Of a stretch of DNA of 56,823 nt, positions 1-56,823 are shown one piece after another (the first letter of the stretch is position 1; each line of letters begins with the position of its first letter). Source of the DNA: an uncultured Flavobacteriales bacterium (GTDB lineage: Bacteria > Bacteroidota > Bacteroidia > Flavobacteriales_G > Salibacteraceae). The translations under genes were made by a program, and so were the position numbers. Under the pieces are notes generated by a model. The model worked only from the letters and a program-made list of their open reading frames with translations, did not search any database and had not been told where the DNA came from. The stretch spans positions 1 through 56,823 of the forward strand of contig CALCCE010000090.1 of the NCBI GenBank assembly GCA_937899835.1. The letters run 5' to 3'.

Positions 1-50
1 CGGTCTTCGAGCGCACCGTGTCAGCCTACTGGCTGAGTCGAGAAGCCAAG
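1..50 (-). repeat. Partial inverted copy of the repeat at 1161-1380
   Basis: The first 48 bases read, as reverse complement, like 1181-1230 of the downstream repeat. They share the blocks CCGTGTCAGCCT and GGCTGAG, with roughly eight mismatches. The copy includes the ~24-bp segment that is present in repeat B but absent from repeat A, so it resembles B. It is cut by the window edge, so the full extent of this copy is not visible. Confidence 0.6.
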
Positions 51-274
51 GGGATGCTAATAAACTATGCCTCTGAACCCTGATCGTAGATTGTAACTAC
101 GATCGGTTATCCATCGCATATCGTAAATCTTTTTGCACCAAAGGAAAGCTCCAAAAGTGAAATCGTCTTTAAAAAACAGAACTTGAAGTGGACTGCTACG
201 TGATTCATAGTACCCGTTGTGAAAATTGATGGGAGGGTGAAGTTGCAAACTAAACTCAATAAAAGGCGGCAACT

Positions 275-668
275 CGGGGACAAGATTGAGGGTCACCGTG
301 TCCCCGGGCAATTGGACCGACTGTCTCCGGGCAAGGCTGCTGTTGAGGCCTGTAGGACGAGCAATGAAATAGCATTTTTAGCCCTTTCCCGGGGACAAGA
401 CCCTGGGTTAGCCGGAGACAAGGACGTTTGAATGATGTCTCCGGGTATTGGGTGAGTTTGTCCCCGGCTTTTTTAATTTAAATCGATCCTGATGGGCTAT
501 AAGGGCTGTCCCCGGCTTCTCGGCAAGCCGGGGACAAGCTGGCGGACATTGTCCCCGGGTAACAGTAGCAGTCGGGGACAAATATTATTTGGTGTTGTCC
601 CCGGGTAGCAGCAGTAGTCGGGGACAAATATTATTTGGTGTTGTCCCCGGGCAGTTGACCCCGGGGAC
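275..668. repeat. Array of inverted GTCCCCGG half-sites
   Basis: About fifteen copies of GTCCCCGG or its reverse complement CCGGGGAC occur here, three of them as the GTCTCCGG/CCGGAGAC variant. They start near 275, 300, 323, 388, 411, 437, 460, 508, 527, 551, 573, 597, 619, 643 and 661. Orientation often alternates, so neighbours form hairpins. The best is 508-518 with 525-535, a perfect 11-bp stem with a 6-base loop. The half-site is usually extended to TTGTCCCCGGG or CGGGGACAA. There is no coding potential and no repeat/spacer regularity of a CRISPR array. Function unknown. Confidence 0.8.
411..474 (+). terminator. Hairpin with T-run and alternative pairing
   Basis: GCCGGAGACA (411-420) can pair perfectly with TGTCTCCGG (436-444). 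It can also pair, with one mismatch, with TTGTCCCCGGC (458-468), which runs straight into a T6 tract (469-474). The second arrangement looks like an intrinsic terminator and the first like an anti-terminator, but no gene is evident upstream to be terminated. This may simply be a by-product of the repeat array. Confidence 0.3.
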
Positions 669-680
669 AGGTTTTATTGG
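549..680 (+). repeat. 46-bp tandem hairpin repeat
   Basis: Two full units of 46 bp (549-594 and 595-640) and a partial third (641 onward) lie head to tail. Each unit opens with TTGTCCCCGGG, has a variable CAG/TAG-rich centre, then CGGGGACAA followed by ATATTATTTGGTG. Each full unit folds into a 9-bp stem (TTGTCCCCG with CGGGGACAA). The two full units differ at only a few positions in the loop, which indicates recent duplication. Confidence 0.8.
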
Positions 681-719
681 AAATAGAGGCCGGTTTTGAT
701 TGGACACACGCCCGTTGTG

Positions 720-815
720 CTAACTGATAGCAGGATATTCTACACCAACGAGCAGGTCGGCACCGTCATGCTTTTTTAATAACTCGACAAACTCTTTGAA
801 GTCGGGGCTCAACAT
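720..815 (-). pseudogene. Remnant of a nucleotidyltransferase-like protein
   Basis: A 31-codon frame starts at an ATG (815) and ends at TAG (720). Its first 25 residues (MLSPDFKEFVELLKKH, then LLVG) resemble the amino terminus of the small Bacteroidota nucleotidyltransferase proteins (DUF6036/AbiEii-like, often in toxin-antitoxin or abortive-infection loci), which typically start MLxxDFKEFIELL and continue into a VGG-Y motif. The catalytic part is absent and no continuation was found nearby. The family match is from memory of the N-terminal pattern and remains tentative. Confidence 0.4.
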
Positions 816-880
816 CTTTACGAAATCGAAGGTATTGGCTGCGCAACAACTCTATAGCTGCTAAGCGCTCTTGTGGGGGG

Positions 881-1081
881 GGAAAGATCTGTTTTGAGCG
901 GTTGGCCTTTCGACTTCGCTCAAGGACCGGGTTTTTATTGAGCGCGTTCCGCGCAGAGGCAAATGTCGGTCGACGGGAGGACGTGTCTGCCCCTTGGCTG
1001 AGACGAGACGCCCGGATGGAAAAAGATAAAACCCAATTAGCTGCATCAAGAAGCTAACTTTTGGTCTAAGCGTGAAACAGG
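881..1081. repeat. Direct repeat A (~200 bp)
   Basis: First copy of a long direct repeat whose second copy is 1161-1380. Shared blocks include AGATCTGTTT, GGTTGGCCTTTCG, CGCTCAAGGACCGG and GTTTTTATTGAGCGCG. The long shared core ends around AAAGATAAAACCCAATT. Copy A lacks a 24-bp segment present in B. Neither copy encodes a convincing protein. The CTTCGCTCAAGGACCGG block resembles short intergenic repeats common in Bacteroidota genomes. Confidence 0.8.
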
Positions 1082-1160
1082 ATTAGGTAGAAAGGAGGGG
1101 GATTGAAGATATTGGTAGCCGTTAGCCAGTGAAGCCAGAATTACCACTTTAAAATTGAGG

Positions 1161-1380
1161 GGAAGATCTGTTTGGAGCGGTTGGCCTTTCGGCTCAGCCA
1201 GCAGGCTGACACGGTTCGCTCAAGGACCGGGTTTTTATTGAGCGCGTTCCGCGCAGGGGCAAATGCCGGTCGACGGGAGGACGTGTCTGCCCCTTGGCTG
1301 AGACGGGGCCCCGGATGGAAAAAGATAAAACCCAATTGGCTGTATCAAGAAGCTAACTTTTGACCTTAGCGCGAAACAGG
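1161..1380. repeat. Direct repeat B (~220 bp)
   Basis: Second copy of the repeat at 881-1081, with about 15 scattered substitutions. It carries an extra segment at about 1190-1214 containing GGCTCAGCCAGCAGGCTGAC, which is itself a near palindrome. The inverted fragment at 1-50 matches this segment. The 80-bp gap between A and B (1082-1160) is unrelated sequence. Confidence 0.8.
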
Positions 1381-1595
1381 AGTGCCAACCTGAGTGGCAA
1401 AACACTGTGCTAAAGGCGGGACATTCAACAAGACTGGTGGTATTTGGATTGATTGGTCAATGGGAATGGGCTGATTTTTCGGGTGTTTTGGTGAAACGAT
1501 AGAATCAAGTCGCTTGTGTGCTGTAAGGAGCGTATTTTCCTCAAAATAAAAAATGTGCTACCTGCAGGTACCACAAAAATCGAACTCCGAGGCCC

Positions 1596-1603
1596 TAAAT
1601 TTG
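1596..1603 (+). promoter_or_regulatory. Possible -7 element (TAAATTTG) for the DUF72 gene
   Basis: TAAATTTG fits the Bacteroidota -7 consensus TAnnTTTG exactly and lies 28 bp upstream of the ATG at 1632, a plausible distance. No clear -33 TTTG was found at the expected spacing, so the call is weak. Confidence 0.35.
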
Positions 1604-1631
1604 TTACTACCCCAAATCCAATCCACCACCT

Positions 1632-2552
1632 ATGAAATTTGGCAGCGTTCCTCATCCAGAGGCAGTCGATTTTACTTTGCCGCCCGATCCGGAGGCAACT
1701 ACCCGTTTTTTGAGCCAACTGCCTGCCCGGGAAGGAGCTCCCAATTTTTACCTGGCTTGTCCGGCTTGGAACGACAAAGGCTTTGTAGGGAAGATTTTCC
1801 CCAAAGGAACACGGCAAAAAGATTTTCTGCAGCACTATGCACGGCATTTCAATGCCATTGAGTTGAACTCTACCTATTATAACCTGCGCTTAGAAAACCT
1901 GCAAAAATGGAAAGGGGAAACGCCCGCTCATTTTCGGTTTTGCCCCAAGATCAGTCGTGAGATCAGCCACTTTCGGCAATTGAATGGGGCAGAGGAGGTG
2001 ACCCGTCGGTTTTGCGATGCCGTGGCCCATTTCGAGGAGCAACTGGGGCCGGTGTGGGCACTCTTGCCGCAGAGCTTTGCGCCCGACCGCATGGGGGTGT
2101 TGGAACAATACCTAAAGACTTTTCCTAAAGGAATACTTTGCTCGGTGGAATTGCGCCACGAGGATTGGTATCGTAATCACAGTGCTCCGCACGAGGTGTT
2201 TGATTTGATGGAGACCCATGGTGCGGTGAGCCTCATTACCGATGTGGCCGGACGGCGGGATGTATTGCACTTGCGCTTGACGAGCCCTACGGTGATCATA
2301 CGATTTGTGGGCAATCGCCTGCGGCCCACCGATTTCACCCGCATCGATGCCTGGGTAGAACGCCTTAAACACTGGTTTGATCAAGGCTTGGAAACGGTCT
2401 ACTTTTTCTTGCACCAGCCCGACGAGACACTCAATGCCGATATCGGTGCTTATCTCGTGAAGCGCTTGGACGAAGTGTGTGGGTTGAAAGTGCCCGGACC
2501 ACGCTTGATTCCCAAAGCAGAAGAGCAGCCCGATTTGTTTTCGGGCTTTTAG
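1632..2552 (+). CDS. DUF72 family protein (YecE-like)
   Basis: A 306-residue protein of the DUF72/YecE family, a TIM-barrel-like cytoplasmic family of unknown biochemical role. The N-terminus (MKFGSV, then DFTLPPD) is typical of Bacteroidota members. Family landmarks visible are the CPAW segment near residue 45, HFNAIELNSTYY near 75-86, FRFCPKIS near 103, and the VELRHEDWY stretch near 175. Length is normal, and the ATG at 1632 gives a start that matches homologues. It is a single gene, convergent with the minus-strand gene at 2568. The family assignment is firm; the function is unknown. Confidence 0.88.
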   Translation: MKFGSVPHPEAVDFTLPPDPEATTRFLSQLPAREGAPNFYLACPAWNDKGFVGKIFPKGTRQKDFLQHYARHFNAIELNSTYYNLRLENLQKWKGETPAHFRFCPKISREISHFRQLNGAEEVTRRFCDAVAHFEEQLGPVWALLPQSFAPDRMGVLEQYLKTFPKGILCSVELRHEDWYRNHSAPHEVFDLMETHGAVSLITDVAGRRDVLHLRLTSPTVIIRFVGNRLRPTDFTRIDAWVERLKHWFDQGLETVYFFLHQPDETLNADIGAYLVKRLDEVCGLKVPGPRLIPKAEEQPDLFSGF

Positions 2553-2567
2553 GCTGCTCCTTCCAGC

Positions 2568-3548
2568 TTAATAAACGGTGTAGGTGGTGATGCTGGTTTT
2601 TTTACGGCTGGCATTCTTGGTAGGGTCCACCATTTCAGAGCCAGCGGTCATCACCGCTTTGGTCACCCAGGTAGAGGACATGTCGAACGAAATTTCCTGG
2701 GTGTTGTACACTTCCATTTTCATCGACTCCATTTCCTTCATTTTCTCTTCTACCATGGCTTCTACATTGTCATTGGAATCGGCAAAGGCAGTGGCCAATT
2801 TCACCATCATGGTTTTCATCATGTCGAGGAACATGCTCATGTCCAGGTCCATGCGGGTGTTGATGTTGCAGGTGTTTTTCTTGGTATCTACAGCAGTTAG
2901 GGTGTAGGTGGTGGTGCTGGAAACCGTAGACCCTGGTTGCATCGGGTTGTCTTCTTCATCCGTTACGACTACCGGGCTGTCTTTGTTGAGTTCCTTGCCA
3001 AAAGGCACAAACAGAAAGCCAATGTAAGGGTCGTACATAGATGCCACCATTTCTTCGGAGTTGAACATGCCCATCAACGGACCTAAAATGGCATCAAAAG
3101 TCGATTCACCATCTGGGTCTTTCTCCAGAGCTAGCTCTTTCATGAGACCAACTCCGTTGGTGATAAAATCTCGGGCTTCTTCCCAGTTGATCAACTTGCG
3201 GTCCAGGGTGTTGCGGTCCATTTCATAGATCAAGGTCAGGTCTTCGTAGTCTTTTACCTTGACTTCCTGATCGATGTTTTCATACATTTCCTTGGCCTTA
3301 CTGAGTACCTGGTTTTTCATTTTCACCGAGAAGATGATGGTGGCTTCGGTGACTTTGGTGACCTTAATTTTGGCTTCGTTTTCCTCAAACTCGTCTTTGG
3401 TTTGTTCACCATCTTCAAAATCAAGGGTGCGAGTCTCGATCTTGATGGTTTTCGAGTCTCCTTTCTTCCAATCGGGCTGAAAGTTGTAGGATTGGGCAAT
3501 GCTGCCCATGCAAAAGCAAAGCAGGAGGAGGGTAATAGAAAAGCGCAT
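2568..3548 (-). CDS. Exported protein of unknown function
   Basis: A 326-residue protein with a clear signal peptide (MRFSITLLLLCFCMGSIAQ). The mature part is rich in Lys, Glu, Asp and Met and opens with a WKKGDSKTIKIETRT segment. It looks like an all-beta, periplasmic or surface-exposed domain with a Met-rich stretch around residues 240-290. The pattern is common among uncharacterised Bacteroidota exported proteins, but I do not recognise a named family. It converges on the DUF72 gene with a 15-bp gap. The start is well supported by the signal peptide. Confidence 0.7.
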   Translation of the reverse strand: MRFSITLLLLCFCMGSIAQSYNFQPDWKKGDSKTIKIETRTLDFEDGEQTKDEFEENEAKIKVTKVTEATIIFSVKMKNQVLSKAKEMYENIDQEVKVKDYEDLTLIYEMDRNTLDRKLINWEEARDFITNGVGLMKELALEKDPDGESTFDAILGPLMGMFNSEEMVASMYDPYIGFLFVPFGKELNKDSPVVVTDEEDNPMQPGSTVSSTTTYTLTAVDTKKNTCNINTRMDLDMSMFLDMMKTMMVKLATAFADSNDNVEAMVEEKMKEMESMKMEVYNTQEISFDMSSTWVTKAVMTAGSEMVDPTKNASRKKTSITTYTVY

Positions 3549-3638
3549 GCGTTTGGTTTTAGGTAACGCAAACCTACTGAACTCCTTACGAATTCGTTTG
3601 GTTCGGCAACGCTTTGAAGGGCTAATGCAGAATAACCC

Positions 3639-4217
3639 TTAAATCTTCTCCTGATCCAGACCGGTGTGTTGTGTGGAGATGTGCTGTTGTAAATGCTTGA
3701 AAGCGGCTTGCACCGAATCAAAGTGGGGAATTAAAGACCGGTTGTTGGCCTTAAGAAAACCGGCCTCCACTTGTTGGTCCATAAAACGGATCAAATGCTC
3801 ATAATATCCGTTGATGTTGGCCAATACCACGGGCTTGTGGTGCAGTTGGAGTTGTGCCCAGGTTAGTATTTCGTAGAGCTCTTCCAGGGTGCCAAAGCCA
3901 CCGGGAAGCACCAAAAAGGCATCGGCCTTTTCGGCCATACGTGCCTTGCGTTCGTGCATATCGGGTACCACCTGCAATTCAGAAATGCCTTCGTGTGCTA
4001 CTTCAAGACCGTGGAGAAATTCGGGAATAATGCCCAGAACGTTGGCATGGTGTGCCATGGCAGCGTCTGCCACGGCCCCCATGAGCCCCACCCGCCCACC
4101 CCCGTAGACGAGGCCCCAGCCGGCTTCCGCCAGCAGTTGGCCCAACAAGGTGGCCGATTCGGCATAAGCCGGATCTTGGCCCGGTGACGAGCCACAGTAA
4201 ACACACAAATACTTCAT
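3639..4217 (-). CDS. LOG family protein (TIGR00730; nucleotide phosphoribohydrolase-like)
   Basis: A 192-residue Rossmann-like protein of the LOG/TIGR00730 family, whose characterised members hydrolyse nucleoside 5'-monophosphates (cytokinin ribotides in plants). Hallmarks are the N-terminal VYCGSSPG, LVYGGGRVGLMG near residue 45, and the family signature PGGFGTLEELYE around 105-116, which carries the catalytic glutamate and the phosphate-binding loop. I chose the internal ATG at 4217 because the protein then begins MKYLCVYCGSS as homologues do; the longer frame upstream has no similarity. It is followed in the same direction by 2568-3548. Confidence 0.87.
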   Translation of the reverse strand: MKYLCVYCGSSPGQDPAYAESATLLGQLLAEAGWGLVYGGGRVGLMGAVADAAMAHHANVLGIIPEFLHGLEVAHEGISELQVVPDMHERKARMAEKADAFLVLPGGFGTLEELYEILTWAQLQLHHKPVVLANINGYYEHLIRFMDQQVEAGFLKANNRSLIPHFDSVQAAFKHLQQHISTQHTGLDQEKI

Positions 4218-4343
4218 TCCTGGTTGCTTTCGTTGGACGAAAGTAAAGATTCCCGTTGCCTTGCCCTTACAGCACGAGGAGTTTCGTACAGAATTAATAA
4301 AAAGGAAAAAGGGGGGAGGCCCGGACAAATGGAGTGTAGCATC

Positions 4344-5381
4344 CTACTCCAATACAATTTTCTCCACCACAGGAGCAGAAGCACCCGGTAAGTAGAGAAA
4401 ATAAGTACCCCTTGAAAGTTCGGCCACATTAAAAGTAGCAGCTGTTTCGGATAAGGTCCATTCGCGAACGACCTGGCCCTGCAAGTTGAGCAAACGGGCG
4501 GTTTGCCATAGCAAAGCTGCAGGAATGGTCAGCTGCAGTTGTTCTTGTGCAGGATTGGGATAAAGTCCAATGAAAGGACGTTCGACCGTTGCAATGCCGG
4601 TACCGATAGAGTCGGAGCGAAAAATATCGCGGTAACGCACCTGTGCCGCCACAAAGTTGCCTGCTGCCAGGGTGCCGGTCACTTCGAGGATCGGAAAACG
4701 TTCATTGAGGGTCAACCAGCGGTATTCCTGGCGGGTAACCGGAAAGGAGGTGCCAATGCCGTTGATGCTGATCGAGTCGCGCTCGAACAAGGTAGATTTC
4801 ACCCGCAGGCAATCGAAAGTACCGTAAGGGGTGGTGATGGTGCCCCAACCGTCTACCTCGTTTACCCGAGAGCCTTGTTGCACGAGGTTAAGGATGGTGG
4901 TAAGGGAAAAAGATACCGCATAGGTGGTACTGTCGAAGTCGTTGAAATCCAGCGGAAGCGTGAAGATTTCGTCTTCATCGGAATAGTTGGCAGGTATCGG
5001 CAGTCCGTTGTAGCTCAAGCCCGAGCCTTCGGCGGTAAAGGCACCGTTGGTACTCTTGAAGAAGGAATACACATTGGTGAGGGAGAAAGCACCAATACCT
5101 ACCGTATCGGCGATCTTCAGGCCGTAGGTATTGAAAAAGAAGAAGGCGTATGGTGTGGAAGAAGAGGACTCGTATTCATCAATTCCTTGATTGATGGGGG
5201 TCAGCGTATTGAAATTCCATGTAAAATTGGGGCCAGTAGGCACTACGTCTACTGAGTTAGGATCAGCCCGACTAAAGCGCAAGGTATCGCCCGATAGAGG
5301 CATTTCGTTGCTGGTAATGGTGATTTGTGCCCACATCATCGTGGGCAACAGCAGGGCCAGTAAAAGAAGAGGTAGTCGCAT
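4344..5381 (-). CDS. T9SS type A sorting domain-containing exported protein
   Basis: A 345-residue protein with a signal peptide (MRLPLLLLALLLPTMMWA) and a C-terminal T9SS type A sorting domain of about 75 residues starting FIGLYPNPAQEQL and ending in a PVVEKIVLE strand. The domain has the usual PNP motif, NLQGQVV turn and GTYFL strand. Such proteins cross the outer membrane through the type IX system and have the domain cleaved. The central ~240 residues are an all-beta region of unknown function containing a DCLRVKST segment also seen in related uncharacterised proteins. It is probably cell-surface or secreted. Confidence 0.8.
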   Translation of the reverse strand: MRLPLLLLALLLPTMMWAQITITSNEMPLSGDTLRFSRADPNSVDVVPTGPNFTWNFNTLTPINQGIDEYESSSSTPYAFFFFNTYGLKIADTVGIGAFSLTNVYSFFKSTNGAFTAEGSGLSYNGLPIPANYSDEDEIFTLPLDFNDFDSTTYAVSFSLTTILNLVQQGSRVNEVDGWGTITTPYGTFDCLRVKSTLFERDSISINGIGTSFPVTRQEYRWLTLNERFPILEVTGTLAAGNFVAAQVRYRDIFRSDSIGTGIATVERPFIGLYPNPAQEQLQLTIPAALLWQTARLLNLQGQVVREWTLSETAATFNVAELSRGTYFLYLPGASAPVVEKIVLE

Positions 5382-5466
5382 GCGTTAAAGATACGTAACT
5401 TGTATTGCTTGCTGACATTACGGCAGACGATTCGTAGTGGACCGGCATTTGATACCCGAGTTACCC

Positions 5467-6252
5467 ATGAGCGATTCCTCTACATCTGGCAAATTCCATT
5501 TTTTCCCCGACTTCTTGTTTCCGGTGGTCTTCATGGGCATCAGCTGGATCGTTTGGGGTTGGGAAACCTACACCGGGCATTCGCTCAGCCATTACGGCAA
5601 TTTGCCCCGCAGCCTGGAACACCTCTACGGCATTGTGACCATGCATTTTTTGCATGGCGATTGGCAACACCTGTTCAACAACACGGTGCCCATGGTGCTG
5701 TTGGGCTGGGCCATTTTCTACTTTTACCGGCCCAGTGCACTGAAAATTTATGGATGGTCGTTGGTACTCACTGGGTTGTGGGTATGGATTGCCGCCCGCG
5801 GGAACTTTCACATCGGGGCCAGTGGAATGGTGTATTCTTTTGCCAGTTTTGTGTTTTTCAGCGGAGTGATCCGCAGAAACGCCAACCTGGCGGCCCTGTC
5901 CTTGCTCATTGTGTTCATCTATGGTGGCTTGGTTTGGGGCATTTTCCCCATCGATCCGAGCATTTCCTGGGAAGGTCACCTCTCGGGAGGCGTAGCCGGA
6001 CTCTTTCTGGCCCTTAACCTGCGCTCAGAAGGACCACAACGTAAGAAATGGGAGTGGGACGAAGAGGAGGAAGAAGACGAAGATTGGGAACAACTACAGG
6101 AATTGCCTCCCATGCCGGCCCCTCCACCGCGGGTTGTAGTGCGCTACCATTACCGGCCCAATTCTGCGGCAACTATTCCGCCACAAGTATCTTCACCACC
6201 AGAAAACCCAGAGGTAGAGGATAAAGGGTCCAACAGGACCAGTCAGCAATAA
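5467..6252 (+). CDS. Rhomboid family intramembrane serine protease
   Basis: A 261-residue membrane protein with about six hydrophobic segments. Rhomboid landmarks are HFLHGDWQHLFNN (near residue 61) in the second helix, the catalytic serine in GASGMVYS (near residue 120) and the catalytic histidine in WEGHLSGGVAGLF (near 170). These rhomboids cleave membrane proteins within the bilayer. The C-terminal ~75 residues are a hydrophilic tail with a run of acidic residues followed by a Pro-rich segment, not part of the protease core. I start at the ATG at 5467; an upstream ATG at 5437 adds ten residues without similarity. Divergent from the T9SS protein gene at 5381. Confidence 0.88.
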   Translation: MSDSSTSGKFHFFPDFLFPVVFMGISWIVWGWETYTGHSLSHYGNLPRSLEHLYGIVTMHFLHGDWQHLFNNTVPMVLLGWAIFYFYRPSALKIYGWSLVLTGLWVWIAARGNFHIGASGMVYSFASFVFFSGVIRRNANLAALSLLIVFIYGGLVWGIFPIDPSISWEGHLSGGVAGLFLALNLRSEGPQRKKWEWDEEEEEDEDWEQLQELPPMPAPPPRVVVRYHYRPNSAATIPPQVSSPPENPEVEDKGSNRTSQQ

Positions 6253-6335
6253 GAAAAACTATTGAGGGATTGCTTGATGGAGGTCAAGCATAAAACAATG
6301 GATCCAAAAAACTCCACTGGAGCTTGGGAGCCAAC

Positions 6336-7457
6336 TTAGTTGTTCAACATCACCGGCATCACCAACATCAACACATCTTCTCCTTCTTCGGTTTCCGATG
6401 GAAGAATAAGACCTGCACGGTTGGGTTCTGACATTTCAATCACAATGTGCTCGGTGTTCAGGTTGTTCACCATTTCCATGAGGAAACGGGAGTTGAACCC
6501 AATCGTCATGTCGTTGCCTTCGTAATTGGCCGTCAGGCGTTCATTCGCCTCATTGGCGAAATCCAAATCCTCAGCAGAAATGTTGAGTTCGCTACCCGAA
6601 ATGCGCAACCGAACCTGGTGCGTGGTTTTGTTGGAGAAAATGGAAACCCGCTTCAAAGAGTTGAGGAAACCGGTACGGTCCAGGGTCAATTTGTTCGGGT
6701 TTTCTTTAGGGATCACCGCCTCGTAGTTAGGATACTTGCCATCGATCAGGCGACAAATCAATTCTACGTGCTCTACCTGAAAGAAAGCATTGGAATCGTT
6801 GTATTCCATTTTCACCGTAGCGTTGAGGCTGGAGGTGAGGCTCTTGAGCAGGTTGAGTGGTTTTTTAGGCAAGATGAAGGAAGCCGTCAGAGAAGACTTC
6901 ACGTCATTTCGGCGATAGCGTACCAATTTGTGTGCATCGGTGGCCACAAAAGTGACTTCTTCAGGAGATAGCTCCACAAACACCCCTGACATTACCGGAC
7001 GCAACTCATCGTTGCCCGTTGCAAACAGGGTTTTGTTGATGGCATTAAAAAGAATGCCAGAATCCAGATCGATGGAAGAGGGCGATTCAATCTCAGGAAT
7101 CTTAGGAAACTCTTCACCTCGTTGTCCGGAGAGTTTGAACTTACCGTTGTCCGATGCAATCTCTACCCCGTAAGTCTTATCGTCTACCGAGAAGGTAAGC
7201 GGCTGATCGGGAAAGGTTTTCAACGTATCCAACAAGAGTCGGGCGGGAATGGCCACACTGCCTTGGTCGTCACATTTGTCCAACGTGATGCTCGTGGTCA
7301 TTGTCGTTTCTAAGTCCGAAGCAGAAACCCGCAGGTTACTTTCGTTGATGTCGAACAAAAAGTTGTCGAGAATGGGGAGCGTGTTGCTGGAATTGAGTAC
7401 TCCGCCAATCATTTGCAAATGCTTCAACAGAGTAGAGCTCGATACGATGAACTTCAT
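6336..7457 (-). CDS. dnaN: DNA polymerase III beta subunit (sliding clamp)
   Basis: A 373-residue DnaN, which forms the dimeric ring that tethers DNA polymerase III to DNA. The N-terminus MKFIVSSSTLLKHLQMIGGVL, the SASDLETTM segment, DNGKFKLSGQRGEEFP near 115, and the C-terminal VLMLVMPVML are typical. The ATG at 7457 gives the family N-terminus; the longer frame from 7487 does not. It is the last gene of a minus-strand block after gldF, gldG and a DUF4340 gene, about 95 bp after the latter. It is not next to dnaA or an origin in this window. Confidence 0.96.
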   Translation of the reverse strand: MKFIVSSSTLLKHLQMIGGVLNSSNTLPILDNFLFDINESNLRVSASDLETTMTTSITLDKCDDQGSVAIPARLLLDTLKTFPDQPLTFSVDDKTYGVEIASDNGKFKLSGQRGEEFPKIPEIESPSSIDLDSGILFNAINKTLFATGNDELRPVMSGVFVELSPEEVTFVATDAHKLVRYRRNDVKSSLTASFILPKKPLNLLKSLTSSLNATVKMEYNDSNAFFQVEHVELICRLIDGKYPNYEAVIPKENPNKLTLDRTGFLNSLKRVSIFSNKTTHQVRLRISGSELNISAEDLDFANEANERLTANYEGNDMTIGFNSRFLMEMVNNLNTEHIVIEMSEPNRAGLILPSETEEGEDVLMLVMPVMLNN

Positions 7458-7552
7458 CGGAAAAAAAGGGTTTGAATTTGCGAACAAATATAGGCGATTG
7501 GGCGAAAATGGGCAGTTGAGGACCTCCCTTTTATTTTCGACTTATCAACACC

Positions 7553-8563
7553 TCAGGACTTTATAAAGTTGTTCAACGAATAAGCGAGGTTATCAAACAC
7601 ATGATACTGGATAACAACGAATTGCTTGTCGTTGACCAAGGCGTACAAACGGTCGAGGTCGTGGTCAATCGGATTCCCTTCCATATCTGTAGCATCGTTC
7701 TTGGCGGGTTTCAAAAAGGTTTTCACCGTTTTGCTGTTTCCTTCACGGTCGGTTACCGTATAAACGATCTCCGGGTCGGAGAGGGCCACTGAATCGATGA
7801 ACTGATTGTCTTTTGTTTCTTCAAAACTCTCGAAGTAAACCTTTTTGTAGGCAGTGAGGTAGGCCAGTGCTGCTGCCGTATCTACGTTGTTGATTTGCTG
7901 GCCGGAAATGAGCGCAGTGAGCCCGATCGTATTGTCTTCACGCAAGGCAATTTCGAATGACTTTTCAGGTGCTTTTAAGTGCTCCACTTTCACCGAGGCA
8001 ATGGTGCCGCGTCCGTAACGGAAAATGGCTTTGTTGCGCCATTCGTTTTCACTGGTGGAATACTTCGGTCCCAAATAACCCTTGAAACCAGGAATATGCA
8101 TCAGAAAGGGCACTTTTGCCCCTTCTAAGAGCATGTAAGTGCCCGAGTGGCTCTGGTTGGCCGAGCCTACATAGTACACTTTGCTGGGCGTGTTCCCACC
8201 TTGGAAAACTTCTACTTTGGTGCTGTTGCCGGCCATGTTTTTCAAAATGTTGTTGTAGGCCGATTTGGAAACCGGTGACTTCACCTTGAGCTTTTTCATG
8301 GTCTTTAGTAGCTCCACCAAATAATCGGTGCGCGCCTCATACTTTTCATTCAAACTCCAAAAGCCTTCTTCTTGCCGTTCCAGCAAAATGGTGTTTCCCG
8401 CTTTATCGGCCAAAAACACCTTGGTAACCGAGGACGTATCTTGAATGGAAAAGTCGCTCAAATCCGACGAAAGGGTGGAATTAGGGTTCTGGGTGCGGGT
8501 CAGGTAAACGGCCACACCGCCCACTACCAACAACAAAAGCACCACAATCAGAATACGTTTCAT
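7553..8563 (-). CDS. DUF4340 domain-containing membrane-anchored protein
   Basis: A 336-residue protein with an N-terminal membrane anchor (KRILIVVLLLLVVGGVAVYL) followed by a periplasmic-type domain of the DUF4340 family. Visible landmarks are the VFLADKAGNTILLER strand with FWSLNEKYEAR, VEVFQGG, and YVGSANQSHSGTYMLLEG near residue 135. DUF4340 proteins commonly sit beside GldG-type ABC proteins (DUF4350/GldG neighbourhoods), which matches this location 26 bp after gldG. A role with the GldFG membrane complex is an inference from position. The ATG at 8563 is preferred because the 40 residues encoded upstream overlap gldG and have no signal character. Confidence 0.82.
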   Translation of the reverse strand: MKRILIVVLLLLVVGGVAVYLTRTQNPNSTLSSDLSDFSIQDTSSVTKVFLADKAGNTILLERQEEGFWSLNEKYEARTDYLVELLKTMKKLKVKSPVSKSAYNNILKNMAGNSTKVEVFQGGNTPSKVYYVGSANQSHSGTYMLLEGAKVPFLMHIPGFKGYLGPKYSTSENEWRNKAIFRYGRGTIASVKVEHLKAPEKSFEIALREDNTIGLTALISGQQINNVDTAAALAYLTAYKKVYFESFEETKDNQFIDSVALSDPEIVYTVTDREGNSKTVKTFLKPAKNDATDMEGNPIDHDLDRLYALVNDKQFVVIQYHVFDNLAYSLNNFIKS

Positions 8564-8589
8564 GTTCAAATGGATTTTACTAAACCAAC

Positions 8590-10287
8590 TTAGCTGGCAT
8601 ATTTCCGCCTGCGCACCGCATACCAGCTCAAGCCAAACAACACCACCAGCACAATAGGCACCCCAAAGTTCGCTACCTGCCAAAAGGTACGTTCGGTTTG
8701 TATCCGATTTTCGTCCAGCAGGCGGATTTCAAAGTCTTTGGAGCGGGTTTCGATCAGCTCTTCGTCTTCGAACAGGTAATTGATGGCATTGTATAAAAAG
8801 TCGCGGTTGCTGAAGGTTTGACGGCTAAAACGGTCGTAGCCCAGCGGAAAAAACTGTTGGCGGGCCTGGTTCACCGGGTTGCGAATGATGTCGGCATCAG
8901 CAACAACGATCATCCGGTTGGGAACGCTCTTTTCCTTGATCTTCAGGCCCTCAATGTTGTACATTTCGGGGGGCAATAATTTTGCAAAAGCGGATTCGAA
9001 CTCTCCTTCCAGCAGCACTGCCGCAGCGCGTGCCGGGCCGGCAAACTGCCGCTCATCGGGCCGGTTGCGGAGAATGTTCAAACTCACCCGACTGGGCGAA
9101 TTGATCACCTTGGTATATTTAGAAGTGGTTAACAACACGGTTTTGCGCACATCCACCGATGTTTTCAGCGTGTCGATGGAGCTTACAAATTCCGACTTCA
9201 CCGGGCCAATGCTGGTGACAATGGGATGGTTGGCTGCCGGCGTGAGCAGGGGATAGTAGAACCAAGGCTTGGGCTTGTAGTTGGGCTGTTCGGGCACCGG
9301 ACTCACATCCACCGGAATGGTGAGGCACTGCATGTCCATCAACAAATTGGTGTTGAGGCGAACGCCGTAGCGAAACAACATATCTTCTACCCGCACTTGC
9401 TTGGGCAGCGACATGGTATAGCGCTTGTCGCGCAGGCTGTCCATGCTAATGGACACCGGGGCTACGAGCCACATAATGCGGCCGCCATTCATCACAAACT
9501 GATCGAGAATGAATTTGTCCTTGTCCGAAAACGAAGAGTCGGGGCCGGCAATGATGAGCCCGTCAAGGTTCTCTAAGGCGTCCAATCGCCCTTCGATGGT
9601 GTCGGCCCGAAGGTTGTAGAAATCGCCCAGCACCCGGCTGATATCGGCAACCTCAATACCGGTCAGTTCCCCGTGGCCCTGCAAAAACGAAATGGTTTGC
9701 CGTTTCTCTCGGGTCAGTTTTTTAATCGTAGAACTGATGTTGTATTCCAATTGATTGATGGCCCGATTGATCTCTATCAGCGGATCGTTGGTGTTTTGAG
9801 GCGGTAGAATTTGCAGGGGGATTTCCTGCTCCCGGTAGCTGAAAATGGCCCCGGGAAAAATGATTTTCTTTGAGCTTATGTCTCCTTCCTGAAATTCCAG
9901 GTTGGTGTACAGCAAGCCCTTTTCCAGCAGTTGATCAAACACCTGCTTGTTTTCTTCTTCGTTTTCACTGATGGCAGGGTTCACGAATTCATACTCGAAA
10001 TTACCGTTGGAATAAGCCCGGTATTCGTCCAGAATTTCCTTCACCGATTGTTGCAGGCGTTTCAAGGCTGCCGGCAAATCTCCTTCTAAATACACCTTTA
10101 CAAACACCACGTCTTCCAGTTCGGTCACTTGAGAACGGGTAGCCTCCGAAAGCGAGTAGCGTTTTTCGGAAGTAAGGTCCAAACGTCCAAACCAAAACGA
10201 ACCAATGTAGTTCACCAGAAACACCACCGCCACCGTGATCAACAACACGGCGATATCGAGGCCTTTTTGGTTTCTTTTTTTAGTCAT
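8590..10287 (-). CDS. gldG: Gliding motility-associated ABC transporter substrate-binding protein GldG
   Basis: A 565-residue GldG. It has an N-terminal transmembrane helix (about residues 12-32), then the RLDLTSEKRYSLSEATR segment diagnostic of GldG/ABC-type uncharacterised transport proteins, a large periplasmic domain with FLQGHGEL (near 205) and IIAGPDSSFSDKDKFILDQF (near 245), and a C-terminal transmembrane helix (about 540-558) followed by a basic tail. With the permease GldF upstream it forms the membrane part of the Gld ABC transporter needed for gliding in Flavobacterium. No gldA ATPase gene is visible in this window. Confidence 0.92.
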   Translation of the reverse strand: MTKKRNQKGLDIAVLLITVAVVFLVNYIGSFWFGRLDLTSEKRYSLSEATRSQVTELEDVVFVKVYLEGDLPAALKRLQQSVKEILDEYRAYSNGNFEYEFVNPAISENEEENKQVFDQLLEKGLLYTNLEFQEGDISSKKIIFPGAIFSYREQEIPLQILPPQNTNDPLIEINRAINQLEYNISSTIKKLTREKRQTISFLQGHGELTGIEVADISRVLGDFYNLRADTIEGRLDALENLDGLIIAGPDSSFSDKDKFILDQFVMNGGRIMWLVAPVSISMDSLRDKRYTMSLPKQVRVEDMLFRYGVRLNTNLLMDMQCLTIPVDVSPVPEQPNYKPKPWFYYPLLTPAANHPIVTSIGPVKSEFVSSIDTLKTSVDVRKTVLLTTSKYTKVINSPSRVSLNILRNRPDERQFAGPARAAAVLLEGEFESAFAKLLPPEMYNIEGLKIKEKSVPNRMIVVADADIIRNPVNQARQQFFPLGYDRFSRQTFSNRDFLYNAINYLFEDEELIETRSKDFEIRLLDENRIQTERTFWQVANFGVPIVLVVLFGLSWYAVRRRKYAS

Positions 10288-10352
10288 TTGGTGGGATTTT
10301 TTCGTTTGTAAATCAGTGATTTGTGTTATTTGTTGTGAACAATCAATTTAGG

Positions 10353-11084
10353 TTACCATTTGCGGCTTTGCAATCGGGTTTTGGTAAAGAGCAAAAACAA
10401 AAAGATGAGGCTGAAATAGTACAACACATCCCGGCTGTCAATCACCCCTCGACTCATGGAAAGGTAATGGTCGTTGATGCCAAGTTTGATGACCAAATGG
10501 TCGAAGCTGCCCATGATGCCGAGGGCCCCCAAAGCTTCAAAGCCGTAGTAGCACACGAAGGAAATAATGACGGCCAGAATGAAACTGATGATTTGGCTCT
10601 CGGTGAGCGAGGAGGCGAACAGGCCGATGGCCACGAAAGCCCCGGCCAAAAACAACAAACCGATGTACGATCCCCAAGTACCGCCCGAGTCGATGTTTCC
10701 TGGTGTTGCACCCAGGTTGGACACCGAATAGTAGTAGACCAATGTTGGCAACAAAGAAAATACCACCAGAAGGAAACCAGCAAAGTATTTGGCCAGCACG
10801 ATTTGCCAATCCGAAAGGGGGCGCGTCACCAGCAGTTCGAGGGTTCCGGTGCGTTTTTCTTCCGAAAAAGAGCGCATGGTAATGGCCGGTCCCAAAAACA
10901 AAAAGACCCACGGAGCTACAATGAAAAGGGTATCGATGGTGGAGTAGCCGCTATCCAACACATTGAGGTAGCCTGGGAATAGCCACATGATGATGCCTAC
11001 TGCCGAAAGGAAGACGGCAATAACCAGGTAGCCGGTGAGAGAGCTTAGAAAGCTGCTGATTTCTTTGCGAAGGAGGGTAAACAT
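10353..11084 (-). CDS. gldF: Gliding motility-associated ABC transporter permease GldF
   Basis: A 243-residue integral membrane protein with six predicted helices, of the ABC-2 type permease family. The N-terminus LLRKEISSFLSSLTGYLVIAVF, the ITMRSFSEEKRTGTLELLVTRPLSDWQIVLAKY loop (residues ~65-97) and the C-terminal SRGVIDSRDVLYY are characteristic of GldF. It is first in the minus-strand block and is followed 65 bp later by gldG. It would pair with GldG and the ATPase GldA, which must be encoded elsewhere. Confidence 0.93.
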   Translation of the reverse strand: MFTLLRKEISSFLSSLTGYLVIAVFLSAVGIIMWLFPGYLNVLDSGYSTIDTLFIVAPWVFLFLGPAITMRSFSEEKRTGTLELLVTRPLSDWQIVLAKYFAGFLLVVFSLLPTLVYYYSVSNLGATPGNIDSGGTWGSYIGLLFLAGAFVAIGLFASSLTESQIISFILAVIISFVCYYGFEALGALGIMGSFDHLVIKLGINDHYLSMSRGVIDSRDVLYYFSLIFLFLLFTKTRLQSRKW

Positions 11085-11294
11085 TTAAACTCTAAAAGCG
11101 ACCAAAATTAACTTTTTTTGAAACGAAAAGCGGGAAATTGGGCTGAAGTTTTTAACGCTAAAGTGTTGGATTTAGCCGAGTTGGGAGCGATTTTTTACCG
11201 TTTACCTTCCAAAGCCCTCCGCCCGTCTTGCTGTGCCTGCCGCTTAAAAGATGTGGGAGATCGGTCTGCTGCTTTCTGAAATTAGAATAACCGC

Positions 11295-11302
11295 TAAATT
11301 TG
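11295..11302 (+). promoter_or_regulatory. Likely -7 element (TAAATTTG) of the lysC-lysA operon
   Basis: TAAATTTG matches the Bacteroidota -7 consensus and sits 25 bp before the lysC ATG. A weaker TTTCTG lies about 20 bp further upstream where a -33 element would be. The rest of the 11085-11327 gap between gldF and lysC shows no gene and no obvious attenuator or lysine riboswitch fold. Confidence 0.5.
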
Positions 11303-11327
11303 CTTCCTTTTTTCAATTCTACCGAAC

Positions 11328-12662
11328 ATGCTGGTACTCAAATTTGGCGGCACATCGGTCGGGTCGCCCGACCGAATGAAAGCCGTAGCGGAGCTGATCC
11401 GTGGGGAAGAACCCCGAATCGTGGTGCTTTCGGCCGTTGCGGGCACCACCAATCAATTGGTTGAAACTGCCAACTGTCTTTACCGAAAGGATAAACCCGG
11501 TGCCATCAAGTGTTTGGACGGATTGGTGTTGCACTATGAAGGCTTTATCCAGGAGCTGTACGCTACCAAAACCATGGCGCAACGGGCTCGTGAATTGGTG
11601 CAAGTGCATTTTGATTACTTGCGTAGCTTCACCAAAGATCTTTTTACACAATACGAAGAAAGGGCCGTGCTGGCCCAGGGAGAGTTGATTTCCACCGCAC
11701 TGTTTCAATTCTACCTCGAAGAATTGGGCCGCGATTCCATGTTGCTGCCCGCGCTCGATTTTATGCGCATCGACAAAAACGGGGAGCCCGACTCCTGGTA
11801 CATTCAGCGCAACCTAAAACAGGAATTGGCCGCTCAGGCCAATCAGAAAGTATTCATCACCCAAGGCTATATCTGTCGCAATGCCTACGGAGAGATCGAC
11901 AACCTGAAACGAGGCGGGAGCGATTACACGGCTTCCCTGGTTGGTGCGGCCATGCAAGCCTCTGAGATTCAGATCTGGACCGATATTGACGGCATGCACA
12001 ACAACGACCCTCGGGTGGTAGACAATACCCGCCCTTTGGAGCAGTTGAGTTTCGACGAAGCAGCCGAGTTGGCCTATTTTGGCGCAAAAATCCTGCACCC
12101 CTCTTCGGTATTGCCAGCCCGGCAGCACGATATTCCGGTGCGTTTAAAGAGTACCATGCAGCCTGAGGCGGCAGGTACGCTCATTTCCAGCGCCTCTTCC
12201 GGAGGTGGCATCAAGGCCATCGCTGCCAAATCTGGCATTGTGGCGCTGCGCATCAAGTCGGGGCGCATGCTGATGGCTTACGGTTTTTTGAGGAGTGTTT
12301 TCGAGGTGTTCGAGCGCTACAAGACTCCAATTGACATGATCACCACCTCTGAGGTGGCGGTGTCGCTCACGATTGATAAAACCGACCACTTGGAGGAGAT
12401 CAAGAACGAATTGGAGGAGTATGCCACAGTAGAAATCGATCCCGAACAGGTGATTGTGTGTGTGGTAGGCGATTTGGTGCAAGAAACTCAAGGCGAAGCA
12501 GCTAAGGTGTTTCAGAGCCTAAAAGGCATTCCGGTTAGGATGATTTCTTACGGTGGAAGCCGTCACAACATCTCAGTTTTGGTACACCAGCAGCACCGGG
12601 ATGCCGCCCTAAGGGCATTGAGTCAAGGTTTGTTTGTTCCTCAAAACCAAGCCGTGGAATGA
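11328..12662 (+). CDS. lysC: Aspartate kinase, monofunctional
   Basis: A 444-residue aspartate kinase, the first step of the aspartate-family amino acid pathway. It opens with the kinase motif VLKFGGTSVGSPDRM, has the RGGSDYTASLVGAAM nucleotide/aspartate site (near residue 197) and the WTDIDGMHNNDPRVV motif (near 220). The C-terminal third (about 300-440) holds two ACT domains, which in this family bind lysine for feedback inhibition. Length is normal and there is no fused homoserine dehydrogenase. The stop overlaps the lysA start by 4 bp (ATGA), indicating translational coupling; the pair therefore probably serves lysine/diaminopimelate synthesis. Confidence 0.94.
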   Translation: MLVLKFGGTSVGSPDRMKAVAELIRGEEPRIVVLSAVAGTTNQLVETANCLYRKDKPGAIKCLDGLVLHYEGFIQELYATKTMAQRARELVQVHFDYLRSFTKDLFTQYEERAVLAQGELISTALFQFYLEELGRDSMLLPALDFMRIDKNGEPDSWYIQRNLKQELAAQANQKVFITQGYICRNAYGEIDNLKRGGSDYTASLVGAAMQASEIQIWTDIDGMHNNDPRVVDNTRPLEQLSFDEAAELAYFGAKILHPSSVLPARQHDIPVRLKSTMQPEAAGTLISSASSGGGIKAIAAKSGIVALRIKSGRMLMAYGFLRSVFEVFERYKTPIDMITTSEVAVSLTIDKTDHLEEIKNELEEYATVEIDPEQVIVCVVGDLVQETQGEAAKVFQSLKGIPVRMISYGGSRHNISVLVHQQHRDAALRALSQGLFVPQNQAVE

Positions 12663-13807
12663 AGGTATTGAAACAGTGGGCGGAGTTGGAAACGCCTTTT
12701 TATGCGTATGACCGGCAAGTGCTGCATCATGCGTTGCAACGTGCTAAAACCGCAGCAGAAAAAAGAAACTACCATGTGCATTACGCCTTAAAAGCCAATG
12801 CTGAGGCCAATTTGCTGCAATCGATAGTAGAAATGGGTTTCGGGGCCGATTGTGTCAGTGGTCAGGAAGTAGAATGCGCAGTTGAATCAGGCTTTGCGGC
12901 TGAAAAGATCGTGTTTGCCGGGGTGGGAAAGTCGGATCGCGAGATTCGCTATGCCCTGGAAAACGACATCTATTGCTTCAATTGCGAATCGTTGCAAGAG
13001 CTGGAGGTGATTGATCAGCTGGCTGCCTCGATGGGCAAAGTGGCTCGGGTGGCCTTGCGCATCAATCCCGATGTAGATCCCAATACGCACCGCTACATTA
13101 CAACGGGTTTGGAGGAAAACAAATTCGGCATCAATGTGTGGCAGCTGGAGGAAACCTTGGCACGACTCCAAACCCTCAATGCACTTCAATTGGAGGGGTT
13201 ACACTTCCATATTGGTTCGCAAATCACCGATTTGTCGGCCTTTCGCAACCTGTGTACCCGGGTCAACGAGATTCAGCGTTGGTTTTTCGATCGGCAAATT
13301 GTGCCCAATCACGTTAATTTGGGCGGTGGTTTGGGCATCGACTACGATCGGCCTGCCGCCAGCGATGATCCTGATTTTGAAGCCTACTTCTCCATCTTCG
13401 AGCGCTTTTTGGAGCCTCGGCCCCATCAAAGCATTCATTTTGAATTGGGGAGGGCCTTGGTGGGGCACTGTGGAGCGCTCATCAGCAAAGTGTTGTATGT
13501 GAAGCCCGGCATCAAGACCGATTTTGTGATTTTGGACGCCGGGATGACCGAGCTCATTCGGCCGGCCTTGTACCAGGCTTATCACCGAATTGAAAACCTG
13601 TCGAAATCCGGGCAGCCGATAGCGCCCAAAAAGTACGATGTGGTAGGGCCGATTTGTGAGTCGTCCGACTGCTTTGGAAAGGCGGTAGAATTGCCCCAAA
13701 CCGAGCGTGGCGATTGGGTGGCCATTCACACCGCAGGAGCCTATGGTCAGGTGATGGCATCGCGCTATAATTTGCGCCCCTTTGTGCCGGCGGTTTGGAC
13801 GGATTAG
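12659..13807 (+). CDS. lysA: Diaminopimelate decarboxylase
   Basis: A 382-residue PLP-dependent decarboxylase of the alanine racemase fold (group IV), which converts meso-diaminopimelate to lysine. Visible are the PLP lysine in HYALKANAEANLL (near residue 43), HFHIGSQI (near 182), the glycine-rich phosphate loop LGGGLGIDY (near 221), and the C-terminal GPICESSDCFGK with the active-site cysteine contributed across the dimer. It overlaps lysC by 4 bp. The protein is slightly shorter than many LysA enzymes, which is usual for Bacteroidota. Confidence 0.93.
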   Translation: MKVLKQWAELETPFYAYDRQVLHHALQRAKTAAEKRNYHVHYALKANAEANLLQSIVEMGFGADCVSGQEVECAVESGFAAEKIVFAGVGKSDREIRYALENDIYCFNCESLQELEVIDQLAASMGKVARVALRINPDVDPNTHRYITTGLEENKFGINVWQLEETLARLQTLNALQLEGLHFHIGSQITDLSAFRNLCTRVNEIQRWFFDRQIVPNHVNLGGGLGIDYDRPAASDDPDFEAYFSIFERFLEPRPHQSIHFELGRALVGHCGALISKVLYVKPGIKTDFVILDAGMTELIRPALYQAYHRIENLSKSGQPIAPKKYDVVGPICESSDCFGKAVELPQTERGDWVAIHTAGAYGQVMASRYNLRPFVPAVWTD

Positions 13808-13935
13808 CAGGGTAGGAGAGAAGCACTTCAGTTGCACTCCGATGGCGGTGAAATGGATCGAATTCAGGTGGAATAAGTGAATTGAAAACTGATAGTTCCG
13901 GTGGTCGGTTGTTAAATATTGGAAAATAGTTGTTT

Positions 13936-16428
13936 ATGAAATTTTGTAAAAATTTTTCAACGCGATTTTTTGCGAATAGAGGCACTTTTTTTTGGGTTAA
14001 AATCAGACCTGTTTGCCCATTGTTGAGCTTGCTGATGGCGGTAGCTTTCGGACAAGTTGCCGCACAAATTCCCGAACCCACACGCACCTATTTGGCCGAC
14101 GATGGTTTGGTACCCCGCGAGCGATTTTTCGATTTCAAACAATTGGATTTGGAGCTAGCTTTCGAGCCTGAAAAAGGCTTGGTGAAGGGTACTGTTCGGC
14201 ACACCTTTAGCCCCCTGCGCAATGAGTTAAAAAATGTTCAGCTGGATGCCCCTGGAATACGGGTGAAAACCATTACGCTCGATGGCCAAACGTGCACCTG
14301 GAAATCGGCTGCGAAAATGCTGGACATTGCCGTTCCCGAAGGCGCGCTTACCCGAGGAAAAGACTATCAACTGACCATCGAATACGAAGCCAATCCAAAA
14401 AAAGGAATCTACTTCATCGGTTGGAACGATCCGCTCAACCTGAGCCGCAAACAAATCTGGACCCAAGGCCAGGGGATTGACAACCGCCATTGGATTCCGA
14501 TGTTCGATGACCTGAGCGACAAAGTGGTATCGAACCTCACCGTCAACATGCCGGAAGGATATAAAGTGCTGAGCAACGGCCAACGGTCGAAGCCGAAAAA
14601 CAACAAGGACGGTCCCTGGACTTGGTCCTACCGCATGGAACACCAGCATCCGCCCTATCTCATCATGTTGGGCATTGGGAAATACGAGATCAAGGAAACT
14701 CAATCAGCCAGTGGTATTCCGATGTACCTGTATTACTATCCAGAATGGGAAGATCGGGTAGAAGCTACTTACCGCTACAGCGAAGCCATGTTCGATTGGT
14801 TTGAGCAGGAGCTCGGTGTGCCCTATCCCTGGGGGAGTTACAGTCAAATTCCGGTGCAGGACTTTATGTACGGAGCCATGGAAAACACCACCGCTACCTT
14901 GTTTGGCGACTTTTTCTTCGTGGACGACCGTTCTTACCACGACCGCAACTATGTAGCGGTGAACGCACATGAGTTGGCCCATCAATGGTTTGGCGATTAT
15001 GTAACCGCCCGCAGTTCGGCCCACCACTGGTTGCAGGAGAGCTTTGCTACCTATTACAATACCCTCTACGAAAAAGAAGCTTTCGGGCAGGATCACTACG
15101 ATTGGAAACGCCGGCAGGCAGTGCTTCAAAGCTTGAATGCCAGCAAAAAAGACCACCGACCCATTGCTAACAGTCGGGCCGGGTCCACCCGGCATTATCC
15201 GAAGGGAGCACACGTGTTGCACATGTTGCGCCACCTCGTGGGAGACGAATTGTACCGGGCCTCCATCAAGCATTACCTGCAAAAGCACCCCTACGGTTCA
15301 GTAGATTCGGAAGACCTGCTGGTGGCATTTTATGAGGTGAGCGGCCAGCCCTTAAACTGGTTTTGGGAAGAGTGGGTATACCGTGGCGGAGAGCCCGAAT
15401 ACCAAGTGAGTTTCGAAGAAGTAGAGCGCTCCGGCAGGCGTTTTTCAGAATTTACCGTTGAGCAGGTCCACCAGCAAACCGAAGTCGTGGGCTTGTTTGA
15501 CATGCCCATGGTGTTTCAGGTACATTATAAAGATGGTACTAGCAGTGAGGAACAACACCGCATTTTCGAGGCCAGGCAAACCGTTGCACTTGCCAATCCC
15601 GAAAACAAAGAAGTCGCCTACGTACTGTTTGATCCCAACAGCGAGGTGATCAAAAAAGTGCGTTTCTCAAAATCCACAGTTATGCTCATGGAGCAAGCCG
15701 AAAAGGCCACCCACATGCTCGACCGCTACGATGCTTTGGTGGCACTGCGCTCGGTGCCAATGGCCCAAAAGAAACCTTTGTATCAGCGAATTTGGACCAA
15801 CAACGACTACCATGAGGTGCTGGGCGAATTGATTTTTCAGGCATTGAACGACGATGCGCCTGAATGGATGATCGAGTTGGCGATGGCCCATGAAAATGTG
15901 CAGGTGCAAAAACACCTGGCCAGGCACCTCAAAACCATTGATGTGAACTGGATCAAAACCTTAGAACCCTTGCTCACCAATCCATCTTACGTGACTGTGG
16001 AAATCGCTTTGGAAAAGCTTTGTGTGGCTTCCCCCACCCAAGCAGGCCAATTTTTGGCCGCTTGCGATGGCGTGATGGGTACCCGCGGTCGCAATGTGCG
16101 CATCAAGTGGTTGGAAATGGCGTTGAACTTTCAGCACGACTCTAAATACGAGAAAGAGTTGATCGAATACACTTCCGTCTCTTATGAGTTTTTGACCCGC
16201 ACAGCGGCTGCTCAAGCCTGTGTGCGCCTGAGTTTGTTCAACGAAAATGTATTTCAATACCTGGCCAATGGAGCAGGGGCCTACAATAGGCGATTGAAGG
16301 GGCCTTGCCGTCAGGCACTAAGAGAATTCTACAAAGAGCCCATTTACCGATCTATGATCAGAAAATACGTAGCAGAAGGAACCTGGAACGCAGACATGCA
16401 ACGGTTCTGGGACCGCCTGTTGGGGTAA
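13936..16428 (+). CDS. M1 family metallopeptidase (aminopeptidase N-like)
   Basis: An 830-residue exported zinc aminopeptidase. A long basic/hydrophobic signal peptide ends near AVAFGQVAAQ. The N-terminal beta domain is followed by the exopeptidase motif GAMEN (residues 313-317), the zinc motif HELAH (345-349) and the third zinc ligand Glu368 in LQESFA, at the M1-typical 18-residue spacing. The C-terminal ~250 residues are helical, HEAT-like. I use the ATG at 13936 rather than the TTG two codons earlier. Probably periplasmic or outer-membrane associated, acting in peptide use. It is followed by a stem-loop terminator. Confidence 0.93.
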   Translation: MKFCKNFSTRFFANRGTFFWVKIRPVCPLLSLLMAVAFGQVAAQIPEPTRTYLADDGLVPRERFFDFKQLDLELAFEPEKGLVKGTVRHTFSPLRNELKNVQLDAPGIRVKTITLDGQTCTWKSAAKMLDIAVPEGALTRGKDYQLTIEYEANPKKGIYFIGWNDPLNLSRKQIWTQGQGIDNRHWIPMFDDLSDKVVSNLTVNMPEGYKVLSNGQRSKPKNNKDGPWTWSYRMEHQHPPYLIMLGIGKYEIKETQSASGIPMYLYYYPEWEDRVEATYRYSEAMFDWFEQELGVPYPWGSYSQIPVQDFMYGAMENTTATLFGDFFFVDDRSYHDRNYVAVNAHELAHQWFGDYVTARSSAHHWLQESFATYYNTLYEKEAFGQDHYDWKRRQAVLQSLNASKKDHRPIANSRAGSTRHYPKGAHVLHMLRHLVGDELYRASIKHYLQKHPYGSVDSEDLLVAFYEVSGQPLNWFWEEWVYRGGEPEYQVSFEEVERSGRRFSEFTVEQVHQQTEVVGLFDMPMVFQVHYKDGTSSEEQHRIFEARQTVALANPENKEVAYVLFDPNSEVIKKVRFSKSTVMLMEQAEKATHMLDRYDALVALRSVPMAQKKPLYQRIWTNNDYHEVLGELIFQALNDDAPEWMIELAMAHENVQVQKHLARHLKTIDVNWIKTLEPLLTNPSYVTVEIALEKLCVASPTQAGQFLAACDGVMGTRGRNVRIKWLEMALNFQHDSKYEKELIEYTSVSYEFLTRTAAAQACVRLSLFNENVFQYLANGAGAYNRRLKGPCRQALREFYKEPIYRSMIRKYVAEGTWNADMQRFWDRLLG

Positions 16429-16803
16429 AGAAAAAAAAGAAGCAAGAAATCCGATCCATCTTAGCCCCCCAGTTAAGACATCGGCCATTGTTCTTGCTTC
16501 TTTTTGTTGTGAAAAGTTGTTTCGAAGCAACTCCTCGGTGTGCTAATGAAAGCGGTCGATTTGCTAAAAATCTATCTAACAGTGATTATCAAAGAATCGA
16601 CAGTCATAAAATTGCGGCAGCGATTCGGGGAGGACAAGACGTAATTGTACTGAATTTGGATACCCTGTTTTAGCCCTATATAAACCCCATTTTTACTCTA
16701 TATAAAACTGTAACAACTACCTATAAATATGCGTGTTTATACGGTAGTAGGTGTCGCGCTTCGATTGTGCGCTTTTTGGGTAGAAGGCAGCCAAAAAAGG
16801 GAC
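16429..16803. other. Intergenic region with terminator and no supported gene
   Basis: The 375 bp hold the stem-loop at 16438-16505 and then AT-rich sequence with two similar CTATATAAA blocks (16676-16684 and 16698-16706). A 32-codon frame at 16546-16644 has no recognisable signature. I see no tRNA or further structure. Confidence 0.6.
16438..16505 (+). terminator. Long stem-loop terminator after the M1 peptidase gene
   Basis: AGAAGCAAGAA (16439-16449) and TTCTTGCTTCT (16490-16500) form a perfect 11-bp stem that runs into TTTTTG. The 40-base loop can fold further through CCGAT with ATCGG and CTTA with TAAG, giving a compact nested hairpin. It sits directly after the peptidase stop codon. The loop is longer than usual for an intrinsic terminator. 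Confidence 0.65.
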
Positions 16804-17100
16804 TCAATCGACCTTGAAAAGCCGTTGAAAGCTTCGAGCCCAAGGTTTTTCGGCAAACAGCACTTTGGTCTTGGCCCAGGTGCTGCGGAACAATTCCGAT
16901 TGGCGGTAAGCTTCTAACGCCTCTGGTCCGGTCCAGTGGCTGTGGGTCATCAATACATGGGGCTGCTTGGAATCTTGGATCAACTCCAGGTATTCACACC
17001 CTTCAAAAGCCCTGATTTTAGACTTTGAAGCCTCGAAGATGGCGAGAAAAGTCTCCACCTCCTCCGGTTGAAAGGTCATCTGTACCAGCCTAATTACCAT
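16804..17100 (-). CDS. Antibiotic biosynthesis monooxygenase (ABM) domain protein
   Basis: A 98-residue dimeric alpha/beta-barrel protein of the ABM (YgiN/IsdG-like fold) superfamily. It begins MVIRLVQMTFQPEEVETFLAIFEASK, and has GCEYLELIQD and HSHWTGPEALEAYRQSELF as in small putative quinone- or heme-type monooxygenases. The exact substrate cannot be told. The ATG at 17100 is chosen because it matches the domain start. It overlaps the 3' end of the upstream SAM hydrolase gene by 11 bp, so the two are probably co-transcribed. Confidence 0.8.
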   Translation of the reverse strand: MVIRLVQMTFQPEEVETFLAIFEASKSKIRAFEGCEYLELIQDSKQPHVLMTHSHWTGPEALEAYRQSELFRSTWAKTKVLFAEKPWARSFQRLFKVD

Positions 17101-17875
17101 GGAATTCAATTCGAATGATGTCGTTGATCTTGAGGCCCAGCAGTTTGTTGGCATGACCGATGTTGATAGCGATTTCTAAAAATCCACTGGCACCGAAGAG
17201 CGCCAGGCGCTCGCTGGCCACCACATCGTCGTAGCGGTTGCTGATGTGGTGGATATCGTACCCCGGTACCCGGAACGAAATGGTGAAATCGCGCCCCTTG
17301 CCCACCTGCCGAAACAATTGACGGGAGATGTTGGAGATGACGTTGCCGTAGGAATCTACATAAATGACCGTGCCCCGAATGGTATCATTGTCTACCACCG
17401 CCCGAAACTGGGTGCGTTCTTTCCAGTTTTCTTTGGGTGGGCCCAATACGCTGAGTGTACCGCCACGGCCCAGGTGGCAGGCTGCCTGCACAAATACTTC
17501 GCGGGTAGGGAAGGTGAGCAGGTCGGTGTTTTGATTGAGTTGCAACTCTACCATCTCTTGCGGTCGGCGATCGAACAGCAAGGAAAAAATGCCATTGTCG
17601 GCCCCGATGTAGTATTGATCTTCGAATTTTACCGCGAGGTGAACAGTATCTTCATCCAGGTTGGGCAGCACGCCGATGATGTGAATGGAGTTGGCCGGAA
17701 AGTTGGGCGTGGTGTTGCGCAGCATAAAAGCCGCGGTGGCAATGTCAAATTTGGGAACATCGTGTGAGATGTCTATAATTTGAATATCAGGAAGTTGCGA
17801 AAGGATAGCGCCCTTGATTGCACTCACATAAAAGTCGGAGGTGCCAAAGTCGGTAGTTAGGGTAATCAGGGCCAT
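17090..17875 (-). CDS. S-adenosyl-L-methionine hydrolase (DUF62 family)
   Basis: A 261-residue member of the SAM hydroxide adenosyltransferase/fluorinase fold (DUF62). The N-terminus LITLTTDFGTSDFYVSAIKG and the DISHDVPKFDIATAAF segment carry the conserved Asp and His used to activate water; YIGADNGIFSLLF and VYVDSYGNVISNI are further family motifs. Characterised relatives convert SAM to adenosine and methionine. The halogenase-specific insert is not evident, so hydrolysis is the likelier reaction. It starts at ATG 17875, divergent from phoH. Confidence 0.88.
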   Translation of the reverse strand: MALITLTTDFGTSDFYVSAIKGAILSQLPDIQIIDISHDVPKFDIATAAFMLRNTTPNFPANSIHIIGVLPNLDEDTVHLAVKFEDQYYIGADNGIFSLLFDRRPQEMVELQLNQNTDLLTFPTREVFVQAACHLGRGGTLSVLGPPKENWKERTQFRAVVDNDTIRGTVIYVDSYGNVISNISRQLFRQVGKGRDFTISFRVPGYDIHHISNRYDDVVASERLALFGASGFLEIAINIGHANKLLGLKINDIIRIEFHGN

Positions 17876-17979
17876 TCGTAAGCTCGGGGCAAGGCCGGAT
17901 TTCCGGCAAAAATTTACTTATTTTGTGCCCTCGAAAATAGAAAATGTTTCGCTGAACCTTCATTATTAAGGAAAGGAAC

Positions 17980-18963
17980 TTGCAAGAGCTATACATCAAG
18001 GTGGAATCAGCCAATCCGGTTGAAATTTTTGGCATCAACAACTCCCACATCCACCTCCTCAAAACCTTTTTTCCAAAGTTACAATTGATTGCCCGCGGCT
18101 CCACCCTCAAGGTGATGGGCGAGGCCGAAGAGCTGCAATCCTTTGAGAAAAAATTTGCTCGGCTGGTCGAGCACTTCAACAAATACAACCACCTATCGGA
18201 AACCGACATTGAACATTTAATGGCGGTGAACGGTGAGCCCTCCGAAAACGGCGAATCAAAAACCAGTGATGTGCTGGTGTTTGGAACCCACGGCCGGCAA
18301 GTGCGGCCACGAACGCCCAATCAGTTTGAAATGGTGGCCAAGGCCAAAACCTGTGACCTGCTGTTTGCCATCGGCCCGGCGGGAACCGGAAAAACCTACA
18401 CCGCGGTAGCTTTGGCAGTGCAGGCCCTGAAAGAAAAAAGGATTCGGCGGATCATCCTTACCCGACCTGCGGTAGAAGCAGGGGAGAACCTTGGGTTTTT
18501 GCCAGGCGACCTGAAGGAAAAACTCGATCCCTACCTGCAGCCTTTGTACGATGCGTTGCAGGACATGATTCCCGGCGATGCATTGGCCAAATACATGGAA
18601 AAGGGGGTGATTCAAATCGCTCCGCTGGCCTTTATGCGAGGGCGAACCCTCGACAATGCCTATGTGATTTTGGACGAGGCGCAAAACGCTACCGAATCGC
18701 AGATGAAGATGTTTCTTACCCGTATGGGCAAGAGTGCCAAGTTCATCATCACGGGCGACATGACGCAAATCGATTTGCCCCGCAACCAGCGTTCTGGTCT
18801 GGTGCATGCCTTGCGATTGCTAAAGCCCATTTCCGACATCGGTATTGTGATGCTGGATGCACAAGACGTGATCCGGCACAAACTGGTGAAAAAAATCTTG
18901 TCGGCCTATGACAAGGCTGAAGCTGAAAAAGAATCCAAATCCAAGAAGAACCCGGACGCATGA
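17980..18963 (+). CDS. phoH: PhoH family ATPase
   Basis: A 327-residue cytoplasmic PhoH-like protein. An N-terminal KH-like/PhoH N domain (about 1-95) precedes the P-loop ATPase domain with Walker A GPAGTGKT (residues 132-139) and Walker B-type [10 protein letters not shown] (near 230), then [11 protein letters not shown]. PhoH-like proteins are linked to RNA metabolism. The only start giving the full N-terminal domain is a TTG at 17980; the next in-frame ATG would remove about 45 residues. The stop overlaps the purC start by 4 bp (ATGA). Confidence 0.92.
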
Positions 18964-19913
18964 GCGGAACTTTGACCCACACCGAATTTTCTTTTCCCGG
19001 ACAAACTCAAGTTTACCACGGTAAAGTGCGGGATGTGTACTCTATTGGCGAAGACTTGCTGGTGATGGTGGCTTCCGATCGTATTTCGGCCTTTGATGTG
19101 GTATTGCCCAAAGGCATTCCTTTCAAAGGGCAGGTGCTCAACCAACTGGCCTATGGTTTCATGCAACAAACCGCCGATATCGTTCCCAACTGGACCTTGG
19201 CCATGCCCGATCCCAACGTAACGGTAGGCAAGCGTTGTGCACCCTATATGGTCGAAATGGTCATTCGGGGCTACCTCACAGGGCATGCGTGGCGCGAATA
19301 CCGCGAGGGCAAACGCGAACTCTGCGGAGTATCGCTGCCTGAAGGCATGAAGGAGCATGATCGGTTTCCGGCTCCCATCATCACACCGGCCACCAAGGCC
19401 GAAAAGGGAGCACATGATGAAGATATTTCAAGGGAACAAATCATTGCACGGGGCATTGTTTCGGAAGCGGAGTATGCCCAATTAGAAACCTATACCCATC
19501 GATTGTTTGAGCGGGGTACTGCCTTGGCAGCAGAAAAGGGCTTGTTGTTGGTAGATACCAAATACGAGTTTGGCAAAGATGTGGAGGGCAACATCACCTT
19601 GATTGATGAAATTCATACCCCCGATTCCTCCCGGTATTTTTATGCTGAAGGCTATGAAAAACGCCAGGAGCGGGGAGAGCAACAAAAGCAGTTGTCCAAA
19701 GAATTTGTGCGGCAATGGCTCATCGAAAACCACTTCCAAGGGTTAGAAGGGCAGAAAATCCCCGAAATTCCGGATGCTTTTGTAGGTTCCGTGACGGATC
19801 GCTATGTAGAACTATACGAGAAAATTTCGGGCAAACGGTTTGAAAAAGCGGCCCATACCGATGTGCTGGCTCGGGTAGAAGCCAACGTGAACCGCTTCCT
19901 TTCAGAAGGCTAA
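18960..19913 (+). CDS. purC: Phosphoribosylaminoimidazole-succinocarboxamide synthase
   Basis: A 317-residue SAICAR synthetase of purine biosynthesis (CAIR + aspartate + ATP to SAICAR). Diagnostic segments are [28 protein letters not shown] (residues ~19-46), the [17 protein letters not shown] region (near 97), [16 protein letters not shown] (near 141) and the C-terminal [12 protein letters not shown]. Length fits the longer PurC type found in Bacteroidota. It is translationally coupled to phoH and converges on the HEAT-like gene after 1 bp. Confidence 0.95.
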
Positions 19914-19914
19914 A

Positions 19915-20463
19915 TCACCCTTCAATCACCCGCTCTTGCAACACTTCTTGCAAGCTGCGCAGCAAGTCTTCTTTTTCGTCGGGAGCTTCCAAAGCCTCTT
20001 TTACAATCTCCAACCCTTCTTCCAAATCAGTTTCCGGAAGCGGAGGTGCCATGTTTTCGATCACCGTAAGGCACTCCAGGCAAGTGAGGTAGCTGTCGCG
20101 AGTGGCAAGGCTCACAAACAGCAAAAGGTATTCATTCACATCCAAACCCGATTCCCAAAACGCAGAGACGAGCAACGGCCGTACGGGCTTGGTACGCGGA
20201 TCGTTGATGGCGGCAATCAAAGGTTCAATGCTGCGCGTGGTCTTCAGTTGGGTCAGCAGTAAGCGAACCTTGGCATCCACCTTCGTTTCCGGATGGTTGA
20301 GCATCGCATCAATCATAGCGGGAATGGCACGGTGGTCCCCTTCCTTTTCGGTGCGGTTCAAAGCCCGCATCACCACTTCAGCATCTTTCGAGCGCAAGTC
20401 TTCCAGTAGTTTCCGGTTTTTTTCGGCTTCTTTTTGCGCTTTGCTCTTTTCTTCCAGGTCCAT
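19915..20463 (-). CDS. HEAT-repeat-like cytoplasmic protein
   Basis: A 182-residue, charged, all-helical protein without a signal peptide. Pairs of helices resembling HEAT/PBS-lyase repeats run through the middle (VMRALNRTEKEGDHRAIPAMIDAML, then a second unit). The N-terminus (MDLEEKSKAQKEAEKNRK) is a short basic/acidic helix. I start at the ATG at 20463; the longer frame adds an unrelated stretch into the divergent intergenic region. Function unknown; such proteins usually act as protein-binding scaffolds. It is divergent from the four-cysteine membrane protein triplet. Confidence 0.62.
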   Translation of the reverse strand: MDLEEKSKAQKEAEKNRKLLEDLRSKDAEVVMRALNRTEKEGDHRAIPAMIDAMLNHPETKVDAKVRLLLTQLKTTRSIEPLIAAINDPRTKPVRPLLVSAFWESGLDVNEYLLLFVSLATRDSYLTCLECLTVIENMAPPLPETDLEEGLEIVKEALEAPDEKEDLLRSLQEVLQERVIEG

Positions 20464-20624
20464 AGCTTGTTGATATTGGGCGGCAAAGATACGGATTCGA
20501 AGTGGCTGAACGAGCAAGGGTAAGACCTGCTGAAAACCAACTATTTCAAAAAAAGAGAAGCATTTTATGGAATTGCTTACCGGCATTCACCTTCAGGATG
20601 TGCATCTTGATAAACGAGTTCAAC

Positions 20625-21404
20625 ATGGAGAAGCCTCAATTTGAAATGCCGCGTCCTTGTTCACAAGGATGGGAGCAAATGGACCCGGTCGAAAAAGATC
20701 GCTGGTGTGCCCGCTGCGATAAAAAGGTCTACGATTTTACCCAGGCCTCAGCGGCTACCATTCAGCAGGTTTACCAACAAGCGGAAGGGCGCATCTGTGG
20801 TCGATTGCGAAGAGAGCAGTTGATGCCCGTTCCATCCGGATGGAGCTTAAAGCATTTTGTGCTGGCCCTTTGGCTCGTTTTTGGTACTTCGCTCTTTAGC
20901 GGAGTGCAAGCCCAAAACGATACCATTGTTTTTGCCGAAGAGCAGTACCGTACCTTCACCATTGAGGTGAAAGATGCCAGCGGGGCAGTGTTGCCTGGAG
21001 CCAATGTGGTGGTGCACCTCGAAGGTAAAACACAAGTGTTTGCTGAATCTGCCGGGGATGATGGTAAGGCAACGGTTTATTTATCATTGGATAATATCGG
21101 TGAGGCATCTTCAATCTTGGTAAGCGTATTCTACATTGCCATGGAACCACAACATTTTTGCTTTCAGATCGACTCCAAGGCAGAACTCAATAGTGCAGCG
21201 CTGCGCGCGTCCTACCTCGAACTGACGCAAGTAGATTTGGGTGAAGGGTTTGAACTTCGTCAATGGGAGGGAACCTTAGAAGTTCGTTTGAGCGAAGACC
21301 CCAATACCATTGTAATTGGCGAAGTGGTCATGCCTCCGCGCTGGCAGCACAAGTTTCGCCGGGCCAATCCGTTTAAAAAACAACAACCCCGATACCATGA
21401 GTAA
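20625..21404 (+). CDS. Four-cysteine single-pass membrane protein, paralogue 1
   Basis: A 259-residue protein, first of three tandem paralogues. Residues 1-65 form a cysteine domain with the pattern PC (Cys12), W-x2-M, CARCDKKVYDFT (Cys28, Cys31) and CGR (Cys58). One hydrophobic helix follows (about 75-97, ending GVQAQ), then an outer domain opening FTIEVKDASGAVLPGANVVVH, which is a carboxypeptidase-regulatory-like (CNA-B/SusC-plug type) beta sandwich. The domain order suggests a cytoplasmic cysteine domain and a periplasmic beta domain, although the helix could instead be a late signal sequence. The ATG at 20625 places the motif as in the other two copies. Confidence 0.72.
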   Translation: MEKPQFEMPRPCSQGWEQMDPVEKDRWCARCDKKVYDFTQASAATIQQVYQQAEGRICGRLRREQLMPVPSGWSLKHFVLALWLVFGTSLFSGVQAQNDTIVFAEEQYRTFTIEVKDASGAVLPGANVVVHLEGKTQVFAESAGDDGKATVYLSLDNIGEASSILVSVFYIAMEPQHFCFQIDSKAELNSAALRASYLELTQVDLGEGFELRQWEGTLEVRLSEDPNTIVIGEVVMPPRWQHKFRRANPFKKQQPRYHE

Positions 21405-21493
21405 CGACCGATTGCCCCACGGGCATCTCCATTCTCAATGCAAGGGCTCTACACGTTCACTTTAGAAGCGGCATACCCCCAATAACTGAATCC

Positions 21494-22894
21494 ATGACCG
21501 ACATTAACATTTCTATCCCAGCTCCGTGCCACGAAGATTGGGGCAAGATGAGCCCTGCTGACAAAGGCCGTTTTTGCCAGTCGTGCAGCAAAGTGGTGCG
21601 CGATTTCACCAACGAAAGCCAGGAAGCGATTTACCAAGCCTATCAAGAGGCGAAGGGACAGCTGTGCGGCCGCTTTCGCGAAACGCAAATCACTGCTCAG
21701 CCAGCACCCATTCGGCCCTTTTCCTGGATCAAGCGTTTTGTGTTGGCCTTGATGTTGGCCTTTGGTGCCCACCTTTTTGTGTTTGCTCAATCTCCGGGAA
21801 TTGATGACTCCTTAACCCCAAGGGAAGCCCTTTGGTTGGAGGTAGAGCCCGAAAACACCACCGTTTTTTCCTTCACCGTGAAGGAGGCCACCACCGGTGA
21901 GGCCATTGCTGGTGCAAAAGTGAAATTGGTAGGAGCCATCGCCGACACCAAGTGGACCAATGCCTTGGGAATGGCGCGAATAGCGATCACCAAAAGGGAA
22001 ATATGGCGGTTGCCCTTGCTCGTAAAAGTGACTGCCGAAGGCTATCCAGCTCAGGAGTTGGTGGTCGATCTGCAAAAGGCCGATTGGCTGATTGAAATGG
22101 GCGCGATTACTGCTAAATCAGTTCCAGGCAGCACGGGTGAAAGCCCAGTAGTTGTTTTTCAAGAGGTCGACTTTACCGAACCAACCGTTTCGCAAGTCGT
22201 TTTCCCGGATAACCTTACCGGAATAGTGTCCATTCGTTCAGCAACTGCGTCACCAGCGGACACGCTTACTCCCCAGCAACGCACCCATTTTTCAGAAGCA
22301 GCTTTGCGCAACGATTTAGAAGGACCAGCTGCGGAAGAAGCCAATCCTAGTGATAGAAACACCCACCCAAAAGCCACAATGGCCGAACAGGACCAGAGCA
22401 ATATAAAACTGGTGGAGGAGGGAACACCGGATGTTAAACTGCCTGGTGATACCCAAGGGCAAAGCAATGGTTCTTCCCTGGTTAACGAAGGTGCTCCAAT
22501 GCAGGGGAGGAGTTCGAGTGATAGCACGACCACTCAATCATACGAAGAGGAGAAAGCAAGATTTGAGGCTGACCCACGCCTAAAAATACTTTTACAAACT
22601 ATGGGTAAGATGCGGGTCACCCTAGCAGAAGAATCAACTGAAAATGCTGACCAATGCGCCAGGGTAAAAGGGGAGATAAAGGTGGCTCCAATGACCGAAA
22701 GCGACAGTACATCATCTTCTCAAAGCAACACCCTACAAGAGCTAGAAGTAATTGAACGACAGGTGCCTCGGGAGGAAACCATTTATTTGGGAAAGCCGTC
22801 GGTAAATCATACCGAAAGAGAAACCAGCCCTACCCGATTACCGAATACATTACCCAATTCTATCTCAACCAACAGCGAGCAACAAAGTCCGTAG
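21494..22894 (+). CDS. Four-cysteine single-pass membrane protein, paralogue 2
   Basis: A 466-residue paralogue of the genes on either side. The N-terminal domain keeps PC (Cys12), WGKMSPADKGRFC, CQSCSKVVRDFT and LCGRF at the same spacing. A hydrophobic helix (about 80-100, ALMLAFGAHLFVFAQ) leads into a carboxypeptidase-regulatory-like beta domain (FSFTVKEATTGEAIAGAKVKLVG). Unlike its neighbours it has a long C-terminal extension (about residues 230-466) rich in Ser, Thr, Glu, Gln and Pro, with no recognised domain and probably disordered. It begins 89 bp after paralogue 1. Confidence 0.72.
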   Translation: MTDINISIPAPCHEDWGKMSPADKGRFCQSCSKVVRDFTNESQEAIYQAYQEAKGQLCGRFRETQITAQPAPIRPFSWIKRFVLALMLAFGAHLFVFAQSPGIDDSLTPREALWLEVEPENTTVFSFTVKEATTGEAIAGAKVKLVGAIADTKWTNALGMARIAITKREIWRLPLLVKVTAEGYPAQELVVDLQKADWLIEMGAITAKSVPGSTGESPVVVFQEVDFTEPTVSQVVFPDNLTGIVSIRSATASPADTLTPQQRTHFSEAALRNDLEGPAAEEANPSDRNTHPKATMAEQDQSNIKLVEEGTPDVKLPGDTQGQSNGSSLVNEGAPMQGRSSSDSTTTQSYEEEKARFEADPRLKILLQTMGKMRVTLAEESTENADQCARVKGEIKVAPMTESDSTSSSQSNTLQELEVIERQVPREETIYLGKPSVNHTERETSPTRLPNTLPNSISTNSEQQSP

Positions 22895-22936
22895 GAAGAC
22901 GGATGAACCAATTTTTTCTAACCAAAGCCCCAATAC

Positions 22937-23872
22937 ATGCCCCCAATAAACTTTACTGTTCCCGAGCCTTGTGGCAAGACCTGGAACGACCTGGAGCCCC
23001 GAAAACTTGGCAGGCACTGTAATGCTTGCGAAAAGGTAGTGTATGATATGACCGGAATGACCGGTGAGCAAATCCTGAAGTTTTACCGCCAAAAGGAAGG
23101 AAAGGTCTGCGGGCGGTTTCACCCTTTCCAGCTGACGGATGCTCCTTTGCGGCCCGCTTCCTGGCTTAGGCGCTTTTTACTCTGCCTGTTGTTGGTGTTT
23201 GGAAACTATCTGTTTGTTTTTGCCGACTCGCACACTGCCAGTTGGATAGAAAAAACCACAACCGAGTGGTTGGATGCACCAGTAAAAGTCCAAATCGAAG
23301 TAGTGGATGCTGTTTCAGGCTTGACCATTGCCGGAGCCCACGTGTTGGTGAAGCCGGGAGAAACGCCTTATCGATTGCGCGCCTCTCTGACCGATTCTCT
23401 TGGGAAAACAACCCTTACTTACCAGCAAGCGGAAGAACAAGAAATTGCCTGGGGAGAGGTTGAAGTAAGTTTTCCAGGATATCAACTTTCCCAAATAGCC
23501 GTACCTCAGAAATCCGGATTGTTTCAAGTAGCGTTGAAGCGAAAAACACATTCGGTGGACTTTGCTTGTAGGACTTTTGGCACCACGGTTACCTTTATGC
23601 CCCATTCGGACGAAGCTTTTATCTATGGAGACCTATGGGCTTCCGGGCCTATTTTCAGAGATCCAGATCATTTCTTGTTTTACCCACCGGTGAACAGCTT
23701 CAAAAACCTGGAGGCGCTTGAGAACCGCATTGTCTCTGACCCCGAGCCAGAAAAGTCAGTATTAGAAAGTACTCAGGTGCCCATGCCCGCAAAGCCTCCA
23801 CTACCGGAGCCTCCACCCATCACGCCACTACTGCCAGAGCCTTCCCAACTAAGAATAGGGCGAGGGGAGTAG
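22937..23872 (+). CDS. Four-cysteine single-pass membrane protein, paralogue 3
   Basis: A 311-residue third paralogue, 42 bp after the second. PC (Cys12), W-x2-L, CNACEKVVYDMT and VCGRF are conserved, followed by a hydrophobic helix (FLLCLLLVFGNYLFVFA, about 77-94) and a beta domain opening VQIEVVDAVSGLTIAGAHVLV. The C-terminus ends in a Pro-rich tail. The conserved order in three copies shows that the N-terminal cysteines are functional rather than accidental. Substrate and partners are unknown. Confidence 0.72.
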   Translation: MPPINFTVPEPCGKTWNDLEPRKLGRHCNACEKVVYDMTGMTGEQILKFYRQKEGKVCGRFHPFQLTDAPLRPASWLRRFLLCLLLVFGNYLFVFADSHTASWIEKTTTEWLDAPVKVQIEVVDAVSGLTIAGAHVLVKPGETPYRLRASLTDSLGKTTLTYQQAEEQEIAWGEVEVSFPGYQLSQIAVPQKSGLFQVALKRKTHSVDFACRTFGTTVTFMPHSDEAFIYGDLWASGPIFRDPDHFLFYPPVNSFKNLEALENRIVSDPEPEKSVLESTQVPMPAKPPLPEPPPITPLLPEPSQLRIGRGE

Positions 23873-23874
23873 TG

Positions 23875-23889
23875 CCAGCGTAGCGCTGG
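23875..23889 (+). terminator. Short hairpin after the triplet
   Basis: CCAGCG (23875-23880), TAG, CGCTGG (23884-23889) is a perfect 6-bp hairpin two bases after the stop of paralogue 3. There is no T-run behind it, so intrinsic termination is uncertain. The rest of the gap to 24069 shows only two CGAAACATA repeats around 23961 and 23992. Confidence 0.35.
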
Positions 23890-24069
23890 ACTTATAGTTC
23901 ATAAAATTCCGATCGGAAAACGAATCATCCAAGCTGATTGGCTTAATTAATTAGTCCTGCGCGAAACATAACGAGACTGGTGACTCTCCTCGAAACATAG
24001 GGAAATTTCGACCAACAAAATCAAGGGTCCATTAGCCCCAACGACTGAAAAAGGAACCAAAAGGCGGTT

Positions 24070-24704
24070 TCAATGCCGCGCACCAAAAATGGCGCTGCCC
24101 ACCCGAACCATGTTGCTTCCTGCTTCTACGGCAAGCGGATAGTCACCACTCATGCCCATGGAGAGAATAGAAAATGTGGGTTGGTCGGCAAAAAATTCCT
24201 TGGAAGTATCGTCAAACAGTTGTTTGAGAGACGCGAATTCCCGCTGCACCACCTCTGTATCGGAAGTATTGGTGGCCATCCCCATCAGTCCCCGCACCCG
24301 GATGTGCTCCATCGACTGATACGTTTCGTGGCGGAGCAGTTCGGCCAACTCTTCCTCGCTCAAACCAAATTTGGTTTCTTCTTTGGCGATGAAGATTTGA
24401 AGCAACACATCAATCACCCGGTCGTTCTGAGCCGCCCGCTTGTTGATTTCCTTCAGCAATTTCAAAGAATCCACCGCGTGAATGAGGGACACGAAGGGCG
24501 CAATGTATTTTACTTTATTGGTTTGCAGGTGGCCTATGAGGTGCCAGGCGATGTCCTTGGGCAACTCCTCGTACTTGGAAGCCATTTCCTGCACGCGGTT
24601 TTCTCCAAACACGCGCTGCCCGGCGGCATAGGCTTCTTCGAGCACCTCCACCGGTTTGGTTTTAGAAACCGCTACCAGGGTTACTTCCGCTGGTAGGGTT
24701 TCAT
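24070..24704 (-). CDS. yggS: YggS family PLP-binding protein, start region broken
   Basis: Member of the YggS/PLPBP family (PLP homeostasis, TIM-barrel fold). The family segments VTLVAVSKTKP, FGENRVQE, WHLIGHLQTNK, RGLMGMA and SMGMSGDYPLAVEAGSNMVRVGSAIFG are all present. The PLP-binding lysine lies in VAVSKTKP, upstream of the only good start codon in frame, a GTG at 24651, so that GTG cannot be the true start. The frame is open to a stop at about 24715 but has no ATG/GTG/TTG before the lysine. An ATG at 24704 is in another frame; one extra A in the AAA that follows it would give MKTLPAEVTLVAVSKT. Either a real one-base deletion or a sequencing error. Last gene of the serC-serA-DUF1015 operon. 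Confidence 0.8.
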
Positions 24705-24742
24705 TTATAGCATTTTAATTTTCTGCAATCGACATAGGTTCA

Positions 24743-25996
24743 TCAGTCTTCCAGACTATGAACAAACAAACCGCTACGAAGTTTGGGCTCGAACCACGTC
24801 ACCTTCGGTGGCATGATCATGTCATTGTCCGAAATGTCAATGAGTTGCTGCATGCTCACCGGATACATGGCAAAAGCCACTTTCATCTCGCCACTGTTGA
24901 CTCGTTTTTCAAGCTCGCCCAAACCACGGATACCGCCCACAAATTCAATGCGCTTGTCACGACGGAGGTCTACAATGTTGAGCAGTGGCTCCAATACTTT
25001 GTTTGAAAGGATGGTAACGTCCAACACGCCCACCGGGTCGTTGTCATCATATGTGCCCGCTTACGCGGTAAGCTTATACCACTGTTGGTCAAGGTACATG
25101 CCAATGGTGTGCAAACCCTCAGGGCGGTAGGCATCCGAACCTTTGGCTTCTACTTCAAAGCTTTCGCCCAGTTGGGCAATGAATTCCTCCGAAGAGTGGC
25201 CGTTCAAATCCTTCACCACCCGGTTGTAGTCGATGATTTGCAATTGATTGTCGGGAAAAAGCACCGACATGAAGAAGTTGTAGCGCTCATGGCCTTTGTG
25301 GTTGGCATTGGCTTCGCGGAATTCGCGACCGACCAAAGCACCGGCTGCGGTACGGTGGTGACCGTCTGCAACGTAGATAGAAGGTACATCGGTTTCGAAA
25401 AGCTCCACCATTTGGCGGATGATCTCCCCATCGCGAATGACCCAAAGCGCGTGGTGAATGCCATCTTCCGCAATGAAATCGTATTCTGGTGCATCGTGGC
25501 CCTTCACCATATCCACCAGGTTGTCAATCGCCTTCACCGCAGGATAGGAGAAAAAAACCGGCTCGGCATTCATTTTGCCTACCCGCACGTGGTTTTTACG
25601 GTCCTCTTCCTTGTCTGGACGGGTGAGCTCGTGTTTCTTTATGTTGTTGTTGAAGTAATCGTCGATGGCGTTGCAGCCCACCAAACCGGTTTGTGTGCGG
25701 CCGTCCATCGTCAATTCATACACGTATAAGAATTCGCCTTCGTCCTGCACCAGCACGCCATCTTCTACCAATTGGTCGAAGTTGGACTTGCCTTTGGCAT
25801 AAATTTCGGGAGCGTAAGGATTTTGCGAATCGTCAAAATCGATTTCGGGTTTAATCACATGAAGAAACGAAACCGCGTTGCCTTCGGCTTCATCGCGAGC
25901 CTCCTGGGTATTGAGAACATCGTAAGGGCGGCTGGCCACTTTGGCCGCCTGCTCGACCACCGGACGGATGGCCTTGAAAGGTTTTAATACAGACAT
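24743..25996 (-). pseudogene. DUF1015 family protein, interrupted by an in-frame stop
   Basis: A 418-codon frame encoding a DUF1015 protein, a family of unknown function usually linked to serA/serC in Bacteroidota. From ATG 25996 the first 311 residues include LKPFKAIRP, SRPYDV, and the family motif YVADGHHRTAAG near residue 210. A TAA at 25061-25063 then interrupts; the same frame continues with AGTYDDNDPVGVLDVTILSNKVLEPLLNI and runs 105 more codons to the normal C-terminus (24743). Reading frame and family similarity are unbroken across the stop, so this is one gene with a nonsense change (for example AAA to TAA), not two genes. Confidence 0.85.
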
Positions 25997-26019
25997 GGCT
26001 TAAACAGCTAAGGCCGGGT

Positions 26020-26979
26020 TTAACCCAGCAATTCAATAATACGATCGGCCAACTCCACGCCGATCCGATCCTGAGCTTCTACCGTAGCCGCTCCAATGTG
26101 CGGGGTAAGCGACACTTTTTCGTGGGCCAACACATCGGCACGAGGCGTAGGCTCGTTCACAAAAACATCCAAACCAGCGTAGGCTACTTTTCCTGAGTTG
26201 AGCGCTTCCAGCAAGGCGTCTTCATCAATCACTCCACCACGGGCCGCGTTGATCAAGCCCACACCGTCTTTCATGAGGGCCAGTTCATCCGCGCCAATCA
26301 GGGCTTTTCCGCCGGGCATAGCCGGTACGTGCAGCGAAATAAAATCCGATTCTTTCAATACTTCTTCCATAGAAGCGGTGCGCAAGGGCACTTTTACTGT
26401 CCCAACTCCTTGAATGTGGAGGTCGAGGGTGCTTTCTAAAGTAGAGCGGTCGTGGGCTAATACCTCCATGCCAATGCCAATGGCATAAGTAGCAAGGGCT
26501 TGTCCAATACGGCCAAAGCCTACAATGCCCAGTTTCTTACCGCGCAATTCTACTCCTTTGGCGTATTTCTTTTTCAGTTTTCCGAACTCGGAGTTGCCGT
26601 TGGCAGGCATTTGCCGGTTGGCATCGTACAGCGAGCGGGAAAGGTTGAACAAGTGGCCCATCACCAATTCTGCAACCGATTGGCTGGAGGCAGCAGGCGT
26701 ATTGATCACGTGCAGGCCTTGGTTGCGTGCATAGTCCACATCAATGTTGTCCATGCCCACACCACCACGGCCGATCAGTTTCAATCCAGGGCAAGTATCG
26801 ATCACATCTTGGCGCACTTTGGTAGCACTGCGCACCAAAACAGCTACGTATCCTTGTTCGTTGATGGCGTTGGCCAGAGCTTCCTGAGCTACTTTCTCAG
26901 TGATAACTTCATATCCGGCAGCTTCCAGGCGGCTTTTGCCAGCAGGGGAGATGCCATCGTTGGCTAATATCTTTTTCAC
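26020..26979 (-). CDS. serA: D-3-phosphoglycerate dehydrogenase (short type)
   Basis: A 319-residue NAD-dependent 2-hydroxyacid dehydrogenase, first step of serine synthesis. Visible are the substrate-binding VRSATKV and GRGGVGMDNIDV segments, the dinucleotide fold LGIVGFGRIGQALA (near residue 146), the catalytic Arg in NAARGGVIDEDAL (near 238) and the active-site HIGAAT (near 295). It lacks the C-terminal ACT domain of longer SerA enzymes, so serine feedback control is unlikely. The start is a GTG at 26979, 11 bp after serC. Confidence 0.92.
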   Translation of the reverse strand: MKKILANDGISPAGKSRLEAAGYEVITEKVAQEALANAINEQGYVAVLVRSATKVRQDVIDTCPGLKLIGRGGVGMDNIDVDYARNQGLHVINTPAASSQSVAELVMGHLFNLSRSLYDANRQMPANGNSEFGKLKKKYAKGVELRGKKLGIVGFGRIGQALATYAIGIGMEVLAHDRSTLESTLDLHIQGVGTVKVPLRTASMEEVLKESDFISLHVPAMPGGKALIGADELALMKDGVGLINAARGGVIDEDALLEALNSGKVAYAGLDVFVNEPTPRADVLAHEKVSLTPHIGAATVEAQDRIGVELADRIIELLG

Positions 26980-26990
26980 AGTTGAGGTGT

Positions 26991-28064
26991 TTATCCGAAT
27001 TGTTGTTCAAGGTGTTTCATGACATCCACCAATACTTGTACACTATCCAGCGGCAAAGCATTGTACATCGAAGCGCGGAAACCGCCTACGGAGCGGTGAC
27101 CTTTGATGCCGCTAATGTTGGCGGAAGCCACCAATTGGTTGAAGGTTTCTGCCAAATCTTCATTGGTCAACACAAAAGTGGCATTCATGTTCGAGCGATC
27201 TTCGATAGCCGCAGTGCCTTTGAAAAGCGGGTTGCGGTCTACTTCACTGTAGAGCAGATCGGCTTTGGCCTGATTTTGTTGCTCAATGGCACCCACTCCG
27301 CCCTGGCCTTTGAGCCAACGCAAGGTGAGCATCGAAACGTACACGGCAAACACCGGAGGGGTGTTGAACATCGAATCTTTACCCCGGTGGATGGCAAGAT
27401 CGAGCATCGAAGGAATGTCGCGGCCCGTGTGGCCCAGCAATTCATCTTTCACGATGTATACCGTGGTTCCGGCAGGACCCATGTTTTTTTGTGCTCCGGC
27501 GTAGATCATTCCAAAATCGGCCACATTTACCTTGCGGCTGAAAATATCCGAAGACATGTCGCAAATCACCGGGACCGGACTTTCCGGAAAGGCCTTGAAT
27601 TGTGTGCCGTAAATGGTGTTATTGGAAGTGAGGTGGAGAAAATCAACCTCCGAAGGTACCGTATATCCCTTGGGAATGTAGGTGAAGTTTTTGTCTTCTG
27701 AAGAACCCAATACCTGTACACCACCCAATTTCTTAGCTTCTTTGATGGCCTTAGTAGACCAGGATCCGGTGTTGACGTAGGCACCACTGCCGCCGGCCTT
27801 CATCAGGTTGATGGCACTCATGTAAAAACCAAGGCTGGCGCCACCTTGCAAAAACAACACGCTGTAGCCTTCCGGCACTTCGAGCAGTTCTTTTACCAAG
27901 TCGATCGCCTCTTCCATTACCGCAACAAAATCTTTGCTCCGGTGGGAAATCTCAATCAAGCTGAGGTTAAGGTCATTGAAGTTGATGAGTGCCTCCGAAG
28001 CCTGTTGCATAACCTCCTGTGGCAAGATGCAAGGGCCGGCACTGAAATTGTGTACTTTGGACAT
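26991..28064 (-). CDS. serC: Phosphoserine aminotransferase
   Basis: A 357-residue class V PLP-dependent aminotransferase, second step of serine synthesis (also acting on phosphohydroxythreonine in pyridoxine synthesis). The start HNFSAGPCILP is diagnostic of SerC. Also present are LFLQGGASLGFYM (near 70), the PLP lysine in YAGAQKNMGPAG (near residue 192) and GGFRASMYNALPLDSVQVLV at the end. First gene of the minus-strand operon serC-serA-DUF1015-yggS, with gaps of 11, 23 and about 38 bp. Confidence 0.95.
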   Translation of the reverse strand: MSKVHNFSAGPCILPQEVMQQASEALINFNDLNLSLIEISHRSKDFVAVMEEAIDLVKELLEVPEGYSVLFLQGGASLGFYMSAINLMKAGGSGAYVNTGSWSTKAIKEAKKLGGVQVLGSSEDKNFTYIPKGYTVPSEVDFLHLTSNNTIYGTQFKAFPESPVPVICDMSSDIFSRKVNVADFGMIYAGAQKNMGPAGTTVYIVKDELLGHTGRDIPSMLDLAIHRGKDSMFNTPPVFAVYVSMLTLRWLKGQGGVGAIEQQNQAKADLLYSEVDRNPLFKGTAAIEDRSNMNATFVLTNEDLAETFNQLVASANISGIKGHRSVGGFRASMYNALPLDSVQVLVDVMKHLEQQFG

Positions 28065-28143
28065 GATAGAAGGGATTATTCGGTCCTAATTTGTTCCGCG
28101 AATATCACCCATTTTTGCCGCAATCCCAACAGTTTTTTGGCAA

Positions 28144-28173
28144 GAAAAAAAGCCCACCGTTAGGGTGAGCTTT
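28144..28173 (-). terminator. Intrinsic terminator of the DUF4476 gene
   Basis: On the minus strand a 10-bp stem with one mismatch (AAAGCTCACC with GGTGGGCTTT) is followed by a T7 run at 28151-28145. It lies 31 bp after the stop of the DUF4476 gene, between it and serC. Confidence 0.75.
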
Positions 28174-28203
28174 CTCTATGATTATCAAATTGTTAGCCTA
28201 ATT

Positions 28204-29268
28204 TTATCGCGTGCCAATGTAAGCGTTTAGCTCATCGACACTGCTCTCGAAGTCAAAGGCATCGTTTACCTTATAATAGTTGTTGAGATCGAAAGTGTAG
28301 CCGTAAGCATATTTAGCAAAATCGAGTTTGCTGTCTTCAAAGTCAAACAAGCCCATGATGTCGCGCACCTGGTGGGAAAATAAGCAGTTGGAGCTGATCA
28401 CCTGCTTGGCAATGGTCAACTTGGTATCTTCAAAAGATTTGGCAGCAATGCTGTTTTTAGCGGCCGCAAAATCAGCATCCGACATCGGCCAGTTGCAACC
28501 AATACGTCCGTCATACCCAGGCATGATGTAATGGTCTTCCGTAACCACTACCGTAGTTCCAGGACCAGTAGTAGTGGTGGTAGAAGTAGTAGAAACAGAG
28601 GTCTGTTCCACTACTGTAGCATTGGTGTTGATGCCTACCGAGCCAGAAGTCTGGCCCTCAGCGTCCACCGTTACATTGATATTTACATTCTCACTGCCGG
28701 GTTGTCCGGTGGCAGTAGAAGTAGTGGTAGTGGTGGTGGTGGTGCTCGACTGCGAAGAAAATTGTTGTGGGTTGACCCTGCGAGAAGGCTGTGGTGCAGG
28801 CGTTGGAGGAGGTGCTGCCGTAGTGGTGGTGGGTCGTGGTAGCGGAACCTCCGATACCAAATTCAAAGCCCACCAGTCGGCTTTGTCAGAAAATACCTCC
28901 GTTTTTTCCTCTTTCTCCTGAAAGTTTTTGGCTACCCGGTTGGCGAATTTTTTTGTCGATTTGCTGGTTCCCGATTCCGACTTGCGTTTGATTCTGAAGG
29001 TAGACTCCGTGAAATCGTAGAGGAATATTTTCTTGTCGAAAGCGCCCAATTGCTCGTCTTCAAAAATAATCTTCACTTGATAAGCGGTGGGGTTGAGGCC
29101 CGATACTTTCACATTGGTCTCAGGACTATCGTTTTGGCGAAGGCCGTTTAAGATCACGTAGAAGCGCTCACCGTTTTCACTGAAAAAGATGGCATTGGAA
29201 TTTTGAGCGATCCCTGTGCCCATCAGAGTAAGGAGGGCCAAGAGCAGTAGGGTATACTTTTTCATCAT
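28204..29268 (-). CDS. DUF4476 domain-containing exported protein
   Basis: A 354-residue exported protein: signal peptide (MKKYTLLLLALLTLMGTGIA), an N-terminal beta domain (FFSENGERFYVILNGLRQNDSPETNVKV), a long low-complexity linker rich in Thr, Ser, Pro and Val (about residues 150-245), and a C-terminal DUF4476 domain of about 95 residues (MSDADFAAAKNSI to DELNAYIG). DUF4476 is common in Bacteroidota and of unknown function. The gene could start at either of two adjacent ATGs (29268 or 29265). It is monocistronic with its own terminator. Confidence 0.82.
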   Translation of the reverse strand: MMKKYTLLLLALLTLMGTGIAQNSNAIFFSENGERFYVILNGLRQNDSPETNVKVSGLNPTAYQVKIIFEDEQLGAFDKKIFLYDFTESTFRIKRKSESGTSKSTKKFANRVAKNFQEKEEKTEVFSDKADWWALNLVSEVPLPRPTTTTAAPPPTPAPQPSRRVNPQQFSSQSSTTTTTTTTSTATGQPGSENVNINVTVDAEGQTSGSVGINTNATVVEQTSVSTTSTTTTTGPGTTVVVTEDHYIMPGYDGRIGCNWPMSDADFAAAKNSIAAKSFEDTKLTIAKQVISSNCLFSHQVRDIMGLFDFEDSKLDFAKYAYGYTFDLNNYYKVNDAFDFESSVDELNAYIGTR

Positions 29269-29367
29269 AGCTTGGTATTAGGTTAGATTGTCATAGGTAC
29301 CGCGGCAAAGCCAAATACCGTGCCAACCCAATCAAAAGTACAACTTTTTAGAGCCAACCGCCTACCG

Positions 29368-30276
29368 TTACTGATCTTCGGGTGTCACGATGGGAGCAGG
29401 GGGGAGCCGGTGCTTGCGAGAAGCCTTTTTTCCGGTGATGTCCACATCTTTTATATACACCCACTTGCCGTTCTTGAGCACCAAGGCATCGTAGCTCATA
29501 TCAGGACCATAGAATTCATAAATCCCTTCCAGATCGCTTCGGGAGGGAGCCAGGTGGTCAAAGATGATTTCTTGCCGCTTGGGCACGTATTTCATCGACA
29601 TGGTAACATCGGCCGAGTATTCGAAGATCACCCGGCGTTGGGTCTTCTTTTCCATCCTAAAAATGGTCGCTCCAAATTTGGCCCGGCCACGGCCGTCAAT
29701 CGTCAGCACATCGATCACTTTTTTGGTCGTAAACCGCGTATGACCATCCCATCCCAACAGGGTATACATCAGCTTGCCGCCTTTACTCACCGGAATGATC
29801 TCATAATACAAAGCTCCATACCACTCGGTAGGTGGATAAACCTTGAATTCGGGCGTAAAAGCCCGGTCTGAGGCATCTGACAGTTCGGTAATTACATATT
29901 GCTTCCGTTTTTTATTCCAGTATTGAATGAGGCCGAAATATTCGTGGGTATCGTTGTCAAGCGCCACATTCCAATTGAAAATACGCACCAGCTTATCGGA
30001 AGCAGTGAGCACCGCCATGTGTGGTAAAGCTTCGAAAGGAAATTGAAAAGAGGCCTCATCGGCAAGGGCATTTTGCAACGCTTCTAGAAAAGCCTGATTT
30101 TTAATTCTACGTTCCTGATCGGTTTGGGCTCCAACGGTGGCTTCGCGCAAAGCAATCAGTTCAGTTTCCAGTTGCTGATAATCAACTATAGAAGGCTCAT
30201 CCGACTGAATACCAATCCAGGAACTGATCAAAAGAGTTAAAAAGATACTTCCCATACCTACGCCAAAACGATTCAT
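29368..30276 (-). CDS. Exported protein of unknown function
   Basis: A 302-residue protein with an N-terminal hydrophobic segment (VGMGSIFLTLLISSWIGIQ) that looks like a signal peptide or anchor. The mature part contains LVRIFNWNVALDNDTHEYFGLIQYW (near 100) and YTLLGWDGHTRFTTKKVIDVLTI (near 170), segments that recur in a conserved but unnamed Bacteroidota family. The C-terminus is basic (KKASRKHRLPPAPI). I use the ATG at 30276; the extra ten residues from 30306 are unlikely. It follows the ferredoxin gene after about 70 bp and a terminator. Confidence 0.65.
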   Translation of the reverse strand: MNRFGVGMGSIFLTLLISSWIGIQSDEPSIVDYQQLETELIALREATVGAQTDQERRIKNQAFLEALQNALADEASFQFPFEALPHMAVLTASDKLVRIFNWNVALDNDTHEYFGLIQYWNKKRKQYVITELSDASDRAFTPEFKVYPPTEWYGALYYEIIPVSKGGKLMYTLLGWDGHTRFTTKKVIDVLTIDGRGRAKFGATIFRMEKKTQRRVIFEYSADVTMSMKYVPKRQEIIFDHLAPSRSDLEGIYEFYGPDMSYDALVLKNGKWVYIKDVDITGKKASRKHRLPPAPIVTPEDQ

Positions 30277-30291
30277 TTCGGAGCATATTAT

Positions 30292-30322
30292 AAAGAAAAA
30301 CCCCACTGTGGCAACAGCAGGG
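30292..30322 (-). terminator. Intrinsic terminator of the ferredoxin gene
   Basis: On the minus strand CCCTGCTGT and ACAGTGGGG form a 9-bp stem (two G-T wobbles, 4-base loop) followed by GTTTTTCTTT. It lies 28 bp after the ferredoxin stop and overlaps the leader of the next gene. Confidence 0.65.
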
Positions 30323-30349
30323 TGAAAGATATAGCAAACGGGAGACCGT

Positions 30350-30697
30350 TTATAAGTGCATGAAATCCTTTTTTACCGTCAACTCCTCCTCGGTTTCTTT
30401 GTAATCCGGATCGTCTACACAACAGTCTACCGGACAAACGGCAGCACATTGCGGTTCGTCGTGAAAGCCAACACACTCCGTACACTTATCGGTCACGATG
30501 TAATAAACATCCATTTCTTCAGGCTCCTGAGCAGCGTCAGCTTCAGTGCTTTTTCCCGAGGGAGTGGTTAAAGTTCCGGTAAGCGAAGTGCCGTCAGAGA
30601 ACCGCCATTCATCCCCTCCTTCATAAATTGCATTGTTGGGACACTCAGGCTCGCAAGCTCCACAGTTAATGCATTCTTCAGTAATCATGATTGCCAT
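30350..30697 (-). CDS. 4Fe-4S dicluster ferredoxin
   Basis: A 115-residue ferredoxin with two [4Fe-4S] motifs: [13 protein letters not shown] (Cys9, 12, 15, 19) and a second motif CTEC, then an insert, then [10 protein letters not shown], as in the Allochromatium-type family. Between the motifs lies an insertion of about 45 residues ([14 protein letters not shown] onward), which is typical for the Bacteroidota version. It is a cytoplasmic electron carrier. It is divergent from the acyl-CoA reductase gene across 94 bp, an association also known elsewhere in the phylum. Confidence 0.92.
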
Positions 30698-30791
30698 GGC
30701 TACACGCGGTTTTTGTTAATTCCTTTAGTTTTGCAGGCGCAACAAAGTTAGGCATTCCTTCAATGAAGAAGGACCAAACGCCCGTTTTCGA

Positions 30792-31823
30792 ATGGACATT
30801 CAACAACGTATTTTAGCCTTTGTTCAACTTGGACAACACCTTTCCCAGGCATTGGAAGAGGAGGAGAACCCCGAGCAAAATTTGCATGGAGTTATTCGAA
30901 GAGCACACCACGAAAATGGGTGGTTTGATGAAAAATCGGTGCGTTTTGCGCTCTGCCAATGGGCCGAATTGCTCACGGCGGCCAACTTGGAAAACTGGTT
31001 GTCCCACTATCCCGAACTCCACCAAGAAAGAGAGGCTAAAAAAGTAGGGCTAATTCTCGCGGGCAATGTTCCATTGGTGGGGCTACACGATTTGCTTTGT
31101 GTGTTGCTGGCCGGGCACACGGTGGTGGCCAAAACTTCTTCCAAAGATCGCCAATTGGTGACCTATATAATAAACACCCTTTTGGCCATAGAACCCGCCT
31201 TTGCACCAAAGGTGCTGCTTACGGAAGATCGGATGGTGGGAATAGAGGCCATGATTGCCACTGGAAGCAACAATTCGACAGGCTATTTTGAGTACTACTT
31301 TGGAAAATACCCACACATTATCCGGAAGAACCGCAGCTCGGTAGCCGTGCTCGATGGTAGCGAAAGTGAAGCCGAACTCTCCGCGCTGGGAGAAGATATT
31401 TTCCGGTACTACGGCTTGGGTTGTAGAAATGTGAGCAAGTTGCTGGTACCTCCCAACTATGATTTTGATCCTTTGTTCCAAGCTATTTTTTCTTGGAAAG
31501 AGGTGCTGAACAACCCCAAGTATTTCAACAACTATGAATACAACAAAACCATTTATTTGCTCAACAACGACCCAATGATTGAAAATGGATTTGTGGTGCT
31601 AAAGGAGGATGAACATTGGGTTTCTCCGGTAGGAATGCTTTTTTATGAAACCGTTTCCAACCCTGAAGCTGTGAATCAACATCTAACTAAACAACAGAAC
31701 GCGCTGCAATGTGTAGTGGGGCACAACCACCTATCCTTTGGAGTCGCCCAAAAACCGGCCTTGAATGATTATGCCGATGGGGTAGACACCATGAGGTTTT
31801 TGGTTAACCTTGATACGCAGTAG
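30792..31823 (+). CDS. Acyl-CoA reductase (LuxC-like)
   Basis: A 343-residue protein of the LuxC-type fatty acyl-CoA reductase family. Recognisable are LILAGNVPLVGLHDLLCVLLAGH (near residue 78), ATGSNNST (near 155), the NRSSVAVLDG segment and the active-site cysteine in GLGCRNVSK (Cys211), followed by YEYNKTIYLLN. The enzyme would reduce an acyl-CoA to an aldehyde. There are no other lux genes here, so bioluminescence is not suggested. It is divergent from the ferredoxin gene. Start ATG 30792. Confidence 0.85.
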   Translation: MDIQQRILAFVQLGQHLSQALEEEENPEQNLHGVIRRAHHENGWFDEKSVRFALCQWAELLTAANLENWLSHYPELHQEREAKKVGLILAGNVPLVGLHDLLCVLLAGHTVVAKTSSKDRQLVTYIINTLLAIEPAFAPKVLLTEDRMVGIEAMIATGSNNSTGYFEYYFGKYPHIIRKNRSSVAVLDGSESEAELSALGEDIFRYYGLGCRNVSKLLVPPNYDFDPLFQAIFSWKEVLNNPKYFNNYEYNKTIYLLNNDPMIENGFVVLKEDEHWVSPVGMLFYETVSNPEAVNQHLTKQQNALQCVVGHNHLSFGVAQKPALNDYADGVDTMRFLVNLDTQ

Positions 31824-31896
31824 CCTGATGGGCCAATTTGTTTTTTATAATTATTGCCACTACTTTCACTTCGGCTTTCAAAACCCGTATCCGTCC

Positions 31897-34455
31897 ATGC
31901 TCGCTCCTAACCTCGAAAATCGCCGGTTTTTGCGATTATTTCCCCTGGTAGGTTTGCTCCTGTTGCTCCCCGCCATCACTTTTGGCCAGACTGTGTTTTG
32001 GGTCGAAACCTTCAATACAGGCTGTAATGCCAATACCACGGTAGCTAACTTTCCCTCTTCTACAGGGCAAGGCTTGTGGAGCCTCGATACCATCGGGGTG
32101 CCCAGTTTGCCGAACCCCAACATGTTTTTTGTGAGTGGGGCAGAGGCTGGAATGGTAGCCGGCGGGTGTGGTGATGGTTGTGTGGCCACACCAGGTTTAA
32201 CCAATCAAAGTCTTCACATCAGTAGAATAAACTTGCTCAATCCAGCGGATAGTGCAGCTACTTACAACAATGGACCGGGCTCTGCGGTCAACCTAAGAGC
32301 TATTTCGCCCGTGATCAACTGTACTGGTTTTGCCGATATCACCGTTGATTTCGACTACATCGAAGGAGGAGACGGAGCTTTAGACGATGCAACCCTTTGG
32401 TATTCGAACAACTCCGGTTTGACCTGGGCGCTCATCGATTCCCTTGCGAAAACGCCCAATACCTGTGGGCCCAATGTAGGTACCTGGACTCACTTCAGCA
32501 CCTTATTACCAGCCTCCGCCAACAACAATTCGCAGGTAATGCTGGCTTTCGACTGGAAAAACAACGAAGACGGCATTGGACAAGCGGTTTCTTTTGCCGT
32601 GGATAGCATTGTGCTTACGGATAACGATACACTTAGAGCCGATTTTACTTCTTCTGCCACTACTTTTTGTGTGGGTGGAGCCGTAAGTTTCTTCGATCTG
32701 AGTAATGGCGATACCGTCAACAGCTGGTCGTGGTTGTTTCAGGGCGGTGTACCGCTCATTTCCAATGCACAAAACCCAACCGGTATTGTTTACAACAATC
32801 CAGGAATGTATGACGTAGCGCTCATCGTAACCGATACGGCAGGAGGCATTGATACCCTGGTATTGCCGGGATACATTAATGTGCTGACTTGCCCGCCACC
32901 TACGGCTGATTTTACTACCCTCAGCACCAATATCTGTGTCAATCAGTGTATTGATTTCATCGACCAAACCATGCCGGCGAGTGTGCTCCTTTGGGAATGG
33001 AATTTCGACATTGGAGGCACCGGCAACGTCACGCCAAACACTTCCACCAATCCAAACCCTACCAACATTTGCTTTAGCGACACTGGTTCTTATCCCATTC
33101 GCTTGATTGTAACTGATACCTTGGGACAGCGGGATACGATTGTGAAGAATAACTACATTAGGGTAGATACCTGTGCCGCCCCTAAAGCTATTTTCCTGGC
33201 TTCTGATTCTCTCATTTGTCAAGGTGAATCGATTACTTTTACCGATACCAGTTTAGGTAACCCTACCAACTACACGTGGTCCTTTCCCGGTGGAACTCCC
33301 AATACGTCTACCAATGCCAATCCGAGTATTCTCTACAATACACCCGGAGTGTACAATGTAACGTTGACGGTGACCAATTTTGCTGGAACTGATGACACCA
33401 TTCGTACCGGATTTATTCAGGTGTTGGCCTGTCCTCCACCTACGGCCAATTTTACTTCCTTGAGCACCACCCTTTGCGAAGGAGCGTGTGCCACCTTTGT
33501 AAGTACCAGCCTCTTCGCCACCAATTTTGTTTGGTCTTTTCCCGGGGCATCGCCCACGTTTGCTACCGGACCCAACCCTACCAACATTTGCTACCCAACC
33601 ACTGGTTTTTATGATGTGCAGTTGATCGCCTCCAACATCAACGGTACCGATACACTTACGCAAACTGCCTTTATAGAGGTAATTGAATGCAATCCTCCGG
33701 TAGCCGAATGGACGGTGGAAGACGACAGTATTTGTCAAGGGAGCTGTATCCAGTTCTTCGGTCCCAGTGTAGGTGTCGACTCCATTCTTTGGGAATTTGA
33801 AGGAGCCGATTCCAACTACCGCACCTTTAGCGAAACTAACCCGATTGTTTGTTATTCCGATACCGGGCGCTTTAGTGTAAAACTCACGGTGAGTAATGCT
33901 TTCGGAGGAAATGTACTCTTTCTCGACGATCATATTTGGGTAGGCGAATACCCAAGTCTTGCGGTAGGCGCCAGCCAAACCATTATTGTTGGTGGAATGG
34001 CCCAATTACAGGCCTTTGGAACGGGTGAAAGTTATTTTTGGCAACCTTTTGTCGACCTGTCGTGCTTCAATTGTTCTGACCCGGAAGCCAAACCCGAAGA
34101 AACGACCATTTACACGGTGACCAATACTACCGATCTAGGATGTTCGGTGCAAGACTCCATAGAAATTGTAGTGGACAAACGCTTTTTTGTGGGTGTTCCC
34201 AATGCATTCTCTCCCAATGGAGACGACAACAACGACATTCTTTCGGTGCTGGGCAATGGAATTGGATCGGTGGAATTCACCGTATACAACCGATACGGAC
34301 AAAAAGTATTCGAGAGTTTCGATCAGCGAGAGGGTTGGGATGGTACCCACAACAGCCAAGAGCAAAATCCAGGTATTTATGCCTACGTGGTAAAAGTGAC
34401 CTTCAACAATGGAGTGACACAGGAGCTGTCGGGCAACGTAACCTTGTTTAGATAA
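31897..34455 (+). CDS. PKD-repeat protein with gliding-motility/T9SS type B C-terminal domain
   Basis: An 852-residue secreted protein. A signal peptide ends near LLLLPAITFGQ; then comes a ~200-residue beta domain, then about five PKD-type repeats (each with a cysteine pair and phrases such as WSFPGGTPN, NPTNICF, TGSYPIRLIV), and finally the ~85-residue CHU_C/TIGR04131 sorting domain: VPNAFSPNGDDNND, YNRYGQKVFES, WDGT, PGIYAYVVK. This domain routes proteins through the type IX system to the cell surface. The ATG at 31897 fits the signal peptide. The PorP/SprF gene follows after 10 bp, the usual arrangement for type B substrates. Confidence 0.9.
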   Translation: MLAPNLENRRFLRLFPLVGLLLLLPAITFGQTVFWVETFNTGCNANTTVANFPSSTGQGLWSLDTIGVPSLPNPNMFFVSGAEAGMVAGGCGDGCVATPGLTNQSLHISRINLLNPADSAATYNNGPGSAVNLRAISPVINCTGFADITVDFDYIEGGDGALDDATLWYSNNSGLTWALIDSLAKTPNTCGPNVGTWTHFSTLLPASANNNSQVMLAFDWKNNEDGIGQAVSFAVDSIVLTDNDTLRADFTSSATTFCVGGAVSFFDLSNGDTVNSWSWLFQGGVPLISNAQNPTGIVYNNPGMYDVALIVTDTAGGIDTLVLPGYINVLTCPPPTADFTTLSTNICVNQCIDFIDQTMPASVLLWEWNFDIGGTGNVTPNTSTNPNPTNICFSDTGSYPIRLIVTDTLGQRDTIVKNNYIRVDTCAAPKAIFLASDSLICQGESITFTDTSLGNPTNYTWSFPGGTPNTSTNANPSILYNTPGVYNVTLTVTNFAGTDDTIRTGFIQVLACPPPTANFTSLSTTLCEGACATFVSTSLFATNFVWSFPGASPTFATGPNPTNICYPTTGFYDVQLIASNINGTDTLTQTAFIEVIECNPPVAEWTVEDDSICQGSCIQFFGPSVGVDSILWEFEGADSNYRTFSETNPIVCYSDTGRFSVKLTVSNAFGGNVLFLDDHIWVGEYPSLAVGASQTIIVGGMAQLQAFGTGESYFWQPFVDLSCFNCSDPEAKPEETTIYTVTNTTDLGCSVQDSIEIVVDKRFFVGVPNAFSPNGDDNNDILSVLGNGIGSVEFTVYNRYGQKVFESFDQREGWDGTHNSQEQNPGIYAYVVKVTFNNGVTQELSGNVTLFR

Positions 34456-34465
34456 GCGGGAATAT

Positions 34466-35509
34466 ATGGTAAGACAATTACGCACTTTGTTGGTAATGGC
34501 AAGTGTTTTGGCGGGGCTTACAGTTCAAGGCCAGCAAGACCCACATTTATCCATGTTTACCAACAATCCACTGCTCTACAATCCTGCTGCAGCCGGTGTA
34601 TTTCCTGGTGGGGTTCGGTTTTCCAACAACTATCGGGTACAATGGCAATCGCTTTCGGAGCCGCTGACTTCCATTGTGGCCTCGGTAGACTTTCCGGTGG
34701 CTACGAACTTGCTCGAAAATGACCACATTGCCGGTGGTATCACCTTTTTCAATGATGAAACGGGCGATTCGCGCTTAACTACTACTTCGGGGCTCATCAC
34801 CCTGGCCTATGGTAAGGCTTTAGATCGTTTGGAACAGCACTTTGTTTCGGTCGGTTTTCAGGGCGGGTATGCCGAGCGCGCCTGGGTGGCCGACAATTTG
34901 TTTTGGGAATCTCAATGGACAGGATCAGGCTTTGATCAGGCCATTGGTTCTGGCGAAGATGAAACCAGCCTAAACAAGGGCTATTTTGATTTGAATACGG
35001 GTATTCATTATTTCTATTCTGATCGTGATCGCTTTCGCGGACATGCCGGACTGGCCTTGTACCACGTTACCAAGCCTAAAATTGCTTTCTTCAGTGGAGA
35101 TGATACGCGCATGTATTACCGCTATGTGTTTCACGGCGGAGTAGAGTCGGGCGGTAAGGATGCACCCTTTATCTTGGCTCCGAACCTGATGTACATGGAT
35201 CAAGGGCCCAACCGAATGTTCATCGCTGGAACCGACTTCAAATTCTTGTTGAAATATCCCACCAAGTACACCGGTAAGAAAAAAGAAGCCTGGTTGTCGC
35301 TTGGCATCTACCACCGGTATCAGGATGCACTCATCGGCACGTTCAAGCTCAATTTTGGCGGCTTGACCTTTGGCGCCAGCTATGACCTTACGGTATCTAA
35401 CCTTTCGGTACCCATCAACGGGTACGGTGGTCCCGAGTTCATTCTTTCCTGGAAAGGTGGCTACAAGAAAGGGTACCGCAGCAATCAAGCCAACGAGCGC
35501 TTCGAATAA
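34466..35509 (+). CDS. PorP/SprF family T9SS outer membrane protein
   Basis: A 347-residue beta-barrel protein with a signal peptide (LVMASVLAGLTVQGQQDPHLSMF). The N-terminal FTNNPLLYNPAAAGV and the YRVQWQSL segment are the PorP/SprF hallmarks. Members bind PorK/PorN-type T9SS components or type B substrates at the outer membrane. Its position 10 bp after a type B substrate gene suggests that it is the dedicated partner of that protein. Confidence 0.92.
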   Translation: MVRQLRTLLVMASVLAGLTVQGQQDPHLSMFTNNPLLYNPAAAGVFPGGVRFSNNYRVQWQSLSEPLTSIVASVDFPVATNLLENDHIAGGITFFNDETGDSRLTTTSGLITLAYGKALDRLEQHFVSVGFQGGYAERAWVADNLFWESQWTGSGFDQAIGSGEDETSLNKGYFDLNTGIHYFYSDRDRFRGHAGLALYHVTKPKIAFFSGDDTRMYYRYVFHGGVESGGKDAPFILAPNLMYMDQGPNRMFIAGTDFKFLLKYPTKYTGKKKEAWLSLGIYHRYQDALIGTFKLNFGGLTFGASYDLTVSNLSVPINGYGGPEFILSWKGGYKKGYRSNQANERFE

Positions 35510-35520
35510 GCGCTTTCGCT
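35496..35520 (+). terminator. Hairpin spanning the PorP/SprF stop codon
   Basis: AGCGCTT (35496-35502) and AAGCGCT (35508-35514) form a perfect 7-bp stem around the stop codon, followed by TTCGCTTTC. The T-run is broken, so this is a weak terminator candidate. Confidence 0.35.
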
Positions 35521-35624
35521 TTCAACCTGAAAGATTTAACTTTCATTAGCCCCGAAGGATTTTCGAGGGTGCAGTGTGTGATGTATGGCATTGTTTCACC
35601 GTGCGATGCAGTGGAACTAAAGCA

Positions 35625-37058
35625 TCAGGGAATAAACTCGTAGGCCCCCAAATCGGGTTGACCGTCTCGGGTGTTGCCCTCAATATCGAGCAATACATTG
35701 ATGAGTTTGCCCTCATCTACTGCCGGAGAATTTACATAAAGCCTAAAATCTCCCTCTAACGGGTCAGCAAAAACCTGAGTTCCCGGATTGCGGATGATAT
35801 CAGCAAACCGATTGGCATTCGTAGTCGCTTTTTCGGTGCGAAGAATACAACGGTCGAAAAAGTAATCGAAGGCACCGGCAGCATCATTTTGCGTTTCCAG
35901 TTCTTCTGAAGCACTTCCTTCAATGATGCAGTTGGAGAATACGGTATTGTTCAAATCACGAATGAAAACATCATCCCTGATCTTGAAGAAGTTATTTAAG
36001 AGCAACATGCCTGTGTTTCGACTGCCGAAGCGCCAGTAGTTGGCAAAAGTGCAGTGTTCGAACAAATACTTAACACCGCCGATGTTCAGCGCAACCACAT
36101 AGTTACCAGCATTGGCGAAAACACAATTTTTGGCTTCTACCCATGAGCCTTGCGCCAGCAGCCCCACTCCGGAGTTGTTGATCACCGTTACGCTTTCCAT
36201 GGTCAAGGTAGGCGAGGAGAGGCTGCCTACCGAGTCCACCTGTATGCCGATGTCGGAATTTTTGATGACGGCATGATTGATCACGTGATCGCGGCTGGTG
36301 GCCGTCAACCAAATGCCTCCACGCGGAGCCCCACCAAAAATAACGCCCCATTGGCCGGGTACGTCTTGCCATTCTTCTTCCAGGCGATCCCCTTGAAATA
36401 CCACCGGATTGGCCGCCGTACCATTTACTTCTAAGGTAGAAGCCCGGCCGGCTACAATGCCTGCGCCTTTGTGGAAATGCAATTGGGTACCCTCTGGAAT
36501 AATAAGCCTTGAATTGGAATCGATGATGGCAAGGCCATAAAAAACATTGGGTTTGTCGGAGGGCAACTGATACACTTGCTCGTCTCCAAACAATACGTTG
36601 GGGTAGAAGTAAGCATCTTGCCCCCAGGCCACCAACTCTATTTCCTGCACATTGCCGTTGGTTTCAAACACCAGGTTATCGGTAATGATCAGCGGTGTGG
36701 TGCCCCCATTCGGATCTACCGTAACTTCGACAAAAATGAAAATACTGTCTTCGGCAGGAATCTCAATGTCGCTAAACACCCTCCCTGATACTCCGTCGAC
36801 ATTGATCCGAAAATTGCTGGAGTTGCCATTTGCCAAAGAAATAGACGCAATTTGAATGGGTTTATTGAACCGGTTGTACACCTTGAGCCATTCAGTGGTG
36901 GAGCCCACTGTGGTAAATACCGTATCAAAGAGTACTGTATCCTCACTAAAGCGCAGGTCAGCGGTATTGTCGGTAATGAAGTCGTCATCCCGGCGGCAAG
37001 AGCCAAACAAAGCCAGCAAAACCAGCAAACCGGTGACTATAAGATAAACGCGTTGCAT
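35625..37058 (-). CDS. Beta-helix lipoprotein
   Basis: A 477-residue lipoprotein: signal peptide with lipobox LFGSC (Cys near residue 21), then a domain of about 120 residues resembling an Ig-like/DUF1573 fold (DTVFTTVGSTTEWLKVYNRFNKPIQI), then a right-handed beta-helix (about 165-460) with GRASTLEVNGTAANPVVFQGD, ATSRDHVINHAVIKNSDIGI and similar rungs. The C-terminal phrase DGQPDLGAYEF is a common end of such secreted helices. Probably anchored in the outer membrane; ligand unknown. Start ATG 37058. Confidence 0.82.
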   Translation of the reverse strand: MQRVYLIVTGLLVLLALFGSCRRDDDFITDNTADLRFSEDTVLFDTVFTTVGSTTEWLKVYNRFNKPIQIASISLANGNSSNFRINVDGVSGRVFSDIEIPAEDSIFIFVEVTVDPNGGTTPLIITDNLVFETNGNVQEIELVAWGQDAYFYPNVLFGDEQVYQLPSDKPNVFYGLAIIDSNSRLIIPEGTQLHFHKGAGIVAGRASTLEVNGTAANPVVFQGDRLEEEWQDVPGQWGVIFGGAPRGGIWLTATSRDHVINHAVIKNSDIGIQVDSVGSLSSPTLTMESVTVINNSGVGLLAQGSWVEAKNCVFANAGNYVVALNIGGVKYLFEHCTFANYWRFGSRNTGMLLLNNFFKIRDDVFIRDLNNTVFSNCIIEGSASEELETQNDAAGAFDYFFDRCILRTEKATTNANRFADIIRNPGTQVFADPLEGDFRLYVNSPAVDEGKLINVLLDIEGNTRDGQPDLGAYEFIP

Positions 37059-37137
37059 GAATGTCCAAAAATAGAGCTTAGATGATTACGACGAGTGTTC
37101 AATTTTATTTCATTTGATAGTTCCTAGTTTACAACTA

Positions 37138-37166
37138 TTTGTTTTTCCTAAAAAACGTTATATTTG
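37138..37166 (+). promoter_or_regulatory. Bacteroidota promoter of rpmE2
   Basis: A -33 TTTG (37138-37141) and a -7 TATATTTG (37159-37166) are separated by 17 bp, close to the Bacteroidota consensus TTTG/TAnnTTTG. The ATG of rpmE2 follows 25 bp later. This is the best promoter match seen in the window. Confidence 0.6.
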
Positions 37167-37191
37167 CCGCTCGAAATTTGATTGCGGAATA

Positions 37192-37452
37192 ATGAAAAAA
37201 GATATCCATCCCGAAGAATACCGAATGGTAGTGTTTAAAGACATTTCCAACGATTATATGTTTATGACCCGTTCTACGGCTCCATCACGCGAAACCGTAA
37301 CTTGGGAAGATGGCAACGAGTATCCTTTGATTAAATTGGAAATCTCGCACAAATCGCATCCTTTCTACACCGGTAAAATGAAGTTGGTAGATACTGCCGG
37401 ACGGGTGGATAAATTCCGCAACCGCTACAAGAAGCACTTGAAAAGCAGCTAA
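37192..37452 (+). CDS. rpmE2: 50S ribosomal protein L31, type B
   Basis: An 86-residue L31 of the type B class, which lacks the zinc-binding cysteines of type A L31; no cysteine is present here. Hallmarks are the [17 protein letters not shown] start, [26 protein letters not shown] and the [11 protein letters not shown] end. The ATG at 37192 gives the family N-terminus and sits just after a good promoter. A clear terminator follows, so the gene is probably monocistronic. Confidence 0.95.
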
Positions 37453-37485
37453 GCAAAGCATTCGCATCTTGCGTTGATCCATACT

Positions 37486-37516
37486 CAAAAGCTCTCCAAG
37501 ATGGAGGGCTTTTTTT
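37486..37516 (+). terminator. Intrinsic terminator of rpmE2
   Basis: GCTCTCCA (37491-37498), loop AGA, TGGAGGGC (37502-37509) and a T7 run (37510-37516). It lies 38 bp after the rpmE2 stop and before the GlmU-like gene. Confidence 0.85.
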
Positions 37517-37568
37517 ATGTTCAGTTGTTAAAAAGCCTACACGAATCTTCAGTAACTTTTAAATCGAT

Positions 37569-38771
37569 ATGTCAGATCCTCACCTTCACCTTTTTGACGA
37601 TGCCAGTTGGAACGAACTCCTGCCATTGACCTATACCCGACCGGTAGCGGAGCTGCGCCTTGGAATTCGTACCATTCGTGAAAAGTGGGAAGACTATTTA
37701 GGACAATCGACCGCTTATCTTACGCAGGATTACCTGCAAGCCAAATATCCCGCTAATTGGGGAGAAGTTAACTTGCTGATCAATGGCGCATTGCTGCCCA
37801 GCCCCGAAATTGCCAGGGAAATACAAGGATTGGAACCCGGCACCCGGTTGTCCGCCAACGGAAAAATAGTGGCCCTTTTTCCTCCTGTGGGCACCAACCT
37901 GGAAACGGTGACCACCGTTGGAGTTGAAAAACTGGACGTACGCAACCTCAACAGCAACTACGAATGCGTATGGGTAGAACAAGTTTCCGATATCTTTTCC
38001 TTGAATGGTGCTGCTCTAAACGAAGATTTCGATCGCATCACTCGTGGAAGGACTTCTGCTCCCTTAGATGCATCTAACCGTCATTTTGGCAACCGCCTGT
38101 TTATTGAAGAAGGTGCTAAGGTGCGAGGAGCCATCCTGAATTCAGAGTCTGGCCCCATCTACCTGGGCAAAGGTTCGGAAGTGATGGAAGGTTCACTCAT
38201 TCGTGGAGGGCTGGCACTGTGTAACAATGCCACTTTGAAATTAGGGGCTAAGATTTATGGACCTACCACCGTTGGACCTCACAGCAAAGTGGGGGGAGAG
38301 GTTAACAATTCGGTGATTCAAGGCTACAGCAATAAAGGCCACGATGGTTTTTTGGGCAACTCGGTCATTGGAGAATGGTGCAACCTCGGAGCGGACACCA
38401 ACACCTCCAACTTAAAAAACAACTACGCTAAAGTGAAGTTGTGGAACTACCCCAAGGGAGGATTCAAAAACACGGGCTTACAGTTTTGCGGTTTGATCAT
38501 GGGCGATCACAGCAAATGCGGCATCAATACGATGTTTAACACGGGAACCGTGATTGGCGTGTCTGCCAACCTGTTTGGCAGTGGATTCCCTCGTAATTTT
38601 GTACCGAGTTATGCCTGGGGAGGAGCTGCAGGCTTTTCGGTTTACCGCTACGAAAAAGCCATGGAAGTGGCAGAAGTAGTGATGAGACGAAGAAATATCG
38701 ACTTGGATGAAATAGATCGTTCTATTCTGGCAACAGTATTTGAACGCTCTGAGTCCTACCGGAATTTTTGA
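37569..38771 (+). CDS. GlmU-like putative sugar nucleotidyltransferase
   Basis: A 400-residue protein of the Bacteroidota GlmU-related family (TIGR03991). The N-terminal part (HLFDDASWNELLPLTYTRPVAELRLGI) is a degenerate nucleotidyltransferase-type domain, and the C-terminal ~200 residues form a left-handed beta-helix with hexapeptide repeats (GAKVRGAILN, GPIYLGKGSEV, GPHSKVGGEVNNSVI, GYSNKGHDGFLGNSVIGEWCNLGADT). The family is assumed to transfer nucleotidyl or acyl groups to sugars, but the exact reaction is unproven. Start ATG 37569. Confidence 0.85.
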   Translation: MSDPHLHLFDDASWNELLPLTYTRPVAELRLGIRTIREKWEDYLGQSTAYLTQDYLQAKYPANWGEVNLLINGALLPSPEIAREIQGLEPGTRLSANGKIVALFPPVGTNLETVTTVGVEKLDVRNLNSNYECVWVEQVSDIFSLNGAALNEDFDRITRGRTSAPLDASNRHFGNRLFIEEGAKVRGAILNSESGPIYLGKGSEVMEGSLIRGGLALCNNATLKLGAKIYGPTTVGPHSKVGGEVNNSVIQGYSNKGHDGFLGNSVIGEWCNLGADTNTSNLKNNYAKVKLWNYPKGGFKNTGLQFCGLIMGDHSKCGINTMFNTGTVIGVSANLFGSGFPRNFVPSYAWGGAAGFSVYRYEKAMEVAEVVMRRRNIDLDEIDRSILATVFERSESYRNF

Positions 38772-38886
38772 TTGGTTTACCGACAATTTTTCCGCTCCTG
38801 AGGTTTGGCATACCGCTTGCCAAGTATGCTGCAACGCTGAATCCCGAGATTCAGCCTGACATTATGACAAATTTGTTGATACCGGT

Positions 38887-41328
38887 ATGAGTTTCGATTT
38901 AGAGTTTTTTGACCTGTCCAACTTAGTGAGCGAAGGCGGAGAATTTATCCCCCTGCTTTCGGCTGATGATGAGGAGCAGATGAATGCAGAGGAGTTGCCG
39001 GAAGAGTTACCGATACTTCCATTGAGAAATACCGTCCTGTTTCCAGGAGTGGTGATTCCGATCACAGTTGGCCGAGATAAATCCATTCGCCTCGTTCAAG
39101 AAGCATATGCGGCTGACAAAACCATTGGAGTGGTTTCTCAACAAGATCAGGAAGTAGAAGACCCCGGATTCGATCAACTGAATAAAATTGGCACCGTAGC
39201 CCATATCCTGAAGTTATTGCGGATGCCCGATGGGAGCACAACCATCATTATTCAAGGAAAAAAGCGCTTCGTTTTAGAGAACCTGGTGACAACCGAACCT
39301 TTTTTAAGGGCGCGGGTGTCACAGTTGGCAGAAACCAAGCCAGCGGGCAAAGACAAACGGTTTAATGCCCTCATTTCTTCTATCAAGGACATGTCGCTGA
39401 ACATCATTCAGCAAAGTCCAAACATTCCAAGTGAGGCCAATATTGCCATCAAAAACATTGAGAGCCCTTCTTTTCTCATCAATTTTATTTCTTCCAACCT
39501 CAACGCTGAGGTAGAAGACAAGCAAAAAATTCTCGAAGAACGGGATTTGAAGAGCCGGGCCAAACTCACCTTGGACTACCTTTCCAAAGAGTTGCAGATG
39601 CTGGAGCTGAAAAACGATATTCAGTCCAAGGTACGTACCGATTTGGAAAAGCAACAACGCGAATATTTCCTCCACCAGCAAATCAAAACCATTCAGGAAG
39701 AGCTGGGTGGCAACCCTTCAGACCAGGAAGTAGAAGAGCTCAAACTACGGGCCGCAGAAAAAGAGCTTCCCGAAAAGGTGGCCAAAACCTTTGTGAAAGA
39801 GTTGGAAAAGCTTTCGCGAATGAATCCTTCAGCAATGGAGTATTCGGTGCAGCTCAATTACCTGGATGTGCTGGTTGATTTACCATGGGGAGAGTATACC
39901 GAAGATAACTTTGACCTGAAAGGCGCCACCAAAATTCTGGATCGGGACCATTTCGGTTTGGAAAAAGTGAAGGAGCGTATTTTAGAACACCTGGCGGTGC
40001 TTAAGCTCAAAGGCGATATGAAAGCGCCCATTCTTTGCCTTCATGGCCCTCCTGGGGTAGGAAAAACTTCCTTGGGCAAGTCCATTGCCGAAGCGATAGG
40101 CCGTAAATACGTGCGCATGTCGTTGGGCGGTCTTCGGGATGAAGCTGAAATTCGTGGACACCGTAAAACCTACATTGGGGCCATGCCCGGTCGTATCATT
40201 CAAAACTTGCGCAAAGTGCAGGCAGCCAACCCGGTTTTTATCCTGGATGAGATCGACAAGGTGGGCAATGATTTTCATGGCGACCCCTCTTCGGCTTTGT
40301 TAGAAGTTCTTGATCCGGCACAAAACGATAGCTTCTACGATAATTTTATCGAAGCAGAATTCGACCTTTCTAAGGTGATGTTTATTGCTACCGCCAACAA
40401 CCTCGGAGCGGTGCATCCCGCCTTGCGCGACCGGATGGAGGTGATTGAAATCAGTGGCTATACGATTGAGGAAAAAATTGAGATTGCCAAACGTCACTTG
40501 GTGCCCAAGCAATTGAAAGAGCACGGTTTAACCAAGAAAGAGGCGAAGATTTCACCTAAAGCCATTGAAAAGTTGGTGGAAAATTATACCCGGGAATCTG
40601 GGGTGCGCACCTTGGACAAGAAGGTAGCGGCTATCGTGCGCAGAGTAGCCAAGCATGTGGCGATGGAGGAGGAATATTCCCCGAGCATCAACATCAAAGA
40701 CCTAAAAGAATTCCTCGGCCCGGGACATCCCCGTGACAAGTATCAGGGAACCGATGTGGCCGGTGTGGTTACCGGCCTCGCCTGGACCTCCATCGGGGGA
40801 GACATCCTTTTTATCGAAGCCAGCCTTTCTCGTGGCAAAGGAAAACTCACCCTTACCGGCAACTTGGGCGATGTGATGAAGGAATCGGCGGTAATTGCTT
40901 TGGAGTACCTAAAGGTGCATTCCGAGGCATTGGGGATTGATCCTGGGGTTTTTGACAAGTGGAACGTACACATACACGTACCCGAAGGTGCTACTCCAAA
41001 AGACGGGCCTTCTGCCGGAATCACCATGCTCACGGCACTGGCCAGTGTCTTTACACAACGTAAAGTACGCAGTCGTTTGGCCATGACCGGGGAGATCACC
41101 CTTCGAGGACGTGTTTTGCCAGTAGGCGGCATCAAAGAAAAGTTGCTAGCTGCCAAACGAGCTTCCGTAACCGATGTGCTGCTCTCGGAAGGAAACCGTC
41201 AGGACGTGGAAGAAATTACCCCTGAATACCTCAAAGGACTCACTATTCATTATGTGAAAGAAATGATTGACGTGGTGGCGTTTGCTTTGTTGGATGAAAA
41301 GGTAAAAAACGCACAGGAGATCAACTGA
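38887..41328 (+). CDS. lon: ATP-dependent protease Lon
   Basis: An 813-residue Lon endopeptidase that degrades misfolded and regulatory proteins. The N-terminal LAN substrate domain begins at [19 protein letters not shown] (near residue 44), the AAA+ domain has Walker [10 protein letters not shown] (387-395) and [10 protein letters not shown], and the protease domain carries the catalytic Ser709 ([10 protein letters not shown]) and Lys752 ([13 protein letters not shown]), 43 residues apart as in E. coli Lon. The extra ~40 acidic residues at the N-terminus are usual for the phylum. Confidence 0.97.
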
Positions 41329-41466
41329 TCCATCGCTCAGCAACTCAAGGATAATTCCTACTTTCGAGAGGAAAGGATTGGGATTGTAAGAATGTGCGTT
41401 TATCTGTTGCATTCTGAACAATAAACGATCTCCAAGAGCGTATTGCCAATGCCGCATTGGTTTGGG

Positions 41467-42498
41467 ATGAAACAGTATTTTTTCTTTGTATCGCTTGTGT
41501 TGTGCTCATTGGTAAGTGAGGCGCAACTTGGAGGAAATTCCACTTACAGCTTTTTGAACATGCCCATTGCTGCACGACCGTCAGCATTGGGAGGGACCAA
41601 TGTTTCCGTTCGCGATAGCGACCTGAACATGGTAGATCAGAATCCTTCGCTGCTCGACTCCAATATGGACAGGCATGCATCTTTGAACTACATCAATTAT
41701 GTAGCGGATATCAACTACGGCTACATGGCCTATGCCCGGAAATTGAAGAAACACGGTATGTTTTCGGCTGGGATGCAATTTTTAGATTACGGCAAATTTA
41801 CCCGAGCCGATCAAACCGGCTTGCGCAGTGGAGAATTTAGGGCCGGCGATTATGCACTGTTGTTGACTCACGCTCGGCCCATCGATAGCTTGTTTTCGGT
41901 AGGTGGAACTTTCAAAACCATCTATTCCAACCTCGATAGTTACAATTCGTTTGGGATGGCTGTAGACCTCTCTGGTAGTTACCTCAGCAAAAACAAACGC
42001 TTTTCGGCCGGCCTGGTAATTCGAAATTTGGGCATTCAACTCAAATCCTACGTTGCAGGCAATCGAGAGAACCTACCACTACAAATCAACCTTGGCATTA
42101 GTCAGCGGCTGTCAAAAGCGCCCATTCGGGTGTCTTTACAAGCGGTGAACCTGCAACGGTGGGACCTGACCTACGAAAGCTCGGTAGACGATGACGATGG
42201 CGGCAGCAACGGTGGCTCCAGTTCTGCTTTTTCGCTGGACAATGCGATGCGACATGTGGTAATGGGAGTAGAGCTTTTGCCCTCAAACAATTTTCATCTT
42301 CGGTTGGGGTATAACTACCAACGCCGGCAAGAGCTTAAAATCGCCAACCGAGCTGCCCTTTCCGGCATTTCTTTTGGTCTTGGATTCAAAATTGGACGCT
42401 ATCACCTCAGCTATGCGCTGGGACGTTATCACCTGGCAGGCACTTCCAATCACATTACTATATCGACCAACCTCAGCCAACGGCGTTCGCGCGGCTAA
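41467..42498 (+). CDS. porQ: Type IX secretion system protein PorQ
   Basis: A 343-residue outer-membrane beta-barrel protein. The signal peptide (YFFFVSLVLCSLVSEAQ) is followed by the PorQ hallmark GGNSTYSFLNMPIAARPSALGG and NMVDQNPSLL. PorQ works with PorV/PorU/PorZ in the attachment complex that processes T9SS substrates. The ATG at 41467 fits the signal peptide; 41443 would add eight residues. The cmk gene begins 4 bp after the stop; porQ-cmk adjacency recurs in Bacteroidota. Confidence 0.9.
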   Translation: MKQYFFFVSLVLCSLVSEAQLGGNSTYSFLNMPIAARPSALGGTNVSVRDSDLNMVDQNPSLLDSNMDRHASLNYINYVADINYGYMAYARKLKKHGMFSAGMQFLDYGKFTRADQTGLRSGEFRAGDYALLLTHARPIDSLFSVGGTFKTIYSNLDSYNSFGMAVDLSGSYLSKNKRFSAGLVIRNLGIQLKSYVAGNRENLPLQINLGISQRLSKAPIRVSLQAVNLQRWDLTYESSVDDDDGGSNGGSSSAFSLDNAMRHVVMGVELLPSNNFHLRLGYNYQRRQELKIANRAALSGISFGLGFKIGRYHLSYALGRYHLAGTSNHITISTNLSQRRSRG

Positions 42499-42502
42499 GC
42501 AC

Positions 42503-43201
42503 ATGCAGTCTAAAATCAACATTGCCATTGATGGCTACAGTTCTTGTGGCAAAAGCACTTTGGCAAAAGCCATGGCCAAAGCCCTGGGCTACATTTATGT
42601 CGATACCGGAGCCATGTACCGGGCGGTTACCTTGTTTGCCATCCGAAACAACCTACTGCCAAAAGAAGATCAGGAAGGAGCCAGGCTTGTCGAAGTCCTG
42701 GATCAGATCGAGGTACGTTTTCAGTTCAATGTCGAAAAACAGGTCTCCGAAATCTTTCTCAATGGAGAAAATGTGGAGTCTGAGATTCGAACCATGGAGG
42801 TTTCAGGTGCAGTTAGCCCGGTGAGTAGACTGGCTCCCGTGCGTTATAAACTGGTGGCCTTGCAACAAGCTATGGGTACGGAAAAAGGAGTGGTAATGGA
42901 TGGTAGGGATATCGGTACGGTGGTTTTCCCACATGCAGCGCTTAAACTCTTCATGACCGCCCGTCCGGAGGTGCGTGCACAAAGGCGTTTTGCTGAGTTG
43001 CAAGCCAAAGGTCAAACCGTAAGCCTGGAAGAGGTGCAAACCAACCTCGAAGAAAGAGACTACATTGATACCCACCGAAAGGTGTCACCACTCCGACAAG
43101 CGCAAGATGCAGTGGTGATTGACAATTCTGAATTGACGCAAGAAGCGCAGCTTCAAAAAGCCCTACAGTTGGTCAAAGATCGGTTGCCCCCTGTTGCTTG
43201 A
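42503..43201 (+). CDS. cmk: (d)CMP kinase
   Basis: A 232-residue cytidylate kinase that phosphorylates CMP and dCMP. Visible are the P-loop GYSSCGKSTLAKAMA (with the cysteine common in Bacteroidota enzymes), YIYVDTGAMYRAVTLFAI, EIRTMEVSGAVSPVSRLAPVR, VMDGRDIGTVVFPHA and the lid RDYIDTHRKVSPLRQA. The ATG at 42503 gives the family N-terminus. It lies 4 bp after porQ, so the two are probably co-transcribed. Confidence 0.95.
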   Translation: MQSKINIAIDGYSSCGKSTLAKAMAKALGYIYVDTGAMYRAVTLFAIRNNLLPKEDQEGARLVEVLDQIEVRFQFNVEKQVSEIFLNGENVESEIRTMEVSGAVSPVSRLAPVRYKLVALQQAMGTEKGVVMDGRDIGTVVFPHAALKLFMTARPEVRAQRRFAELQAKGQTVSLEEVQTNLEERDYIDTHRKVSPLRQAQDAVVIDNSELTQEAQLQKALQLVKDRLPPVA

Positions 43202-43327
43202 ATCGAAACTAGAAGCATTCAGGTCAAAGGCAAGAGTGCTGGTGTCTTTCCCATTGTAGCACTTAATTAGCTAAAAAATGACCAAAGGCTTGCCTACAGG
43301 TACAGCCATTAGCTTACAAGCAGGAAC

Positions 43328-46300
43328 TTATTTTACGCGCTTAATGGAGTTGCGGATTTCTTCGAAAACAATCGGTTTGCTCACATAATCGTTCATTCCT
43401 GCCTTCAAGCATACTTCTCTATCTCCTTTCAAAGCATTGGCCGTCATAGCAATGATGTAGGGTTGTCGTTCCTTCGGTAAACCTTTTCGAATTTGGCGAG
43501 TAGCTTCCAAACCGTCCATTTCAGGCATTTGTACATCCATGAGAATCAAGTCATAGTGTTTCAATCCCAAGGCGTGAACGGCCTCAAGCCCGTTGGCTGC
43601 TTTGTCTGGTTTATAGCCGAGTTTTTCCAGCAGTTTGGTGGCCAATACCTGGTTAACTATGTTGTCTTCAACGATCAAAATGCGCAATGGATGCGCTTCT
43701 GCCATTAGTTTAGGCGTGGTATCCTGGTCGTTGACTTGCACCTGCGGATGTTGTTCCTGAAAGACCATTTCGCCCAACTGAGCCATCAGTTGGCCGTACT
43801 TCAGAGGTTTGGTCAAGACCTCTGAAAATCGATCTGCTTTGTTGGATTTTCCTCCATAGTGGGCGAGGTGGGTGAGAAGCAATTGTGGCAGTGCTTTTCC
43901 GTTGAGCTTCTCAATGCTTTTCGCCAATCGGTTCGATTTTTTGGGAGACAGGTTGCTGTCCACAACGGCAAAGTCGAATTCCTCTGTAATGTGGTCCAAC
44001 TCCAATGCCTCGTTAAACCGGGCAACCATAACGGAGAGGTGTTGGTCTTCCAAGGTTTGGCGCAGTAATTTGAGCGAACTGGTGTTTTGAGAAACCAATA
44101 AAATTCGCTTTGCTTGAAGCTCTTGTGGTATTTCAGGAGTAGGAGTGGATGCCGCCGGTTCCATGTGTACCACAAACGAAAATTCTGAACCTTTTCCTTC
44201 TGAACTGGCTACGGAGATTTTTCCGCCCATGTATTCTACCAGTCGGGCACAAATCACCAGACCGAGCCCTGTACCTCCAAACCTGCGGGTGGTAGAAGAG
44301 TCTACCTGTGAGAAGGCCTTGAACAAACGGGTCATTTTGTTTTTCGGAATGCCGATGCCTGTGTCGGTTACCGAAAAGGCCAGTTGTACTTTCCCTTTGT
44401 ACAGTCCTTGGTAGCCAACGCGAACGATAATTTCTCCCTTCGCAGTGAATTTTATAGCATTGTCTACCAGGTTGACCAACACTTGTCTCAAGCGGGTAAT
44501 GTCTCCAAAAAAGGCCTGTGGTACTTCCGGCTCGATGTAGTGCAACAACTCCAAACCCTTTTGCAGGGCTTTTGCAGAAACCAATTCCATGGCTTCTTCT
44601 ACGCAAGTGCGCACGTTGAAGTGGTTTTGCTCCAATTGGAGCTGACCTGCTTCAATTTTGGAGAAGTCCAGAATTTGGTTGATCACCTCCAACAGGTGAT
44701 CGCCACTGATACGAATGGTTTCCAGGTATTCTTGCTGTTCAGAACTCAACGGAGTATCCATCAACAGGTTGGTCATGCCAATCACACCGTTCATAGGCGT
44801 TCGAATTTCATGACTCATCGAAGCGAGGAACTCCGATTTAGTTTTAGCCGCTTGTTCTGCAATGTCTTTGGCCCGAAGCATTTCTTCTTCGGCCGCCTTT
44901 TTGGCAGAAATGTCTCGTATGGCCCCATCGTAATACTCATTGCCCAATTCATCCACGTTGAGCATGCTGCTCACCAGGGCCGTGAATTGGGAACCATCTT
45001 TTCGTACAAAAACTACCTCTTCATTGTTGAATTGACCGTGGTCCGCCAGTTTTTGAATGAGTTCTAAACGGCGATCGGGATGTGCATACAACTTACTGGA
45101 AGGTGTTTGCATGACCTCCTCTACAGAATTGTAACCCACCATGTTTACGAAAGCATCATTGACATAGATGATGCCCTTGTCCTGAGTACTGCGGTAAATG
45201 CCCTCTTTGATGTTCCGGTTGATGGAGGCCAGCAGCTGTTGATTGCTCCGCAATGTGGTTTCTGCGTTCCGTTGTACCGTAATGTCTTTCACAAAAGAGG
45301 AAGCACCAATGATTCTTCCCGCTTCCCGGATGGGAAAGGTGCGGGTTTCATACACCCGGGTCTCGTCTTCTACCTGATAACTATCGGTATAAATACCTCC
45401 CTTTCCATTCAAGGTTTTTTCCAAGCGTTTTTTCCAGATGATCCGGTCTTTTTGGTGCGATTCGGGGATCAGTTCGAGCAATTGGCGGCCTTGACGAATG
45501 CGTTGACCAAAAACCGCTTGAAAGAACCGTGCGAAAACGTGGTTGAACGTCTTGATCTCCATACGATCATTCACCAACCAAATGGCATCACCAGCATTTT
45601 CTAAAATGCTTCTTAAGTTGGCCTCGTTCTCAATAATGAGGTTTTCGTAGGCTTTTTGCTCGGATATATCTTTAATGGTGGCCAGCTCCATCTGCTGCCC
45701 GTCTACTTCAAACAAATTGATGGTCACTGCCCCCCAAAAGACCTCTCCGTTGCGTCTTCGGTGCCGGTATTCTGAAGACCAATAACCAACTGCCTGCAAA
45801 CGTTCGTTGATCAATTCCCGTATCTCAGTTGGCAGTGGTTCTGCCAGCAGCTCACTGGTATCTTTGTTGAGCAACTCTTCTTTGGCATTGCAGTGGAAGA
45901 TGTCCAAAGTCCGGCGGTTGCATTCAATGATGCGATGCGTCTTGTAATCGACGAGGATGAGCGCATTGGGCGATTCGTGGAATATGTTTTCCAGCAGTTG
46001 CTCGTGATATTCCCTTCGTTCCTTTACTTGCTCTTGGGTGGTACAATCTTCACAGTAGATGGAAATTCCGCTTACTTCATTTTGTCCATTGCGAATAGGG
46101 TAGAAGCGAGTGAGGGTAACGTACTGTCGATCCCCTTTCTCATAGCGGTTTTTGACCTCAAAACTGTGGCCCTCTAAGGCGCGGTGGTAGTGTGGCAGCC
46201 ATTTGGCTAAAAGGTCTTCGCCAATGCCTTCAAAAATATTTTGTCCTATCGATATCGGAACCTCGATTAAATTTTTGCGGTATTCTAAATAAGCCGAATT

Positions 46301-47356
46301 GCAGACTTGCAATCGAAAATTCTGGTCTACCGACCATATTTTCTCGTTCGAATGTTCAATCACCGCCTGTAGGTTAACATCCTGCTGTTCCAATTGGCGG
46401 GTGCGCTCTTCCAGTTGACGGTCTTTGTCTACCTGCGATTGCTGGTAATGCTGCAGCGATTCCGAGAAATCGGTTTGTAACAACTTTAGCGCGTTCATAA
46501 CGTGGTAGTTGGGGTCCGACTTTGGCAGTGAGGCAACATCCGAAGGCGTATTTTTCCAATACACATTCGCAATGGTTTTGAGCAATTGATTGCGCCATTG
46601 CTCTTTCTTGCTGTGGTCAAATTGCTGTTGTGCCTCCAATTGTTTCACCCGTTCCACCAATTCGGCGTGAGAAAGAGACTCCAATTCGGTGGTATTGGCA
46701 GCACCTTCGCCCTGTGATGCATGAAAGGAACCGGATTCGAACAACACCTGGTGCAATCCTTCAGAAAGACTGTCTACCCAGGTTGCGCCCTCAAAGCGAT
46801 CGGGCATCCGGGCCCGATAAAGGTGAAAAACTGTTTGCGGCTCAGGAGGTAAAACCAGACAGACCCTTCCCCAACAATTCTTGATTTCCTGATCGGCATC
46901 AGACATGGCTTCCTGCACCGATCTGGGAAAGTGCGCCAACTCCGAGAGGTCGAACAACAGGTTTAGCTGTTGGTGTTCAGATGCTTGTAAGATCGCGCGG
47001 TAAATAACCTGGGTTTGTTTAAGGGCTTCTGTTTCAATTGGAGCCAGAAACCGCGCTAGGAGTACACTTTGGTCAATTAGAAAGGCCAAAAACAAGGTTT
47101 GGCCTGCATCATTTTTAATCTCCCACTCTGGCCTGTATTCCAGGGAGTAGGACTGATCAGCAATATGAATTTCTTTCAAACGCTTCCAATGAATGGAGAA
47201 CGGAGTGTCAGGAATATTCTGAGTTTTTGTCGCACGCGGATTCAACCTTGAATCAAGGTGGCCAGATTCATCTCTGACTAAAGCACTGGAGTCCTGAGGT
47301 CTTAACAAAACAGGGTAGAGGGAAAAACGAACGACGGCCTTGAAGATGCTGCGCAT
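43328..47356 (-). CDS. Multi-PAS hybrid sensor histidine kinase with two receiver domains
   Basis: A 1342-residue sensor kinase without an obvious transmembrane segment. The first ~230 residues are an unrecognised alpha/beta domain, followed by a coiled coil (about 240-345), four PAS/PAC-like units (about 335-830), HisKA with His849 in SHEIRTPMNG, an HATPase domain (N box NLVDNAIKFT, DTGIGIP, GGTGLGL), a receiver domain with Asp in FAVVDSNL but no acidic pair (LLVSQN), and a complete receiver with phospho-acceptor Asp1274 in LILMDVQMPEMDG and Lys in VSKP. The first receiver is probably not phosphorylated. I start at ATG 47356; a GTG at 47410 would add 18 residues. Confidence 0.9.
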   Translation of the reverse strand: MRSIFKAVVRFSLYPVLLRPQDSSALVRDESGHLDSRLNPRATKTQNIPDTPFSIHWKRLKEIHIADQSYSLEYRPEWEIKNDAGQTLFLAFLIDQSVLLARFLAPIETEALKQTQVIYRAILQASEHQQLNLLFDLSELAHFPRSVQEAMSDADQEIKNCWGRVCLVLPPEPQTVFHLYRARMPDRFEGATWVDSLSEGLHQVLFESGSFHASQGEGAANTTELESLSHAELVERVKQLEAQQQFDHSKKEQWRNQLLKTIANVYWKNTPSDVASLPKSDPNYHVMNALKLLQTDFSESLQHYQQSQVDKDRQLEERTRQLEQQDVNLQAVIEHSNEKIWSVDQNFRLQVCNSAYLEYRKNLIEVPISIGQNIFEGIGEDLLAKWLPHYHRALEGHSFEVKNRYEKGDRQYVTLTRFYPIRNGQNEVSGISIYCEDCTTQEQVKERREYHEQLLENIFHESPNALILVDYKTHRIIECNRRTLDIFHCNAKEELLNKDTSELLAEPLPTEIRELINERLQAVGYWSSEYRHRRRNGEVFWGAVTINLFEVDGQQMELATIKDISEQKAYENLIIENEANLRSILENAGDAIWLVNDRMEIKTFNHVFARFFQAVFGQRIRQGRQLLELIPESHQKDRIIWKKRLEKTLNGKGGIYTDSYQVEDETRVYETRTFPIREAGRIIGASSFVKDITVQRNAETTLRSNQQLLASINRNIKEGIYRSTQDKGIIYVNDAFVNMVGYNSVEEVMQTPSSKLYAHPDRRLELIQKLADHGQFNNEEVVFVRKDGSQFTALVSSMLNVDELGNEYYDGAIRDISAKKAAEEEMLRAKDIAEQAAKTKSEFLASMSHEIRTPMNGVIGMTNLLMDTPLSSEQQEYLETIRISGDHLLEVINQILDFSKIEAGQLQLEQNHFNVRTCVEEAMELVSAKALQKGLELLHYIEPEVPQAFFGDITRLRQVLVNLVDNAIKFTAKGEIIVRVGYQGLYKGKVQLAFSVTDTGIGIPKNKMTRLFKAFSQVDSSTTRRFGGTGLGLVICARLVEYMGGKISVASSEGKGSEFSFVVHMEPAASTPTPEIPQELQAKRILLVSQNTSSLKLLRQTLEDQHLSVMVARFNEALELDHITEEFDFAVVDSNLSPKKSNRLAKSIEKLNGKALPQLLLTHLAHYGGKSNKADRFSEVLTKPLKYGQLMAQLGEMVFQEQHPQVQVNDQDTTPKLMAEAHPLRILIVEDNIVNQVLATKLLEKLGYKPDKAANGLEAVHALGLKHYDLILMDVQMPEMDGLEATRQIRKGLPKERQPYIIAMTANALKGDREVCLKAGMNDYVSKPIVFEEIRNSIKRVK

Positions 47357-47421
47357 AAATATATTCAATTTATGCCAGAGTATGTGGAGCGTGTTATCAA
47401 CACTAACCACTATATTTTACA

Positions 47422-48198
47422 TTAAAACTTCTCGAATGCCCCCAGGCCAAAAAGGGCAAAATCGTATTTCACCGGATCTGATGCATCAAATTGGCGCAAA
47501 GTTTCGGTGAGTTCTTCCACAGATTTCCAGTCATTAATTTTTCGTTCGAGCAGCCCCAGTTTGCGTGCTACATTCCCAGAATGCACGTCTAATGGACAAT
47601 ACAGGTCTGCCGGGGACAGTACATTCCAAATTCCAAAATCGACCCCAGCCTGTCCGCTTCGAACCATCCATCGGAGAAACATGTTCAGCCGTTTTGCAGA
47701 AGATCCTTTGTTGGGATTGGAGACATGTTTTTGTGTACGATGTGGAAAAGGTAGGGCGAAGAACCGATCTCTAAAGGCAATTAGAGAAGCTTTTCCTTTT
47801 GGATGGACCGTTTGATGAGGAGGTGTAAAAGCGGCTTCTAAACCGCCATAGGCCCGATACAAGTGTTGTAGCGCTTGTATGAAATAACGGGCATCAATGC
47901 CGTTGAAGGTGCGGTGGCAAAAAGAATCAAAACGATTCAATTCATTCGGAGATGCATGCTTTACGAACTCATAAGGACTTTCGTCCATCAGTTGCATCAA
48001 CTTTCGGCCATTGTTGATAATGGTAGGCCGCTGACCCCAGGCAATGGTAGCACTAAGAAAACCGGCGATTTCAACGTCTTCTTTTCTACTAAAGGATCGT
48101 GGTATTTGGATGGGATCCGATTCCAGAAACTTAGGCTGGTGATACTGCTCAAACTTAGACTCTAAAAAGTCGCGTAAATCTTGGGGCTCCAGATGCAT
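47422..48198 (-). CDS. TIGR02757 family protein (DUF2400)
   Basis: A 258-residue protein of the TIGR02757/DUF2400 family, a Bacteroidota family of unknown function. Diagnostic segments are DPIQIPRSFSRKEDVEIAGFLSATIAWGQR (residues ~28-57), KRLNMFLRWMVRSG (near 170), and WNVLSPADLYCPLDVHSGNVARKLGLL (near 192-218). The last two resemble HhH/base-excision-like segments, but no enzymatic claim is justified. It lies between the single-domain receiver gene and the hybrid kinase gene in the same direction, with gaps of 36 and 65 bp. Confidence 0.85.
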   Translation of the reverse strand: MHLEPQDLRDFLESKFEQYHQPKFLESDPIQIPRSFSRKEDVEIAGFLSATIAWGQRPTIINNGRKLMQLMDESPYEFVKHASPNELNRFDSFCHRTFNGIDARYFIQALQHLYRAYGGLEAAFTPPHQTVHPKGKASLIAFRDRFFALPFPHRTQKHVSNPNKGSSAKRLNMFLRWMVRSGQAGVDFGIWNVLSPADLYCPLDVHSGNVARKLGLLERKINDWKSVEELTETLRQFDASDPVKYDFALFGLGAFEKF

Positions 48199-48234
48199 GG
48201 AGGCAAAAGTAGGAAAAGAGTAGGGTGGGGGGCC

Positions 48235-48660
48235 TCAGCAGGCCGGTTGTAATCGATACAATTGGCGGATATCCAAAGGCTTGGTCACCTGATCGGTAAC
48301 AAAACTATATTTGGCAATGCGATAATCTAATTCAGTTTTGAACTGAAAATAAATACTCATCAACACTACGCGTGTATTGTCACGAATCCACTGCGGGAGG
48401 CGGGTAAATTCTTCTAAGAACACAAAGCTATTGGGAGTACTGTTCTTAATGTCCAAGAAGATTATTTGTGGGAGATCTTGAGGAGCCTTCGCATTCTTAA
48501 GCATTTCCAAGGCTTGGATAGGATCGCGCTCTTTGTGAATCTGGCGAATGTCGGCTCCGATGAGGAGCGTTTGTTCTGTGGCATACAACTCACTGCTGCT
48601 TTGATCGATGAGCATCACCGATTGAAATTGCAGAAAGTCGCTTTTAGGGAGAGTTGCCAT
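48235..48660 (-). CDS. Single-domain receiver-like protein
   Basis: A 141-residue protein with a CheY-like receiver fold and no output domain. The phospho-acceptor Asp70 (IIFLDIKNS), Ser102 (VVLMS) and Lys127 (VTKPLD) are in place, but only one acidic residue (Asp19, in VMLIDQSSS) remains of the usual acidic pair, so magnesium binding may be weak. It is a candidate phosphorelay partner for the nearby hybrid kinase (two genes downstream, same strand); this is inferred from position only. Confidence 0.72.
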   Translation of the reverse strand: MATLPKSDFLQFQSVMLIDQSSSELYATEQTLLIGADIRQIHKERDPIQALEMLKNAKAPQDLPQIIFLDIKNSTPNSFVFLEEFTRLPQWIRDNTRVVLMSIYFQFKTELDYRIAKYSFVTDQVTKPLDIRQLYRLQPAC

Positions 48661-48690
48661 GCGTTGTTTGCCAGATTAAGTAAGATAAGC

Positions 48691-48712
48691 GCGGGAAAGT
48701 ATCCTTTCCCGC
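48691..48712. promoter_or_regulatory. Perfect hairpin upstream of the receiver gene
   Basis: GCGGGAAAG (48691-48699), loop TATC, CTTTCCCGC (48704-48712). It is 30 bp before the receiver start on the minus strand. No T-run follows on either side, so it is more likely a leader structure or operator than a terminator. Confidence 0.45.
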
Positions 48713-49058
48713 ACCTATCAAACTTAGGTAGATTAACATTAATTATTTAACCTAATTTGTTATCTACCTGCCCCAGTATTATTAACTTCAGCGACTTTTC
48801 GAAGGACTTGTGTCAATCTTCATCGCTGCGGTATTCTATTGGTTGGGTCGATATTTGAAAGAACGTTGTAATCAAATCGACAATACAAATATTGCCCCTT
48901 TGTAGAGACTGTACGAGGACAAAGCATCATAAATCGAGACACAAAAAATGTATCTGATTTATGATAACCAATTGTAAGCGAGTGTTTTGTGAAGGGAAAA
49001 TGCGACACAAAACATCAATTTTCAAGCCTTTTATTTACTCGAAAACCTATGAAAATAG

Positions 49059-49112
49059 CTTAGAAGAGATTCCCCTAAAGGCTATCTCTTCTAAGGCTTA
49101 GTATGTTTTTTT
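49059..49112 (-). terminator. Stem-loop after the small secreted protein genes
   Basis: CTTAGAAGAGAT (49059-49070) and ATCTCTTCTAAG (49084-49095) form a perfect 12-bp stem with a 13-base loop, 30 bp after the stop of the gene at 49126. The minus strand continues CTATTTTC; the plus strand has TTTTTTT at 49106-49112. It could act in both directions. The long loop and weak minus-strand T-run leave some doubt. Confidence 0.55.
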
Positions 49113-49125
49113 ACCTGCTTCCGAC

Positions 49126-49317
49126 CTACTCGAGGTCGAAACCAGAGCCATCAGCATATTCTTTTTGTTCTTGCGCCTGATACTCCTGCTGCACTTGCTC
49201 GTGCGTGTATCCTTCTGAATAAAGTTCATTGTAGAGTGCTTCGTCACTCATGGCGTTAGCAGAAGTCGAGGAGATTCCACAGATGGAAATAACGAGTGCA
49301 ATAAGAAAAGAGGTCAT
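49126..49317 (-). CDS. Small secreted acidic protein, copy 1
   Basis: A 63-residue protein with a signal peptide (MTSFLIALVISICGISSTSANA, cleavage likely after ANA) and a short mature part of about 40 acidic residues: SDEALYNELYSEGYTHEQ, then a Gln/Glu-rich helix, ending DGSGFDLE. It has no cysteine, so it is not disulfide stabilised. I take the ATG at 49317 rather than 49338 because the signal peptide then matches copy 2 residue for residue (MTSFLIA). It has no family name that I know. Its tandem copy lies 125 bp upstream. Confidence 0.7.
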   Translation of the reverse strand: MTSFLIALVISICGISSTSANAMSDEALYNELYSEGYTHEQVQQEYQAQEQKEYADGSGFDLE

Positions 49318-49335
49318 ATTTATGGGTTTTAGTTG

Positions 49336-49354
49336 CAAGAGCGTTGAGCTCTTG
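49336..49354 (-). promoter_or_regulatory. Leader hairpin of small protein copy 1
   Basis: CAAGAGC (49336-49342), loop GTTGA, GCTCTTG (49348-49354): a perfect 7-bp stem about 18 bp upstream of the start codon. A similar hairpin sharing GCTCTTG precedes copy 2 at 49658-49673. Confidence 0.45.
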
Positions 49355-49442
49355 TTGTGGTTAGTTTGGTATGGGTTTTAATGGTCTTCTGATGTAGCAG
49401 AAGCTTGAAATGGTAGACTATAGTAACGATGTTGTAGACAGG

Positions 49443-49622
49443 CTATTCTAAATCGAATCCTGATCCATCGTAACCAGCAGCTTGCAATTCTTGGTTGATT
49501 TGTTCAGTAGTGTACCCCTCTGTATAGAGTGCATCAACCATCTGATCATCATTCATAGTAGAAGCAGTGTCAGGTGTGATTCCGAGTAGAGCGATAACAA
49601 TAGCAATCAAAAAAGAAGTCAT
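49443..49622 (-). CDS. Small secreted acidic protein, copy 2
   Basis: A 59-residue protein translated from ATG 49622 to TAG 49443, below the usual gene-length cut-off. Signal peptide MTSFLIAIVIALLGITPDTA, then STMNDDQMVDALYTEGYTTEQ, a short Gln-rich helix and the ending YDGSGFDLE. It shares with copy 1 the first seven residues, the LY-x-EGYT-x-EQ core, QE-x-QA, and the last eight residues. Conservation at protein level with different codons is strong evidence that both are real genes. Function unknown; a structural, inhibitory or signalling peptide are all possible. Confidence 0.7.
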   Translation of the reverse strand: MTSFLIAIVIALLGITPDTASTMNDDQMVDALYTEGYTTEQINQELQAAGYDGSGFDLE

Positions 49623-49657
49623 AAGAGGAACTGTTTAGTGTTTTGAACGTAGAGTTG

Positions 49658-49673
49658 GTTAGCAAGAGCTAAC
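49658..49673 (-). promoter_or_regulatory. Leader hairpin of small protein copy 2
   Basis: GTTAGC (49658-49663), loop AAGA, GCTAAC (49668-49673), extendable by one or two pairs, 35 bp upstream of the copy 2 start. It shares the AGCTCTTGC block with the leader of copy 1. Confidence 0.45.
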
Positions 49674-49731
49674 TGTATTTTTCTTCCTGTTTTTTTTCGA
49701 AACGAGCCTTATGTTTCGATGTCAGCAAAGA

Positions 49732-49750
49732 TGCGCTGAGAATCAGCGCA
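49732..49750. promoter_or_regulatory. Palindrome in the divergent intergenic region
   Basis: TGCGCTGA (49732-49739), GAA, TCAGCGCA (49743-49750) is a perfect 8-bp inverted repeat. It lies 110 bp upstream of copy 2 and 141 bp upstream of the gene at 49892, so it could be an operator shared by the two divergent transcripts or an RNA hairpin in one leader. Confidence 0.45.
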
Positions 49751-49891
49751 GATCATGGACAATTTGGTCTGGGTAGTGACAAAAAATTCACTACTAATAT
49801 GACTTATTTGTTATTGCCCCTCCTGCTATTCCTTAAATTTCTGTTTATTTTAGCGTGACACAAATTCCCACCTGTTTTTGGGGCTAAGCGC

Positions 49892-51478
49892 ATGAAAAAC
49901 GATTACTTTTCGCACTTAAAGCTGCTGATTTCGAAGCTCGAACCCCGTGAGGTAAAGGTGGCTCAGAAGTTTATTGTTGCGTTTTACTCTTCCCGTTCGC
50001 GGGGAGGTAACAAATCTTTAAAGCTCTTTCGCTTGTTGGTACAACGGCCAGACATCGCGCGAAACGATGCCAAAAGGTTGGTGAGTAAAGAGGCTGACAA
50101 CGCCTCTTTTCGTAGGCTGGTTGTTCGTTTGACCGATAAAATTTGCGATGCAGTTCTGTTAGATCATTCTATCCAACGCAACGATTCACACAGTAAGATT
50201 AACAAAATCCGCTTTGAACTCCGAAAAAAGCTCATGCAGTCTCAAATATTCCGGACGCGTGGCTTAACCAGTGTGACCATCAGCATTTACGACCAAATCA
50301 TCGAAAAAGCCCGTCAATACGAGTTGTACAATGAAATGGTAGAAGCCTTGAGTCTGAAACAGCAGCTTTTAGGGCTTACTGTTGGAGCCAAGGAGTTTTA
50401 CCAAATCTCTCATGAACTCAATCACTTTGAGCGGTGTCGGATGGCAGTGCTTCGTGCTAAAGACTGGTACTACCGACACTACCTTGAGGTGGATTCTACA
50501 GGATTGAACAACGATCGGGTAGGGTTGCTCACCGAGGCGATTGCCGATCTTCAGGAAGAGTTTCGCGCTACCCAGTCACAAAACGTGGGATACATCTTAT
50601 ATGCACTCAAGATGGAGTACTACCTCGCAGTAGAGGAGTATAAAACCAGTTGCGAGACGGGCATCAGTCTGGTCCGGCTCATTGAGAATAACCGGTTGTT
50701 GTTCAACGATAGGATGTTGGCCAATGCTTATTATTCATTGTCGGACAGTAAGCTGTATGTGCAAAATTTCGAAGAGGCCATCTATCACGCCAAAAAGGCT
50801 CAAAGCATCCTTATCCCTGGAAGCTTCAACTTTCAAAAATCGTTGGAGATGGAATTGTTGGCCTTCTACTATAAAGGCCATGAATTGGATCGGGTTACGG
50901 AATTGACTGAAGAGCTACTGAGCATCACCGATCGGAAAAAAACACCCTTTCTGTTCAGCCAGCGGTCTTATTATAAAGCATGCATACTCTTTCTTAAGGG
51001 AGAATACCGCAAGTCCTTCTTTCTGCTCAACGATACCCGTGAAATTGAGAAAGACCGCGAAGGTTGGAACATTGGCATTCGGACCCTGAGCATCATGAAT
51101 CAAATTGAAATGATGTTTCTCGATTTTGCTGATGCACAGATTGAATCCATGCGGAAGCACGTTCAGCGGGTAAAGGCGCAGAGTTCTATTCGAAAGCGAG
51201 ACGAAATCATACTGCAACTGCTGTTGAAACTGGAAAAGCACAGCTTTGACTTTCAAAAGGTATTTGATACCAATCAAGACCTGTTCGCCCTGCTTGATTC
51301 TGAACAAAAAGAATACCGGTGGGAAGTGCGCACACCTGAAATGATCGTTTTTCAGGATTGGTTTAAAGCCAAAATTGCTGGTAAACCCTATCATTTTTTG
51401 CTTCCAGGCGAGGAACAGGTGGTAGAAGAAACCGTTTTGAAAAGTCGGGCAGTGGTTCGGCAAAAATCTGGAAGCTAA
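49892..51478 (+). CDS. Helical-repeat (TPR-like) cytoplasmic protein of unknown function
   Basis: A 528-residue protein without signal peptide or transmembrane segment. The first ~100 residues are a basic helical domain (LISKLEPREVKVAQKFIVAFY to LVVRLTDKICDAVLL); the remainder is a series of paired helices resembling TPR repeats (for example NAYYSLSDSKLYVQNFEEAIYHAKKAQSIL near residue 275). The layout resembles a Bacteroidota family of about 500-residue proteins whose N-termini start with a similar helix bundle; none is characterised as far as I know. It is divergent from the small secreted proteins and converges on lolD. Start ATG 49892. Confidence 0.7.
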   Translation: MKNDYFSHLKLLISKLEPREVKVAQKFIVAFYSSRSRGGNKSLKLFRLLVQRPDIARNDAKRLVSKEADNASFRRLVVRLTDKICDAVLLDHSIQRNDSHSKINKIRFELRKKLMQSQIFRTRGLTSVTISIYDQIIEKARQYELYNEMVEALSLKQQLLGLTVGAKEFYQISHELNHFERCRMAVLRAKDWYYRHYLEVDSTGLNNDRVGLLTEAIADLQEEFRATQSQNVGYILYALKMEYYLAVEEYKTSCETGISLVRLIENNRLLFNDRMLANAYYSLSDSKLYVQNFEEAIYHAKKAQSILIPGSFNFQKSLEMELLAFYYKGHELDRVTELTEELLSITDRKKTPFLFSQRSYYKACILFLKGEYRKSFFLLNDTREIEKDREGWNIGIRTLSIMNQIEMMFLDFADAQIESMRKHVQRVKAQSSIRKRDEIILQLLLKLEKHSFDFQKVFDTNQDLFALLDSEQKEYRWEVRTPEMIVFQDWFKAKIAGKPYHFLLPGEEQVVEETVLKSRAVVRQKSGS

Positions 51479-51486
51479 GCGGCTCT

Positions 51487-52137
51487 TTAATCAATCGCTC
51501 CGTCAATAATGGTAAGCTTACGGTCGGCCATGGCTGCCAAATCTTTGTTGTGCGTTACAATGACGAAGGCTTGCTGGTAGCGGCCGCGCAGTGTAAAGAA
51601 CAACTCGTGCAATTCTCGTGCATTGACCGAATCGAGGTTGCCCGAAGGCTCATCTGCCAATACTACCGCAGGACGGTTAATGAGTGCTCTGGCCACTGCT
51701 ACCCGTTGTTGTTCTCCTCCTGATAGTTCCGAAGGCTTGTGGTCGAGTCGACTTCCCAGGCCTAAAAAATCGAGCAGTTCCTGGGCTTCATCCTGGCTTT
51801 TTTGTTTGGCTTTTTTGCCGATGTAGGCCGGAATACACACATTTTCGAGTGCTGTAAACTCAGGTAGCAGGTGGTGAAACTGAAATACGAATCCGATGTT
51901 TTGGTTTCGAAAAGTGGCCAATTCGCGGTCGCGCAGTCGACTTACCTCGGTATTGTTGATGATTAACGAACCGGAAGACGCTTTGTCTAAGGTCCCCAAT
52001 ATCTGCAACAACGTTGTTTTTCCGGCACCTGAAGCCCCAACTACAGAAATTACTTCTCCCTTTTCAATCTTCAGGTGCACCCCTTTCAGTACTTCAAGGT
52101 CGCCGTAAGATTTGCGAATGTCGGTAGCATGAATCAT
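51487..52137 (-). CDS. lolD: ABC transporter ATP-binding protein (LolD-like)
   Basis: A 216-residue ATPase of the LolD/MacB class. Walker [10 protein letters not shown] (near residue 36), Q-loop in [23 protein letters not shown], signature [15 protein letters not shown] (near 140), Walker [14 protein letters not shown] and the switch histidine in VIVTHNKD. The [13 protein letters not shown] wording is typical of LolD, which powers release of lipoproteins from the inner membrane. No permease gene is next to it, so the partner LolCE-type protein must be elsewhere and the substrate is not proven. Confidence 0.9.
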
Positions 52138-52268
52138 GGGAAGAGATGTTGTAAAAAACCGATTTTGGGTGAGCTAAATTAGGAAAAAACGCTTCGGATA
52201 TTGTGGGTACGGTTCTCAAAATATGGCTACTTTTACCACCCTCAAAACAACCAAAATCAGACTTTATA

Positions 52269-53462
52269 ATGAACCTGCACGAATACCAGGGAAAAGCCAT
52301 ACTCGCCCAAGGCGGAGTAACCGTGCAGCGGGGCATTGTTGCCAATACCGCTGAAGAAGCCGTTGAAGCCGCTCAAAAGTTGAACCAGGAAACCGGCACC
52401 GAATGGTACGTAGTGAAGGCCCAAATTCACGCGGGCGGACGGGGCAAAGGAGGCGGTGTGAAGCTGGCCAAGTCGCAAGACGAAGTACGTGAACTGGCCG
52501 GACAGATCATTGGCATGGACCTCGTTACTCCTCAAACTGGCCCTGGTGGCAAGCGCGTCAACAAAGTGCTGATTGCCGAAGACGTCTATTACCCGGGTGA
52601 CAGTGAGCCCAAAGAATATTACATGAGTGTTTTGCTCAACCGTGATACGGGACGCAACATGGTGATGTATTCTCCCGAAGGTGGGATGGACATTGAAACG
52701 GTTGCAGAGCAAACACCACACCTCATTTTCAAAGAAGAAGTTGATCCTAAAGTTGGCCTTCAAGGTTTTCAGGCCCGTAAAATTGCTTTCAACCTCGGGT
52801 TGAGTGGCAAGGCCATGAAAGAGATGGTAAAATTTGTGTTTTCCCTCTACAAAGCCTACGAGCAGTCCGATTCTTCCATGTTTGAAATCAATCCGGTGCT
52901 CAAGACTTCTGACGATCGGGTGTTGGCCGTTGACGCCAAGGTGACCCTCGACGAAAATGCGTTGTATCGTCACAAAGATTTGGCCGAATGGCGCGATATC
53001 ACCGAAGAAGACCCTACCGAAGTAGAAGCGGGCAGCTTCAACCTCAACTACGTGAAGCTCGACGGCAATGTGGGTTGTATGGTGAACGGTGCCGGACTGG
53101 CCATGGCCACCATGGACATTATTAAGCTATCGGGTGGTGAGCCTGCCAACTTCCTGGATGTAGGTGGTACTGCCAACGCTGAGCGGGTAGAACAAGCCTT
53201 CCGCATCATTTTGAAAGACCCTAACGTGAAAGCCATCCTGGTGAACATCTTTGGAGGTATCGTTCGTTGTGATCGTGTAGCGCAAGGTGTAGTAGATGCT
53301 TATAACAACATCGGTGAGATCAAAGTGCCCATCATTGTGCGTTTGCAGGGCACCAATGCTGAAGAAGCCAAAAAGATTATCGACGAATCCGGCCTGGAGG
53401 TACACTCCGCTATTCTGTTGCAGGATGCTGCCGATCGGGTAGCCGATGTAATGGCCGGTTAA
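52269..53462 (+). CDS. sucC: Succinyl-CoA synthetase, beta subunit
   Basis: A 397-residue ADP-forming succinate-CoA ligase beta subunit (TCA cycle, substrate-level phosphorylation). It starts [17 protein letters not shown], has the ATP-grasp segments [24 protein letters not shown] (near 47) and [21 protein letters not shown] (near 205), and ends with [17 protein letters not shown] and [15 protein letters not shown]. The ATG at 52269 is the family start. The alpha subunit gene (sucD) is not adjacent, so the two subunits are encoded separately. Confidence 0.96.
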
Positions 53463-53485
53463 TACCGATTCAATTCCTACTTATT

Positions 53486-54295
53486 TTAAAAGGTCGTTCC
53501 TTTGGACGACCTTTTTTTTGGCCTTTTCTGCGGAAAACGGTGTTGGTACGACAGCGAAAAGATGATTCTGTGATACACCGGGTGCTCATAAAAGTCGCCT
53601 TGTAAATCAGGAAAAAAGGGAAAGGAATAGCCTCCCTGAATCACCAACGAACTATTGCCCCACATGGTTCTAAAGGTAGCTACCGGATCAAAAATTACTC
53701 CAACAGCATTTTCAGCCATCAAAGTGTCTGAATCTGCGGTGAAGATAAAAGTACCGTCGAACCCGTTGAACACCGATTCGAATTCGTATTTGGGAAAGTA
53801 GACCAAAGAAGTGCGCAAGCTGAGGCCCAGTTGCTCATCGAACGACAAGTTGCCAGCAAAAGAAGGTTGTATAAAAAGCTTGTGGTAGGTGGTATTGATC
53901 CGATGCGTGTATTCCCCATCTCTCGTGGCTGTAAAAACGGTGAAGTCGGCCACATTATAATCGGTAGCAATACGACCAAAGCCGTAGCCGGCATACACGT
54001 CGAACATGTTGAAATCGGTCAGTGGCCTGACATACCCCAGGCCACCTTCGACCAATAATCGCCCGCGCAAGTCGATTTGAGTATTGGCCATCCAGGCCCG
54101 ATTGGGCTGATAAAGTTTTGCAGTTTGAAGCGAGAGGTGGTTCGCCGTGGCGCTGGCCGTTACCTGAGTGGTTCCTTCATCCCGCAACATGGGCACAGCA
54201 GGAGCATTAGAAACGTATGAAAACGGCGTTCGGCAGGCAGAAAGCCCTGCCAGGAGCAAGCAAAATAAAAGAAGAGCGCGCAGGGGGGAGGCCAT
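53486..54295 (-). CDS. Putative outer-membrane lipoprotein
   Basis: A 269-residue protein with a lipoprotein signal peptide (lipobox LSAC, Cys near residue 20). Most of the mature part alternates as amphipathic strands (GRLLVEGGLGYVRPLTDFNMFDVYAGYGFGRIATDYNV), like a small beta-barrel or porin-like protein of unknown function. The Lys/Arg-rich tail (QKRPKKRSSKGTTF) is encoded by DNA that also forms the terminator of sucC. I use the ATG at 54295; the upstream GTG at 54307 would add four residues. Confidence 0.68.
   Translation of the reverse strand: MASPLRALLLFCLLLAGLSACRTPFSYVSNAPAVPMLRDEGTTQVTASATANHLSLQTAKLYQPNRAWMANTQIDLRGRLLVEGGLGYVRPLTDFNMFDVYAGYGFGRIATDYNVADFTVFTATRDGEYTHRINTTYHKLFIQPSFAGNLSFDEQLGLSLRTSLVYFPKYEFESVFNGFDGTFIFTADSDTLMAENAVGVIFDPVATFRTMWGNSSLVIQGGYSFPFFPDLQGDFYEHPVYHRIIFSLSYQHRFPQKRPKKRSSKGTTF
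53488..53519 (+). terminator. Terminator of sucC overlapping a convergent coding end
   Basis: AAAGGTCG (53489-53496), a 9-base loop and CGACCTTT, followed by a T8 run (to 53519). It ends sucC, yet the last codons of the minus-strand lipoprotein gene (stop at 53486-53488) lie inside the hairpin, so the two functions share the same bases. The reverse strand has an A-rich rather than T-rich run on its 3' side except for TAAAATAAG. Confidence 0.8.
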
Positions 54296-54413
54296 AGAAG
54301 TAAACACAGCTGTAAAAATACGCGAAAGCCGATAGCCAGCAACCCAGCTTCTGATAAAAGCAGCGTCTCCACTTCATATGGATGCCTTAACTTAGCGGCA
54401 CCAAGCCTGGACT

Positions 54414-55895
54414 ATGAAAAAAATACTGGTTGCCAATCGTGGTGAAATCGCCTTGCGTGTGATGCGCTCTTTCCGAGAAATGGGCATTAAAACTGTAGCG
54501 GTCTATTCAGAAGCGGACCGTTTAGCTCCTTTTGTTCGATACGCCGACGAAGCGGTGTGTTTGGGACCACCACCCTCCAACCAATCCTACCTGCTGGGTG
54601 AAAAAATCATTCAGGTTTGCCAGGATTTACAAGTCGACGGCATCCATCCGGGATATGGTTTCCTATCGGAAAATGCGGATTTCACACGCATGGTGACTGA
54701 GGCTGGCATCACCTTTATTGGTCCATCGCCCGAAGCCATGGAAGTGATGGGTAGCAAACTGGCGGCCAAAGCAGCCGTTAAAGCCTACGATATTCCCATG
54801 GTGCCCGGAACCGACGAAGCGGTAGACGATTTGGAAGAAGCACGAAAAATTGCCATTGAAATTGGTTTTCCCATTCTTATCAAAGCCTCTGCTGGTGGCG
54901 GAGGTAAGGGAATGCGCATTGTAGAGCAAGCCGAAGAATTTGAAGAGCAACTCAACTTGGCCGTGAGCGAAGCCACTTCTGCCTTTGGCGATGGTTCGGT
55001 CTTTATTGAACGCTACGTGGGTTCTCCGCGCCACATCGAAATTCAAATTTTGGCCGATACTCATGGCAACACCTTGCACCTCTTTGAAAGAGAATGTTCG
55101 GTGCAACGGCGGCACCAAAAGGTGATCGAAGAGGCACCCTCTTCGGTGCTTAGCCCCGAATTGCGCAAAGAAATGGGCGAATGTGCCGTGCGGGTAGCCC
55201 AGGCTTGCAATTATGTAGGCGCAGGCACCGTAGAGTTTTTGTTAGACGAAAACCACAATTTCTATTTCCTCGAAATGAATACCCGTCTCCAGGTTGAGCA
55301 TCCGGTAACCGAACTCATCACCGGGCTCGACCTGGTGAAAGAGCAGGTACGGGTAGCACGCGGAGAAGTATTGAGCTTTGGCCAGGACGACCTTGAAATC
55401 AATGGGCATGCGATGGAAATCCGTGTCTATGCAGAAGATCCTACCAACAATTTCTTGCCCGATATCGGTAATCTGCAAACCTACCGTGCTCCTTCTGGTT
55501 CCGGAGTGCGGGTTGACGATGGTTTTGAAGAAGGAATGGACATTCCGATCTATTACGATCCCATGATTTCGAAACTCATCACCCATGGGAAAGACCGTAC
55601 CGAAGCCATTGGGCGTATGATTCGGGCCATCGACGACTACCAGATCACCGGCGTGGCCACCACCTTAGGTTTCTGTAAATACACCTTGCAACACGAGGCA
55701 TTTGTTTCTGGAAATTTTGACACCCACTTCGTGAAGAATTTCTTCACCCCGGAAGTGCTTCAAAATGCTTCCGATGAAAACGAACGCCTGGGAGCTGCTT
55801 TGGTAGCTACCTTGTTTGAGAAAAAGCAACCTCCCGCAGCTGTGGCAACGGAAGCTGGTGCCACCGTTTCGCGGTGGAAAGCCAACCGTCGGTAA
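54414..55895 (+). CDS. accC: Biotin carboxylase subunit of acetyl-CoA carboxylase
   Basis: A 493-residue biotin carboxylase that carboxylates biotin on the BCCP in the first step of fatty acid synthesis. Visible are KILVANRGEIALRVMRSFREMGIKTVAVYSEAD at the start, the ATP-grasp loop ASAGGGGKGMRI (near 160), SPRHIEIQILAD, RECSVQRRHQKVIEEAPS, and EMNTRLQVEHPVTELITG (near 287) with the metal-binding Glu and catalytic Arg. The C-terminal ~30 residues after the core are extra. No accB is adjacent, so propionyl-CoA or pyruvate carboxylase-type use cannot be excluded. Confidence 0.93.
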   Translation: MKKILVANRGEIALRVMRSFREMGIKTVAVYSEADRLAPFVRYADEAVCLGPPPSNQSYLLGEKIIQVCQDLQVDGIHPGYGFLSENADFTRMVTEAGITFIGPSPEAMEVMGSKLAAKAAVKAYDIPMVPGTDEAVDDLEEARKIAIEIGFPILIKASAGGGGKGMRIVEQAEEFEEQLNLAVSEATSAFGDGSVFIERYVGSPRHIEIQILADTHGNTLHLFERECSVQRRHQKVIEEAPSSVLSPELRKEMGECAVRVAQACNYVGAGTVEFLLDENHNFYFLEMNTRLQVEHPVTELITGLDLVKEQVRVARGEVLSFGQDDLEINGHAMEIRVYAEDPTNNFLPDIGNLQTYRAPSGSGVRVDDGFEEGMDIPIYYDPMISKLITHGKDRTEAIGRMIRAIDDYQITGVATTLGFCKYTLQHEAFVSGNFDTHFVKNFFTPEVLQNASDENERLGAALVATLFEKKQPPAAVATEAGATVSRWKANRR

Positions 55896-55971
55896 GCCAC
55901 AACACAATAGGTTCTTGCTGGTTTTCGTTACTTTTGGTATGGTTCTTGGCCTACCGAAGAAAACCAGAACA

Positions 55972-56646
55972 ATGAAGCCTCTCATTCTATCCATCTTTCT
56001 TAGCCTTGCGGTGATGGCTGTCTTCGGGCAGGACACCACCCGAGCGTTGTCGGCCGAACAACTTGCTTCGTTGCAAAAAAAGCGGGCCAAGTTCAAAAAG
56101 AAAGCCACGCCAGATCCTCAAACCATCATTAATGGACAGGTTTTGCGGACTACCGTGTTGGAAAATGGCGACACCATTCCGGTCACCACCTTGGCCGATG
56201 CAGAGATCAGCGCTCAGCGTGTTTTTAAAAGTGCAGCGGAAGAAAGGCGCTACCGGTCGTTGGAGAAAAAAGTGCGGAAAGTATACCCCTATGCCAAGCT
56301 GGCCGGAGAAAAATTGCGCGGATACGAAGGCGAGTTGGCAGCCATTGACTCAGAGCGCAAAAAGAAAAAGTTCTACAAAAAAGTTGAAAAAGAGTTGAAA
56401 GCGGAGTTTGGTGATGAACTCACCAAACTCACTGTTTCGCAAGGACGCATCCTTATCAAGCTCATCGACCGGGAAACCGGAGATACTTCCTACGAATTGG
56501 TATCGGAGCTACGCGGCAACTTTTCCGCCTTCTTTTGGCAAGGATTGGCCCGCATCTTTGGCCACAACCTGAAATCGAATTACGATCCGGAAGGAGAAGA
56601 TCGCATGATTGAAGAAATCGTGCAGAGAATTGAAAGTGAAGGATAA
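55972..56646 (+). CDS. DUF4294 domain-containing exported protein
   Basis: A 224-residue exported protein. Signal peptide (MKPLILSIFLSLAVMAVFGQ), then a Lys-rich linker (about 25-50) and the DUF4294 domain: VLENGDTIPVTTLADAEISAQRVFKSAAEERRYRSLEKKVRKVYPYAKLAGEKL, SQGRILIKLIDRETGDTSYELVSELRGNFSAFFWQGLARIFGHNLKSNYDPEGED. The family is restricted to Bacteroidota and has no known function. The ATG at 55972 fits the signal peptide; the longer frame overlaps accC. It may be co-transcribed with accC (77 bp gap). Confidence 0.85.
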   Translation: MKPLILSIFLSLAVMAVFGQDTTRALSAEQLASLQKKRAKFKKKATPDPQTIINGQVLRTTVLENGDTIPVTTLADAEISAQRVFKSAAEERRYRSLEKKVRKVYPYAKLAGEKLRGYEGELAAIDSERKKKKFYKKVEKELKAEFGDELTKLTVSQGRILIKLIDRETGDTSYELVSELRGNFSAFFWQGLARIFGHNLKSNYDPEGEDRMIEEIVQRIESEG

Positions 56647-56670
56647 GCTTTCCGGACAAAAAGAAAAGAG

Positions 56671-56702
56671 AACCGCCTTTGGAAACAGAGGCGGTTTTTT
56701 TG
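56671..56702 (+). terminator. Intrinsic terminator of the DUF4294 gene
   Basis: AACCGCCT (56671-56678), 10-base loop, AGGCGGTT (56689-56696) and a T-run to 56701. It lies 24 bp after the stop codon. Confidence 0.85.
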
Positions 56703-56726
56703 TGCGTTGGATTTTCTGATCGAATA

Positions 56727-56823
56727 ACCGTTGCGCGGCAAAAATTCACGCAACACTTTTTCATGGCTACATGCGCACCATTTGTGGTGGGTAGCGCAAC
56801 GCACCGTTGCGTGGCAAAAATCC
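56727..56823. repeat. Palindromic repeat at the right edge
   Basis: A 19-bp unit, ACCGTTGCGYGGCAAAAAT, occurs at 56727-56745 and 56803-56821 with one mismatch. Between and around the copies are nested palindromes: CGCAACG-CAC-CGTTGCG (56795-56811), GTTGCG with CGCAAC (56730-56754) and CACCA-TTTG-TGGTG (56776-56789). It probably continues past the window. No coding potential. Confidence 0.65.

Follow-up and report, generated by a model that had tools for sequence, protein, structure and literature searches.

What do two adjacent small open reading frames (ORFs) ending in the same eight residues do in an uncultured Flavobacteriales bacterium, and do they act alone? We addressed this question in the window, i.e., the whole 56,823-nucleotide stretch of DNA that was analysed.

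Two tandem ORFs encode conserved acidic proteins

A preliminary description of the window, made from sequence alone, had claimed that two minus-strand frames of 63 and 59 codons share their start, core and tail. This claim held: both frames were found in place, and BLASTP showed that their similarity is not due to chance. ORF A (49443-49622, minus strand; 59 amino acids), a candidate pro-peptide, and its tandem paralogue ORF B (49126-49317, minus strand; 63 amino acids) are separated by 125 nucleotides and have in common the motifs MTSFLIA, LY-x-EGYT-x-EQ and DGSGFDLE. The codons of this last motif, which is the C-terminal tail and the candidate mature peptide or its core, lie at 49446-49469 in ORF A and at 49129-49152 in ORF B (both minus strand).

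The two ORFs encode proteins under purifying selection, as is shown by the following lines of evidence. First, BLASTP aligned A and B over their full length (54% identity, E 7e-23). Second, 20 of the 34 residues that are identical between them (out of 59) are written with different synonymous codons, and the differences fall at the three codon positions in the proportion 22/11/40. Third, the dN/dS comparison that the preliminary description had proposed gave, for the pair, a dN of about 0.35-0.38 and a saturated dS. Fourth, the tail is identical at all eight residues in spite of six synonymous codon changes. Since synonymous changes are saturated and the protein is conserved, A and B are old protein-coding paralogues, neither chance ORFs nor a recent copy.

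The claim that each protein carries a signal peptide held only in part. Both start with an uncharged hydrophobic stretch with no lysine or arginine ahead of it; ORF B possesses a normal-looking signal-peptidase site, between ANA and MSD, and ORF A only a weak one. The claim of a short, acidic and cysteine-free mature part held: the remainder of both proteins is strongly acidic, with a strongly negative net charge, and is devoid of cysteine because the sole cysteine sits inside the hydrophobic stretch of ORF B, outside any lipobox. AlphaFold predicted short helices and a loose tail for the pair (pLDDT 74 in one of five models). Two Pfam matches of ORF B, to PF07553 (Lipoprotein_Ltp; E 0.0045, 17.5 bits against the curated 23.2) and to PF13663 (DUF4148; E 0.022, 15.6 against 27 bits), were rejected as chance or generic, and ORF A matched neither family.

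The A-B spacer (49318-49440, minus strand) can form two hairpins, one ending about 20 nucleotides ahead of the ATG of ORF B (z -3.8), and a stable hairpin with 12-bp perfect arms lies directly 3' of ORF B (49059-49095, minus strand; z -3.8), where it may mark the transcript end. These hairpins, which flank the ORFs 5' and 3', together with the hydrophobic starts and the tandem copies, are what could be expected of type-I-toxin-like hydrophobic peptides or of translated leader peptides, which would act through their RNA or by damaging the membrane, and not through the tail. We regard this explanation as very unlikely: selection acts on the protein tail, the net charge is strongly negative, and the search of Rfam returned sub-threshold matches only, with no family above threshold.

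A divergent neighbouring gene encodes a TPR-like protein

Taken alone, the pair looks like an orphan, since plain searches find no relative. The 6.9-Mb genome to which it belongs has no other such pair, and no relative was found by plain searches in about 85,000 genomes. The comparisons within the family (35 genomes), the class (395) and the phylum (395), like those with the GTDB r220 contigs and with viral contigs, yielded only weak matches in long frames. A search of 11.3 million contigs with the reverse-translated tail followed by a stop codon returned seven matches, none of them Bacteroidota by title, which is close to the number estimated by chance.

The preliminary description had missed a partner that changes the meaning of the finding. 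Divergently from ORFs A and B, on the plus strand, the gene 49892-51478 encodes a 528-residue helical TPR-like protein, a candidate cytosolic receptor of the peptide. As ORFs A and B are on the opposite strand from this gene, they are not its leader. The protein belongs to no Pfam family, its own sequence match to a TPR model is weak (TPR_2, E 0.08), and its single-sequence fold is all-helical and poor (pLDDT 44), hence unusable for structure search. Homologues occur in 78 of the 395 class genomes, often several per genome. An alignment of 27 of them (A3), up to nine of which matched TPR models weakly, was compared as a profile with the PDB. It retrieved TPR proteins, the best natural (non-designed) chain being RapJ (4gyo, E 9.5e-5), a pheromone receptor of Bacillus. 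This match supports the fold but not membership, because it covers only about 110 columns and other generic TPR proteins follow close behind. No TPR homologue was found in plasmid and phage records.

Homologues of the pair lie beside homologues of the TPR gene

Direct homologues of A and B were found in a family other than that of the window, designated f35. Four f35 peptides align to the window pair (MTSLITILIALLGYG...GYTEEQLN...), and the profile of these six sequences (A5) was searched against the 395 genomes. It matched the window genome and five f35 genomes (G369, G113, G177, G261 and G235), in each of which the match adjoins a TPR gene. No confident match was found away from a TPR gene in the 395 genomes, the remaining matches having E values of 0.014 or more, except for a fragment of 27 codons, of uncertain placement, at the end of contig G235:C8. 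A weak match in another member of the window family (G008) was rejected, being a frame without the common plan.

The f35 homologues end in tails other than DGSGFDLE, and tails differ among f35 species, as the peptide ends do not align. The preliminary description had stated that it would be refuted if related genomes had no homologues that keep the tail; taken literally, for the letters DGSGFDLE, this condition is met. Such differing tails are nevertheless, as far as can be inferred from sequence alone, the pattern expected of a specificity-determining peptide.

A tree built from 69 TPR proteins places the window protein next to its nearest homologue, the receptor of genome G106 (support 99/96; 46-47% identity), and joins these two to the f35 receptors (99/98). 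As these f35 receptors are the ones accompanied by homologues of A and B, receptors and peptides show the same kinship. The class of the neighbouring peptide also clusters on the receptor tree (none of 500 shuffles gave a value as low).

Short divergent ORFs recur beside TPR genes

Inspection of the upstream side of 69 TPR genes, collected from the window and 60 regions around TPR homologues, showed that the pairing of a TPR gene with small ORFs is recurrent. Many of these loci display the same plan, namely an uncharged hydrophobic N-terminus, a variable middle and a conserved, locus-specific tail, often in tandem. With fixed criteria, divergent short ORFs were found at 27 of 61 TPR upstream regions and, among 70 other genes from the same contigs and loci to which the same criteria were applied, upstream of one (Fisher p 4e-10); short ORFs on the TPR gene's own strand occurred at only three of the 61. 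The criteria were fixed after examples had been seen. The p value overstates independence, because the loci are partly related; but their receptors are mostly 20-47% identical to that of the window. By the automatic rule, 18 of the 69 TPR genes had no such neighbour despite enough sequence. The distant TPR paralogues of genomes G000, G012 and G007 also lack an adjacent gene for a small peptide; one of them (G000:C250, L139:2473-3990, minus strand) belongs to the window's own genome.

These data bear on the possibility that A and B are chance ORFs or a recent non-functional duplication, in favour of which stand only their short length and the lack of homologues in plain sequence searches. Besides the saturation of synonymous sites over a conserved protein, the f35 homologues adjoin the same TPR gene and the architecture recurs far above the control, so that this possibility is refuted and can be all but dismissed.

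The TPR genes of a second clade are accompanied by divergent proteins of 80-115 residues that carry a canonical signal peptide. The automatic rule counts 17 such cases, among them L060, which is really of the uncharged type when an inner ATG is used. This larger class of small secreted proteins, found upstream of the TPR gene at L077, L081, L082, L086-L088, L090-L093, L097 and L101 and also at L102, L107, L111 and L117, has a 'QVYEYLxxxGYxVxxL...' domain in many of its members and is possibly an unnamed ligand family. At the second TPR genes of family f63, the divergent ORF reads, by eye, like an XRE-type helix-turn-helix protein. These XRE-like ORFs, at L065 (2099-2374), L076 (5529-5840) and L105 (5541-5912), all on the minus strand, occupy the position that the peptide gene has at other loci.

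The C-terminal tails are conserved and locus-specific

The preliminary description had proposed that the C-terminal tail is what matters, as a recognition or binding element. The codon pattern supports this proposal, and so does the occurrence of the same plan beside other TPR homologues; the evidence comes from sequences only, with no binding data. Six groups of peptides have a higher identity over their last nine residues than over the middle: 0.89 against 0.40 for the window pair, and 0.93/0.44, 0.84/0.64, 0.63/0.26, 0.93/0.88 and 0.67/0.53 for the other five. Examples of such tails are IITNDEVGM (L066, four copies, starting with MISAISTLLIA), IITNDETGM (L068, three copies), GTEQSGWGLK (L061, three copies), IIVDELQH (L109 and L110, three to six copies), IIWETNEK (L113, L114 and L116, two to three copies) and IIGLEETDF with close variants (L080, L083, L085 and L089, starting with MELLIA). 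Two genomes, G044 and G126, possess two TPR loci each, with a different tail beside each receptor.

The strongest single item in support of the tail is locus L061, with its three divergent precursors that have IGTEQSGWG(LK) in common. One of them contains IGTEQSGWG twice, one copy being internal, which upsets the automatic tail score of this group. This double-tail precursor resembles Phr105, in which the pheromone likewise occurs twice (PMC11343458).

The main rival explanation of these tails is that A and B are unreleased inner-membrane partners, the acidic tail of which would bind the TPR protein inside the cell, without any cell-cell signal. It is modelled, by analogy, on the EEVD tails of Hsp70 and Hsp90, which are known to bind TPR clamps. 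In its favour are the tight pairing of TPR genes and small ORFs, the acidity of the C-terminal tails, and the absence of both a charged n-region and a consistent cleavage site. We consider it unlikely for three reasons. First, the internal second tail of the L061 precursor is unsuited to a clamp ligand that requires a free C-terminus. Second, the strong tandem amplification, up to six copies, fits a secreted product. Third, acidic segments beside an uncharged N-terminus are more often translocated, as is generally known. The L061 internal tail and the tandem amplification count against the membrane-held partner; they do not exclude it.

Genes surrounding the pair

The pair is also neighboured by DUF2400, REC-like (receiver-like), sensor kinase and SucC-like genes. 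The receiver-like gene (48235-48660, minus strand), which adjoins the pair, encodes an atypical protein of 141 residues. A receiver-like gene occupies the same position, past the peptide gene and divergent from the TPR gene, in seven TPR loci (the window, L076, L077, L082, L093, L105 and L106) spanning five families (f1, f63, f22, f39 and f17). PF00072 was recognised in three of the five receiver-like proteins tested (L077, L093 and L076; E 1e-8 to 1e-5). The window copy of the receiver-like protein has no Pfam match, PF00072 being unrecognised in it, and the phospho-acceptor is replaced at some loci (L076 and L105). A strong inverted repeat (48677-48726; 23-nucleotide arms, 4-nucleotide loop) was noticed in the leader of the window receiver-like gene; the L20 leader model (RF00558) matches across it, with a score below threshold.

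The DUF2400/TIGR02757 gene (47422-48198, minus strand), shared with L061, L076 and L105, is a synteny marker, probably outside the mechanism. Its location on the same side in four loci indicates an old shared locus. Just beyond it, a gene at 43328-47410, on the same strand as the peptide and receiver-like genes, encodes a 1360-residue hybrid sensor kinase (PAS, HisKA, HATPase_c and receiver domains). Elsewhere in the window, we noticed three consecutive ORFs (20502-23872) that have a cysteine motif (PCxxxWxxMxPxxKGRxCxxCxKxVxDFT...CGRF) in common at the N-terminus; a membrane segment comes next, and then exported parts that differ.

Next to the TPR gene of genome G106, on its 3' side, come genes for OppA (PF00496), OppB and OppC and a second TPR gene. 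No Opp genes were found near the TPR gene in the stretch examined at any other locus; the window genome encodes three OppA-type binding proteins.

An ABC ATPase gene (51487-52137) lies just past the TPR gene. Along with the short, secreted-looking products and their tandem copies, it could suggest that A and B are secreted as bacteriocin- or RiPP-like (antimicrobial or modified) peptides, the TPR protein being their regulator or immunity factor. This is again very unlikely. The ATPase scores best against LolD, which points to a housekeeping function, and the locus has neither a modifying enzyme nor a dedicated exporter, nor do the peptides have a double-glycine leader. Moreover, the tails are short and conserved instead of variable, the TPR protein has no match in PADLOC, and the peptides have only weak, non-significant matches in PHROGs.

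A proposed peptide-signalling pathway

We propose that ORFs A and B encode tandem pro-pheromones that operate with a cytosolic TPR receptor, in an RRNPP- or Rap-Phr-like manner, in Bacteroidota. We give this reading a probability of about 0.58, i.e., we lean towards it, its export, processing, re-import, binding and output steps being inferred. In this model, each short acidic protein would be brought to the inner membrane, or through it, by its uncharged hydrophobic N-terminus; proteolysis would free its conserved C-terminal end, consisting of DGSGFDLE or of a little more; an oligopeptide transporter would take the released peptide back up; and the TPR-like protein 49892-51478 would bind it. 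The peptide-bound TPR protein may then act on a regulator and change its activity, in the way that Rap acts on Spo0F. The receiver-like protein 48235-48660 is a possible target, this link between the TPR and receiver-like proteins being also an inference. The tandem pro-peptides would raise the output, and the tails would set the specificity.

Against the pheromone reading, the N-terminus is uncharged, whereas a normal Sec signal is positively charged there. Also to be counted against it are the weak TPR matches of the window protein, the limited extent of the RapJ match, the TPR genes and distant paralogues without a peptide neighbour, the larger canonical secreted proteins of the second receptor clade, and the loss of the phospho-acceptor from some receivers. 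Furthermore, this reading rests on no experiment, expression data or usable structure.

Comparison with known systems

The RRNPP/RRNPPA systems (Rap-Phr, NprR-NprX, PlcR-PapR, Rgg-SHP, PrgX and AimR) operate in the quorum sensing of Firmicutes, and peptide quorum sensing via cytosolic TPR receptors is generally described as a Firmicutes trait. The window system is RRNPP-like in its anatomy. As in RRNPP, the gene of a TPR protein adjoins that of a short propeptide with a hydrophobic head and a conserved C-terminal segment, the RRNPP criterion of an adjacent gene for a 10-100-residue propeptide being met. Similarly, propeptides or pheromones are duplicated, tails differ between receptor groups, and an Opp cluster occurs at one locus.

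The differences are as follows. The phylum, Bacteroidota, is Gram-negative, and the relatives of the receptor were found in the same class. The window receptor has 528 residues and its relatives mostly about 490-560, as compared with the 250-500 residues of the RRNPP_detector rule. The propeptide genes are divergent from the receptor gene, often as two to several separate tandem genes, and the N-termini are uncharged. Kinship by sequence goes only through general TPR similarity (best natural match RapJ), without binding data. We therefore do not file the system as RRNPP: its receptor is longer than the 250-500-residue rule allows, it comes from another phylum, and the binding of the peptide is only inferred. 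As for the 5-9 TPR motifs forming a peptide-binding superhelix by which RRNPP receptors are defined, the window family gives partial signs, namely an all-helical prediction (pLDDT 44), weak TPR matches in up to nine of 27 homologues, and profile matches to TPR structures that include RapJ.

Two particular systems deserve comparison. Rap proteins are known to act on Spo0F and, like Rap-Phr-Spo0F of Bacillus, the present loci combine a TPR protein, a secreted-looking peptide and a single-domain receiver-like protein, neighbours in seven loci; unlike it, the receiver is atypical, the phospho-acceptor is not always kept, there is no sporulation pathway, and a phosphatase or binding activity is only inferred. 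Like the SHP peptides exported by PptAB, A and B are short, hydrophobic and poorly recognised as Sec signals, with a C-terminal active segment in SHP and the conserved segment at the same end here; no sequence kinship to SHP/PptAB has been shown.

Implications for Bacteroidota

The surveys of RRNPP(A) systems covered Firmicutes and their viruses, not Bacteroidota (PMC10075063, PMC9765709), and our search of the open literature, incomplete for subscription papers and preprints, found no description of such a system in Bacteroidota. A bolder reading is that the loci represent a phylum-wide, undescribed peptide-pheromone system, made of one diversified TPR receptor family with its own tandem pro-pheromones for each specificity and sometimes a receiver-domain target, and independent of, or very far from, the RRNPP systems of Firmicutes. 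We hold this wider reading to be possible, falling slightly short of an even chance. Peptide-plus-sensor message systems of the type that these loci resemble have so far been described in Gram-positive bacteria, and the arrangement reported here recurs across many Bacteroidota genomes. If the pheromone reading is true, a candidate receptor, a candidate peptide sequence and a candidate target would all be readable from the DNA, and a large Gram-negative phylum would have its own peptide language.
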